Assembly (NCBI GenBank): GCA_008704415.1
Contig: VXIS01000276.1
Span: 5,001 to 64,781 of the forward strand
Length of the DNA: 59,781 nucleotides
From: Sphaerosporella brunnea
Taxonomy: Eukaryota > Ascomycota > Pezizomycetes > Pezizales > Pyronemataceae
Direction of reading: 5' to 3'
The translations under genes were made by a program, and so were the position numbers. Shown here piece after piece: positions 1 to 59,781 of the stretch (the stretch's first letter is position 1; every line of letters begins with the position of its first letter). Below the pieces are notes generated by a model that ran no database searches, was not told where the DNA came from, and worked only from the letters and a program-made list of their open reading frames with translations.

Positions 1-507
1 TTACGCGGGAGGGAAGGTCCGGACATGTGGGTAAGCCGGGGGGGGGGAGCGGGACTCCGACGGAAAATCTGTTGTTTGAATTGGTAAGCTGTTCTCGAGA
101 GAGAGAACTTTTTTTGTATCCGCCGGACTTTGTCTTCTGTAAGCTACGTAAGTACCTTTTTATTTATGCCTTCTACGCCTCGTTTTTCGCTACCGAATTC
201 TGGGACGGAGCAAGACAGATAGATATTAATCCACGGTGCAGTCTAGAACTTCCCCTGCTGAGAAATACATAAAGAACGGAACTCTTGTAGAGAGAGATCT
301 CTATCGCCGCACGCTTGCCGAAGAAGCTTGTACCTGAACATATCCCCGCCCCCACCTCACTCATCATCTTCAATCAACCCAGCCTCTCAGCCTCTTATAT
401 TCCTCAGATCTTGCGGCATTCTTGCGGCATTCTTGCGGCATTCTTCTTTCGTGATACCCCAACACACATACGCGCACGCACACGCTCTCTCATAAACTGG
501 TATAGCC
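1..507. promoter_or_regulatory. Upstream region of the glutamate-cysteine ligase gene
   Basis: No convincing gene is visible. The stretch directly precedes the start codon at 508 and presumably holds the promoter and 5' leader. Three perfect tandem copies of the 11-mer CTTGCGGCATT lie at 410-442, about 65 bp before the start codon, followed by a short CA-rich run at 463-482. I cannot assign a known factor to the 11-mer. Confidence 0.4.
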
Positions 508-3046
508 ATGGGCCTCTTGTAAGCTGCATCTCCTTCCCAGTCGGCACATTTAAGCTTAGATTGACAGTTTCTGGCTTTGCTTTTAGGGCTCTCGGAACCC
601 CGCTTGCGTGGAAAGATGCAAAGAAACTTGCAGATCAGGTGCGGACTCTGGGGATCCAGGTAGGCGCGCGCTCCCCGCATGACATCACGTCCAGCCGCAC
701 GACAAAACGGGCGTGAACTTTTCTTATTCCTTGTGTCACAAGGGCTGACCATTGGTACCTCTTCCGTCGCAGCAACTCCTAGAAATCTGGAACGCGTACC
801 GGGGAAATGAACGAGATATTCTTCTTTGGGGAGATGAGGTATGTACCCCAGCGAACGATGGCAGGCGCGATGGTGGTTAATCACATGTGCGGGGCTGGCA
901 GATCGAGTACCTCGTCCTTGCGTTCGATGAGGAAAACAAAAATGCGTGCCTTTCCTTGCGGCAAGCCGAAATCCTCAAGGCCCTAGCTTCGGATGAGAAG
1001 CTGCAAGCTGCTGGTGGAGGCGTTCCTGCTATAAACGATATAGAAGAGTCAGTCGGAATTGTGCATCTACGTTGCTGTTGTGGAATCTAACATCCAGCCA
1101 GAAAGTCGGAGCCGTTTCCCACGTTCCATCCCGAGTTTGGTCGGTTTATGTTGGAGTCCACTCCCGGTGCACCGTTCTCTCTGTCGTGGAAGGACCTTTT
1201 GAGCGTCGAGCCAAATATGAAACTGCGGTATGAGCTGACCAAGATATCGATGCAAGATCATGTCTGACGTATCGCTGTCTAGGAGGATCATTGCCAAGAA
1301 CCACATGGCTGAAAATGAGACTCCGATCACCATGCCGTCTTTCCCTCGCCTCGGCACCAAGGGCGTCTTCACCAGCCCGTACTATCCTCCAACTGGATCG
1401 CAATCGCGAAGCCAGTTCATCCCGGACGAATGCATCAACCCTCATATCCGTTTTCCCACGCTGGCCGCCAACATCCGAGCTCGGCGAGGCAGCAAGGTGG
1501 CCATCAACATGCCCGTGTTTTATGATGAGAATACCCCCAAACCTTTCAATGACCCCACCATAGACTACGATAGACACCTATATCCAGAGGATGACGACGT
1601 GAGAAATGGAGCCTCAAAAGAAGGCCACATCTACATGGACGCTATGGGCTTTGGTATGGGATGTTGTTGTTTGCAAATCACCTTCCAGGCAAAGAACATC
1701 AAGGAAGCCCGCACCTTGTACGACCAGCTCTGTCCTGTAGGGCCAATCATGTTGGCGTTGACTGCCAATGCTCCCATATTTAAGGGGTTCCTTGCCGATG
1801 TTGACGTGCGGTGGAACGTCATTTCTGGAGCTGTTGATGACCGCACGGAGGAAGAGCGAGGGATCAAGGTTCGTTCAACTTCGCCTTTCCCACTGTTCGT
1901 ATATCTGAAATATGTGAAACAGCCATTGAACAACAACCGGTGGAAAATTCCCAAATCGCGGTACGGTTCCGTGTCAACCTACCTGTCGGACGACCCCCGC
2001 CTGCGCCCCGAATATAACGACCTCGACTTAGTGATTGATGAAGATATCAAGAAGAGGCTAATGGATAATGGTAGGCCGTATGGAAATGACTTAGTAGGTT
2101 CTCGCTAATTCAAGACCAGGAATGGACGAGCATTTGTCGACACACTTTGCTCATCTGTTTATCCGAGATCCAATCGTTATATTCCAAGAGACACTAGACG
2201 AACCTGCAGAGGGCAAATCCGACCATTTCGAGGTAATTTTCAAATGCGTAAGCCGTGGGCGTTGGTGTTGACTGTGAACAGAACATTCAATCCACAAACT
2301 GGCAACACATGCGCTTCAAGCCCCCGCCGCCGGGTGGTAACATCGGCTGGCGCGTAGAGTTCCGGCCCATGGAGATTCAGATGACAGACTTCGAGAACGC
2401 GGCTTTCTCTATCTTTATCGTCCTTCTAACCAGGGTGATCCTGTCATATGACCTGAACCTCTACATTCCGATCTCGAAAGTATGACAGCTTCTCGAATGT
2501 TATCAAACTTGTGCTGATAGAGCTCGATTTCAGGTTGACGAAAATATGGCTACGGCGCATAAACGGGATGCCGTCCTGTCTGACAAATTCTGGTTCCGCA
2601 AAGACTTGTTCCCTCCGGCGCCCATATCCAATCGCACTTCACCCACAGGCAGTCGTGCAACTACCCGCCCTGCCACGCCTGTGGCTGTTGAAGATGAGTA
2701 TCAGCTCATGACCATCAATGAGATCATGAACGGCCAGACGGACGGCGACTTTGTAGGGCTGATCCCTCTGATTAATTCCTATCTCGACACTGTTAATGTC
2801 GATGTTGTCACGCGGTGCGAACTCGCTGGATATCTGTCGTTGGTGTCAAAGCGCGCAAGTGGGGAGCTACAAACTGGCGCAACGTGGATCCGAGAATTTG
2901 TGAGGAGCCACCCGGAGTACAAGAAGGACAGCGTGGTGAACGAGAGCATCAATTATGATTTAATGAAGGCGGTCGAGAAACTAGGGCGAGATGGTTACTT
3001 GGAAGGTTTAGGCGAAAAGCTACTCGGGCCTCGCAGCAGTTCGTAG
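508..3046 (+). CDS. GCS1: Glutamate-cysteine ligase catalytic subunit (gamma-glutamylcysteine synthetase)
   Basis: Catalyses the ATP-dependent joining of glutamate and cysteine, the first and limiting step of glutathione synthesis in the cytosol. Ten exons give a phase-consistent 659-residue protein, close to the usual fungal length of about 680: 508-518, 587-659, 773-838, 902-1047, 1102-1227, 1283-1868, 1923-2070, 2120-2232, 2282-2479, 2534-3046. The N-terminus begins [20 protein letters not shown], typical of the family. Exon 3 ends in LLWGDE, exon 5 carries [11 protein letters not shown], and exon 6 carries the conserved [15 protein letters not shown] segment. Exon 1 codes only MGLL, so the start is set by splicing. 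The least certain junction is intron 4 (1048-1101): its donor GTCAGT is weak, although a CTAAC branch site lies near the acceptor. No gene overlaps it. Confidence 0.93.
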
Positions 3047-4905
3047 GATGGCGGGGGGATTGGGAGTTGACGTGGGCTTGTGGATAGACGATAGAGTTTT
3101 TTTTTTCTTTTTTTTTTCTTTTTTTTTTTTTTTTTTTCTCCCTCCTATGCAGTTGTAGTGGCGCCTTGCACACGATGATGAGAGTTTATTGCGAGCCCGT
3201 GATGCAATATCAATATCGTTCGATGGCGTTTCTGGGCTTTTTTGCTTCATCTCAAGGAACTTGGAGTGCATGCCTCTATACTCTACTCGAGAGTAATAGA
3301 TTGCTAACCCCCCGAGCGGGAATTCCTGAAGCGAACGAACAAACAGCTAACAAGCACTGCAGTACCTGCCCGCAGCCGACCTGCAGTGTGCAGGCTGTCA
3401 TCCGTTCAGCGATTTGCAAACACTCGCGGGATCGCGTCTCAAGGCTTTGATTGGCTGGCGACCCATGTCCTGCAGGTCAAAGAGATTTCATGCAACCACG
3501 GGTAGGAGCTCGTGTTACGATGGGGTCGGGAGGGACGGGGTCTTGTGAGTGGTGGCGGTTGGTGGTGGTGGTGGTGGTGTGTTTTTGTAGTGCAGTATGC
3601 GGAGGGGGGTATTGAAGGAGTTGCTGGAGTAGCCCTTCCCTTCCCTTTCCATTACGGTTCGAGACGTCGGTGAGTTTGAATATATTACACATCCTGCGGG
3701 CGTGTGTGTGTGTGTGTGTGTGGGCATTTTTTTTATTTTATTTTATTTTTTTGCTTTTGCTTTGCTTCTTGTTGTTGCACCGTATCAGGCAACGTCGGTA
3801 GATGTAGACTGACGAACGGAGCCGGAGACGAGGTCATACGCACGCAGGCAATTTGTCTTATCTCTACCCCGTACCCGCTCGCCTTGAACGTTTGTGTGTG
3901 TGTGGGCCGTTGTTTGTAATGTGGGATGATGGTACACTTGTATGGGCTGGGCTATAGCCGGAGAGATGTGGGTGGACGTTTCCTCATGCGCAGGTTCTCA
4001 ATCTACTATAACCTATGTCATCATCGAAACTTGGTTCGCTCGCTCGGTCGGTCGGATATCTGGGAGGGGAGGGGGAGGGGGGGCCGCCCTGCATATATCT
4101 AACGGCACATGTACGAGTATCTATAGTAGATAGATATCCTGTGGGCTGCAAACTGAGCAAGCAAGATATTGATTGATTGATTGATAACACATCTAGATTG
4201 GGCTGCTTCCCATCATCCCACTTTCCCCGTTTTTTTTTTTTTTTTTTTTTTTTTTTACGCTGCTGGTGGTTAATATATCCCGCGGTGAATCCGTCAAGAC
4301 CAACATCCACAGAGTGTTGGGCACGTAATGACGGTGAATGATGATGTTGCATATGATACTGATAATGCTAATGACGGTGATGATGATGATGATGTAGGTA
4401 CTATACTATGGATCCTCACTCCTCTTCCTCTGCTTTATTATCGAACGTATCAAAATCCCGCAGAGATATAGTGTGGCTGGAGTTATGAGGGGAGCTACTC
4501 GGCCCGGCCGGGTCGGTCCGAGACGTCACGTCACGTCACCCCGGAATTCCCGATTGAGGCATGCGGACGTTCAACTTGAAGCCCGGCTGCCAGAATAACA
4601 AAGCCTCCGATATTTTTAAAGATGGACCAGAGGAAACCCGTGGAAAGGGGGAGGGGGGGATTTGGGGATATATCTGGGGAAACTAGGTAGAAAACCATGA
4701 CTTGGTGACCCGCTGGTAGGCCGACCCCCCATCCCATGGTGATGGGTGAGTAGAACGGACGACGGGGAGATGCATTCAATCCATGGCCAGACTCGGCGTG
4801 GTTATTCAGGATGAGAGAGAGAAATCACCAACGCTTCGAGGCTGGCCATACACCCTTTACACAACAAGCATACACACATACACACATACACACGGCCCCC
4901 CCCAC
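3047..4905. other. Gene-poor spacer rich in simple repeats
   Basis: No recognisable gene. It holds poly-T runs at about 3098-3137 and 4231-4255, a GGT-type run at 3546-3580, a GT run at 3702-3722, a G-rich run at 4063-4084 and a GAT run near 4376-4395. The first part is presumably the 3' end of the ligase transcript, the last part the promoter of the gene starting at 4906. Confidence 0.6.
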
Positions 4906-5427
4906 ATGACCGCCATGAACGCCGAAGCCTTCCGCTGCAGCATCTGCGAAGAGGACACGCCGAACCCCGAAGAAGCCGAACCCATCTACTGCGGCGAGAA
5001 CCACCACGTACACAAGACGTGTCTAAAGCTGTTATCCCTCGTGATTCCCCTCGACGGCGAATCTGCGCTTCCCTCTGCTCGCCGCCGCCTGCCCTGTGGC
5101 TGCAACGCAGAGAACAGAGATGTATGGGCCTGGGTCCTGAATCTGCGCGGGGAGCTGTGGGACGAGAGTGAGAGTGAGAGCGAGTATGAGGAGATGTACC
5201 CCGGGGTGGAAGAGGCGGCAAGGAGGGATCAGAGGCTGGAGGATATCTTGGTTGGAGGTCTCCCCGGGCTTGGAGAGACCGAGAGAAGGGAACAGAATCC
5301 GAAGCTACCACAACTTTGCCGGCCGGTGTCGATGGAGGTTCGCGAGAAGGTGCAGCTGATGGCGTCAGGGTTGGAGTATTTGTTGCCGTCGGTCTCGCAG
5401 ATACCGGGGACGGTTGGGGAACCACCG

Positions 5428-5465
<38 letters not shown>

Positions 5466-5520
5466 ACGAGCGCCGGAAAAAGAGCGGAAGGAAAACAATG
5501 ATGAAGGCGTTGAAAGTTGA
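4906..5520 (+). CDS. Small RING-like zinc-binding protein with poly-proline tail (hypothetical)
   Basis: A single-exon reading frame of 204 residues starting MTAMNAEAF; a second ATG three codons downstream is an alternative start. The N-terminal third shows a treble-clef-like pattern: CSIC, then C..NHHVH..C, then PCGC, which resembles the cysteine/histidine spacing of RING or related E3-type fingers. The middle is acidic (ESESESEYEE). Near the C-terminus a run of about 15 prolines is encoded by a CCG/CCA repeat at about 5424-5466, followed by a charged tail. I do not recognise the family. A ubiquitin-ligase role would be inference from the finger alone. The codon periodicity and motif make it likely to be real. 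Confidence 0.5.
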
Positions 5521-6639
5521 AAACCCCCGTTGTTTATTGTTGCGTTTTGGAGGACTGATTTTTATTTTATTTTTCTTGTGTTTTAAAGCTGCTGCGATGT
5601 CTACCGCCGAGTTTGTGCGTTATAGTAACCGCACACACACACACACACATGTTATGGCCGACGCTTTCGATGGAGATCTTGGAGAGATCTGGGTCCCCGA
5701 AAATCACGATGTTGAGATCCCCGGTTCGCTGCGGGAAATCGACAACCAGGAGAGATGGATTTCAAGCCATTGCCACTCAGTTTTTAGCTGGGAGTGAATC
5801 ATGTTGGCCATACCTTTTACCAGGGGACTACAAGCGCATCCGCCAGATCGCCAAAGATTGAAAACCGGTAATCATCCGCAGTCAGCAAACCGCAGCTAAC
5901 CTACTAGTACGTACCAAACCGATCCCGAACTCGGGGGTCGCCGAGTCGCCGAGCCAAGCCACACTTCCGAACCAGCCACCTACCTGCATCCGCCAAAAAA
6001 GCATCCACATCACACACACACAAAAAAACTCTGCATTGCATTTGCAGTATAGTGGGGGTGAGGTGTTCCCCCTCTCCGGCCGTCGGCAGACGTCGCTGTG
6101 TGGTCAACATTTCCCCACTCTCGATGTCATGTGTGGCAGCAGAGACGTGAGCTCGGACGCGCGGTGACGTCGGCCATGATGCGGCCTTATCGGTGGGCGG
6201 CTAGAAAGAGGTGGTGTTTGCTGGCCAGAACGACGTGCAGATACAAAAAAAAATATATATGTCGAAATATCTATGTGAATGTGAGCAGCACCCAAGGTTC
6301 ACGTTGCGGGCTGCAGGTGTGGGTGGGAAGCCCTTGCATCAGAGGGAATAATGTGGGATGATGGGGCGCAGACATCTCGCAGCTCAATTTTGAGGGGCCC
6401 TCGATATTTGCACCAATCTCAATGTCCTGATGAATCTAAGTGATATCTAATGAAAACTGAATCTCGTGATCTCAACTCCTCTAAACACCCCGCGTCCTGC
6501 CCGGCGGACAAAATCCCTCGTGCATTGGTAATAATAATCCTGCGCCGAATTTTTGCTAATATCATCATCACCCAAAAGAAAATCCACAAGACATGAAGCG
6601 GCCACATTTTTTTTGACGAAAAAGAAAAAAGCCCTCTGT
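5521..6639. other. Intergenic region between two convergent genes
   Basis: Both neighbours end here, so it should contain two 3' untranslated regions. I see a short AC repeat at 5631-5650, a second near 6013-6020 and A-rich tracts near 6244-6262. No protein family or RNA gene is recognised. Short frames around 5613-5860 and 6098-6360 have no recognisable motifs. Confidence 0.5.
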
Positions 6640-8282
6640 CTACGACTTGTCCAACCGGACAGCAGCGTTGTTCTCAATGAATCCCAGGTCCACTTTGTGG
6701 CCCAAGAGCTCTCGGATATTGCTGACCTTGTACCGGATCATGGTCGGCCGCTCCAAACTCAGTCCCCATCCGTAGACTCGCAGGTCCTTTGGAAGTCCCA
6801 TACTCTCCAGCATCTCCGGCCGGAACATACCCGAGTTTCCGATCTCAACCCACTTACCCAATCCCTTGTGCTCGCCGAAGATCTCCATCGACGGCTCGGT
6901 GTAGGGGTTGTAGGCGGGCTTGAAACGCAAGTCATCAATACCCATCTTCTTGAAGAACTCCTTCATGAATCCGATGAGGCCACCAAGTGTCAGGCCGTAG
7001 TCCGCAATCACTCCTTCCACCTGGTGGAACTCCGCCAGATGCGTAGCGTCTACCGTCTCGTTTCGGAAAACGCGGTCGATCGAGAAGTATCTAGCGGGGC
7101 CAGGGTTCTGCGCAAGCTTGTGCAGCATGGCAGCCGAGATGGCGGTGGTGTGCGTCCGCAGTACAAGCCGCAGTGACTCCTCCGCCTTCCATGGATACCG
7201 GTATCCAGTCGAGCCGTACTTTCCGTTCTGGTGCACCTCACGCACGTTCTCCCAGTACTCGGTGTCGGTAGGCTTGTCGGCCATCGCGGGATCGGAGATG
7301 TAGAAGGTGTCCTGCAGGTCACGGGCAGGGTGCTGCTGCGGCACGAACAGCGTGTCGAAGTTCCAGAAGCCGGATTCTACGAAGCGGTCGGTCGACATCT
7401 CGGTGAAGCCCATCTCGAAGAAGATATTCCTGAACTCGTGGCGGACCTTGTTGAGCGGGTGAAGAGCTCCCGAAGGGGTTTGCGCGCCCAGCGCGGCAAA
7501 GTTGTAGGGCTTGAACTTCTTCTCTTTCCACGCGCCACTGCAACGATTCAGTACAGTCCTTGTAACGTGAGCTACAATCTTACTTTGCAATCATCTCCGC
7601 CGTCAGATCCGTCTCCTCCTTCACAATCTCCAGCGCAAACTTAGGACCCTTGTTAATACGGAAGCTGATGCGCTTCTGTATAGCCACCAGCTTGCGCTTC
7701 TTCAAATCTGCAAGGACCTTTGCGTCCGGGTACGTTTGCGTGTCGGCAATTGTCTGCAGTTGCTCGCGCGTCACATCCTGAATTGACTCCGCCTACTCAA
7801 CTCTGCCGTTAAGAAAAGTTCTGCATGAGCTTGGCGGTGATGCATGCACACACCTTCTTCACCAGCTTGTCACCCTCCTTCTTGATCCAACCCTCCTTGA
7901 AAGCCTTGCCCTGTCCGACCTTCGCGCTCACCGTACCAACAACACCCTGTTAAGCTCAGTAGGCGCTCTCGATCCCAGATAGTAGTCCTGCGGGACTCAC
8001 AGCTAACTCCGTAATCTTGAGTCCGTCCAGCGCCTTGCACACCGCCTCGTAGACCTTCGCTTCATGACTGCCATCCTTGACGATTCCAGCACCCTCTTCC
8101 GTCAGGACTGCGACTTCTTTATCGATGGTTTCGTAGGTGACCATTTCTCGGCTCAATAGCGAGTCGAGCGCTCCCTTGAGCAGCGTGGATTCCACATCGG
8201 GAAACGCATCGGTGGAGAGAAGCGGCAGCGCCGGGGCATCGTTCAGTGCGTGAAGCACTTGTGTAGCAAGATCCGGCGCCAT
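6640..8282 (-). CDS. FRS2: Phenylalanyl-tRNA synthetase alpha subunit, cytosolic
   Basis: Charges tRNA-Phe with phenylalanine in the cytosol as part of an alpha2-beta2 enzyme. Four exons on the minus strand (8001-8282, 7854-7946, 7584-7777, 6640-7537) give 488 residues in continuous phase, close to yeast FRS2. The N-terminal part carries the winged-helix DNA-binding-like repeats of the eukaryotic subunit ([17 protein letters not shown]). The C-terminal catalytic domain shows class II motif 2 ([20 protein letters not shown]) and motif 3 ([14 protein letters not shown]). Introns are 46-76 nt. The start MAPDLATQ follows an in-frame upstream ATG 19 codons earlier, which I consider less likely because that extension is not family-like. 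Confidence 0.94.
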
Positions 8283-9795
8283 TCTGTCCGTCAGTGTCGT
8301 GGTTTTCGTGCTGTTGAAATTCGGCGGGGTTGGAGTCACAACTCAACTCAAGCAACAGCGGGGGAGGGGTAGCTGCATGACTCACGCTTACCCGGAATTG
8401 TTATCGTATAATATCACTCGGGTATAAAGAAGCATTCAGCCTTCCAGTTTCAATTGTGCGTGTTGCAATCCTCGGAGAATGCTTGGGTTAGCCGCTTCTA
8501 CAATTGAGAGTAGAGCACGGAACTGTGTATGTGTGTAATCAGATTTATTGTCTCTAAAGATTATGGCAGACCCACTTCCAGTCCCCACCCATATCCTATC
8601 CGCCGCCTTATTTATGTGATCTCATGCATTAGCTGCGGCAACCCAAAGAGAACACGGAACTATGGTGCTGTCTGAAATCATTTTGCTCCAACGGCTTGAA
8701 ACATGTAGTGTCACTCGTATTTGCAAACACCAATAGCTTTTCATAGTACAAACAGTGCAAAAAGAAAAACTCGCGTTAAACATATTGCCTTGTTTTCTTG
8801 CTCAACAATGAATGGTTATCCTCAATCAGTATCCATGTGCCACCAGCAAGCGCTCAGAGTAACCATTTGGGTGATGCAAGACTTGGATATTTGAAAGGGA
8901 AAATCATCCCTTTCAAAAGCGTTCTGCCAGTCAATTGGCCAACCATTCGTATGCGCAAGCCCCCGCAGTTAACTCCATGGGCTCTTTGTACTTGTCGCTG
9001 ACTCGAGCCGCGGCAGTTCTCTTGACCTGCGCTTGCCACACACTCAGGGCCAGCAAGGATACCTGTTCATCGCGCTGGCGTTTCCTTGTCCTCCGGTCCC
9101 GCTCGTACAGAAAACAAATTGCTAGTAAATACCCTGTTCCCCAAGGGCAGCCATCGCCGATAGCATGCCAGAATCGTAGAATAGGATCACCATCAGACTC
9201 ATCGAATTCCCGTATTATACGCTTTGCGAGCCGAGCGGTCATGGGTCGATGCGAACTCTCGTAGGCACCAATAGCGCCAGATTCCTGCTGGGCCGTTTTG
9301 TCTCCAGATCTGCCCGGGCCCATCTCGTACTGGTGGTAATCAACATCGCGCACTGTAATTCCGGCGTTAGTAATAGTTATGGCTACTTCTTGCGGTATTG
9401 AAGGGTTGGCGGTGACAAAACAATGGATGCCGTTATTTTATACACGTACCGAGGGGAAATTCTGTGGTATTTATTGCAAAACACTGCCAGATGTTAGTGA
9501 GGATGGGGTGCAGTACATTGCAGGATCTTGCATACCAGGGTGCGGCGGGCTTTCCCTCAGGGTTATCTGCCAAATTCCACTCGATCAAGAGCTAAAGTGG
9601 CTTCTGAGGGAAGAGGCGAGTGGTGGATTTGAGTGTAGGTGTCTGAGCTCCAGCAAAAACTGAACTGTTAAGGGCCGGGGTGTGTTGTTGAGAGTGTTGG
9701 GGGGTTCCGTCGAGCCCACAAACGCAAAGTCCGCCTTTCCCTCTGGTTGGATTGGAAAGATTCCACCTTTATTACCAAGGTTTTAGGGCGTGCCT
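8283..9795. other. Intergenic region with one weak reading frame
   Basis: The start of this stretch is the promoter of the Phe-tRNA synthetase gene. A minus-strand frame at 8931-9353 (140 codons, MRDVDYHQ start, one possible hydrophobic segment GYLLAICFLY) and plus-strand frames at 8935-9264 and 9379-9663 overlap or adjoin one another. None shows a recognisable domain, so I do not call a gene. The last 130 bases before 9796 are the upstream flank of the snoRNA-like host transcript. Confidence 0.35.
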
Positions 9796-9875
9796 CTCGT
9801 GACGGTGATTTTGGATGATTTTGCGTGGTGAGAGGGCGAACTCAGGCGCCGGACACGGACGATCACCGTCACGAG
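9796..9875. repeat. Inverted repeat with perfect 14-bp arms
   Basis: The arms are CTCGTGACGGTGAT at 9796-9809 and its exact reverse complement at 9862-9875, separated by 52 bp. They lie about 110 bp before the presumed first exon of the snoRNA-like host transcript. The pair could be a regulatory dyad or the ends of a very small inverted-repeat element. The core TGACG half-sites resemble bZIP/CRE-type sites, but this is only a resemblance. Confidence 0.5.
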
Positions 9876-10816
9876 AAACCCAAATTCATGTTTTCCGACA
9901 TATTGAAGGAATCTAATTTGCGTGCCATTTAGGAGCTGCCTTCCCTCTCTCCCTCTCTCCCTCCCTCCTATCCATCCACACAATCGCCAGCAAAGGATCT
10001 ATCTGCTCGTTCACCTCACAACCATTTAACGCACCACCACCGCCACGGCATTAAGAACGTCCCCTCATCAAAGGCAGCAAATCAACTGGTAAGTCTCGAT
10101 TGGTTCTCCCCTTTCTCTCCTACCCAGCAGACTGGTTCTAGCTTCGCCAAATCCAGCGAACAAGGTCGCCAGCCTTTCTCCCGAAACCTCAACACTCCCT
10201 ACTCCCCACTTCCCACCCAATCCCCACTCCCCACTCTCAGTTCCTCTTTCCATCTCTCTGAGTTACCATTCCTTTAGTCCCCTTCCCTGAACTACATACC
10301 TTTGCGAAAAGAAACTCATCATCGAATAAAACGGCTTCGGCGCCATTCCTCGACCTCCACCACTGTTTTTTTTCCTACCTTTTTGGCTGACAATCGCGTG
10401 TCATGGGAGGCAGAATGTGTTCCAATCAATGGCGCAAACCCAAGAGTGGCAGGCTTGAGGTGAGTCCCCGCTGTTCTGTGTTGTGTCGTTTCCTCCCCGC
10501 TGGCGCAGTGATACCACCGATGGTCTTCATCAAAGTCCCCGGTTGTTAAAGTCTTCTGAGGGTTTCAGCCTATTTTAATTGCTTAGCTTTTGACCTTAGA
10601 GTTGCTTACGGCACTGTGCTAACACGTGTATAATGTTTTCAGACCTCCTGCTGCCCGAGTGCCTTCCACGATCGTTTCCGAAGCTCAAGAAGTGAAGCTA
10701 CATCGAGTTCCTCAAATACCCACGCTCGAAAAGTACAGCAGTACCCGAGCTATCTATGTGGTACGCCTTCCTTCATTCTTACCTTTGAGAATCCTATATA
10801 CATGTGGCTCGACAAT

Positions 10817-10876
10817 ATGACGATCAAAGTCATTTCGAAACCTCATTAGGTTGGTGAATGCAACGAGTATCCCTGA
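10817..10876 (+). ncRNA. Box C/D snoRNA-like element 1
   Basis: The C box is ATGACGA (one change from RTGATGA) and the D box CTGA at 10873-10876. CAAT before the C box can pair with ATTG just after the D box. It lies in the intron 10761-10955. The core is 60 nt, without the internal hairpin of later members. The guide segment before the D box is AACGAGTATCC; I did not match it to an rRNA site. Confidence 0.5.
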
Positions 10877-11025
10877 TCTATTGGCCAATACGGATCACCG
10901 ATTTCCTTCACACTTCTTGGGATAATTAGCTGACAATTTGACGGTGTTTACACAGAGAATTCGCTCGGCAGGCCCGGAGAAAAAGGTGGGACTTTGCTGT
11001 TTTGAAATATGCAAGATTTGGTCCA

Positions 11026-11078
11026 ATGATGATCGTGAAGATATACCGAGAAAAATGATGCACAAACATGTGATCTGA
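11026..11078 (+). ncRNA. Box C/D snoRNA-like element 2 (most canonical)
   Basis: Perfect C box ATGATGA at 11026-11032, C'-like ATGATG at 11055-11060 and D box CTGA at 11075-11078. Flanking GTCC (11021-11024) and GGAC (11079-11082) form a terminal stem directly next to the boxes, as expected for a C/D snoRNA. The guide before the D box is CACAAACATGTGAT. It lies in the intron that follows exon 10956-10985. Confidence 0.65.
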
Positions 11079-11281
11079 GGACATGGACATTGACAGTTAT
11101 AAAACTTCCCCCGTTTCGGTCACCCTATTTTCCAGACTGTTTGAAATCCCTAGCTAATTTTGTTTGTGATATAGGCTTGTTCTTAACGGTATACAGACGA
11201 TCTGTATTAAATGCTTTATAATCTCAGTGAGACTCCCGCTCTCTCTGTACACGTTCTGAGTTTTCTTCTTCCATCCACGCT

Positions 11282-11346
11282 ATGATGATTGATTGTTCGT
11301 CTTTTTGAGCACGTTGTGCTACTTATGAGGAAGACTTAACTCCTGA
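11282..11346 (+). ncRNA. Box C/D snoRNA-like element 3
   Basis: C box ATGATGA at 11282-11288 and D box CTGA at 11343-11346. Internal GCAC-GTT-GTGC can form a short hairpin. The guide ahead of the D box is AAGACTTAACTC. No clear terminal stem is seen. Confidence 0.55.
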
Positions 11347-11516
11347 TATTCGGGCCACTCAATTTCCTCCGTCCTGCGAACGTCCCTCTCTTTGATATCA
11401 TGAGCTAACGATGGCGGCTTGGAATATGTGTATATACAGATAACTAATTCGGACCGAAAGATCATAATCTCGGTGAGACTCCCTCTATACCCTTCCGCCC
11501 ACCCAAGGCTAGCTAT

Positions 11517-11587
11517 ATAATGGTTTCTTCACTTTTCCAAGTATAACAAGCAAAATTGTTGTGCTGTGCGGAAATAAGTCGATCTGA
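11517..11587 (+). ncRNA. Box C/D snoRNA-like element 4 (degenerate C box)
   Basis: The C box has decayed to ATAATGG; the D box CTGA is at 11584-11587. Flanking GGCTAG and CTGGCC can still pair with one G-U pair. It lies between micro-exons 11440-11472 and 11670-11698. Possibly a non-functional member. Confidence 0.4.
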
Positions 11588-11759
11588 TACTCTTCTGGCC
11601 ACCGAATTTCCGTTGCCCGTTCTATTTTGAGATCTTAAGCTAACCAAAGTCGTGTGGAGTATAATACAGACAATCCGGACTGAAGCATCATGACCCCGGT
11701 GAGGCTCTCCATCCAAATGAATTTACTCTTCCACCGATACCCAGCTAGCTGCAGACTAT

Positions 11760-11831
11760 ATGATGATTCGAAATCTCTTTGAGCACAACATCTCTCCATG
11801 TTGTGCGATGATAAAAAAGCTCTCCATCTGA
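11760..11831 (+). ncRNA. Box C/D snoRNA-like element 5
   Basis: C box ATGATGA 11760-11766, internal hairpin GCACAACAT..ATGTTGTGC, C'-like GATGATA, D box CTGA 11828-11831. CAGA before the C box can pair with TCTG after the D box. The guide before the D box is AGCTCTCCAT. The element closely resembles element 7 on its 5' side. Confidence 0.6.
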
Positions 11832-11977
11832 TCTCTGGCCGTTCAATTCACTTTTCCCCTATCCTCTTTCGTCTTTGAGGCCATGAGCTAACCAAGATCG
11901 GACAGACAATTCGGCCTGACGGCCATACATGATCTCGGTGAGGCCCTCCTCCCCGTCCTCCTCCTCAATGCCAGGCA

Positions 11978-12041
11978 ATGATGATTTCTCTTTCTTTGAG
12001 CACCCCAATGTTGTGCGATGATAAAAAAGCTCTCCATCTGA
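11978..12041 (+). ncRNA. Box C/D snoRNA-like element 6
   Basis: C box ATGATGA 11978-11984, internal stem GCAC..GTGC, C'-like GATGATA, D box CTGA 12038-12041. Five-base terminal stem GCCAG/CTGGC. The guide before the D box, AGCTCTCCAT, is shared with elements 5, 11 and 12, while the guide after the C box differs from element 5. Confidence 0.62.
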
Positions 12042-12208
12042 TCGCTGGCCGTTCAATTCACTTTTCCCCTATCCTCTTTCGTCTTTGAGGCCATGAGATA
12101 ACCAAGATCGGACAGACAATTCGGCCTGACGGCCAGACATGACCTCGGTGAGGCCCTCCATCCAAATGAATTTACTCTTCCACCGATACCCAGCTAGCTG
12201 CAGACTAT

Positions 12209-12280
12209 ATGATGATTCGAAATCTCTTTGAGCACAACAACTTTCCATGTTGTGTGATGATAAAAAATCTCTCAATCTGA
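12209..12280 (+). ncRNA. Box C/D snoRNA-like element 7
   Basis: Near copy of element 5 with C box ATGATGA 12209-12215 and D box CTGA 12277-12280. The guide before the D box has changed to AATCTCTCAAT, and one hairpin base differs. Terminal CAGA/TCTG pairing is retained. Confidence 0.6.
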
Positions 12281-12422
12281 TCTCTGGCCGCTCAATTCAC
12301 TTTTCCCTTATCCTCTTTCGTCTTTGAGGCCACCATGAGCTAACCAAGATCGGACAGACAATTCGGCCTGACGGCCAGACATGATCTCGGTGAGGCCCTC
12401 TTCCCCCCCTTCCTCCGTTGCA

Positions 12423-12516
12423 ATGATGATTTTCTGTTTTTTTTTGAGCACCCCAATGTTGGGCTACATATATGTGCGTCATATATTTGCATATGAAAAA
12501 AGAACTCTGGATCTGA
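12423..12516 (+). ncRNA. Box C/D snoRNA-like element 8 (long internal arm)
   Basis: C box ATGATGA 12423-12429 and D box CTGA 12513-12516, 94 nt in all. The middle part is expanded by an AT-rich self-complementary stretch (ACATATATGTG, ATATATTTGCATATG). The guide before the D box is GAACTCTGGAT. Element 13 is its close copy. Confidence 0.55.
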
Positions 12517-12774
12517 TCGCTTGGTCGTCCTGCACTGCTTGTTTTGCAATATCAAGTAAAATTTCGAGTCAAGCTAACGGACCTATTGGCGTAGATATGG
12601 AGCTTTACAGACGTCTCGGTAAGACCCCTTTTCTCCTTTACTTTGCACGGTTTTATTTGAAGTTTGCTAATGGCTTGGATGCAGTGGTCCCACCTGATAT
12701 CATTCACGAGAGATCACCCGATCAGGATCTCGGTGAGGCCTCCTTCCCCTTCCTCTTTCCACCTATGCCATGCG

Positions 12775-12847
12775 ATGATGATTGTGTGTTTCGTTTTTTG
12801 AGTAAGCACAACTATGTTGTGCTGCATGAAAACGAATCTGGATCTGA
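12775..12847 (+). ncRNA. Box C/D snoRNA-like element 9
   Basis: C box ATGATGA 12775-12781, hairpin GCACAACTATGTTGTGC, D box CTGA 12844-12847. Terminal stem GCCA/TGGC. The guide before the D box is CGAATCTGGAT. The 5' neighbour is the 48-nt exon 12685-12732. Confidence 0.6.
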
Positions 12848-13001
12848 TCCCTTGGCCGTCTTCCATCGTTGTTTTGCAAATTTCGAGTCGAGCTAACGGA
12901 TCTACCGGTGTAGATATGGAGCATTATTGGCAACATGTATGCACAGCAATATCACGGTGAGACCATCAACCCTTTTTCTGCTTTATCAAGACCTCGTCCA
13001 T

Positions 13002-13095
13002 GTGATGATATACTGGCAAGCCGTCGAACTGAGCGCGCACAACGTTAATAGCGTTAGCTAGCGTTCGTTCACTATGGACAACAATATCTATCTAA
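13002..13095 (+). ncRNA. Box C/D snoRNA-like element 10
   Basis: C box GTGATGA 13002-13008 and an internal perfect CTGA (D') at 13029-13032. The terminal D position reads CTAA, so the terminal D box is degenerate. A GCGCACAACGTTAATAGC segment follows D'. Related to elements 15 and 17. Confidence 0.45.
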
Positions 13096-13262
13096 CTATT
13101 CTGCCAATATACCCTATCTGGTCTCTCTCCCCTCGGTTTTAAGGATGGTTTGCTAACGGGCACGATGGTTTCTAGATGGCACTCTACATATCAATCACAA
13201 GGGATCAACCGATCAGGATCTTGGTGAGGCACCTACCTTCCTCCCCCCCTTCCTCCGTTGCA

Positions 13263-13328
13263 ATGATGATTTTCTCGATATTTTGAGCACCCCAATGTTG
13301 TGCGATGATAAAAAAGCTCTCCATCTGA
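13263..13328 (+). ncRNA. Box C/D snoRNA-like element 11
   Basis: C box ATGATGA 13263-13269, internal GCAC..GTGC stem, C'-like GATGATA, D box CTGA 13325-13328. Its 3' half equals element 6 and its 5' half equals element 8, so it looks like a recombinant copy. Confidence 0.58.
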
Positions 13329-13475
13329 TCGCTGGCCGTTCAATTCACTTTTCCCCTATCCTCTTTCGTCTTTGAGGCCATGAGCTAACCAAGATCGGAC
13401 AGACAATTCGGCCTGACGGCTATACATGATCTCGGTGAGGCCCTCCTCCCCCTTCCTCCTCCTCAATGCCAGGCA

Positions 13476-13539
13476 ATGATGATTTCTCTTTCTTTGAGCA
13501 CCCCAATGTTGTGCGTTGATAAAAAAGCTCTCCATCTGA
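13476..13539 (+). ncRNA. Box C/D snoRNA-like element 12
   Basis: Almost identical to element 6: C box ATGATGA 13476-13482, D box CTGA 13536-13539, terminal stem GCCAG/CTGGC. The C' region reads GTTGATA instead of GATGATA. Confidence 0.6.
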
Positions 13540-13677
13540 TCGCTGGCCGTTCAATTCACTTTTCCCCTATCCTCTTTCGTCTTTGAGGCCATGAGCTAAC
13601 CAAGATCGGACAGACAATTCGGCCTGACGGCCATACATGATCTCGGTGAGGCCCTCCTCCCCCCTTCCTCCGTTGCA

Positions 13678-13769
13678 ATGATGATTTCTGGATTTTTTGA
13701 GCACCCCAATGTTGGGCTACATATATGTGCGTCATATATATGCATATGAAAAAAGAACTCTGGATCTGA
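13678..13769 (+). ncRNA. Box C/D snoRNA-like element 13
   Basis: Close copy of element 8: C box ATGATGA 13678-13684, D box CTGA 13766-13769, same long AT-rich middle arm and guide GAACTCTGGAT. Confidence 0.55.
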
Positions 13770-14004
13770 GCATTTGCCGTCTTCCGCAATTTCAAGTCGA
13801 ATTTCCTGTCAAGCTAACGGTCCAAAGGCCATGTATGTATGGGACTTTATAGGCGCCTCAGTAAGACTCCTTTACTTTGCACGGTTTTATTTGAAGTTTT
13901 GCTAATGGCCTAGATGCAATTTTCCCCACCTGGTATCGATCAGAGAAATCGTCCAATAAGGATCTCGGTGAGCCATCTACCTCCCTACTCCTCGAAGCTA
14001 TGCG

Positions 14005-14079
14005 ATGATGATTTCGTCTTCCTTCTCTTGAGCATGCACAGCTATGTTGTGCTGTATGAAAACAGAATCATGGATCTGA
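14005..14079 (+). ncRNA. Box C/D snoRNA-like element 14
   Basis: C box ATGATGA 14005-14011 and D box CTGA 14076-14079, related to elements 9 and 16. Its terminal stem is GCTA/TAGC where those have GCCA/TGGC, a paired C-to-T and G-to-A change. The guide ends ATCATGGAT. Confidence 0.62.
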
Positions 14080-14250
14080 TCCCTTAGCCATCTGTCGCCG
14101 TTTTGCAATTTCAAGTAGAATTCCGAGTCAAGCTAACGGGCCTATAGGCGTGGATATCATCCTTTCGAACCACAGTGGAAGGCCTCAGTAAGGCCATCTT
14201 TTCAATCCCTTTTTCTGCTCCACCAAGACCTCGGCCATGCATATGGCTAT

Positions 14251-14344
14251 ACGATGATACCCGAATAGCCAAACTGAGCGCGCACAACGTTAATAGCATT
14301 AGCTAGCTAGCGTTCATGTGCTATGAGCAAAAATATCCGTCTGA
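14251..14344 (+). ncRNA. Box C/D snoRNA-like element 15
   Basis: C-like box ACGATGA (one mismatch), D' CTGA 14273-14276, D box CTGA 14341-14344. TCGGC upstream and GCCGA downstream can form a five-base outer stem. Related to element 10, with a different guide before D'. Confidence 0.48.
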
Positions 14345-14496
14345 TTGTTTCGCCGATATACCCCATCTCGTCTCTCTGCTCTCCGTTTTATGGGTGGTTT
14401 GCTAATGGGTACGATGATGTCTAGATGGTACATATGATCACCCGAGTTTCTGTGAGGCCTCCTCTCCCCTAAGCTTCCTCTTTCCAATGCCATGCG

Positions 14497-14571
14497 ATGA
14501 TGATTTTGTCTTTCTGCTTTTGAGCATGCACAAATATGTTGTGCTGTATGAAAAAAGAATACTGGATCTGA
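14497..14571 (+). ncRNA. Box C/D snoRNA-like element 16
   Basis: C box ATGATGA 14497-14503, hairpin with ATGTTGTGC, D box CTGA 14568-14571, terminal stem GCCA/TGGC. The guide before the D box is AGAATACTGGAT. Confidence 0.6.
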
Positions 14572-14695
14572 TCCCTTGGCCATCTGTCGCCGTTTTGCAA
14601 TTTCGACTAGAATTTCGAGTCAAGCAAGCTAACGGAACCTATAGGCGTACCTGACATTTCTGCTTTATCGAAGCCGTACATACGAGCTCGGTCAT

Positions 14696-14766
14696 ATGAT
14701 GATGTCTAGGTAGGTCGATGAATTGAGCGTCGTTCACGTGTGCTATGCGCAACAATATCCATCTGA
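14696..14766 (+). ncRNA. Box C/D snoRNA-like element 17 (last of the array)
   Basis: C box ATGATGA 14696-14702 and D box CTGA 14763-14766. CTCGG upstream and CCGAG downstream form a five-base outer stem. The guide before the D box is CAATATCCAT, close to element 15. No donor-exon-acceptor pattern is clear beyond it, so the array probably ends here. Confidence 0.52.
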
Positions 14767-14951
14767 TTATTTGGCCGAGATATTAATGTGCGTTTTTGCT
14801 TTCGGGTTTATATAATTTATGGGTGGGTTGCTATTGGGTATGCTTCGCTGGCGATGATGTCTACCGTATTAGGTAGATGCAATTTTCTCAGCTGCGACTG
14901 TCCGCCGCATTATTGATGTTATCTCATGCGTCAACTGCGGCTGAGTTGGTA

Positions 14952-16080
14952 CTAATCACAATATATCACTCGTGTCATCTCTTCTCCGCATGTGCAGCAG
15001 AGAAAATGGCTCCCAATCTCACTCTTATCCTCCTCCTCCAGATCCTCCTTAACCCTTCTCCGTTTCCCAGCCTCTTCTTCCCCCTCTTCTAGCAGCTCGG
15101 CCGCTCTCTTTTTCGACCCCTTCAAGCTCTCGCCCACATCCTCCACAACCTCCAGCATCGGTTTCCCCCACACCCTCTGCCTCCCAAACTCCGTCTCCTC
15201 AGCCATAAACCTATAAATCTCGGCAACGCCCCTAAAAACCTCCTCGCCAAAGCCCGTCTCCTTATGCGTATCGCTAATATTCTCTATTTCCTCCACCCAC
15301 CGGAAGGCCTTCCCGGGGATATCTTTAACAACCTTTTGCAAGAACGAGACAATATCGCCACCAAACGGCGGCGCAAACGCTTCCAGCTCTTCTTTCAACA
15401 CATCCGCCATACCGTTGCTTGCCGCAGTCGTAAACGCCATCAGGGACAGTGCCTGTAGCCCCTTCGACACCGATGCAAAACACATTTTGAGCGTAGAAGT
15501 CTGTCCAACCTCCGGTCCAACGCTGCGGATGTTGAGGATCCTTTCCACCTCAGGATCTAGTTTTGCCGCGCCGGACACTGAGATTCTGGGTTGTCGCCAC
15601 CCGCGCCCGCTCACCAGCTGTGCCGGCGGACTCCCGAAGATGGCGCCATCAAGAAACCGCGGCGTTGTGCCGGAGCCCATCGATAGCGGCGTGCTAAATA
15701 GACTCGGTCACTGTCCGCGAGGTGGCGTTCAGGTCGATGTATAACGGCGGGTTGGGGCCGCGGTTGGCATAGGTGAAGGCGTAGGCGACTCGCTTTGCGG
15801 TTGCAAGGGCGGAGGAAGGAGGGACGATGCTGAGGATTAGGTCTGCGGTGTTCACGAGGTCGACGTCCGAAGAGAGGATTTCTATGTTGCTGGAGACGGC
15901 TCGTTGCCGGGTTGTTTCGCTGATCGAAAGGGCGTTAGTTTAGAGATTTGTTTGGAGGTGAGGGAGATATTGCTTACCTTCGCCCACTGAGCACAGTTAC
16001 TACACGGATCGAGTGCGCTTGTAGTAGCCGTGCTATGCCCACACTCATCTCATCCAGTGAGAGTATCCCGACTACGCAGC
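14952..16080 (-). pseudogene. 6-phosphogluconate dehydrogenase-like oxidoreductase, frame-broken
   Basis: The first visible exon (about 16080-15978) encodes a Rossmann start, VGILSLDEMSVGIARLLQAH. A 58-nt intron joins it to an exon from 15919 containing SSDVDLVNTADLILSIVPPS and PPLYIDLNATS, typical of NAD(P)-binding 6PGDH-like proteins. The C-terminal part (MGSGTTPRFLDGAIFGSPPA onwards, ending at 14952) carries the DUF1932-type helical domain and an extra acidic/basic tail. Near 15698 the two halves are in different frames: the first half runs into TAG after TVTESI, and reading on correctly would need one base fewer. No intron fits there. The initiator exon was not found. It is either a recent pseudogene or a base-call error in a live gene. 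Confidence 0.65.
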
Positions 16081-16464
16081 GGCATTGTGGGGGTTATTGT
16101 GCGACGAAGCTGTTGTGCGGTGATAGTGTAGTCAACACTGAGAGTTTGACCTTCCCCGGCAGCGGGGGCAAATCTCAGAACTGCCGAAGAAAGAGCCCGG
16201 AGCTTCGGCATGTCCAGGTCGGCCATAAACTGCCGGTGGTCGGATCGGGATGGGGTTAGGTTACTTCTCTGAATTCTCCGGAGGTTGTGGGACGCGGTAG
16301 TTTTGGAAATTGCGATGTACCGTTTCATCCGCGCGCTGTGCAATCACAACTTCTTGATGCATAACGATAACCAATGAGCCGGACAAAACATGAATTCGAG
16401 GCAGCATGAGCACGGCTGTTCAGCCCTACCAAATTAAAGTCACGACGACAGAATAATAACAACT

Positions 16465-16490
16465 GCAGCAGCAGCAGCAGCAGCAGCAGG
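16465..16490. repeat. CAG trinucleotide repeat
   Basis: About eight to nine CAG units. It is not inside a recognisable gene. Confidence 0.85.
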
Positions 16491-17133
16491 AGGTTTCATT
16501 CAGCAATAAAAATGGCTGTTGATCCAGCCGTTCCATTCGTTGCTTATTGAGAAGTCCGTCTGTACTGCAGGCAACGTTAACGGCAGAAAATCCATGGCAA
16601 TTGCTGCTATTCGCCCGGGCCGGCTGCCGTTGGAATTTGTTGCAAATGCACCTGTGTACGAGTACATGGTTGGCCGTATCGGTACTCTATGCATATGTCT
16701 GCGGCGGCCCAATTATCGAGAGAGAAACTCGGCTTTCGGGGGAGGGACGGATACCTATGCCGCCCGCGTCCTGCAGAGGCGAGACGGGTCGGCGGATAAT
16801 TCCGGACAACGAACGGGGAAGAGTGAAGTATGCATACGTGGAGCCGCTGGAGCATGACCGAAAGGCAAAATCTATTTTCCCACTTCCTGCCCCGGCATTG
16901 GCATCGCGAAGAGCTGACATAAACTTGTCCATGGCCACGCATCATCGGTTGACGCATGGCGCAGGTGAAGTCATCAATGCACGCACCATTGAAACATTAT
17001 CTGCTGCGCAGATGAATGGAAACACACACACACACACACTCCCGCGTACCTGCTGTAGCTGCGAGGTACCGTGCTGCTGCATGCAATCTCGGCGAAGTCG
17101 ACGACGGGTTCCAGGTTGGAATGGAGTCGTACT

Positions 17134-17254
17134 GAGTCGTACTGCTGCCCCCGCCCTGACAACTTTTGCAGGTTGTCCTTTTTGTCCAAGTTGAATCTGA
17201 GGATTGCCTAAAAAAGCAATCCGCAAAAGTTGTTAGGACGGGGTAGTACGACTC
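17134..17254. mobile_element. Short inverted-repeat (MITE-like) element
   Basis: The two ends are imperfect inverted repeats of about 34 bp, outer bases GAGTCGTACT and AGTACGACTC, sharing the core ACAACTTTTGC and its complement. The centre contains a second, perfect inverted repeat (GGATTGC at 17201-17207, GCAATCC at 17216-17222), so the whole 121-bp unit can fold into a long hairpin. No coding capacity. A duplicated ACTGAGTCGT-like sequence lies just outside the left end. Confidence 0.6.
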
Positions 17255-19166
17255 TAATGTCTACCGGCCTACTCTATCATATACTTCATACATCTAAACG
17301 ACAAGCAAGCAAGCGGCGACCCGTCAGTCAGAATCTCCCGGCAGGAGGGAGGACATCCCACCCTCACGGAAAAATGTTCGGCCTACACACACACCACATG
17401 GAGTGATATGAAACGCTTGATCCACCGTCGTCTTTCATCGACATTCCAGAACTCAGACATCATGGTCACGATGATATCGATGTTCTATCCGAAGGGCGGG
17501 CCGACGAAATACCTGCCTAATTGAAAAAAAAGCGAGGCGGTGGCAAAGACCCGTGAAGCCACCGAGTGGTCCACGACGTCTCAATGACTCTTTCTCCGAC
17601 AAAAAAAAAAAAAGAGTACGCGTTTGGTGGCTGATCGATGATCATGGGAGTAAGGGGAACGCTGTTCGCTGCGCGAGGGTCGAGGCAAGTCAAAGCAGGT
17701 ACCAGAGACAAAAACCACGCAAGCTGCGCTTCGATAATGCAGGGACTCGCAAGGACTGCTTGATACGTAGCATCGATGTATTGATATCTCCTGACAAAAC
17801 GGTCACAGAGTCACGAGGAAGCAAAACTGAGCGCCGTGTCGAGCCGAACAGCAGTGCAGCAAAACGCCCGGGATCGGTTACCCTGCTCCTAAGGTATGTA
17901 GAGTAGACTCAGTAGAGTAGAGTCCCTGCTGCTGCGCTCTCACGCTGACTCCCTCCGAGCCAAAAATAGCACGCATTGGGGGATTGTCCGCGTGGGTCTG
18001 GCTTTGCCTATGGGAAAAAAGGTTTTGCGGAGTGCTGTCGCCGCCGCCGCCGCACCCTGGATCAACCAGGCAAATCGAGTTGATCGCGTTGCTCTTTGAC
18101 GTTGTTTTCCTTGGATTAAACCAGCTTCTGTTTCCTGTTGCCTGCTGCGTGGAGCTCGCAATTGATCCGCCAGCTGCCCAGAAAGGTGGGACGGAACAAC
18201 TCTAGAGGTGGGTCGTGAATCGTGATCAACGTGCTGTTGGTCGAGTCCCCAAGACGTGCAACCACACCGAAAAAGAAGGATGTTCCACGCTGCATCTAGA
18301 TGTGCTTGTGGACTCAGTGGAGTTTCTGCATCGCCTTCCTTTGCTGGACCCGGCCACCACGTCTTGGTCATTCATCTATCTATCTTGCTCGTTCAAGATG
18401 GTTATCTACATGCTTGCATCATCTTCTTGATCATCATCATCATCATCCTCACCTCACAGAAACTGATTCAGCCGGGCTCGAGCAGGTGCTCAGTCCTGCA
18501 TCGCCCCCGCCTTCTCGCGATGATGGAAGCTAGAGTAGAGCAAGTAGGCAGGTATAAATGCGACAACTCGGTACTCATGCTGCATGAGATCACTTTCTTT
18601 CGTCTTGCCCGCTCTTTGCGCCACTCCAATTCGCATCCAGCTGGCGTAGACCCAGTTCAGCATAGCACTTCTGCGAGATCTGGATTAAACAGTCCACGCG
18701 CCCGCCAATGTGGTGTCGCCGCAGTGTCTCAGGGAGAAGGCGGGGAAGTTGCTATACACACGAGTGCACAGAAACACACTTGTGGCACAAGTGGAGAGGA
18801 ATGCAATGTGTAGCTGGAACGGCAGCCGATGCTTTTCTCTGGGGCCGTTATACATAGCAGACCGAAGCTGTGTCCTTCCGCCGGAGGAGGAGGAGGCGGA
18901 AGAGCGGAGGAGCTCTCTCCCGATCAGTCTCTACAATCGGAGGGATTTGATATTTTGCGTGCATTATATAATAATTCCTGGGATTCCTGCAATTCCCAGT
19001 GTTTGCTCGCTGCTGCTGTTGTTCAAACTCGTCCCCGCCCACCACCAGCAACCAACTTCTGCACCAAGTAAGAAGTTACTTTTGGCTTCCCAAGAAGTGA
19101 CCCCTGCAAACCCTCCCGTTCCGCTCTCACACGGCCTCAAACACACACAGCACATCCTCCTCACTC

Positions 19167-19222
19167 TCGCTCTCCTCCTCCTCCTCCTCCTCCTCCTCCT
19201 CCTCCTCCTCCTCTCCTCCTAC
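19167..19222. repeat. CTC/TCC microsatellite
   Basis: A run of CTC units with one interruption, in a long pyrimidine-rich tract upstream of the RhoGAP gene. Confidence 0.85.
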
Positions 19223-19918
19223 TACTACTCCTCCCTCCTCCTAAACCCTTCCCTTGCTCTTGCTTTTGGGGCATTCCCACTCACACCTACCCTGCACCAC
19301 AACAACCACCACACGTTCCACACACGTACCACAACTCTCACCAGACACGACACTCTCCTTCCACCCAATACTCTCCCAGAATTGTCTTCGAATATCTAAC
19401 AACGCAACTAAACTCGCTCCCGCCCTCGCTCGACACGACAACTACTCTACATACACCTTAGCAAGCGAACACGGCTACTCCGGTTCTCTTGCTGTATTCA
19501 GTCCCGATCGCAAACCAGGAACAGACCGGCTCTTCGGCGTCCCTTCTTCGCTACCCCTCTCAGCCATCCTGCTTCCACTTGCCCACCTGCTCAGTCCCTC
19601 GACCCGCCGTTCCTTGTTTCCTGCACGATCGTCGACCATCACCCAGCTGCATCTCACCTGCGTCGGTACTCTACCAACCCCAACTCTTGCTCGCTGTCTC
19701 ACCTTCGACACCGCATCGACTTCCGTCCGCGCTTTCGATATATATAACACACCTGTTATTTTAACGCTCACGTCCCGCCATTTCGAGTATCTACCCACTT
19801 CCTCCGAGCGTGCGCTGCGCATCACCCGGCAACCAAACACCGGCCCGCACAGATAAAGAACCTCACCGATACGGTGTGAAGGGTGACCTCGGAGTCGCCC
19901 GTTGATTGAAAGGGGGAC

Positions 19919-22513
19919 ATGACGATTGCGGATGTGGCAGGGCCTTCCTCTGCGACGCTTCCGCCAAACTCGCCGCCAACAAAGGCGTCCTTAGCGAACT
20001 GGTGGGAGCGCTTCAAGAAGAAGAGCGTGAAGGACAATGCAGAGAAAGGTGAGATAGCTTGCGCGCTTCTTCTCTCTCTCTCCGTCTTTGTCGCGCACAG
20101 TTGTTGATGATTTGCGTTTAATTTTATTTTTAACTTTTTTGTCGTGTCGCATTCCAAAGCTAATCAAGTACTTGCAGAACAACAAGGCATATTCGGCGTC
20201 CCGCTACATCGGAGCATAAACTACGCGAATGTCGCCATTTCTTTAACCGATGCGAATGGAAAACAGTTCGTTTATGGATATGTCCCCATTGTGGTGGCCA
20301 AGTGCGGGGTCTTTTTGAAAGAAAAAGGTACGTGCACTTTTACCTGATGCATCTCGCGATGTGTGGCTTTAGGAAGCTTTGTGCTGACGATGCCTTGCCA
20401 CTCCACAGCCACCGAGATTGAAGGCATTTTCCGATTGAGCGGATCAGCAAAGCGAATCAAGGATCTCCAAACAATTTTTGACTCTCCCGAAAAGTACGGC
20501 AAGGGCTTGGATTGGACCGGCTACACTGTGCATGACGCAGCAAATGTGCTTCGGAGGTACCTTAATTGCTTGCCGGAGCCTATCATCCCGCTGGACTTCT
20601 ACAATAAGTTCCGTGACCCTTTGACAGTGCAGCCAGAAACTTTTGATGTCGAACACGCGATCAGGATCTACCAGAAATTAATCCTGGACCTGCCGCCTCT
20701 GAATCGACAGCTCCTTCTATACATCTTGGATCTCCTGGCCGTGTTCGCCTCGAAATCCGAAGTAAACAGAATGACAGCGGAAAATCTAGCGGCGATTTTC
20801 CAACCCGGCTTGATCTCGCATCCCAGCCATGAAATGGCGCCCCAAGCGTATAAGCTGTCACAAGATGTGCTTGTCTTCTTGATTAATCACCAGGACCACT
20901 TCTTGATGGGTATGCGCGGAAGCAACGAACCCGAAGTGGCTCCAGAGCTCAACCCTCCGGTGACTCCCTCATCGTTACGACACTCGAAGACTGTTGTGCA
21001 TAGGGCACCATCCGACGGGAGCGCCAGTGCGGACGAAATCCGGAGATACGGGGGCGTGCGTAGAAATACATCAGTCAGTTCAAGGAAGTCGGGAGCCATG
21101 TCTGGTGGTGTAAGTCGCAGTAACACCCTGCCATCCAAGAGGTCGCCTCGCACGCGCCCGTCTGCGAGCTTCCGGCCCACGGATGGTTCCTCGTCCCCAA
21201 AGCCAACTGAGTCCACAGAGAGCCAAGGCGCGGTTAAAATAATTGGTCGCGTGCGATCTCCTTCACCCGCCCGCGGTCAAATGATCGAGGGCATGGGCCT
21301 CGTTTCACGACCTGAGCACCCCGGACCGCAACACCCCCCTCGGGAACCCCGATCTCGACAGGTTTCCGGTTCATCGAGGCCAACCTCGCCTACCACCCCG
21401 ATAAGAGAGCGTAGTTTTGCCAATTTGTTTTCGCTAGCACCGGGAGACGGTAGGCCGCAAAGAAAATTGAGGAAAAGGTTGCCCGGAAGCAACAATCACT
21501 CGGCGGAATCGTCTTCCACATCCTTGCCGACTGGAAATGGCGGCCCTGCTGAAACCGCCTTCGAGACGACCCCCATGTCTCCTCCCCGTTCGGAAACCCC
21601 CCTGGAGGTGATTCCCCAGTCTCCTCCCCGGCCGATACCAATCCCCGCCGCGCCTCACTCGCCTCCTATTGTGGCATCTACATCAACGTTAATGCCAACC
21701 ATGTCCCCAACACCCTCGGCGACTTCCAGTGTGACTAGCCAGGACAGTGCTCATTCGTATTCCGATGCAACTGGTAATTCTGACTCCCCTGGAAAGAAGA
21801 AGAAAGCTAGATCATCAAAGTGGAGATGGTCCCACACGAAGGTTGATCAGTGGAATCCCGGAAGCCCCACTTTCGGAAACTCCAGTGGCAGTATAGCAGA
21901 GAGGATTGGCCGCAGCTCCGGAAGTCCTGATCATGACCGCAGTGAAGGCAGCGGTGACGACTCAGTTAGATCTGGAAGCAGTATGGGTGGTGCCTTGGGC
22001 TGGTTTAAGAAGCGGACTCAGCGGAAGGACGCGCATCATGAAGACAAAGACATCCCCATGCACGTTCAGGTGCAGAGTCTTCCACCGCCACAGTACCCTC
22101 TCCCCGGATCGCCTCATGTCCAACCACCAACTCCATCTTCCCTTGGGAAGCCAGCCACTCCCATCGCTGAGGCGGAGAATGAAATTGAGGATTCCCCCAC
22201 GGAAAGACCGTGGGCACAGGATTCCAATACACCAACGCCTACCCAGGACAAAATTCTCAAAACTGACGATATTCGTGTCGGCAACGCAACTCCTAGGCCT
22301 ACGCGTCCTTCGGAGTCACCCACTGTTTCGACGAACACTGTCACCCCTAAAGCCACAGAACACCCTTCTCCAGAAAATGGAGCCTCAGAGTCAGCTGCCC
22401 CGGCAGTCGGACTAGATCCCATTCCCTCCAACACCACCAGCTCCCCGCAGCCGAACGGAACCGAAGTATCAACGGCGGAGCCTGCACCCGCAGATGCCGC
22501 AGCAGCGCGCTAA
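19919..22513 (+). CDS. RhoGAP-domain protein of the Sac7/Bag7 type (Rho GTPase-activating protein)
   Basis: Stimulates GTP hydrolysis by a Rho-family GTPase; by family it should turn down Rho1 signalling to the cell wall and actin. Three exons (19919-20048, 20178-20327, 20409-22513) give 794 residues in continuous phase. The RhoGAP domain spans roughly residues 44-240. It begins at GIFGVPLHRSINYA, has the arginine-finger segment EGIFRLSGSAKRIKDL, and continues with NVLRRYLNCLPEPIIPLDFY and the helix MTAENLAAIFQPGLI. The remaining 550 residues are disordered, rich in Ser, Pro and basic stretches, with many SP/TP sites likely to be phosphorylated. The start MTIADVAG is followed directly by NWWERFKKK, typical of this family. 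Confidence 0.93.
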
Positions 22514-23545
22514 ACCATCATCTCGTGAATATACTGTTAAGAGTTATTGATACCAGGGTTTTGGGTTCTCAATTTTGCAATTATGGAAAAACTGGTTCTG
22601 GTTGTGCCTGGCGTTCTTTGCGACGATATCCTTACATTTTCAAACGGAGTCTGCACCGGGTTTGCTTGTGGGGGTTTATTGTGTCCAACGGGGTTTCCGC
22701 AATTCTTTATTTCTACGACTTTTTCCGGGATTCATGGGAGTTTTTTACGACACATTTTACATTCGATTTTTCCTAATTCTTGGTGTATGGACTGGGAGAT
22801 CCCATTGGGATGCTGTACGTGTGGAATGGAGGGCTACCACTTCGACGAACATGGCTTAAGGAGTTATAGGAAGTTCCGTTACGGACTTCATTTCTTGTGC
22901 TGCGGCGCTTCGCTGGCCGCTCTCCTTTATGCTTGTTTCGTCGAAGATGGTAATATCACACCTCTTACCCCCCCCCCCCCTTTTCTTGGGTTCTTTTTAT
23001 TTTCTAACTTTTCGGATTTGTTTCTTTCTCTTTCTCTTTTTGATGATTTGACGAGTAAACGGGGTTCTCTTTGGTTCGGTTTTTCGGTTTGCGGCGGATT
23101 ATTGTAACATGATACGGCACCATGGATCACGATGGGACGACCGAGTCGGTGTTGGGTAAAGGGGTGGTTTATTCGGCTTTTTTTTTGCGGGGGTTCTGAT
23201 GGGATTGGGGTATGACTTTATACTGCGTTTTTTTTTTTTTTTTTTCTTCTTTTACTTTTTAGTTTTTACTTTTATGAGGAATGTCATTTTAATGTGAGTT
23301 TGCGGATTGCCGGTTTTTTTTTCGTTTTTCGGGTTGTTTATTATGGATTGATTGGAGTGGGAATTCGGAAGGATTGTGGGAATTGTAACATCACATCATA
23401 CCCGTCATCCTACCTAGCTTAGGCCTCTTGGTGTGAATGGAAGTGAGATTTTTGGGTACGAACTTGATGAGGTACTAGGGCGCTACCGGCTTGACCTTGA
23501 TGTGAGATTTGAGTGGCACTCGCTCGAAGTTAGGGCCAAGTATTA
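22514..23545. other. 3' region of the RhoGAP gene and spacer
   Basis: A 186-codon frame at 22547-23107 is open, but its translation is rich in Phe, Cys and Gly from T/G-rich DNA and matches no family. I read it as 3' untranslated sequence. There is a poly-C run at 22969-22980 and T-rich tracts at 23180-23188 and 23228-23245. Confidence 0.5.
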
Positions 23546-24051
23546 GGGTGCGTTTGGATGCCTGTGGTCGGGTAAACTGTGGTTCAGACAAACTATGATC
23601 CATGCCGTGAAACTACGGTTGCGCAAACGTCATTTGCCTGCGAGCCAAACAGCGTGCGACCACAGTCATGATGCGACACCGCTGCCTCCTTTTTAAACCC
23701 GCTCTGCGCCCTTTTTCCCTGGTGCACCTGCTTTCGCATTGACTTTAGAAGAAACCGATCCTTGGTGCGGTCCCACTCTGCTTTTTCCAGCTGGGAGGAC
23801 ATCGCGCGTGGTTGTGGTTGGGGGTGCTTGTTGCCGGTGGTTGTGGTTGCGGGTGCTTGTGGCAGTTGGATCGTGGTCCGCGCGGAGGTAGATTCGATTT
23901 TTTTCGAATCGTCAGGACCCGCGGGAACCATGGTCCGCGGAATCACGTTGTGATGCAACCAAACAGTCACCGACTCCGCGAAATCATGTTCTCGTTGCGA
24001 CCATGGTCTAGCGCCCCGGATTGTGGTCCAAGCCGGGAACCAAACGCACCC
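23546..24051 (-). mobile_element. PIF/Harbinger-like non-autonomous element with Myb/SANT-like ORF
   Basis: The 506-bp unit starts with GGGTGCGTTTGG and ends with its reverse complement CCAAACGCACCC. It is flanked by TTA on both sides (23543-23545 and 24052-24054), the 3-bp target duplication typical of PIF/Harbinger. A minus-strand frame (23593-23970, 125 codons) contains DRFLLKSMRKQVHQGKRAQS followed by GFKKEA, which resembles the Myb/SANT-like DNA-binding protein encoded by such elements. It lacks a transposase, so it would need one in trans. The C-terminus of the frame runs to the left end of the element. Confidence 0.75.
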
Positions 24052-24078
24052 TTACATACCCATCGTTACTAACCATAC

Positions 24079-24448
24079 TACCGTATTCTTCCGGCACGAA
24101 GAGAAATGCCGGCGCCGAAGTCAATCTTTTCTAAGTAGCAAACGTACTATGTATGGAAACATGATAACGCCAGCGAATCTTATGTGACGGCGACAAACTA
24201 TCTAAGGAGGCGACAATGGCTGGGCGCGGTGTGGGGTCGCGGTATGGTTGGGGACACCTATGTACTCAACTCTAATTCTCACGGCTCCCTTGTGTCTCCG
24301 TCGTACCGCGACGTCTCCAGTGCCCACCCCTCCTGGCCATCAATTAAGATTCGCTGGCGTTATCATGTTTCCATACATAGTACGTTTGCTACTTAGAAAA
24401 GATTGACTTCGGCGCCGGCATTTCTCTTCGTGCCGGAAGAATACGGTA
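24079..24448. mobile_element. Fold-back element with 104-bp perfect terminal inverted repeats
   Basis: The left arm 24079-24182 is the exact reverse complement of the right arm 24345-24448. The outermost bases are TACCGTATTC / GAATACGGTA. The 162-bp centre has no coding capacity. TAC occurs immediately outside both ends, suggesting a short target duplication. It sits 28 bp from the Harbinger-like element. The perfect arms suggest recent insertion or gene conversion. Confidence 0.85.
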
Positions 24449-24458
24449 TACGTACGTT

Positions 24459-24970
24459 TATTACCCTTTTAGGAAACAATACAGAGTCTGACTCGAAACT
24501 ACACTGAAAAAAATAAACTCGCACAAAGGCCGAGTGATGAGCCATGAACATATATTTTTGACCTTCTTCGACGTCGCCGAACTAAATGCGCACTCGAAGA
24601 GGTCATCCTCCATCTCCATTAACTTCTCCTCAATCTCTACCAACTAAACTTCTTCTACCACATTTCACCTGTGGAGGATGCGAAAGGAGTGCTCCAGAAC
24701 GCGCATGTTGAGATGGATATAGGATAGCTAGTCGGCCCTCTCTGCTGTAAGGCAGTTCCTCTTTTTATCATGAATGAGGTTTCGGGTAGAAAGAGACCGC
24801 TCCGATGGTACGGAATTAGAGAGTGTGTGAAGGAGCTTGCCTGCAAGTGTGGCAAGGTCTCTTCCGAAGAGTATCATTTCTTCCCAAAAGTTCAGTGCGT
24901 TATTTGCAAGCTCCCAAATACGGCTTTGTCGACGAAATAGCTCTTGATATCTGCGGTGTTTCGTCCTCAA
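24459..24970 (-). mobile_element. hAT-family transposase remnant (C-terminal dimerisation region)
   Basis: The minus-strand frame from 24970 contains FWEEMILFGRDLATLAGKLL, then SVPSERSLS, NLIHDKKRNCLTAERAD and, after an in-frame TAG at about 24728, LSYIHLNMRVLEHSFRILHR. This order is characteristic of the hAT C-terminal dimerisation domain. The catalytic core is missing and a stop interrupts the domain. The acidic 3' tail (EEKLMEMEDDLFECAF) is also recognisable further on. This is a dead fragment next to two other elements. Confidence 0.72.
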
Positions 24971-25790
24971 GTTGCTAGTAAACAGAGGTTCAGGGTCACG
25001 GTTACCTTCGAGCCTTGCGGCGGGTCACGAATTTCAACACTTCCGAGAAACTCGGCGTCAGGATAGCGAGGCATTTCAGGTTGCCTGGTAGTTGACAGTG
25101 TATGGAATTCGAATGCCGGTGCCAGTGTGGGCACAGGACTCGGGCTTTGTATCAATATCTTCTAGCCTTCCAGACGCGGCGCTTCATTTCCAGGACCGGC
25201 CTCCCATCTCACTCAAACAACGTTTTATACCTCTCCCAAGCGCTGTATTTTACAGTGTAACCTTACCTTAAGTTAAGAATTTTACCCGACACGTATGCAA
25301 TCGAACCGTAATTATCGATCCCTACTCGAGGTTGATGGGATATCGATTCGCAGCTTATACTCCTTGTTGTTACATACCTCCGGATATAACCTGGAGTGAG
25401 GCCAGGGAAGACAGATTTTCCCGGCTTCCTTTGAGTGGATTGGATTGGATTTCTTCCTATCTGCCTGGTTTAGTTATCACCCGCTGCAGGCTGCAGGGCT
25501 CCCGCCTTGCTTACGCCATAGCACGGGCCGTAACCGTGACGGCGCCGAGGAAGCAGATTTTCACAAGGAATCTCTCGCCTACTCGAGCTCGGGATCAGGC
25601 GCATCTCCACGGGGCCCGGGGGATCATGACGTCAACGTTGCCAGATCAGCTTGCTTTTATACCCAGCCCGAGTGCACACATGCACACATACACACACACA
25701 CACATACACACACACACACACATACACACACACACACCCACACACACACACACACAGGTAACGACCAGTTAATCACTAGGTAGGAACAAA
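24971..25790. other. Upstream region of the OBAP gene with a CA microsatellite
   Basis: No convincing gene. The first 200 bases may still belong to the hAT remnant. The (CA)n-type microsatellite at about 25676-25756 ends 35 bp before the start codon and probably lies in the 5' leader or promoter. Confidence 0.5.
25676..25756. repeat. CA-type microsatellite with CATA interruptions
   Basis: About 80 bp of CA dinucleotides broken by regular ATA steps, just before the OBAP start codon. A length-variable spacer at this position could influence expression, which is speculative. Confidence 0.9.
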
Positions 25791-26642
25791 ATGAGCGATT
25801 CAGCATCTCAACCACCAGCTGCTGCGGAAGAGTTCGATTCCGGCTCCGGCGTGGCCGGTAGAGGCCACATTTCGACTGCGCAGAAGGTATTGGAGACGGG
25901 GGCTAGTATGGTGCAGGTTTGTTTTTTCTTTTCTTTTTTTTTTTTCTCCGGAGGGGAGAGGGCTGATGCAATCAGCAGGACTTCACGCCGCTCAAAAACA
26001 TTTGCGCCTACCTCAACGCCTTCCACATCTACCAGAGCGACCCGTCACGCCTCGTGGAAGCGCAACACTACTGCTCGCACATCAGCAACGACGTGCGGCA
26101 ATGCCTCATCTACGACTCGGGCGCGCCGAACGCGCGCCTGATCGGCGTCGAATACATGATCTCGAAAGAGCTTTACGAGACGCTGGAGCCTGAGGAGAAG
26201 AAGCTGTGGCATAGCCACGCATTCGAGGTTATGAGCGGCATGCTCATCATGCCGAAGCCCAGGACCAGTCTTGTCCCGGACTTTTTGTGGGATAAGGCTG
26301 AGACCAGGGAGATGGAGGAGGTGGTCAGCTTGTACGGGAAGACGTTCCACTTCTGGGAGGTGCGTTTGGTTTTTTAAGGCCCTTGCGGAGAAAGGTGGGA
26401 GAGGGAGGGAGGAATAGCAGCTGACGATGTTGTAGGTTGATAAGGGACACAATCTCCCGCTCGGCATGCCGAAGCTTATGATGAGCTTTGTTAAGGAATC
26501 CCCCGGGTTTGAGAAGGCGGTTGCAGATAGGGATAGCAGGTTTGGCACTGATAGGAAGCATAAGGCCGAGCTTAGAAAACATATTCAGGTCCCGGAGGTC
26601 CATCCGGAGGCGGATCAGTGGGACCATAGTAAGCAGGCTTGA
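25791..26642 (+). CDS. Oil-body-associated protein homologue (OBAP, DUF1264)
   Basis: Three exons (25791-25916, 25979-26359, 26436-26642) give 237 residues in phase. The conserved region runs from [20 protein letters not shown] through [56 protein letters not shown] and [15 protein letters not shown], the hallmark block of the family, to [14 protein letters not shown] near the C-terminus. Plant members localise to lipid droplets. The role in fungi is not established, so function here is by family only. The start MSDSASQPP agrees with the frame and is the first ATG after the CA repeat. Introns of 62 and 76 nt. Confidence 0.9.
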
Positions 26643-26866
26643 TCAAGGTGTTGATATATATTCAGGTTCAAGTTGGTATGGAGGTTTTTTCTTTCGTTTT
26701 GTTGTTTGGGATATGTACTTTTACAACGCGTAATTATTGTGATTTTCAGTATTGAGAATGATATTTGTGCCTGAGTCGTCAGGATGATTCTTTATGTAAC
26801 CATAAAAAAACTCCTGGTTGGAATGGTGATAAACGGTGACTCATGGAAGGAAATATGTACGCAGGT

Positions 26867-26910
26867 ATCTCGTCATAGGTTATCTCGTCATAGGTTATCT
26901 CGTCATAGGT
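26867..26910. repeat. Three tandem copies of a 15-mer
   Basis: The unit ATCTCGTCATAGGTT is repeated three times, the third copy one base short, ending 10 bp before the inverted-repeat element that starts at 26921. Position next to the insertion suggests slippage at the insertion site. Confidence 0.85.
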
Positions 26911-26920
26911 CTTCGTGATT

Positions 26921-27327
26921 AGGGGTAATCAGAGCTGGACGGGTTGGGCGAGACGGAAATTTTTGGTCAAAAGATGCGGCCAATAGAAAGGAGCCGACCA
27001 GCCGGAGCTGTGATTCCCCCAGCCGGACAGCGTGAGTCGGACTCAGACGGTTGCGACGGATAGAGCGCGGCCGATGTCATAGTTACCGATCCCATTCCCA
27101 TACCGCCGCTGTGCACCGGCCTACCCTATTCTACTTTCAGACTCACGTCACGTTTCCGCACCTTTCCAACAAACTCGGTGAGCTCTTTTCTCAGTCGGAG
27201 TCGGGTCGGCCAGACGGAAGTTTAAACGATCCGCGAATTCCTTGGGCCCAATCAGAGGGTGCCGAGCCTTGCCCAGCCTCGTTCCAACTTTCCGTCTCGT
27301 CCAACCCGTCCAGCTCTGATTACCCCT
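26921..27327. mobile_element. MITE-like element with about 38-bp terminal inverted repeats
   Basis: The ends AGGGGTAATCAGAGCTGGAC and the matching reverse complement ending at 27327 extend for about 38 bp, nearly perfectly. ATT flanks both sides (26918-26920 and 27328-27330), consistent with a 3-bp target duplication. The 407-bp unit has internal open frames that only reflect its composition. The superfamily is not certain; a 3-bp duplication and G-rich ends point to the PIF/Harbinger group. Confidence 0.7.
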
Positions 27328-28235
27328 ATTGTCTAATTGAGAGCTGTAAAAACTTGCAAGCTCGTAGTACACACCTTGGAGATGTGCTACGGCCAGAGCG
27401 CTCTATCAGTTGCCCAGATCGGCCCCAAATTGTTTCTCCAAACATCAGCGCACTCGGTTACATGTCTTCTAACTTTGATGAACATACGACCAGGCGTTGT
27501 GGAGATTTTGTTCAAAAAATTACGCAGAGGCAGCAAATACCACGTTAAACTTCATTGGGCATCGCGCTCGCGACAGCACACATCTTTGTGATGATGATGA
27601 AAGATGAGAAGCTTTTAAAAAAAAAAAAATTACGAAATTTCTAATAATCAGCTCTTGTGCTTATAGTTGTGTTGATGTGGTGTCGAGGTGAGCATTTTCG
27701 CAAGTTTTTGGAAGAAGACAACCGCTCCACCGCATTGGAGACTCTAGAGCTCAGCTTTGTTCAGTCAGATAGGCGTATCAACAAAAATAGAGTACCAGAA
27801 GGCTCAGGAGAATTTTTCCCTCTCACCTCAAAGTCTTTATATCCACAGACTTATTTCTGCACATTTTGTGCAGAGGACGGTTTTTTCACCATACAAAGTG
27901 CCGACATTCGTTCTCTGAAACGTTTTAATTCTCATTTCGGCAAGAAAAAAATCAATATGTGCGATGAAACTACTTCTCCGGCTCTTTGCCATAACATATT
28001 TTGATTGTTTATCTGGGGGCTGAATGAGCCTTTGCAGTCGCTTTTTTTAGTGGACTGCGTGCACCATATCCCTTGCTGTCAGTTCTAATAAAAGAAACAA
28101 TATTATCATTACTACGGCTGGTTCAAACCTACGCACAAGAGGACAATGGTCGACTGTAATTTAGCAGCCAGGAATGCTGGACCTTGTCGTATCTAGTCAC
28201 CTCAACTACATCGCCGCAACTATAACAACCGTAGC
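27328..28235. other. Spacer with one weak reading frame
   Basis: A plus-strand frame at 27657-28004 (115 codons) includes FCTFCAEDGFF..SLKRFNSHFGKK, vaguely like a broken C2H2 finger, but there is no further support. An A-rich run lies at 27618-27629. No RNA gene is recognised. Confidence 0.3.
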
Positions 28236-29633
28236 AATGTCCTCCTCCAAATCCTCCAAGCTTCCCGAGAAACAGTCGCGCAACGAATACATCCCGCACT
28301 TCATCCAAAAGAAGCCCTTCTGGAGGCTCGATGACGACCAAGAAGACGTCTACCTCGAGCACCAACGTCTCCAAAACGAGCAAAAAGCCGATCTTTCCTC
28401 CGCAAAATGGTACGATCGGGGCAGGCGTTCCGGCCCGGCCGCAGCCGACCAAGTACCACAAAGGCGCCTGCGGTTTCATGATCCACAAGCGCGCGGACTA
28501 CCTCTCTCGCCCGCGGAAACTCGGCGTGAAGTGGTCAGGTATGGATGTTGAAGCCGACGAAGTTGTCGATGAGGTGGAGCTCAACTGGGACGCGAAGAGG
28601 GAATGGTGGAATGGCTATGATCCGAAAAGAACATCGCCGCGTAGTGGAGGAGCACTCGCGGCTGGAACGGTTACGGAAGGAGGCTGCGGATGAGATGGAT
28701 AAGTACGCCGAGGAGTCAGAGATGCCAGGACAAGCATACGATGCCGCGAGCAGGACCTCGACCCGAAACCTTAGAATCCGCGAAGATACCGCAGAGTACC
28801 TACTAAACCTCGGCCTGGACTCCGCACGCTACGACCCGAAGACGAGAACGATGGTCGATAAAGGTGCGACCTCAGACCGTGCGGCTGCAATGGTTGCCGA
28901 GGAAGACTTCATCCGCGCCTTTGGCGATGCGGCGGAGTTCGAGCGTTTGCAAGGTGCGGCATGGGAATCGCAGGAGCGCGGAGACAAGAATAAGCCGCAT
29001 TTGCAGGCGAATCCCACAGAGGCGGAGGCGCTGAGTAAAAGCCAGGAGAAGGAGAAGGCAGGGGCGGCGGAGAAGAAGAGGAAGGAGCTGTTGGCTAAGC
29101 GTGGTGGTGCGGAGCATCTGAACAAGAAGCCAGAAGTGGAGGAAGAGGAATGTTACATTGAGCACACGGAGTGTGGCGACATCAAAGGCACGAAGAAAGT
29201 CCAAGTACGTCGAGGACAAGTATAACGGGAGCCATACGAGCGTGTGGGGAAGTTGGTGAGATGCTTTCAAGTGGGGCTATGCATGCTGTCACTCGACTAT
29301 TAAGAACAGTGAATGCTCTGGGGAGGAAGGGAAGGCGGCTGCGGAGATGGCGAAAAAGATGCGATTGGGTGTTTTTAGTAGATACACCGAAGCCGAAGCA
29401 GGAGGGGGAAGAATCGAACGAGCTCAAGCAGATCGAGGACCGGAAACCCCGGAAAGTGGATGAGCCAGCGAAAGGAGAGGGCGAGGGTGCTCAAGGGGTG
29501 GCGGTGAGAAAACGGTAGAAGGGGATGAGAAGGAGGGAAAGAGGAAGTTGGAGCACATGCTGGGTGGCGTCACCGAGGAGGATATGGAGGCGTACACGAA
29601 GACCCTATGGCGAATTTTGTGGACGCTGTTTGA
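28236..29633 (+). pseudogene. SLU7: Decayed copy of pre-mRNA splicing factor SLU7
   Basis: SLU7 acts in the second catalytic step of splicing and carries an essential CX2CX4HX4C zinc knuckle. Homology runs along the whole stretch: [106 protein letters not shown]. It is broken in several ways. Frames shift around 28440 and at an AAAA run near 28624. The second knuckle Cys is deleted and the last one replaced by Tyr ([12 protein letters not shown]). A Trp codon is TGA after HTSVWGSW (about 29259), and further shifts occur towards the 3' end. Because SLU7 is normally essential, an intact copy should exist elsewhere. The Cys-to-Tyr and Trp-to-stop changes both fit G-to-A transitions. Confidence 0.85.
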
Positions 29634-32026
29634 AGTGGGTGACTCGCTGGCGCTTTCGCTGAATGTCGATTGGACATTGGACAGGTCCACGGCGTTGATG
29701 TTCATTCGTTGATGGCCTTGGTCAACAGAATATTATTCAATGTGTAGAACATTTTTCGACCTGGTGTCTCTATTGCTGATTTTGACCATTCCAATAGAAG
29801 CTCGGGAGAAGCCTTCAATTGTCGATAAAACACTAATGAGGCAGGCCATGACCCAAGCGGTTGGTATTGATCGTCTCATGGAACTTTCCCTCCGGCCGAA
29901 TGCAACACCATATGTAGCCCAAAACTCGGCACACATTTGATACGGTCTTTACGGTGACTTAGACCAGCTGAGGGGGAACGCTGTGTTTAACTGGGCTCGC
30001 TAGCATGGGGCGCTCGAGTCCCGCTCGCGAAGGGGAATAAGTACCGTAGAGCTTCGGTACATACCAAGTAGTTATGGTATCATCGCGAATGGATCATGCC
30101 GTGAACGACCCGGCAACGCGAAAGTTGTGACGATGAGATGTGTTCTGGTGATTGGTTATCACGCGGAAAGAAACAAGCGAGAGCGAACATGTTTCGCTGT
30201 GCGAGAGCACGGGACATCTCGAGCCTCGAGGCTGTCTCGGTCTTGTGAGACACGGGGGATCACTCAGACGCAATGCTGGGGGAATCGTGCACGTGGTACG
30301 CTCTGGTGGTTTTCTTATCATTGGAGACTCTTTTCTTTTTTTGCTTATCCAAGCCACTCTCCGTTATCACCATCGATATCTCCACTTCCTTCAGAAAGTT
30401 CAGAAAGGCAAAAGCGGTGGCTGACTAAATACTCTATGCGCACGTATCGTACATAGGGCCGTACCCTTTGCAATTGATTGTTGAGGGTTCCTCAACCGTG
30501 GAACCTCATCGATAGACAGCGGGTTCCCTAGGCTGAATCTCCGATGTAAACTGCCGCTCGGTGCAACGGGCATGCATGCACTGGCGATGGGATGCGAAGA
30601 CTTTCCCTATGCAAGGCGAGGAGCGTCTGTCTCTCTCTCACTCAGCGTGCAGGACCATAGCCTGGACGATTCGGACGATTTGCACACAAACGCGCAAGAA
30701 TGCAATGAAAAAAATTAACACCAAGCCGGCCTTATGTACCTTTTACTCGCTCAAAGCTGCTGTGCCTCTGGAGGCGTTTGGAGATGGAGATGAGACGTTT
30801 CCGCGAGTGGGGATTATTGGATGGCCTCGGGAGATGAGAGTGTCTCGGAGGCCTGAGGGGGGGGGACATGGGGCATGGGTCTGCCTTCCTGGGCAACGCT
30901 CCCAGACGCTCGTGGATGTTCCCGGCCTTTGGGTTGGGCGGAGTTAGCGGCGGGCCAGGAACGAGACTCCTCAAAAAGACCCTGCGTCCCTTGCCTCCGC
31001 TATCTCCTCTATCCCTTTCTTCTGATTCCTCGTGGACGGAGGACCAAGGAGATCCAACACCACCGTACGCAACCAGCCGACACCGCCCCGCGCCCCCATC
31101 CAACGAGAACAGTTGATTCTTGCAGAGTCATCGCACTGGTCAGCAGGCAAACACCGGGAAATAACGAAGACCAGGAAGAAGAAGGCCAAACGCACACTTA
31201 AGAGCTGCTTTGCGTCGAGGAAGAGGAGGAAGAGCAAAAGAGAGAGAAAAAAAAAAAAAAAAAGAAAAACTCTTCCCGCTTTTCCTGCGACGGTAAACGC
31301 CCGTTCGAACCTTCTTTATTTCTCGCCGATATCTCCCGTCACCGTCGCTTCATTTATTTGTCGACGTCGGTTTTCTCCTGTGCATAGAAAGTACCGCTCT
31401 GCTACTTGCTCGATTCGGCATCACCAACTACCTCCCGCACTCCCAAGTGCTTGGTAGTACATACCACCTTCACCCAGCAGCACAATTTGGTTTCGCCGAC
31501 GTGTCTGCAAGCGGGCATTTGGCTATCGCCTCCGCACCACATCACCATCGTCATCATCATCTCCACCTTTGCTGCGAGCATATACCTCTTTGCGGTCACG
31601 CACGCACGCACAATCTCTGGAGGACCAGAAGTCCGCGGCCCGGACTCATCGCTCGCGTCATAACCCCCTTCCGGAACGGAACCCTGACCGAACAAATAAG
31701 CTCAGCGAAGACCTCACGCGCCGCCCCGCTGTTCAGCCTCACCCGGTCGGTCCAGCCATACATATAGCGACCCAACCGAAGCGCTTCTGTGAGAGGTGGT
31801 TCCTTGATTCACATACATATAAACTTGGTACCGCCAAACGAACTGTTGGTTTTCGGATCACTTCCCAGGTAAAAATAAAATAAAATAAAAATAAAAAATC
31901 CCAGATCGATCAGCGAGCCTTCCTTACCTGCGCCCCGTCGCCTTGCACACACACACCGACATCATATATACAAAGTAGCATCCGACCATTCGTGCATATC
32001 CCTCCCCATCCAGGACTCGCTCAGAG
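29634..32026. other. Gene-poor spacer and leader of the Ser/Pro-rich protein gene
   Basis: No recognisable gene. There are several overlapping frames of simple composition on both strands between 30127 and 31900. An A-rich run lies at 31246-31269, and AAAATA repeats at 31870-31898. The last 600 bases, rich in C and A, are likely to be the promoter and long 5' leader of the gene that starts at 32027. Confidence 0.45.
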
Positions 32027-33142
32027 ATGCCGCATTCAACATTCTTCTCGACACCCCCTCCCCCAATCCCCGAGGCGAAGCCGTTGCCGCCGGTTGCGAA
32101 CACTACCACAACAACATCGCTTACAGGCTCTTCGCAACCCTCGGATGACTTCCTTGCTTCTCTGAAAGCCTCGCCTTTGCGATCGCCAATCAAGCCCACT
32201 TTCACGCTTCCGCCGGCAAGGAACCGTTTCTTTGTGATGACCCACGGCCACGCTCGCTCAAAATCAGAGAGTGCGACGATGACTCTTGCCCCGACTTCAG
32301 TCCCCGGCTCTTTCGCTCCACCCTCGCCAAACACCAGCCCCCGACTACGCACGCGCGAATACTCACCTCCGTTGCTTCGCACGTCAAGCTTGCCGCTGGT
32401 GATCCCCGAGGGCAGAAAACACAGAATGACATCCGCAACCCCTACTACACCCCCCGCAATTCCCCGCAGCCCGTTCCTGGGAGGAGTTCCCCGGAGCGCA
32501 TCGCCCACCCGCATATATGCAAGCTCAATATCTCCTGCTGGCATTAGGAGCGGGTACTACCCCGGTTCCTCGTTCTCTCCTAGAACCCCAAGCCCACCGG
32601 CGTATCTGGTGAACGAAGGGTACCCTTCGTCCTCTTCGTCTTCATCCCCGAGCACTCCAAACTCTTTGCGTTCACGGTCGCCCTCAATATCGAGTCTTGA
32701 GACTATCCCAGACACGCCAGATGCTGAGCAGGAAGCCCTGGAGCTAGAGATCAAGGAAGCGATGGAGCGCAAAGCGTCGAGATTGGAGAATGAAGAGGAA
32801 GATGATAGTGGCGCTAGCCGAAGGCGGAGAAGCGTGGATTTCGATCGTACGATCAGGTGGGGCGCGGCCGATAAGCGGAAGAGGTGGAGTGTCTGCGGAG
32901 GCGAAAAGCGAAGCGACCTGGATCTAGAGACAATCTGGGAAGAGGTGCTATGCACAGCTGAAGCCAACCACATCATCCATCGGGCCGAGGAGGACGAGGA
33001 GAGCGTCGGGAGCGACGAGCACGAAGACAGCACCGATCAGAGCGATGACCTCCACCAGGATAGCACTGAAGAGGAGGGCCACCTCCAAGACAGCGCCGAA
33101 GATGACGACATCCTTCTGGAGGAGGAAGAGGAGGAAGACTAG
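32027..33142 (+). CDS. Fungal Ser/Pro-rich intrinsically disordered protein (basic proline-rich type)
   Basis: A single exon of 371 codons starting MPHSTFFSTPPPPIPEAKPL. The first 210 residues are rich in Ser, Thr and Pro with many SP/TP sites (SPRTPSPPAYLV, TPNSLRSRSPSISSLETIPD). A short predicted helix follows (EQEALELEIKEAMERKASRL), then a basic patch and the motif KRWSVCGGEKRSDLDLETIW, which I recognise as recurrent in uncharacterised ascomycete proteins of this kind. The C-terminus is highly acidic (EEEEEED). No catalytic domain or membrane segment. Likely a regulatory or scaffold protein, but no function is established. The start is supported by the family-like N-terminus. Confidence 0.75.
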   Translation: MPHSTFFSTPPPPIPEAKPLPPVANTTTTTSLTGSSQPSDDFLASLKASPLRSPIKPTFTLPPARNRFFVMTHGHARSKSESATMTLAPTSVPGSFAPPSPNTSPRLRTREYSPPLLRTSSLPLVIPEGRKHRMTSATPTTPPAIPRSPFLGGVPRSASPTRIYASSISPAGIRSGYYPGSSFSPRTPSPPAYLVNEGYPSSSSSSSPSTPNSLRSRSPSISSLETIPDTPDAEQEALELEIKEAMERKASRLENEEEDDSGASRRRRSVDFDRTIRWGAADKRKRWSVCGGEKRSDLDLETIWEEVLCTAEANHIIHRAEEDEESVGSDEHEDSTDQSDDLHQDSTEEEGHLQDSAEDDDILLEEEEEED

Positions 33143-34323
33143 ATTTTCCTCGGACTTTGATGGCTACAGCCTTGGTCACAGTGGTTACCTACATTCCATC
33201 GCACATACTTTTTCGCCCAATTTACAACTTTTGTTTCCTGGCGAGTCGGACCTGGGGTTTTGACAGGGAGTTTATTGTGTTTGCGTGTTTTCATGACCTT
33301 TTCCTTTCTGTACTCTCCTTTATGGTTGATGGCGTATTTGAATGCTGATATGCACATATGTTTATATGAATACCCCTCATCGTTGGTCGTTATGATTACA
33401 TAGGTTTTTTGCTTTTGTCCTTTCTGATTCAGCACGGGGCATGGGAAGGGGTCGTCTTTTTCTGGCTTTTCGTTCACGGAGTTTATGCGCAGCCCTTGTT
33501 CTGTCGTTTATTGTTTCTTGGCAGAGCGTTGTATTTCTATTAGCCGGCGTGGTATTTGCGTTCAGTCCTGTTTTCTCGCTCTCAGTATGTACAACGGGCC
33601 TGGGGAGATACCTCTATCTGTATTTTCTTAGCATTGTCTCTCGACCTATCTGGATTTGGGATGGATGCGCGCTTCTCTGTAGGTGAAAAAGAAGGCACTG
33701 AGGCGAGCCGTGCTTCTTACTGCCTGAGAGAGCCATGATTGGGGGCATTTGGGGACGAAATTGAAGAAGAGTCATCTGTATACATTGTGCGATGCATGCA
33801 TGCGAGGGTCTCTCGAAGCGAAGCGGTACTTGATTTTGTCAAACGAAGAGGGGAAGTCCTCCACTTTGGGTGACTGCATGCTGGATCGACAGCGTCCCAA
33901 CCACCTCATTTATGGATGAGTGGATGAGCTGCGGGGTCGCGATGCGTCATGAAGATGGGAAACCCTTGCTTTTCAAGCCACGGGTTACCTTGGAGCATAT
34001 GATGAGCAACTTTCCGAAACAGGTTGCACGTGCCGGGAAATATGTATCTTTGGTTCACAGTATTTCGTCGATGTAAAGAAGTTTTCAGCATGATGGGTGG
34101 AGTAATAAATCCTGCGAAGAAAAAATAATCGAATCATGCCTCGTGTCCGAGTGCTCAATTGTGCTTAAACGGAGCCCTCTGCCAAGCTTCACGCTAACTA
34201 GCGCATCCCAGTCCCGAAATTTTCGAGAAACCCAGCAGCAAGCACCAACCCACTCACCACTCCCACTAACACCTTCGTCTCCCTCTTCCCGCCGTCGTCA
34301 CCTTCAGGGCATCATCAATCACA
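33143..34323. other. Intergenic region between two same-strand genes
   Basis: T/G-rich 3' flank of the Ser/Pro-rich protein gene, then the promoter of NHP2. No recognisable gene. Short plus-strand frames at 33441-33738 and 33870-34076 lack family motifs. Confidence 0.5.
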
Positions 34324-35112
34324 ATGGCCAAGGAAAAGAAGGAGAAGAAGGACAAGTCCAGCAAGAAGAGCAAAATTGAGGAGCCAGTATCGGATTCCAG
34401 CACGCGCATCTCGAAGAAGGAAAAGAAAGACAAGAAGGTATCGGCGAAGCTACGAACTCCTGACGCCGCGTCCGCGCTGCTGGATGCTCTCGAGGAGAAG
34501 AAACCCGTTGCTGAGACTGCCAAGAAGGGTACCTCTGACGCTGTTGTCGCCTCTGAGGCTATCGCTGAAGTTGTCGGCGCTCACATCGTTCCCGCGAGCG
34601 ACTTGATTGTGCCCTTTGCCCAGCCTCTTGCTGAGGACAAGCAGGCGAAAAAGGTGCTCCGGTGTGTCAAGAAAGGTTTGTCCTCTTTTCTCTCCTCCTC
34701 AATCCCCACTTCCTTGAGGGCATATCGTGTGCTGACGATTACATACACAGGCGCAAAGAACAAGTGTCTTAAGCGTGGTGTGAAGGAGGTCGTCAAGGCT
34801 CTTCGCAAGTCCCCCGCGGCTGCAGCCGGCGCCGCGGTCACTTCCAATGGCCTCGTCGTGCTCGCCGCCGATATCTCGCCTATGGACGTGATCTCGCACA
34901 TCCCGGTTCTCTGCGAGGACCACGGAATCCCCTACATCTTCGTGACTAGCCGTGCAGAGCTCGGAGCCGCAGGTGCTACCAAGCGTCCCACCTCTGTCAT
35001 CATGGCGATGCCCGGAAAGAAGTCGAATAAGGGTGATGATGATGGGTTCAAGGAGGCGTATGATGAGGCGATTAAGGTGGTCGAGTCGGCGCAGAAGGAG
35101 GTGGTGTATTAA
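34324..35112 (+). CDS. NHP2: H/ACA ribonucleoprotein complex subunit NHP2
   Basis: Core protein of H/ACA small nucleolar RNPs, which pseudouridylate rRNA and snRNA in the nucleolus. Two exons (34324-34675 and 34751-35112) give 237 residues. The N-terminal 60 residues are very lysine-rich (KEKKEKKDKSSKKSK). The L7Ae/NHP2 RNA-binding domain covers about residues 90-225: KKVLRCVKKGAKNKCLKRGV, KALRKSPAAAAGAAV, VVLAADISPMDVISHIPVLC, GIPYIFVTSRAELGAA. The 75-nt intron is a multiple of three and contains no in-frame stop, so an unspliced message would encode a 262-residue protein with an insertion in the RNA-binding domain. Splicing restores the conserved KKGAKNK, so the spliced form is the functional one. 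Confidence 0.95.
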   Translation: MAKEKKEKKDKSSKKSKIEEPVSDSSTRISKKEKKDKKVSAKLRTPDAASALLDALEEKKPVAETAKKGTSDAVVASEAIAEVVGAHIVPASDLIVPFAQPLAEDKQAKKVLRCVKKGLSSFLSSSIPTSLRAYRVLTITYTGAKNKCLKRGVKEVVKALRKSPAAAAGAAVTSNGLVVLAADISPMDVISHIPVLCEDHGIPYIFVTSRAELGAAGATKRPTSVIMAMPGKKSNKGDDDGFKEAYDEAIKVVESAQKEVVY

Positions 35113-35405
35113 TTACATACTCATACTTTCACTTTTGCGGCAAAAATTTGGGCTTTCTCATTGTTGCGCTGGGTCTTTTTTTTCTTGGCTTCCGTTGTTT
35201 TTTGTGCGGGTCTTGTGATGAGTGTACATAGACAGATGATACTGTTGACGACTCATATGGCCATTCTTGGCCCCCCATTGATGAAGTGAGAGGCCTCCCT
35301 CCATGTTAGATGCTGTTTCCTCCGCCATTACTCTTGCCATTGCTAAATGTTACACCTGGGCACCAAAATAGTGATATTGACTTTGGGGCCGAAAGCGGCA
35401 TCAAA

Positions 35406-35478
35406 GCCTCGCTAGCTCAATCGGTAGAGCGTGAGACTCTTAATCTCAAGGTTGCGGGTTCGACCCCCGCGTGGGGCT
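35406..35478 (+). tRNA. tRNA-Lys (CTT), without intron
   Basis: Full cloverleaf of 73 nt. The acceptor stem is GCCTCGC/GTGGGGC with G-U pairs, the D arm GCTCAATCGGTAGAGC, the anticodon stem TGAGA/TCTCA with loop CTCTTAA (anticodon CTT at 35439-35441), and the T arm GCGGG-TTCGACC-CCCGC. The internal A box (TAGCTCAATCGG) and B box (GGTTCGACCC) are intact. The downstream T-run is weak. Confidence 0.96.
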
Positions 35479-36039
35479 TAGGCATCTCATCTTCCTTTGG
35501 TGGCCTCCTTCGCGGTTGTTTTTTTGCGTGCCCTATGGGTGTGGCGGACATGGATGATCACTCGATGTTAGGCGGCGCGTTTTGGATCTGTTAGGTTTTA
35601 GGGTTTGGCTAGTTACTTAGAGCTCAGACATCGTGTTAAACTCTAGAGTTGTTGCGTTAGTGCACGATCATGCTCGGTTGTTGACCGGAAGCTCTCACGG
35701 CTACTTGCACAGAGGCACGACTCCAGCCATTGGACTTTTGGATTCATGGCCTGTACGGTCACTATAGTGTGCAGCTTTGACCCACAAACAGACTATGCAG
35801 TTGTGTATTGCCGGTGGAATCTGCGGCGGCAGAATTCCAAGATACGGGCAGCAGCATAACCCCTAGGTAGAAGGTAGTGTGAAGCTACCTCTGCCCGATT
35901 CGTTCCTGCGGTTGTTGTAACATCGTGAATGATTACGGCAGTCTCCCGTTGGTTCGCTACCTAGAGCTCTGGCGTTGTTTTTCTACAGCCCTCTGCTGCC
36001 CCAGCGCCTCCACCTTCTCTTGAATACCGACCATTGAAA
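35479..36039. other. Spacer after tRNA-Lys
   Basis: No recognisable gene or repeat. T-rich bases at 35519-35525 may serve as the RNA polymerase III stop. The remainder is presumably promoter sequence of the pseudogene at 36040. Confidence 0.45.
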
Positions 36040-36753
36040 ATGCAGCTCTCAGCATTCTTCTTGATCGCCTGCTCTAGCCTTCTGTTCCTCCCGTTCGCCA
36101 GCGTGGAATCGGCGGTGGAAAATACGGCCTCAAGAAGTGCATCGACCTCGGCGTGAGACCTGGGAAAATCGCCTGCTTCAATGTCTCTCCCTTCTGCCCT
36201 GCCAGCGAGCTCGCTGACAGAAACTAGTTCGACGACATCGAGACCTCTCCCAACACCGGCCTCGGAAAGCCACCCCCAATACCCTCTCCTCTTCTCAAGG
36301 CAGCGGAATGCTTTCAACATCACGCGGGGCACAGAGCTCGAGATCCTCCCGCCGAACAACCTCCACTCCGCCGTCTCAGCTCCCAACGCACTTTTAGCCT
36401 CGCGCTTTACTCCGGGCAACAAGTAGCGGCAGAGGTCAGGCGGGGATCAAGAGTTGCCCACGTTCCCCAGGGAGAAAGGAACTTTCGATCTCTTTGGCTT
36501 CTACGTGCAGCCGATGGAAGTCCCACCCGGTGTCATGGGCGTCAATTTGTACATCACTGCGGCGGGGGAGAACAGATTGAGGTTTGAGTATGCGGCCACA
36601 CTTACCCCCCTGGGGATGCAGGAGCCGTGGTATTTTGACCCCGAGCTCTTGGCTGGTGAGCAGTGGGATGGGCTGAAGAAGGTTACGGTCTGGGCGGAGG
36701 TGAGTGGAAGGGAGGCGACCTTGGATTGGGAGGTGTTTGTGGATGATTTGTGA
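36040..36753 (+). pseudogene. Secreted protein gene interrupted by two in-frame stops
   Basis: A single reading frame runs 237 codons from ATG at 36040 to TGA at 36751-36753, broken by TGA at about 36154 and TAG at 36424-36426. The N-terminus MQLSAFFLIACSSLLFLPFA is a good signal peptide. The later part (EKGTFDLFGFYVQPM, NLYITAAGENRLRFEYA, DWEVFVDDL) looks like a folded extracellular domain of unknown family. Both stops could come from C-to-T changes of CGA and CAG codons. A 53-nt stretch from GTGAGA (about 36152) to CAG could be an intron removing the first stop, but nothing removes the second and that splice would change frame. A degenerating effector or surface protein is likely. Confidence 0.55.
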
Positions 36754-37384
36754 ATTAAGTAGGTCCCCACATACTCCGCCGGGAGAGTCAGATGCTGATG
36801 TTGTAGATGGGGGAGGGAGACGGAAAGTGAGAGCTCTGGTGGTGAGACACAGGGTGAACTGAAGTACTTTAGCTCACATGCATGAAGCTAAGCTAATGAA
36901 AAGAATTCCGATGCATTAGTTCATTTGAGTAGTCCGAGTGATATAATATGGATGGCCTGCTCAACGCTGAGCATCAGGCCTCGCTACTCGACGTAAAAAA
37001 AAGTATCCGGACACTCAGTACCCCTGTCCCACAGCCAAGCCACGCAGCGAAAAATCGATAACTTCTCTGGATCTCAATCAAAAACTTTGGAAGAAGACGA
37101 TTTTTCGTTGCGCTGTTGGGTTTTGGTGGGGCACCCGCGGGTTGGGGGTTGTTACACAAGGTGTCCGAATATTTCTTAATCTCAAGGTTGCCCCGCGTGG
37201 GGCTGGCTGAAGGGATTGGCTTCAATCTTTCTTTTTGTTGGAGAGCTGAAGATTTTTATTTTTTTCGTGGGGCGCTAAGTTCGAGCCAGGTCCATGGTTG
37301 GACGCCACTGTTATCTACACTCCCGTGTGTTCATATCGCTGGCTGTTTTGAAGGAGGGAAAAACTTCACGCGTGCAAGAAGGTC
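36754..37384. other. Spacer containing a tRNA-Lys fragment
   Basis: No gene recognised. The tRNA fragment at 37173-37204 is listed separately. The stretch ends at an inverted-repeat element that starts at 37385. Confidence 0.45.
37173..37204 (+). pseudogene. tRNA-Lys 3'-half fragment
   Basis: The sequence from the anticodon loop (TCTTAATCTCAAGGTTG) to the acceptor end (CCCCGCGTGGGGCT) matches the tRNA-Lys gene at 35406-35478, but lacks about ten bases of the T stem and loop. It has no A box and cannot be a working tRNA. It looks like a partial duplication or a reinserted tRNA fragment. Confidence 0.75.
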
Positions 37385-38012
37385 GCGAGCAGTGTGGATA
37401 GTGCGTAATCGGTAATCCGGCCTTGTACGTACTTGAAATTCATACCTAAATGTAAGCGTAATCCGGGCTTTGTACTTGTAAAATATCTGGTAATCTAGCC
37501 AGTGTTCTACAGACAGGTGCTAAGCTAGTCCAAGGACCGCTCAAACACATCAACTTCCAGACTGCCCGCAGGTCCTCCCTTAATTCCTCCGGGCCTAGCA
37601 GCCGACGGAGAGGCGCCCAATGGCAGTCAAAACGCCGTGCAGCCATGTCCTGTTCTGCGTCACCTTCACATCCCTCTTCCCCAGAATTGCTATCACACTC
37701 CTCCGCTTCATCCTTTGTATCTGCTTCAGCGTAGTTGATTGTAGCCTGAGTACCCGATGGCTGCAGCGCTCGGCGGCTGAGGGAGGGATGGGTCCAGATT
37801 CGGGGGCAGGTGAAGCCAGCGTGGTATTCACTGGCAAGGAAAGGTTGTTTGGCGGGCCTTCAGGCCAGTGGAGCCGCTGATGGGGTTATTTTCACTTCCC
37901 GGTTCTCACTCGCTGCTGTTCTTTACACTCCTCTCGCCAATTTCGCGAGCCCGTACTTGTCAAAATTCCGGTAATCAGGGGGGGGGGGGGCTGTACTATC
38001 CACACTGCTCGC
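37385..38012. mobile_element. Possible inverted-repeat element, old
   Basis: GCGAGCAGTGTGGATAGT at 37385-37402 is exactly the reverse complement of the sequence ending at 38012. Further inside, weaker matches remain: GGTAATCCGG against CCGGTAATCA in inverted orientation, and GTACTTG against CAAGTAC-type sequence. A poly-G run (37979-37990) lies inside the right end. No clear target duplication and no coding capacity. Confidence 0.55.
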
Positions 38013-39120
38013 TACAGTAGTTCTCTACATGAGGGTTCGTCTTGACTCTGGGGACCGGGAAGGGGAATTGCGGGGGGAAGATGTACTCGTACGTGCAAGT
38101 TACTCAGCTGCGCGGAACCCTCCCAGGTAAATACAAGATGCCTGTCGGCGGAACAGTGCATGTAGAGTACACATAGGTGGTGTCGACGGTTATACTCAGA
38201 GGAGCTATCTTAAGAGCATGTGAGGTACTGGCATTGATTTAAATTTGGAAGCAAAAAGCTCGTCTGAAAGAGACATCTGTGGGAAATAGTGCACAATGTT
38301 AGTGATGGACCGAGTGATATCCAGTGAGTTCGCGAACACCCCCATCTCCACCACTTGTTGGTGAGCCACCTCTTCTTCTCGTGCTTCAGCCATCCACACA
38401 CCACAGGTTTTCTCGGTATTCGCGATACATACAATCCTTTTCGATGCGGGGTTTTTTGACTTTGCACTGCACTGCAATAAAGGAACTCCAAGAAGCCTGC
38501 CTATAAGGCAGAGTTCGTGCTGCGAAGGATGAGAGGCATACTGGAGAAGTTGGTAGTCTTCAAAAAGCGAGTGGTGGATTGAGACCAATGTTTTCTGGTA
38601 AGTTTATTTCTAACAAAATATAAATCATGCCAGCGGCTAATGTCGACAAGGCGCTGCATCGATTCTGGAATCGTTTGTCGTGTTCAAGAGATGTTTTCTC
38701 GTAAGTCCAGTCCTAACAAAACACAACTCATGGCTAATGGCGATAAGGACCGGGACATATGTAATTAACAAGAAGCTTCCCGCTTCTATCCGTATGCTAT
38801 TCCCCTCCAACATTCGGTCATAACTAAGTCTTTTTTCAGATTGGGTCCATTCGAGAGTGTTCAACTATTTCTGCAGCAGGGGCCTTGGGTCCTGAGTGCC
38901 GATGTTAAGAACAGCAGGATGAAGAAGTTCTCCGCGGCGCCCTGCCGTATCGTGCGCGCTGCGCCACACATAAAGTACTCTGTTGGAGTTCCGAAAGGAG
39001 GCGCCTTATAATCATAAGTGGGCGTATCGGGGTGAGGGCAGAGGAGAAGTTAAAAAGCGAATGCCAAAATTGAGACTTCGATTGAAGTAAGTCTTGGTTT
39101 TTGGATAAAGATGAGTCGTC
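38013..39120. other. Degenerate region with repeated short modules
   Basis: Two related 50-60 bp segments occur at about 38590-38645 and 38696-38750 (TTTTCTSGTAAGT, CTAACAAAA, GCTAATG, GATAAGG in the same order). Each resembles an exon end followed by an intron with a CTAAC branch site. A phrase like GGAGAAGTTGG..TTCAAAAAGCGAG recurs near 38551, 39044 and 40750. No continuous coding frame was found. This may be the wreck of a repeated gene. Confidence 0.3.
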
Positions 39121-39280
39121 TGAGGAAGATGAGAAAGTCGACACGCCTCATCAAATCAACAAAAAGCGCCTTTCTGAGGAAGATGAGAAAGTCGACACGC
39201 CTCATCGAATCAACAAAAAGCGCCTTCTGAGGAAGATGAGAAAGTCGACACGCCTCGTCGAATCAACAAAAAGCGCCTTT
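39121..39280 (+). repeat. Minisatellite of about 54 bp, three copies, partly coding
   Basis: Copies begin at 39121, 39175 and 39228. Copies 1 and 2 translate in one frame as an 18-residue unit, SEEDEKVDTPHQINKKRL. Copy 2 lacks one T, which shifts the third copy out of frame. Substitutions are few, so amplification is recent. Confidence 0.8.
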
Positions 39281-39497
39281 CTCAGGCCCAGGTTGCTCAC
39301 AAAACGCATATATTTGCTTCGCTGCCGCCTGTCTTCGAAGTTACGGCCACTGTTATAAAAAAAAAGGGGGGAGGGGGTTGCAACATGCTACCGCTTGCAG
39401 TACGTCTCGCGGTGGCTGGCTGACACCAGGCATAGCAAAGCGTTTTTTTTTTTTTTTTTTTCAAACACAAAACGCTCCGCCAGAGAAGAAAAAAACG

Positions 39498-40169
39498 ATG
39501 ACGAGGAAGCGTTCTCGCAACTGGAGGCTTGTACTGCAGCTATTTCAAGAAGAGGACGAGCTTTCCGTTGAAGCCGACCCTCCAACGCGTAAGTTTATAC
39601 ATCACTTCTCAAATCCACAAGCCCCCCCTTCTGATCATTTAGAGTTGTGCAACTAACGAAACCCCACAGAATTACAGAATGGAGAAGAGCTGGGTGAAGG
39701 CGCTAGGATTCCGACGGAGGCTGTGGCCCCCGAGGACACCAAACCGCGGACTGAGATTTTGAACAGGTCTTGCTCGTTGTGTAGAAGGTATAGCTCAGTC
39801 AATAGAAAAAGACGGTGCTCGAATCTATCATAGTTGTTGGTTTCCTTCCATTAAACTACATACGAGGGCCTTGGCCTTTCCCAATAAAGGCGATTAAAAT
39901 ATAGGAAAGAAATGACAAAGGAAACCGTCACTGTCCGACGATACAAGGTGATAGCGAGTCTGTTCTACACCACCAGCACCGGTCATCGACTCTGCAGCGG
40001 CCACTTTTGTGGAGCCTTAGTTGGAAGAAACGGGCAGCCAGAGACTTTCTGGTGCGTCCGGCCACAGGCTTTGAGCGCTCACGAGATAGTGGTTTTGAGA
40101 AGCACACCGTTCTTCGACCTCCGTGGGGATCGGGACTTGACGTTGGTGGCGGGTACCTATAAAGGTTAG
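39498..40169 (+). CDS. Hypothetical three-exon gene model
   Basis: Exons 39498-39588, 39670-39787 and 39905-40169 join in phase to a 157-residue protein. Introns have GTAAGT/CAG and GTATAG/TAG ends, and the first contains a CTAAC branch site. The protein starts MTRKRSRNWRLVLQLFQEED, has an acidic middle (EELGEGARIPTEAVAPED) and ends with RRYKVIASLFYTTSTGHRLC and LRSTPFFDLRGDRDLTLVAG. I do not recognise a family. Alternatively these are fragments of the degenerate locus around it. The consistent phases are the only positive sign. Confidence 0.35.
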
Positions 40170-43100
40170 TCTGAATTGAGATTAACCTTTAGGGATCTAA
40201 ACGTCATTGGATAAGTACCTACGAGACGGGCACGGAGCGTTGTTCTCATAAGCGAAGAGTACGAAAGTGTTGAGCTAAGTAGTTAGTTTGTTGGCGTCTG
40301 CCTTGGTCTGAACAAGGGAACGAGCCAATAGTTGGGCATGTTTGTGATGATTTGGTTCATCAATTTACACAAGCTGGCAGCCGTGGGCTAGCGCGAGCAA
40401 GGGAAGTCTGCTGTAGAATCAATACGCCGTTAAACGGCGTGATTTCTCTATTGAGGGCAAAGAATACTCTCAGTGCACGTTGTTGCAGATTGTAAACTGA
40501 GTGATAATCGGTGAGTTCGCAAACCACCCTACCCTCGGCTCGATCTCGAGTCTCGAGCCCCTCCTCTCTCCTATTTCATCCACAGTTTTTCATCTCGGCA
40601 ATTTCACAGCAATAGTTGCTTACTCCCGATGCCGATCGGAAAGACATGACTCGACTACCGTATTTGCTTATGTGATATCGTTTCACTTCATTACAAAGAG
40701 CAGCGTGCATTTGCAATTGCCGGGACCAATGTCCCTGCAGCTCAGGACAAGGGAGAATTCGCGGTTTTCAAAAAGAGACCGGGCCGGGTAAGTTCAATTC
40801 CCCAGCTCGCGCTCGCTCATGGCTGACAAATTATTTGCAGAGATTATCTATAATTATGTGTTGAAAATATTCCACCAGAACGGTTACACACTCGCAGGCT
40901 TGACCGTCTCAGGACGACATCAACTAGCTTACGACCTGTTCAAGAAGGCAGGTGACTTTTGCTGCGTCCAGAGCCCTTGCAATGCACCAGTTTGGAACAG
41001 CTGCTACTGACATCTGTCGAGGTTAAGGTTCTTGTCAGAGCGCTTCCAGACCGCTAAGTGGTTTCAGATGGTCTTCAAGAAGTGCCAGGCTTTGTTCGAA
41101 AGCTAGGTAATAGTTACGCTCGGTACCTCCTTCACCGATGTCAATGTCTACTGTGTGGTCACCAGGGCGTATTAGTACGCCAACGTCTGTCACTGCCACT
41201 GTCACTTATAATGGGAGGTATTTCTTGACACCTAAGGTGCTTCTTTCTCAAGGGTTTTTTGGGGGAGTAAAAGCTATCTGTGGTTGCCATTTATCGGGTT
41301 CTTTCTTCTGTTGTTTGTTTTCGGATACAAGTTGCTTCTTGCAACTTACAGTTCCTAGACAAAATTCTTGGTGATTCTGTGAAACCGCGCCAAAAGTGGG
41401 CGAAAATGCGCGCTTTCTGCTCAACACCAGAACACCGGTTCTTGCTTGTTGACCTCAAGACTCTCGTATCTAACACTTCATATGTAAAAGATCTTGCAAA
41501 GAATGTTTCAATATTTTCAGACACCCATAAGTGCTTCAAATATCGCCACCAAATTAGAGGTTAATATCCTCACGACAGGGATGCTGCATTTTAGCGGGGT
41601 TGCACAGTTTTCATGTCCCCAAGAAAACTGCAGTCCACCAAATTGAGTCTATCTCAACAGGTTCAGCTTTAAAAAACTGCCAGCTTGGTAGGTGTATTAT
41701 TGCTATAAAAGCCGTTTTTAAAAAGTTTTGAACATGACATTTGCTTGATATTGAGCTACAGGAATTATGGAGCCGTTTTAAGCGAGCCAGCGTACAACAA
41801 CAACAAACAGTTGACGAAAGGGCTTGATACTGGCTACAAAAATAGTCCACATCGTAGCGAATGAGCTGGATTTTTTTTTGTGGCTCTCAATCAGGAGACG
41901 CTGTCGCGTTTGTGCAAATTGTGGTTTCCGCAGTGCAATCACCAAGACTTTTGTCTAGGAACTGTACCTCGACGACGAGGAAGAATTCTCACTATGCTTG
42001 GAGGAAACATCCTGCATTCCGACATCTACATCAAGACCCTGCGCTAAGAAAATGATATCACGGTCTGGTTACTCGTAAGTTCACTTCACTTGGCCCCAAA
42101 AAAAACAAAAGCCCGCTGATTCTTGAGACTGTTGCACGCAGACGACGATTCACCGAAAGCCGTTTCCCAGAGGTTCTCAGCGCAGGCATAAAGCCGCCGA
42201 CGAAGAATGTTCGTGGGACCGGCCGCGGTGAGCCTCAAGGAAGGGATTTATAAACTATCATGGGAAAAACCTAATCGGCGTCTCTTGCAAAGCACGCAGC
42301 TCCAAAAGGCGGCATCGTGAACTGTTATTTCTCCATGATAGGTAAAAGATACATTGATTGTTCGTAGAGTACAGTACACACAAGCCGGTGAGAACAAACG
42401 TACAAACAGAAAAACAGATAACCACCGAGGCTGGTGAAGAATCAGCTTCACAAGCTTCCTTCCCACCCCCAATACAACACCTTCACGCCGTCTGAAAACC
42501 CACCCGTAGACACAGACAAACAAGCAAGTAAGTACCAAGAAAAGAAAAAGCAAAGCAAATCGCGAGAATACATATCTCAGTACACCACCGAGCCAACCGC
42601 ACAAGCAACCAATTCGCCAAACCCGGCATCAAAAAGAAAGAGGAAGGAGGATATCAATATGCGTAAAAATGGCACCCGGAAAAAAAAAAAGAAAAAAAAG
42701 AAGCGGAAAAGGCACACAGACAAAGTTCACCTCCCCTCGTCCCGCCTAATTCCCTTCAAAAACACCCCCTAGTTCTCCCCGAGTCTTCCTACCCCTCCTC
42801 TCGAGCAGCACCTCAAGCCCAATCCCAAATGCCCACCCCTCCTCCGCCAAAAAGTCGCCAGTATATCGACTAGTCTTGAGCGTGGGTGGTAGTGCTTCCC
42901 TCGGCGTCAACGTGGTACTTCTCGAGTGATGTCTTATAGCAGGAGAGCCCGGGGAAGCGGGTGAAGAGGAGAGGGAGGCCGTGGCGTGGGTTTCGCGAAT
43001 GCTGCTGACGGGGCTGGCGGAGTTGTTGCTGGCGGAGGTTTGTAGCGGGGAGAGTGTGGGCTGTTGAGAAACTGGTGGTTAGCAGGAGTGAGATCCAGTG

Positions 43101-44128
43101 AGAAGGGAAGGATGACTTTGATTCGAGTTGATGTGCTGCCCACGCGGTGCTGCGACTCTTCACGGCGGTTGACGAGATGCTGGTTTTCTAAATCGGTGGT
43201 CATTGTGGCGCCAGCAGGAGCAGTAACTGTCGTGACGATGACTCTGATAGTGGTGATGATAGTGGTTCAGGACTTCAAATTGTTTCTCTTGGTAGCAGCA
43301 GCCACAGCAGCAGTATCGTTGTTTCTCTCGCACTGTGGAGGCTGGAGCATTCAGTCAGCAGCAGATGACAGTGTTCCGAAGGTCAGCAAAAGCAAAACAG
43401 GTGCCGTGATGTTATGCGGTCACAAAATAGAGTACCACCATATATACACACAAACCGGTATTTGCAGGGGTTTTTTTTTTTCAGCTGCACATGTTTTTGA
43501 ATTCTCAATTCCCACAGCCAATCGTCATCAGCTTCAAAATGCAGCTTTCCGTCCCACATGCCACAACAACCACAGCGCATGAAAATAAGTATGAATGAAA
43601 AAAAACCGACGTTTCCAATTGCAGTGGGAAGATGATGTCAGGTGAGACTCTGTTTTTCTCCTCGCTTCACTGTACTCTAACCCTAGCTTTTGGACCTTAC
43701 TTTGTGGAAAAATAGGAAGCTATGCTTGTAACTTTGAGATTGAGAGTCGCATACAAAAGGACTGGCGTGTTCAACATCAGTGTGCGGGTGAGAGGGTAGT
43801 GTGGACGAGGCCGGTTCATAGGCCTGCAAAATCTCAGGAACAGGCGTTCATCATGTCCAGTTGAGGTTTAAAAATCCGCGTCAAAACTTCATTTGGGAGA
43901 TGATAGTCAAATGACAGCATATTCCAGGCACGACCAAGTTGAATTAGCAGACCCGAAATCCCAGAATCTCACAACAAATACTCCTTCCTCATAAGCCCCC
44001 CTTCACAAGAATACCTCCTAGATGTGTCCCATGTTGAGATAGTACACAGCCAAGGCCCAGAAACAAGCACGAACGAAAAACAAAAACCAAAAGACGGAGA
44101 AGAAATCGACATCATTTCAAGCATGACT
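40170..44128. other. Gene-poor, partly degenerate region
   Basis: I found no gene I can support. Fragments with intron-like borders occur near 40791 (GTAAGTTCA after GGGCCGG; acceptor TTTGCAG at 40839) and near 42074 (GTAAGTTCACTTC). A frame at 41280-41564 (LDLKTLVSNTSYVKDLAKNV-like) matches nothing I know. A-rich runs lie at 42677-42700. The segment from 42780 to 43620 has low-complexity frames on both strands. Confidence 0.3.
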
Positions 44129-44208
44129 CATTTCCAACAGGACCCATTCCTAACAGGACTCATTTCCAACAGGACTCATTTCCAACAGGACCCATTCCTA
44201 ACAGGACT
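44129..44208. repeat. Five tandem copies of a 16-mer
   Basis: The unit is CATTYCYAACAGGACY, with two alternating variants (TTTCCAAC and TTCCTAAC), 70 bp beyond the 3' end of the Argonaute gene. Confidence 0.9.
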
Positions 44209-44280
44209 CATTCCCAAGAACAAGAAGAAAGCACAAAATGAAAACCGCAAGAAAGAGACGCACGAGAAATAACCTACAAC

Positions 44281-47200
44281 CTAGAGATAGAACATGGTCT
44301 CCTGAAGCTTGACATTAACTCCATTTCCCCATATCTCCCTTGCCCTCCTGTCATTTGCCGCTATGATCTGGGCTTCGGACTGTCCAGAGACTGAGCTGGC
44401 TGAATCATCCCCGGCCGCGAGAAGACCGTGAATATAACATCGACCTCGCTCGCAAACAAGATCGGCGTAGTATGCCGGCGGGCAGATGCTGACACTCTTA
44501 GTAGCGCGACCAAAGAGGTAGCAAAGGTTGTGGGTGAGGGTTTGCAATCCATCCGCAGAAAACTTGTTCTGATCATGAATCACATAGTAGTGTGCCGGGC
44601 GGGCAGTACCCTTGATACCCGCATGAGCCTGCAAGTAGAAATCGAAGTCGTAGATCGCCGTGACTCCTCGATCAACGACTGTTCCCGGCTGAGGGTTACC
44701 GGTGCGACCATCAGCGGCGGAATCATCAGTGGGGTAAAACCGTGTATGATGGCGCTTTCCGACGATTATAATAGTAATCTTCGGATCAAACCGGAGCTCG
44801 GTGCACGCTGCTCGTATCTGGGGAAGCTCCTTTTCCAAAACTTGGTGGAACTGACCCTCGGAAACACCATCACGGTAAACGATGATCTTTTGAGGGTAAC
44901 GACCGCCGTTCTTCCTGTTCCATAATTTAAGGCGTTCCATCATCATTTCCTTCATTTCGTCGATCATCTAAACAACTGTTAGTAACAGTCGCCAAACTGA
45001 GAGAAACAACAAACCTCTTGCTTCGTCTTTTGGAGACGCAAGGAAGCGGGGTACTGAGAAAATACTGCATCATAACTTGCAACAACTCCAGCGATGGAGG
45101 GCGTTCCTTTCAAACTGCCGGGCGAAGGATGGGTAACGTCGCATCCAACCTGCCAAGTCAGTGGAAATAATTCAACGCACAGCGAAGACTTACAATCATT
45201 GTAGTTCCGCCCTTCAGATCACCTAGTTGGGCAGGCTGAAGAATGTGGTTTGTACCACCCATCTTGATGTTGAACTTGAGCGCGACATTGGCTAGATACT
45301 GGGGCTGACCACGCTCTTTGGACACCTTTATCCACTGGGAGCATACAGTGCCGATTCCAGCCTTGGAGTCTCCACAATACTTGACAGCGGCGTAAACAGC
45401 CTTGTCTTGGGATGGCAAGAAGACATAGACAATCTGGATGTTGTTATCCATGCACTTTTTGAATGCGGGCTTCATCGCGTTCTCCAGTTCCTTCATGGTT
45501 CGCTCTCGAGGAAGCCTAACGACCAATGGGAGTGAGCCATCCTTGAACTTCAGGGTGGGCGGCTGAACGTTCATGCCATATTCCCTGCACGTCTTCTGGA
45601 ACATTTGCACAACGTTGATGACCTCATTGACGTTCATGGGCCTGTTTTCCTCTATGATCATGTAGGTCCATGAGTTCATTGTTGCACCACGCTGAAACTT
45701 CTTGCGCATCAGGTTCCAAGATGCATCGGTAGGGGTCAGGGGACCGTTTCCATAAGAAATCGGCGGTGCTTGGAGGATGCGAGCCGACACTACCATCATG
45801 TCGGTCGAAACGGCCATCTTGAACGGGTCCTTCAAGAAAATTAGTATAATTGCAGTTTTTTTTTTTTTTTTTGTGGGGGGGGGGGGGGGCAAAATCATAC
45901 CATATGGGCATTTTGGCCCTTTAAGCCCAGGCGAGGCAAGCCGACATTTTCAATAGCTTCCGCGTTCTCCTTGGGTTGCTTGCAAGCAAACAAAATCATC
46001 CTACCCGTTTGCTCATCCGGAAGCTTGCCAGTATAGTATTGCCCTGGGACAATTTTGGCGACCTCCGGTGGAATCCACACCGGCTGTGCAGCGCCTACGT
46101 TGATGGCAGGCAGATTAGGGTGCTGCAGCCGGATGCCATGCTCTAAGAGAAATTAGGAATTGATAGAACAATATATGATTGATCAACATACTCTCTCTGA
46201 AATAGGTCTCCACATTCGTTTTCTTTTTGGTTCCACGCACAGGGTCATCCTCGTCGAACCAGATTTCGGCGGGGGTGAGTTGTGATAGCCCATTAATCGA
46301 GCGCTGTCTGGGGAAAGTCTTCCCAGTTTTCTTGTCCTTGAGATAGTTGAATTCTACTCGAATGTGGCGGAAGTGAGTCTTCAACCTCTTGATGGCGTTG
46401 AAATGAAACGGCGGATTTCCAACCAGCTTGAGTATGCTGGCGCTCACTAGAATCGGCCTGCAAGCGGTCAGCATGAAACCCCCTCCCTCCGAGTTCAAGA
46501 TATATCGTACTCATAGAAAGCCGTTGTGCAAACATTGAGATTACACAAGACATTTCCAACTGATGGGCGGATACTGGTGTAAAAACCCTTCAGAGCGATC
46601 AGACCAGCACCCAGGTCGAAGCGCAACTGGTTGTCGTCGCTAAGCACGAAGAACTTGTTCCGTCCCACGGGCACCATGCTGATGGACTTAGATGGGAATT
46701 TGGCCAGAATAATGTTCATAGCCTGAATGGCTTGCGCTGGACTATAGTTGGGGTTTTTGCCCGCGACATAGTCTTCGAAGTCCGAGGGTTGGATCAAAGT
46801 GGTCCGAGAGATGATGAACTTATACAAGTTCTTCCCCTCAGCAGGCGGCGGAGAATCGTCGGTGTCGGTGTATACCACCGTAACTTCAACCCTATCTGCT
46901 TTCTCTCCATCCCTCGTAGGCGGGGCCTGGGGGTTCAAGCACTTGGTCGAGACTATGATCTTGCCATAGTCGGTTGCCGTGTGTTTGGAGATGGAAGCAA
47001 AGGCTTCGTGGTTTTCTAAAATGTCGTAGAGACGCCTTCGCTTCCTCTTGTTTTTCACTTCGGGATCAACCTTGACGTCGTACATAAAAACGGCGTCTTT
47101 AGGCAAATCCACAGGGAAGAAATTCGCTCTGACCCACGTCTGTCTGCCGACAGTTCCGTACCCCGGGCGGCGGGGCATTGTTGGTTCACCGGCTGCGGTG

Positions 47201-47740
47201 ACCGCAGACAGCTGCATGCTCGACATAGCCTTCACTATGTCATCTTCCACTTTCTTCTGCTGATTCTGGGCGTTGGTGTTGAAAGCGACGCCCCTGAGAT
47301 AGACAAACCGACAAGTCAGTTGAGCTCCGACACAAATTGAGGGAAGCGAGCTCACGAATAAGGTCATACCTCTTGTAGATTCCGGTGTCAGGGGGAGCGC
47401 CGCCACCCCTTCCACCGCCTCCCGAGTAGCCACCGCGACCGCCGCCGCGATCGCCACGGAACCCAGAGAAACTTCCACCACGGGATCCATCGTAACCGCC
47501 CCTGCCGCCGCCGCCGCCACCGCCTCCTCCCTGGTAGCCACCGCCTCCTCCCTGGTAGCCACCGCCTCCTCCCTGGTAGCCACCGCCTCCTCCTTGGTAG
47601 CCACCGCCTCCTCCTTGGTAGCCACCGCCTCCTCCTTGGTAGCCACCACGGCCTCCTCCGCCACGGCCTCCACCGCGGTCACCGCGTCCGCGATCACCGC
47701 CTCCGCCCCCGCGTCCACGCCCACCACCACGGGAGCTCAT
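44281..47740 (-). CDS. Argonaute (small-RNA-guided silencing protein)
   Basis: Binds small RNAs and directs post-transcriptional silencing; the fungal counterpart is the quelling protein QDE-2. Seven exons (47370-47740, 46511-47293, 46192-46457, 45901-46142, 45194-45829, 45015-45149, 44281-44967) give 1039 residues in continuous phase. Residues 1-120 are a Gly/Arg-rich region with six 7-residue repeats (YQGGGGG) and RGG motifs. The N domain, PAZ (around FHFNAIKRLKTHFRHIRVEF to GQYYTGKLPDEQT) and PIWI (VSARILQAPPISYGNG onwards) follow. Catalytic residues appear intact: Asp in VGCDVTHP, Glu in LQKTKQE, Asp in YRDGVSEGQF. The fourth position is Asp in PAYYADLV where human AGO2 has His, giving a DEDD set. 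Intron 4 contains poly-C and poly-A tracts on the coding strand. Probably slicer-competent. Confidence 0.95.
47517..47642 (-). repeat. Six 21-bp tandem repeats coding YQGGGGG in Argonaute
   Basis: Six units of 21 bp, differing only by a C/T, inside exon 1 of the Argonaute gene. The unit length is a multiple of three, so copy-number changes keep the frame. Copies may vary between strains. Confidence 0.92.
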
Positions 47741-49662
47741 ACTTATTTCGAAGCGAGGTTAGATGAAGAGAGAAATGAGAGAGGTATCAGTTGAGGATAT
47801 GAGATGTGTCTGTTGTCTTTTTGTTTAATCAAGGTGACGACAAAAGGCAGTGTAGAGAGGGCGAAACTGGGGATTTATGTAGGGGCTGGGTGGTGGGTGG
47901 GGAGGGCTTTATAGCTTTGCTTGGCGTGCGTATGCAAGGCGATATGCTACAGTATACTTACTCTGTCAACGTGCGGAGAGAGAGACAGTGTGATGCGGTG
48001 GCACCATTGGTGGTGGTGCCACCGCTGCTGCCTGGTTCTCAAGCTGAACGCGTAACTCTATAGAGTAGGTAAGTTGCTATTCCCACTTCCTACTCGATTG
48101 ACTCACTGCCTTCACCAGATAGGGTGTTCGTCCGACAAAGCCAACTCGATGCCATCCCAACATCCCAGAAAGTGTGGTTTCACAACTGCACATTTCAATT
48201 CCCTCAGCAATGCAAGTACTGATGCGAGCTGGCCATGATATCGAGAGATCTACATACATAGAGTGCGGAGTTCGAAGCGAACCCCACGTTTCGGCAGGCT
48301 TCTGCGCCGGCAACTCTGTTTGCCAAGCGCTCATAGTCCGAAGAACGCCAGATGAGATAGATTCCAGACGAACATAACAGCCCCTTGCGCTACGTGGCTT
48401 TCAAAACGTTGTGACAGCTCCTGACAGCTGAACAAACGAAGAGAAGCTGCACTTTTATGGCCGACAGGTACTTACTCAAGTACATGTATGTACTTAGCAG
48501 GCATCGTCCTCCCACACTCAATTCGAGATGCAAGATGTGACGAGTCATTACCAACAGGAATGTGGGTCGGGTGCATGCACACGGTGACTGAACTCAAGCC
48601 GCTCTAAGCGCTTCGACTTGCTAAACAGTGGACCGGCCTACATACTCCAAACTGACCACAAACACTGCGCTACCCTAACCCCAGATCCCATCCGAGGACG
48701 AGTTTTGGTGGTGTTGTCGCATATGCAGCAATAGATAGCGGCGGCGGCGGCAGAGGGCAGGTGATCCTGTGCAGGCACAACATTTGCCTCAAACTGCGGA
48801 TGGCAGAGATTTACGTCCTTCAATTCTCGAATGAATCACCCTTGGAAGTCTGCAAGCCTGGCTGCATTATAGAAACCCGAGCTCTTTGTGGATGTGTCAA
48901 TGTCACCCCACATAGAATGTCCGTGCTCAGATTTTTGAGGGTTGCCCGACGCTGCTTCCATGACTTTGTTTTAATCATATTGTATTCGACCGCTTGCGGC
49001 CATGACATATGTAGCAAAGAAGAGCCTATGCTCCACCTTAGGTCAAAGCCTACTGTTGGTGCCTGCAGCCCTTCTAAAGGAAAGCGAACCAAGGAAATCG
49101 CATCAGGTAAAAGAGTCGTGCTTGAATGCCTCAAGCCGCCTGTAAAATTTACAGGGCAGCGAGCAAATGATGGGAAATGGCTGAGTGATATTTAGTGATC
49201 TGGCGGGTGAGAATCGGTGACTTTGTGGCGCTACCGCGATTAGAAGCCTGAATATCGATTCTTGAATACGAGACTTGTTACAGCACCCTCTCAGGCTTTT
49301 ATGCTTTTATTTTGGCAACGGTGATTTTGCAGCTTCCCTTACTGTTAGTGGGTCACGTGGTATTCTTGGCATTACCCCTCCACACAAATCCCGCAACAAA
49401 AAAATCCACTCTGAGGTCTCGTCTTTGCTTTCCTGTCAACCTCCAACCACCATTCAAACCCTCCGCCGCTCTCGAGTCTCTTCGTTGCTCAAAAGTCGCA
49501 TCCCTACGAGCCTTCTACGGTCAGTTTTGCAACTTCCGATCCCTTTGGCCTTTTCAATGGGCTTTTTGCGCTGGTGTGGCGCATGGCGGGGTAAGAGCGC
49601 GGCATCTGGAGTTTAAACTGACGGCTGGCATAATTTGCAGACCCTTCACCACAACCCGAAAA
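47741..49662. other. Divergent intergenic region between Argonaute and spermidine synthase
   Basis: Should contain both promoters. A perfect hairpin lies at 47995-48025 (listed separately). No gene is recognised. A 144-codon frame at 48761-49195 is rich in Cys and Arg without family motifs. Confidence 0.5.
47995..48025. promoter_or_regulatory. Perfect 12-bp inverted repeat upstream of Argonaute
   Basis: GCGGTGGCACCA and its exact complement TGGTGCCACCGC are separated by 7 nt (TTGGTGG), 255 bp before the Argonaute start codon. It could act as a palindromic transcription-factor site or form a stem in a long 5' leader. No known factor is assigned. Confidence 0.5.
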
Positions 49663-51178
<1,516 letters not shown>

Positions 51179-51779
51179 AGGGTTTGTTGGCGTCCGAGGA
51201 CTATGGATAGCGTGCTATTAGATAAAAGTTTGAATGGTATTTTTTTTTTTGGCGGGCGGGGGGGGGGCAGCTTCTTTTTGTGATTTGGAATGGATCTGGC
51301 GATTGCGGCGTGATTTTACGTGATTATTTTTTTCAAATTGCCTCTTTTTTACTTGATTTACTGCACAATGAAAGGACTTTTGAATCATGATCTCTATATA
51401 TGGCTGATTGATGTCTGACTTGCTTGGAACAGCTCCACTGAGTGTCTTCCTATCTACGTGTATGTACCTAGATGTATCTGGGCCGTCTGTGCAAGATTCT
51501 AAAGGCTGTAAAAAACGCAAAGAACAAAACTAGAGCGTCGAACCTGCAACCTTGAGATTAAGAGTTCTCACGCTCTACCGCGAGGCGATTGCGCAGCCAT
51601 ATAGGAGGGTTAGGGCACTTTCTTGCTTCATGGGATGGCTGATTGGGGATTGAACTATTCTATCATCAAGCAGTAAAAAATGTACATGGCAGGCACTGCA
51701 CCATATCCCACAAAAAGCAGAGACGCCAGGTCTCATCTAAAGCAATACCCCGCCCCCTTCCCCACCCTTCTCCGCCCCG
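51179..51779. other. Convergent 3' region between spermidine synthase and the transporter
   Basis: Contains poly-T and poly-G runs at 51240-51267 and a degenerate tRNA-Lys copy (51533-51600). No protein gene. Confidence 0.55.
51533..51600 (-). pseudogene. tRNA-Lys-like pseudogene
   Basis: Read on the minus strand, it matches the tRNA-Lys(CTT) gene at 35406 from the D arm (GGTAGAGCGTGAGA) through the anticodon loop (CTCTTAA) to the T loop (GGTTCGA). One extra base sits in the anticodon stem, the D-arm 5' side is rearranged, and the 3' acceptor half is missing. Not expected to function. Confidence 0.7.
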
Positions 51780-53240
51780 CTACACATCCTCTTCCTCACT
51801 CCACACCTCATCATCATCGTCCTCCTTCTTTCTGTCCGACACGCCCCAGTCCTCACTCATCTCCCTGTACGTACTCCACGCCAGCAAAAAGAATGCTACA
51901 CAAATGACGACGCCACCCATGACTGCAGCCGGGGTCAACGGTTTCTCAGTAAGTATCCAGTCCGTGATCGCCACCAAAAAGATGGTGAGTAGTGCTGCGA
52001 CACTGGATAGGACGGGGCTGGTGAGCGAGATGAGGACTAGGAAGGAGCCGGAAAAGACCGCGTTGGAGAGGACCGAGATGCACATGAGCCAGGCTGCTTG
52101 GCCGTGCGGCAGCTCGAAGGGTTCGAGACCGATGAGGTGGAGGAGGGGGATGGGGATCCAGAGGAGGAGCTAAAGTCTACATGTCAGAGGGTGCCAGGGG
52201 AGGGGAGGGGAGGAGGGGTAGCTTACGAGGGTAGTAGCTCCCAGTCCCGTTCCCACTGCGTTCGCAAAGACAATGCTTCTACCCGCGTTGATGCCCTCTG
52301 GCGGGCACGCAGCTTTTTTGTACAACACCTCGTAGAATCCATACATGACGCTCCCCACACCAATGATAAGATTCCCCAGTGTTCTATTCGCGGCCTCCTC
52401 CTGCTGCTCTTCGCCGCTGGGAGAACCCTGGTCTCCATACGCCACGATCAACACGCCCACGCATGCCACCACCACCGAGAATATCTTGTCCCCGCGGATG
52501 CGCTCGTGCAGCATGAAGATGCTGAAGACGTACGCAAAGAATGCGGAGCAGTTGTAGATTGCGGTGAGGTCCGAGGGCGTCGTCATGTTCACTGCTACGT
52601 ACCAGGTACTCCCTGCAACGGTGAGTGCGCAGGTGATACCCACAATCCGCCGCAGCATGAAGACGTCTGGCGACAGCCTGCTCTGGGCGGGGGAGAGGTG
52701 CGGGGTTCCTGCCATTATCATCCGCGCGGTCGTGCGCACGCTGGAGATATGTGCCTTCAGGAACGCAGACCAGGGAATGTGTGGTTTTCTAGCTTTGAGC
52801 ACGAGCAGCTGGAACGGCCAGAGCACAGTCCACGAGCCGTGTGTAAGGTATCTCCGCCACCATGTCAGTTACCACCAGCAGCAGGGAGAAACCAGGGAAA
52901 CACACAGCATCAAGTACGGCTTTTTCCACCCCAAAGTGCTCTGGATGTACACCGCAGTCTCGGTCTGCACGACGAAGCTGACCAGCGAAAGCAGCAGGAA
53001 CACCGCCGCGAGAACATATTTACGTTTTGTTGCGGCTTCCTTTGCAGCAGACGGTGACCGGCTGCGCAGCGAGCGCCGCTGTCTGTCAAAGGCAAGGGTT
53101 CTCCCGCGCTCGACGTCCGCGAGCAGCGGTGATGATGGCCGCGCGGCTGATGCCATTGCTTCGGGGTCCGGAGAGGGCAGACGGACGAAGGGTGTGCGTG
53201 GGGACGAGGAACGTAGCTGGCGCTGGTGCTGCTGGCTCAT
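51780..53240 (-). CDS. EamA/drug-metabolite-type membrane transporter (SLC35F-like)
   Basis: Three exons (52906-53240, 52227-52851, 51780-52169) give 449 residues in phase. The N-terminal 65 residues are soluble and Ser/Pro/Arg-rich. Membrane segments follow: KYVLAAVFLLLSLVSFVV, GSWTVLWPFQLLVL, RIVGITCALTVAGSTWYVAV, FAYVFSIFMLHERI, FSVVVACVGVLIVAYGD, LGNLIIGVGSVMYGFYEVLY, LLLWIPIPLLHLIG, VLSNAVFSGSFLVLISL, SVAALLTIFLVAITDWIL and AAVMGGVVICVAFFLLAW, about ten in all as in the EamA family. The motif TTPSDLTAIYNCSAFFAYVF resembles yeast Thi74/YML018C. The acidic tail (EDDDDEVWSEEED) faces the cytosol. Substrate unknown. The first intron uses GTGTGT as donor, chosen because it restores YLMLYLTHGSWTV. 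Confidence 0.88.
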
Positions 53241-55618
53241 CCATGCGATTAGGTAGAGATATGTGGGGGGTATAAGTTCTCTTGAGGTTTGCGTTCGGCT
53301 GCCTTGGTTTTGGTTGCGTATGGAGCTCTGGGTTGACGCTAACGCTAAAGTAAGGTACGAGCATAACCAGGGGCCCGCGAGCCTGCGAGCCTAAGCCCTG
53401 TCTCTGCCGTGGCCCATTGGATGACTTCTGGAAGGCTTTCTAAACCGGTTTACAGGCGGTTTTCGATGGTTTTCGCTTGGAAGCTACGAGCGCCAAGCTC
53501 ACAAAATTCTGATTGGCTGCAGCTACGTCTCAAGCAACGAAGCGAAATAAAAACAATGACGCCGTGATGGGGATGCTTTGTCGCACTGTCTGTAACTGTC
53601 TTTAGATGCTGGAACGCGGAACGCACGCAGTATATCCCAGGAATTGCGGAGTAATTCTCATCACGTTCCGGAACAAGGATTGTGACAGGGCTGTCGGTGC
53701 CCCATTGAGCCTCAGTTGGTGACAGCGTGAGGCGAGTGTCTTCGGGGCCTTGGCTGCTGGCGGATCCATTCTTGACGGCCGGCAAACTTTGTAGTAGTCC
53801 TTGTTGCAGTGCTGCCTCAGCCAGGCCACGCGGTCCTGGACCTTCGCTAGTTAGTAGTTACACGGCCGCCAGAGTGAGTGATAGAACGTGATTATGCATC
53901 GAGCAGGAATTTTGTGTATAATATATAGTAGCTTTGTGATTCTGGTGAAAATTTTTTTTAAAAAAATCCAATGCAGTCCCTTCGTCCAATAACTCCTCCA
54001 AATGCTTTGAATGATGACTCTGCTTGCTGCAAAAGAAGGTGCGATATTGTACCCAGTGAATTTCTTGCTTCATAGGTCACTCCTGCACCTATTTTCCCCC
54101 TTGATTTCTGGCAGCAATCATCTGTGCCAAATGCTTGCGTGGCTTGCAATAAAACGCTTGCTTTAAGCCCATCACCTAGGGGTTATGGAATGCTTGAACC
54201 TGAAGCAGCGATTTAATATTTGCACCTTGGTTATCTGTGGGTTTAAAAAGTTATCAATTCCAAAATCCGCTTCAAATCTTGACTTGGTGGATTCACAATC
54301 AGCTCACACTGTGTTTAAGTTTAAAGCCACAGACAGTCGCACAAAATCTTTTCCTTTAGTTTATTAATTCTCTAATCAAACGATTTTGTTGGCACATAGA
54401 CTGCGGCCAAGTCTGATTGTGTAATATTTACCTTATCTTTGGAAATGCCTGCTGTCACGGCGCGAGCTCAGAATAAGATTGTGTGGTGCTGTATTGCGAC
54501 TTTGCGTGTTGCGGTTCTGTGTTGAGGCTGTGTGTCAGTTACCGCAGTCCACTGCGATTATGGAGACTATATAAAGGTGCCTTCACTTCCGCTTTGTTGC
54601 TTGCTTTCTTCCCTCTTCATTGAATCTTTGTATCTCATTCTGAATGCAGTAACGGAAAAGGTTGGTAGCAGACTGGAGGGGCCCAAGAGGGGTGGCGGAC
54701 AGAGACAGGAACTAGGGCCGAGACGAGATCCGTGAGACAAAACGAGAGGTCCGGGGCTCAGGGTGGGAGGTATTTAAATTGAAATCTTTATTGAGCGGTA
54801 CTGGTGTGCAGCTAAGTATTATGCACGAGAACACTGTGAATATTCACTGGAAGGGTTGAGAACTATTCTTCCTGTGGCTTTGGATTTGGTAACAACAGCC
54901 TTCATCAACCGCTATTACAACCACAGTACGCGGGTAATGGAGGCTTATAGTGAAGGGCTAGGCTATGGTACAAAGGAGTTCACACAGCAGGTGTATAAGG
55001 GGCACCGTCAAGTTGTAGATAAGTCAAAATGGTAAATGGTAGATAGGGTTAAGTAATGGACGGTCACTCTAATTTCCAGATTGGGTAAATTACAGGTATG
55101 GCTGTACTGTCTCGCTGCCATGCGTGTCCCATACTAAATGCTTCCACCAACCCGCGAATTTTTCACCTCCCACCACCCTTTTTTTTTTTCTTCTTTCAAT
55201 CAGATCCTTCTAGAGCAGCATGTCTATCGCCCTATTAAACGCTTTTAATTTTATGTGTTGTTGTGATTAAATATATTCACGTGCAAAAGGTGGCTTTTGG
55301 CACTCCGTTTCAAGGTGTCCCCAACCATAAACCTGCGGCTCAACACACGCGCTCCGTCACTCGGAAATCGTGTCCACGTGTCCGGATCCGAGATCCGATC
55401 TGGCCATACATAATTCCCGTAATTCCGTTCAGGGAGCCCTCTCTTGCCTCAACACCAAAGCAGCAGTGCAAAACAACGCCAAACCCATGCTCCCATATCC
55501 CCCAAACATAGCAGCCATATCGACAAACCCCATCATCCCAACACTTAGCAGCAATCCGAATAAAAAATAAAATAAACGCCTCAACACCATAGTTATCTCC
55601 TGGAAAACGCATTGAAAT
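53241..55618. other. Gene-poor region between transporter and SSN3
   Basis: The first part is the promoter of the transporter gene. From 53850 to 55300 the DNA is AT-richer, with short overlapping frames that match nothing I recognise; old transposon sequence is possible but unsupported. The end (55340-55618) is the 3' flank of SSN3. Confidence 0.4.
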
Positions 55619-57346
55619 CTAACCCTCCTTCAGCCTCTTCGCCCTGTTCCCAGCAATTGAATCATCCGGTAACCCACTTCTCTTCGTGCCGGGCAACGAA
55701 ATGTCATTATCTTCCTGTGTGACCCGACGATGTGGATACTCGAATGTCTGTCCTTCGAACGCACTGTTCCCGTGACTTGTCAGTGCGCGCCCTTCCCACT
55801 TATTCACACACCCCCCCCCCCCCCCCTTTTTTTTTCTATCCAATACCAGCTGCAAATGAACAGGAATAACTCACTTGAGCGACAGCTTTGCACCCTCATG
55901 GAAATATGGGTGCTCCAGTGCCTGTTGAGCCGAGAGCCGCTGCGTAGGATCATAATTCAGCAGTCCCGCCAGTAGATCGTAACCCTGTGGATTCGTCTGG
56001 CCGATCTGCTGGTACCACGCTTTGAGGTTGTCGCCGTACTGCTTAAACGAACTGAGCTGATGGTATTCCGGATTCTGCCTCACATCCGGCCACCTTTCCG
56101 GGGTGGGCGTGCCCAGGATCTCGATGATCTTTTGCATCTGATTTCGCTGGAAGGGAACGGTGCTTTTCTTTTCCATTTTTGCTTCCTCGCCCTTGAAGAT
56201 TGGTCGCAGTGCCAGAAGCTCCGCAAAAATGCAGCCTACCGCCCACGTGTCGATGGCGGTCGTGTAGTGCTTACTGCCGAGCAGCAGCTCGGGCGCTCGG
56301 TACCATATCGTGACGACCACCTTGTCGCCGGTGTAGAGTGACTGTATCGGCTTGTAGAAAAGACGAGCCAGTCCTAGATCTCCAATCTTGACCTCACCAG
56401 CGGCTGTGACCATGATATTAGCGGGCTTCAAGTCTCTGTGGAGAACCCAATTCTGGTGCAGATAGGAGACACCATTAAGGAGCTGCCACAAGACAGATTT
56501 AACGGTGGTTTCCGGAATGGGACGCCGGTCTGGGTTCTGGGAGTGGTAGTGGATTATCTGGAGCAGATCGTGCTCGGCGTATTCAAACACCATATAGATA
56601 CATTTATCCTCGAGGATGATTTCGTGGAGGTGGATCACGTTTTCGTGGCTCAATTCCGAGCATAGCTATCGCATGTGAGCGCAAGCTCGAGAGAGATGGA
56701 ATAGGGGGGGGGGTGGTGGGGGCGAGCATACCGCCATCTCTCGACATGCTGATTGAGATATTCCAGTGTATTGAATTACCTCGCCCTCCTTGTCCGGTTT
56801 GAATCTGCATTCCAGTCAGACTTTGATTTGGACGAGTGGACAAAGAACCGACTTCTTGATCGCGAATTCTTTTTTGTTCCCTGGCGTGCGGCTCCGCGCC
56901 TTGTAGACGCGCCCATAAGTTCCCGACGAGATGAAGCCAATGATCTGGTACTTTTCCAGTACGCGCACTTTGCTTCTATAAGGAGGCATCTTTCCGCGAT
57001 CGTTGGCAGAAGTGGGGTCGTCCGCAGAGAGGAGGGCGAGAGATTTTTCGTCGGCAGTAATGATAGATGGCCTGGCGTCGTCGAGATTGTCGTCGATGTC
57101 GTTGTCGTTGTCGTTGTCGTCTTCGTCGCGCTGGCGTTTGAGCTGTCTCTGCTGGGAGGGGATTGTATTTGTACTCGGGACGGACTGGAATTGTTGAGCA
57201 GCAGCCGAAGAAGAAGAAGAAGAAGAAGAAGAAGAAGAAGAAGGGTTCGGTGGCGGCGGAGCAGCGGCAGCAGGTACTACGGAAGTATTCTGAGTCGGCG
57301 GAAGTCCGACGGAACGGTTCGGCGCGGCGGGCAAGGAATGCTGCAT
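55619..57346 (-). CDS. SSN3: Cyclin-dependent kinase 8 of the Mediator kinase module
   Basis: Protein kinase that, with its cyclin SSN8, regulates Mediator and RNA polymerase II and phosphorylates transcription factors, in the nucleus. Four exons (56853-57346, 56732-56804, 55875-56665, 55619-55763) give 500 residues. The N-terminal extension of about 110 residues has poly-Ser (TCT repeat at about 57206-57241) and acidic stretches. The kinase shows a glycine loop [12 protein letters not shown], catalytic Lys in FAIKKFKPDKEG, the cyclin-binding helix [25 protein letters not shown] (DLG rather than DFG is usual in this family) and [10 protein letters not shown]. The C-terminus [23 protein letters not shown] is diagnostic of SSN3. 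An upstream ATG at 57415 adds 23 Asn/Lys-rich residues and is less likely. Confidence 0.95.
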
Positions 57347-58261
57347 TTCGAGCCACGGATCGAATTGTTTTTTGATATTTATATTATTTATATTATTTTG
57401 CTTTTCTTTTTGCACTTACTTCACTATCACTAGGCCGTTCCACCGCCGGCGGCTCCGTCTCGTGTCGACTAGAGTAGAGTGCAGTAATGTAGGTATATTG
57501 TACTCGTACTCTATTGCTGGTGGTGCGGGCTGAGCAGCTCCTGCGTCCTTTCTCCGCTTGCTGGGATGCGCATGGCCGATGGCCGATCGCCACGGCTCGG
57601 GTCGCGTGGGCGGTGGAGTAAGGGGGGGGGGGGGGCTAGACTACTAGTAGAGCATGTAGGGAGGGGTGTGGGGTTTTTTGGGGGGGTGGGAAGCGGGGGC
57701 TAAAAGACAGTGTAGGAAGTGGTGTGAGGGTCAACCCGTCAGGTAGTCTCCATGGGAGTAGAGTGGATAGGCTAGAGTGTGAGGAGGCCAGTGACTAGTG
57801 ATTAACTATAGATAGTGAAGTTCAGGGAGGAGTGATGGGCGATAGACTTGGAAAATGTGTTGTATTTTTTTTTTTTTTTTTTTAAAAGCGAGGGCTAAGT
57901 AGTAGAAAGTATGAGTTAATAGTGAAGGCTGAGGGTGCCTGGCGGAGTCGATAGGGTGGGAGGAAAGGAGGGAGAAAGCGGGAAAGGGGTGGGTTGGTTG
58001 GGGGCAGTTGGGATGAAATTTATAGTATAGTATTAGAATAGGGTGGCTGAAGTAGTAAAGTTTGTTATACAGTAGTAACTTCAGTGCTTTTCTTGGGCGC
58101 CAGAGACGGAAAATGAGGTAAAAGAAGGGTGTCGCTCGTAAAGGACAAGCTCACCGCGATGATCGTGTGACGTGACGAAGTGTGCATGATAGATTAGCAT
58201 GCGCAAGCTAGTCGCCTAGTGACGGGAGTAAGTGATAATTGCTTCACCATGTGATTAAGGT
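57347..58261. other. Upstream region of SSN3, G-rich low-complexity
   Basis: No gene recognised. Contains a poly-G run (57619-57633), a GGGGGG/TTTT patch (57668-57688) and a poly-T run (57866-57881). TAG and AGTA triplets are very frequent. Confidence 0.5.
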
Positions 58262-58672
58262 GTGAAGGGATTCAACCGTCAAAAAAGAAGAGAGGGGGAG
58301 AGAGGAGGGGAGAAGAGGGGGGGAGGAGAGGGACGGGAGGGGAGAGGAAAGAGGAAAGAGGAACGAAAGGGAAGAAAAGGAGGGAGGAGAAAAGAGGGAA
58401 GAGAGAAGAAGGGTAGTGAAAGGGAAGAAAAAAAGAAAAAAAGAAAATGAGAAGAAAAAGGAAGAGGAGAAAAAAGGGGAGGAGAAAAAAAGAGAAAGAA
58501 AGAGAAAAAAGGGGGGAAGGGGGGGAGGGAAGGAAAGGGAAAAGAAGAGGAGAAAAGGGGAAGAGAGAAAGAGGAACACGAGAACAAGGGGGAGAGGGAA
58601 GGAAAAGGAAGAGAGAGGAAGAGGAAAAAGAAGAAAGAGGAGAAAAGAAGGGAAAGGGGGGGGGAAGTGAGA
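58262..58672. repeat. 410-bp polypurine tract
   Basis: From about 58279 to 58670 nearly every base on the plus strand is A or G, with only a handful of C or T. It yields long open frames on both strands that are artefacts of composition. Such tracts can form triplex DNA and bias replication or transcription. Confidence 0.95.
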
Positions 58673-59781
58673 CAAGTAACCAGTGTAGGTAAAGAGAAGA
58701 AAGTGAATAGGTTCTGCCTAGCTAGTGAAGTGGTGAGTGACTATTGTATTAGTTCCCCACGTGACTACAAAGTGTCAGTTGTAGATGTCGGTGAGAACGA
58801 ATAGGTGAACAAAAGCCTACGCATATCATGTGTCTGCACTCAGCTAAAGGTGGGAATATGACATAGTGACCAACATCAAACAACAGTGACTACATATGAT
58901 AGTGGTGAAAGAACCCACTTTTCACCGTTGGAAGGTAGTCGTTCTATACTGAATCCCCCAGAAAAGCCACTTAACGTAGACACACAGACTAAGGACTAAA
59001 ACAGCAAGACTATATCAGATGGCCTATCGCTACCCTACTATGTGTGTCTGTTGTGCGAGGGTAGAAGTACGGAGGGAACTGTGGGTAGGGGATAGTGAGG
59101 GGGGGGTGGGGGGGGAACGACGCGCGGCCTAGTGCCTAGATTAGTACGGCCCACCTAGTCCTAGCAACCTTAGTGCCTAGTGTCGAGAAATGGTGAGGGT
59201 GGTGTGGAACTTGGGGCGCGGGTGGCAGGCGCCTAGGTGGAGGGTTTGCGCCGGACTAGTGATGAGAAGAGGGGGAAGATAGTGGGAACAGAGAAGAGGG
59301 AGAGAATAAGGGAAGATAAATAAAGTGCTCAACACAAACCTAGTGACTGAGCGATGACCGCCTAACTGAGCAGCCGCCCCTCCGAGCCGTAATGAACGTA
59401 GATGATACACACACTAAGAAACGACAAGTACGCACACACTAAGTGCACTAAAAGGCAAATTGGTCGTCCAAATGTTGGTAAGACACAGGAACAGGTGAGA
59501 GTATGGAACGGCCTGAGAGAGATTCAGTGGAAGAAGAGAAGAAGAGAAGTGATAGGGGATAGTGTAGAGAAAACTAGACAGTATTGCAAGAACAAAACGA
59601 AAGGGTGATAGTAAGATACGATGAGTAGATAAAGAGATAGTGTCCTAGGAGGACCCTATGTATGTGGGATAGGTGGATGTGGAAGAGTGAGAAAAGGAAC
59701 GATATGATAGCAGAGAGTGATGAACAAAAAGGCAAGAGAAAGGATGAGATGAAAAAAGGAGTATAGCGAGTTAAATATGGG
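58673..59781. other. Purine-skewed low-complexity end of the window
   Basis: No gene recognised. Purine skew on the plus strand continues, with short motifs such as AGTGA, TAGTG and GTGAGA scattered throughout. A G-rich run lies at 59099-59116. All frames are short and lack motifs. Confidence 0.5.

Follow-up and report, generated by a model that had tools for sequence, protein, structure and literature searches.

A candidate array of locally amplified box C/D snoRNAs in a predicted non-coding gene of Sphaerosporella brunnea

Tandem snoRNA arrays, in which paralogous units lie head to tail in the repeated introns of a single non-coding RNA, are best known from mammalian imprinted regions. In the cup fungus Sphaerosporella brunnea, an apparently non-coding gene of about 4 kb holds box C/D candidates that share this layout: most are neighbouring paralogues in the same orientation, and a single predicted non-coding RNA has them in its repeated introns. 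Are these units snoRNAs, how has the array grown and what could its members guide? We analyzed the locus within a window of 59,781 nucleotides, to which all positions refer.

Motifs and splice signals of the array

We find 17 box C/D snoRNA candidates on the + strand between position 10,761 and about 14,890, 16 of which are singly nested in predicted introns. The locus has the PheRS-alpha and DUF1932 genes as neighbours. Splice donors, C and D boxes, hairpins, branch sites and CAG/TAG acceptors had been described in the sequence-only reading, and they are indeed in register along the array, the branch sites being of the form GCTAAY. The C box RUGAUGA is exact in 14 of the 17 units and the D box CTGA in 16. 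The repeated anatomy proposed for all units applies to most of them; the hairpin common to the others is missing from u1 and u2, the C box of u4 is degenerate and the D box of u11 reads CTAA.

To judge the role of chance, composites of donor, C box, D box and branch site were counted in 10,700-14,900 and in the remaining 55.6 kb of the window. The + strand of the array region contains 11 composites and its - strand none, and none is present on either strand of the remaining 55.6 kb. In 200 dinucleotide shuffles the mean was 0.005 composites and the maximum 1. The exact ATGATGA occurs 13 times within the array, as against a mean of 1.12 and at most 6 in the shuffles. With 11 composites found against 0.005 expected, we reject a chance origin.

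For the host transcript, 20 introns are predicted between 10,089 and 14,644, all of the type GT...AG. Two lie upstream of the array, 16 carry one C/D unit apiece and two short ones carry none; u19 is located 3′ of these and has poor borders. The first intron (10,089-10,413, + strand, GTAAGT...GGCAG) is predicted from splice motifs only, and the exon before it ends at 10,088. Measured in 16 units, the distance from the end of the D box to the branch site spans 43-74 nt, with 13 of them at 51-58 nt, and that to the 3′ splice site is 73-99 nt in all 16. Thus, as predicted from the sequence, 16 of the 17 units have splice sites and a branch site around them at constrained spacing, and their host has no long reading frame. 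The exons predicted between the array introns measure 8-54 nt. Those of 8-12 nt may be skipped, which counts against the host model.

That the host is non-coding had also been proposed, and the longest stop-free stretch in the spliced exons is 79 aa. A 174-aa open frame at 12,372-12,896 has no Pfam match, and the paralogous block has 8 stops in each frame. A coding explanation is rejected on these three grounds.

Within the units, a D′-like TTGAG or CTGAG follows 3′ of the C box in most cases (judged by eye, without a null model). By the same kind of inspection, a degenerate C′ box (GATGAT/ATGAAA-like) is found 3′ of the hairpin in most units; the internal boxes of u1, u2 and u4 are poorer. 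No such hairpin is present in u1 or u2, and those of u6, u11, u12, u13 and u19 are weak. Against mononucleotide shuffles, the segment from D′ to the D guide folds with z <= -3 in 7 and z <= -2 in 9 of the 17 units. The flanking-stem score averages 9.9 in the units and 6.7 for random window pairs, and it reaches at least 10 in 8 of 17 units as compared with 14% of random pairs. No flanking stem is seen in u11, whereas u19 has one of 8 bp, and the stem GCTA/TAGC of u16 is a compensated change relative to GCCA/TGGC of u10 and u18. RNAalifold finds no consensus base pairs in the alignment of the 17 units, and therefore a covariance model built from them holds sequence only.

Duplication and divergence of the units

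About 15 copies with repeat units of about 210-260 nt are packed into ~4 kb. The sequence-only reading had counted some 17 paralogues; about 15 stand, and u1 (10,817-10,876, intron 10,761-10,955, ATGACGA...CTGA) and u2 (11,026-11,078, intron 10,986-11,174, ATGATGA...CTGA) are by eye other, apparently unrelated C/D units. Two further units precede the subfamilies, u3 (11,282-11,346, intron 11,227-11,439) and u4 (11,517-11,587, intron 11,473-11,669), the latter with the C box ATAATGG.

Thirteen of the ~15 paralogues fall into four subfamilies, all on the + strand like the units before them. Subfamily A comprises u5 (11,760-11,831, intron 11,699-11,905), u6 (11,978-12,041, intron 11,938-12,115, branch GATAAC), u7 (12,209-12,280, intron 12,148-12,357), u12 (13,263-13,328, intron 13,224-13,402) and u13 (13,476-13,539, intron 13,435-13,613). 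To subfamily B belong u8 (12,423-12,516, intron 12,390-12,610) and u14 (13,678-13,769, intron 13,646-13,852), and to subfamily C u10 (12,775-12,847, intron 12,733-12,946), u16 (14,005-14,079, intron 13,968-14,175) and u18 (14,497-14,571, intron 14,452-14,644). Subfamily D consists of u11 (13,002-13,095, intron 12,957-13,175), u17 (14,251-14,344, intron 14,188-14,424, C box ACGATGA) and the last unit u19 (14,696-14,766), whose intron borders are uncertain, with a degenerate branch and an acceptor at 14,872-14,891. The two short introns without a snoRNA, 12,619-12,684 (66 nt) and 13,861-13,913 (53 nt), are counterparts of each other. The fifteen units look like one family, enlarged through tandem duplications that copied now a single unit, now a block.

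Over 12 non-independent paralogue pairs the C and D boxes are changed at 2 of 132 positions and the introns at 112 of 1041. For five independent pairs the figures are 2/55 and 38/465 (p = 0.29), so that box conservation is not significant. The D guides drift between paralogues at the intron rate; in subfamily A, the D guide is identical in four of the five copies. The D′ guides change about twice as fast as the intron, with weak statistics (28/140 over the 12 dependent pairs; 11/64 against 38/465, p = 0.035, over the five independent pairs). With regard to positive selection on the D′ guides, these numbers are suggestive only. The proposal that few founders were amplified and that their guide segments diverged finds support in the sequence on both counts.

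Guide segments and known snoRNA families

We tested 34 guide segments against yeast-type 18S, 5.8S and about the first 650 nt of the LSU, as well as the fungus's own U6 and U2. No convincing partner was found among these RNAs. By contrast, both own U14 candidates (including L033) pair with 18S over 11 bp. The best of the 34 guides on the sense strand of the own U2 (four loci including L027, L028 and L030) reaches 8 nt with one G-U. Weak D′ matches occur in the LSU part: for u3 and for u13 they comprise 9 nt including a single G-U, and for u4 they comprise 14 nt, some four of them G-U. A tentative lead is that u1 may have an LSU-like guide. In the window outside 10,001-14,950 no box-anchored complement is longer than 11 nt, whereas a length of 12 nt is attained by 3% of shuffled guides; the neighbourhood thus appears to hold no target.

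No Rfam snoRNA family matches the array at the cut-off. A relaxed search gave sub-threshold C/D matches only, the best being those to sR11 (u2, 22.5 bits, cut-off 39) and to sR42 (20.4 bits, cut-off 38). Via Rfam we see no homology to the fungal clusters I-V, and the guide tests on 18S, 5.8S, the first ~650 nt of the LSU, U6 and U2 are likewise negative.

Origin and possible role of the array

The motif anatomy, the spacing, the duplication and the guide divergence are established at the level of the sequence, and no second copy of the array was found in the 50.6 Mb assembly. We consider it quite probable that the locus is a genuine C/D snoRNA array, amplified in place within a non-coding host, and that it parallels rat Bsr and SNORD115/116 in a fungus. 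The host would be a spliced transcript without coding potential, probably made by polymerase II, with one box C/D snoRNA per intron. The introns would be spliced out and debranched, and exonucleases would then trim them to a particle delimited by the C/D kink-turn, which the C/D snoRNP proteins could bind and which might direct methylation. A founder unit, made up of an exon, a donor, a C/D RNA whose D′ and C′ are separated by a hairpin, a branch and an acceptor, may have given rise to about 15 paralogues through tandem duplication. Selection would have maintained the boxes and the splice spacing but let the guides drift, and most units might therefore now be orphan or differently targeted guides.

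Like rat Bsr RNA and the eutherian SNORD115/116 and SNORD113/114, the array consists of paralogous C/D snoRNA candidates in local tandem repeats; subfamilies and partial tandem duplications are described for SNORD115/116 in a 2024 review (PMC11028025). Unlike these, it has a fungal host, compact units, short exons and no Rfam snoRNA family at the cut-off. The same review calls large tandem C/D snoRNA repeats recent eutherian-specific innovations, plus rat Bsr, and suggests that others might exist in understudied genomes. With the fungal polycistronic clusters I-V (snR72-78, snR57-55-61, snR41-70-51 and others) the array shares the layout of intronic C/D units in a UHG-like, here predicted, non-coding host with small exons (PMC2780460, PMC3596301). 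Whereas those clusters carry different, conserved rRNA guides, the S. brunnea units are mostly paralogues with no target in the RNAs tested. In the Neurospora crassa study, the UHG-like hosts have short reading frames of 159-267 bp, and snoRNA genes are mostly singletons, which the authors connect with RIP (PMC2780460). The same study reports many variants per snoRNA in plants, a likeness to our array; the plant genes, however, are presented as isoforms or variants of snoRNAs already identified, whereas in S. brunnea the guides have diverged inside a single array.

It is conceivable, though doubtful, that a SNORD115/116-like array has evolved independently in a fungus, with a dedicated non-coding host and diversifying orphan C/D snoRNAs. 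Its D′ guides would change faster than the neutral intron; this would be expected of guides that track targets other than rRNA (mRNAs, other non-coding RNAs, mobile-element transcripts), or if variety itself is favoured. With similar reservation we regard the copies as possible ordinary rRNA methylation guides for LSU sites beyond the ~650 nt covered, amplification raising the dose or adding neighbouring sites. In N. crassa 64 of 71 predicted C/D methylations are on rRNA, 43 of these on 26S (PMC2780460), and the constant D guide of subfamily A and the weak LSU matches point the same way. This reading is at odds with the lack of convincing matches for 34 guides in 18S, 5.8S and the first ~650 nt of the LSU, whereas both U14 candidates pair with 18S. 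It also sits poorly with the intron-like drift of the D guides, which the D′ guides may even exceed.

Somewhat less probable is a decaying array of one or two functional units, the others being snoRNA pseudogenes that recent duplication and gene conversion have maintained. An identity of 96-98% between some copies speaks for a short time since duplication; the damaged boxes of u4 and u11, the poor borders of u19, the two empty introns, the intron-like guide drift and the non-significant box conservation over independent pairs would fit as well. The boxes, however, persist in units whose flanks barely align, most are exact, and the spacing from D box to branch is narrow in 13 of 16 units. That the units are a satellite or coding repeat with motif look-alikes is very improbable: one chance motif would be copied along several near-identical tandem repeats, but in the divergent u1, u2, u3, u4, u11, u17 and u19 the C and D boxes and, for the most part, the splice motifs still follow one another in the same order, a long coding frame is absent and no second copy of the array was found in the assembly.

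If the locus is a C/D snoRNA array, as we favour, this compact fungal case would offer an independent system for studying the roles of drift and function in the origin of such arrays, the activity of orphan C/D snoRNAs and the splicing of exons of 8-54 nt. Upstream of the array, the predicted host intron 10,460-10,642 (+ strand) may carry one additional, divergent C/D candidate. It is weak and has no guide match among the RNAs tested; GTGATAC lies near 10,508 and CTGA at 10,556, and GCTG/CAGC flanks are seen by eye.

Units, predicted introns and putative host transcript

The sequence-only reading had described about 17 intron-nested C/D-like elements in a non-coding host, and we confirm this observation. 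Direct reading of positions 10,001-15,600 together with motif scans gives 17 C-to-D units in the array (10,761 to about 14,890, + strand). The scans place the C boxes at 10817, 11026, 11282, 11517, 11760, 11978, 12209 and 12423 (u1-u8), at 12775, 13002, 13263, 13476 and 13678 (u10-u14) and at 14005, 14251, 14497 and 14696 (u16-u19). Fourteen units have an exact RUGAUGA, the exceptions being u1 (ATGACGA), u17 (ACGATGA) and u4 (ATAATGG), and 16 have an exact CTGA as D box, u11 having CTAA. Predicted introns of 178-237 nt enclose 16 of the 17 units, the intron borders of u19 being doubtful. Two extra predicted introns, 66 and 53 nt long, are without a snoRNA, and the array introns are separated by predicted exons of 8-54 nt.

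In mammals, intronic C/D snoRNAs preferentially lie at a constant distance ahead of the branch point. Here 13 of 16 units have 51-58 nt between the end of the D box and the branch point (43-74 nt over all 16), and the 3′ splice site follows the end of the D box after 73-99 nt. The donor precedes the C box by 32-63 nt; for Neurospora crassa the 5′ splice site distance is given as mostly 41-60 nt (PMC2780460). We find 11 composites of the form GTRAG - C box - CTGA - GCTAAY on the + strand of the array, with no instance on its other strand or on either strand of the remaining 55.6 kb of the window; the mean over 200 shuffles was 0.005. Since the array copies are related, the 11 composites are not independent, but units that scarcely align also keep the order C then D.

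The predicted exons, joined from 10,000 to 14,950 (1,078 nt), have a longest open stretch of 79 aa, in agreement with a non-coding host. Such a short frame is no objection to a host here because the C/D cluster hosts of N. crassa also have reading frames of 159-267 bp (PMC2780460). An open frame of 174 aa (12372-12896) matches no Pfam family, and its paralogous block contains 8 stops in each frame. Directly upstream of the array, the predicted intron 10460-10642 holds a weak C/D candidate (GTGATAC ... CTGA, with GCTG/CAGC flanks), perhaps an 18th unit.

Copy relationships and folding

By eye we grouped the units into subfamilies A (u5, u6, u7, u12, u13), B (u8, u14), C (u10, u16, u18) and D (u11, u17, u19). 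Of the proposal that few founders gave rise to about 17 paralogues, tandem copying is supported for these subfamilies and for the distant members u3 and u4; u1 and u2 are apparently unrelated. Over aligned positions, gaps excluded, u5 and u7 are 96% identical, u6 and u13 98% and u12 and u13 98%. Block u8-u11 is 84% identical to u14-u17 (118 gap columns) and block u16-u17 is 85% identical to u18-u19 (163 gap columns). In the assembly (50.57 Mb, 640 contigs) searches showed nothing similar outside the array: one unit has at least 8 matches, those listed all being on C197, the contig from which the window takes positions 5001-64781. An exact hairpin pattern has at least 2, the two listed both at the array, and the whole array lists only itself, these counts being lower bounds.

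The flanking stem scores 9.9 on average versus 6.7 for random pairs, and reaches 10 or more in 8 of 17 units versus 14% of random pairs. One change is compensated: GCTA/TAGC in u16 versus GCCA/TGGC in u10 and u18. For the stretch from D′ to the D guide, the folding z score is -3 or lower in seven of the 17 units and -2 or lower in nine; the hairpin is weak in u6, u11, u12, u13 and u19, and in the folding of the 17 units u1 and u2 have none. A covariance model had been proposed as a check. RNAalifold finds no consensus pair across all 17 units, which counts against one common fold.

Divergence and targets of the guides

The postulated divergence of the guide segments is borne out. Over 12 paralogue pairs, which are not independent, the D guide changed at 19/179 positions (10.6%) and the D′ guide at 28/140 (20%), compared with 48/456 (10.5%) in the 5′ and 64/585 (10.9%) in the 3′ part of the intron, 17/265 in the hairpin and 1/84, 1/48, 2/60 and 7/80 in the C, D, D′ and C′ boxes. 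In five independent pairs the intron changed at 38/465 positions, against 11/64 in the D′ guide (p = 0.035), 8/74 in the D guide (p = 0.50) and 2/55 in the boxes (p = 0.29). The D guide thus shows no more constraint than intron sequence does. Change may be faster in the D′ guide. As judged from these comparisons the boxes are conserved between copies, significantly so solely in the dependent pair set.

Our searches of the assembly found no intact rDNA; they gave partial, degenerate pieces on contig C262 and, on C630, a single fragment of LSU. Locus L012 (G000:C262:17500-27400) comprises two 5.8S-like stretches with SSU and LSU pieces of partial rDNA, and L032 (G000:C630) is the separate short LSU fragment. 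We scored the 34 guides (17 D, 17 D′; at most one G-U) against yeast-type 18S, 5.8S and LSU 5′ end from record L017 and against the fungus's own LSU pieces, U6 and U2; LSU was covered for its first ~650 nt and one 160-nt piece. L017 is a contig catalogued as the actinomycete Planomonospora parontospora; it contains 18S and 5.8S of a eukaryote and, on the opposite strand, 5S. A yeast-type sequence seems to have contaminated this bacterial record.

This matching to rRNA and snRNA, suggested by the sequence-only reading, gave no convincing match in yeast-type 18S, 5.8S, the first ~650 nt of LSU, the own LSU pieces or own U6 and U2. In 18S the best guide scores 10.2 (9 nt with one G-U), equalled by 7% of shuffled guides; in U2, read in sense at four loci, the top guide reaches 8 nt, one G-U included. 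Re-reading the upstream candidate and u1-u3 at other positions yielded no guide match in the RNAs tested. The fungus's own U14 served as a control: its two best candidates, L033 and L034, both under the RF00016 cut-off, each form 11 Watson-Crick pairs with 18S and score 14.0, so the test is able to detect a real guide. With free G-U pairing, runs reach 14 nt, the length seen for the D′ guide of u4 on the LSU piece with about four G-U pairs; these were not counted. The U2 family (RF00004) has 19 places above cut-off in the assembly, nine at 145-158 bits; so many U2-like copies are unusual for a fungus.

Interpretation and genomic setting

The evidence agrees with a set of box C/D snoRNAs encoded in the introns of a non-coding host and multiplied locally. 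We favour a largely orphan set of copies because the guides show no conservation from copy to copy and the RNAs tested contain no convincing match. Less favoured are LSU-directed guides. N. crassa guides point mostly to LSU (PMC2780460), and in the LSU 5′ part the D′ guides of u3 and u13 were flagged, each 9 nt with one G-U, reached by 5% and none of 60 shuffles, respectively; yet the u6 D′ guide, the same 17 nt as that of u13, was not flagged. Decaying copies are likewise less favoured than the orphan set. The interpretation given in the sequence-only reading is supported in part, any function and targets of the array being putative.

It is established that fungi have non-coding hosts with C/D snoRNAs in their introns (PMC2780460, PMC3596301). 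The clusters described there are conserved sets of different guides, whereas the S. brunnea array consists mostly of paralogues; in N. crassa snoRNA genes are mostly singletons (PMC2780460). A review describes large C/D tandem repeats as specific to eutherians and adds the rat Bsr case (PMC11028025); related work includes SnoBIRD (PMC12309372). Among the open-licence literature matches listed (titles, abstract openings) there was no fungal tandem paralogous C/D array, which does not prove absence.

The array is flanked by the gene for phenylalanyl-tRNA synthetase alpha (6640-7590, - strand) and by a gene with a DUF1932 domain (14952-15707, - strand). Among the 120 listed of 7,278 synthetase relatives, the first species-named is from Wilcoxina mikolae (89%), followed by other Pezizomycetes, in keeping with a pezizomycete as the probable source; a metagenomic protein is nearer (98%). 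From relatives of both flanking genes (89% and 54% identical), the neighbourhood may be kept in a related metagenomic fungus. Elsewhere in the window we note near-perfect tandem repeats at 39119-39286 (54 bp), 44112-44217 (48/16 bp) and 47516-47647 (21 bp), and near the contig end a long low-complexity purine-rich run (58286-58662) made up of short tandem repeats that overlap.
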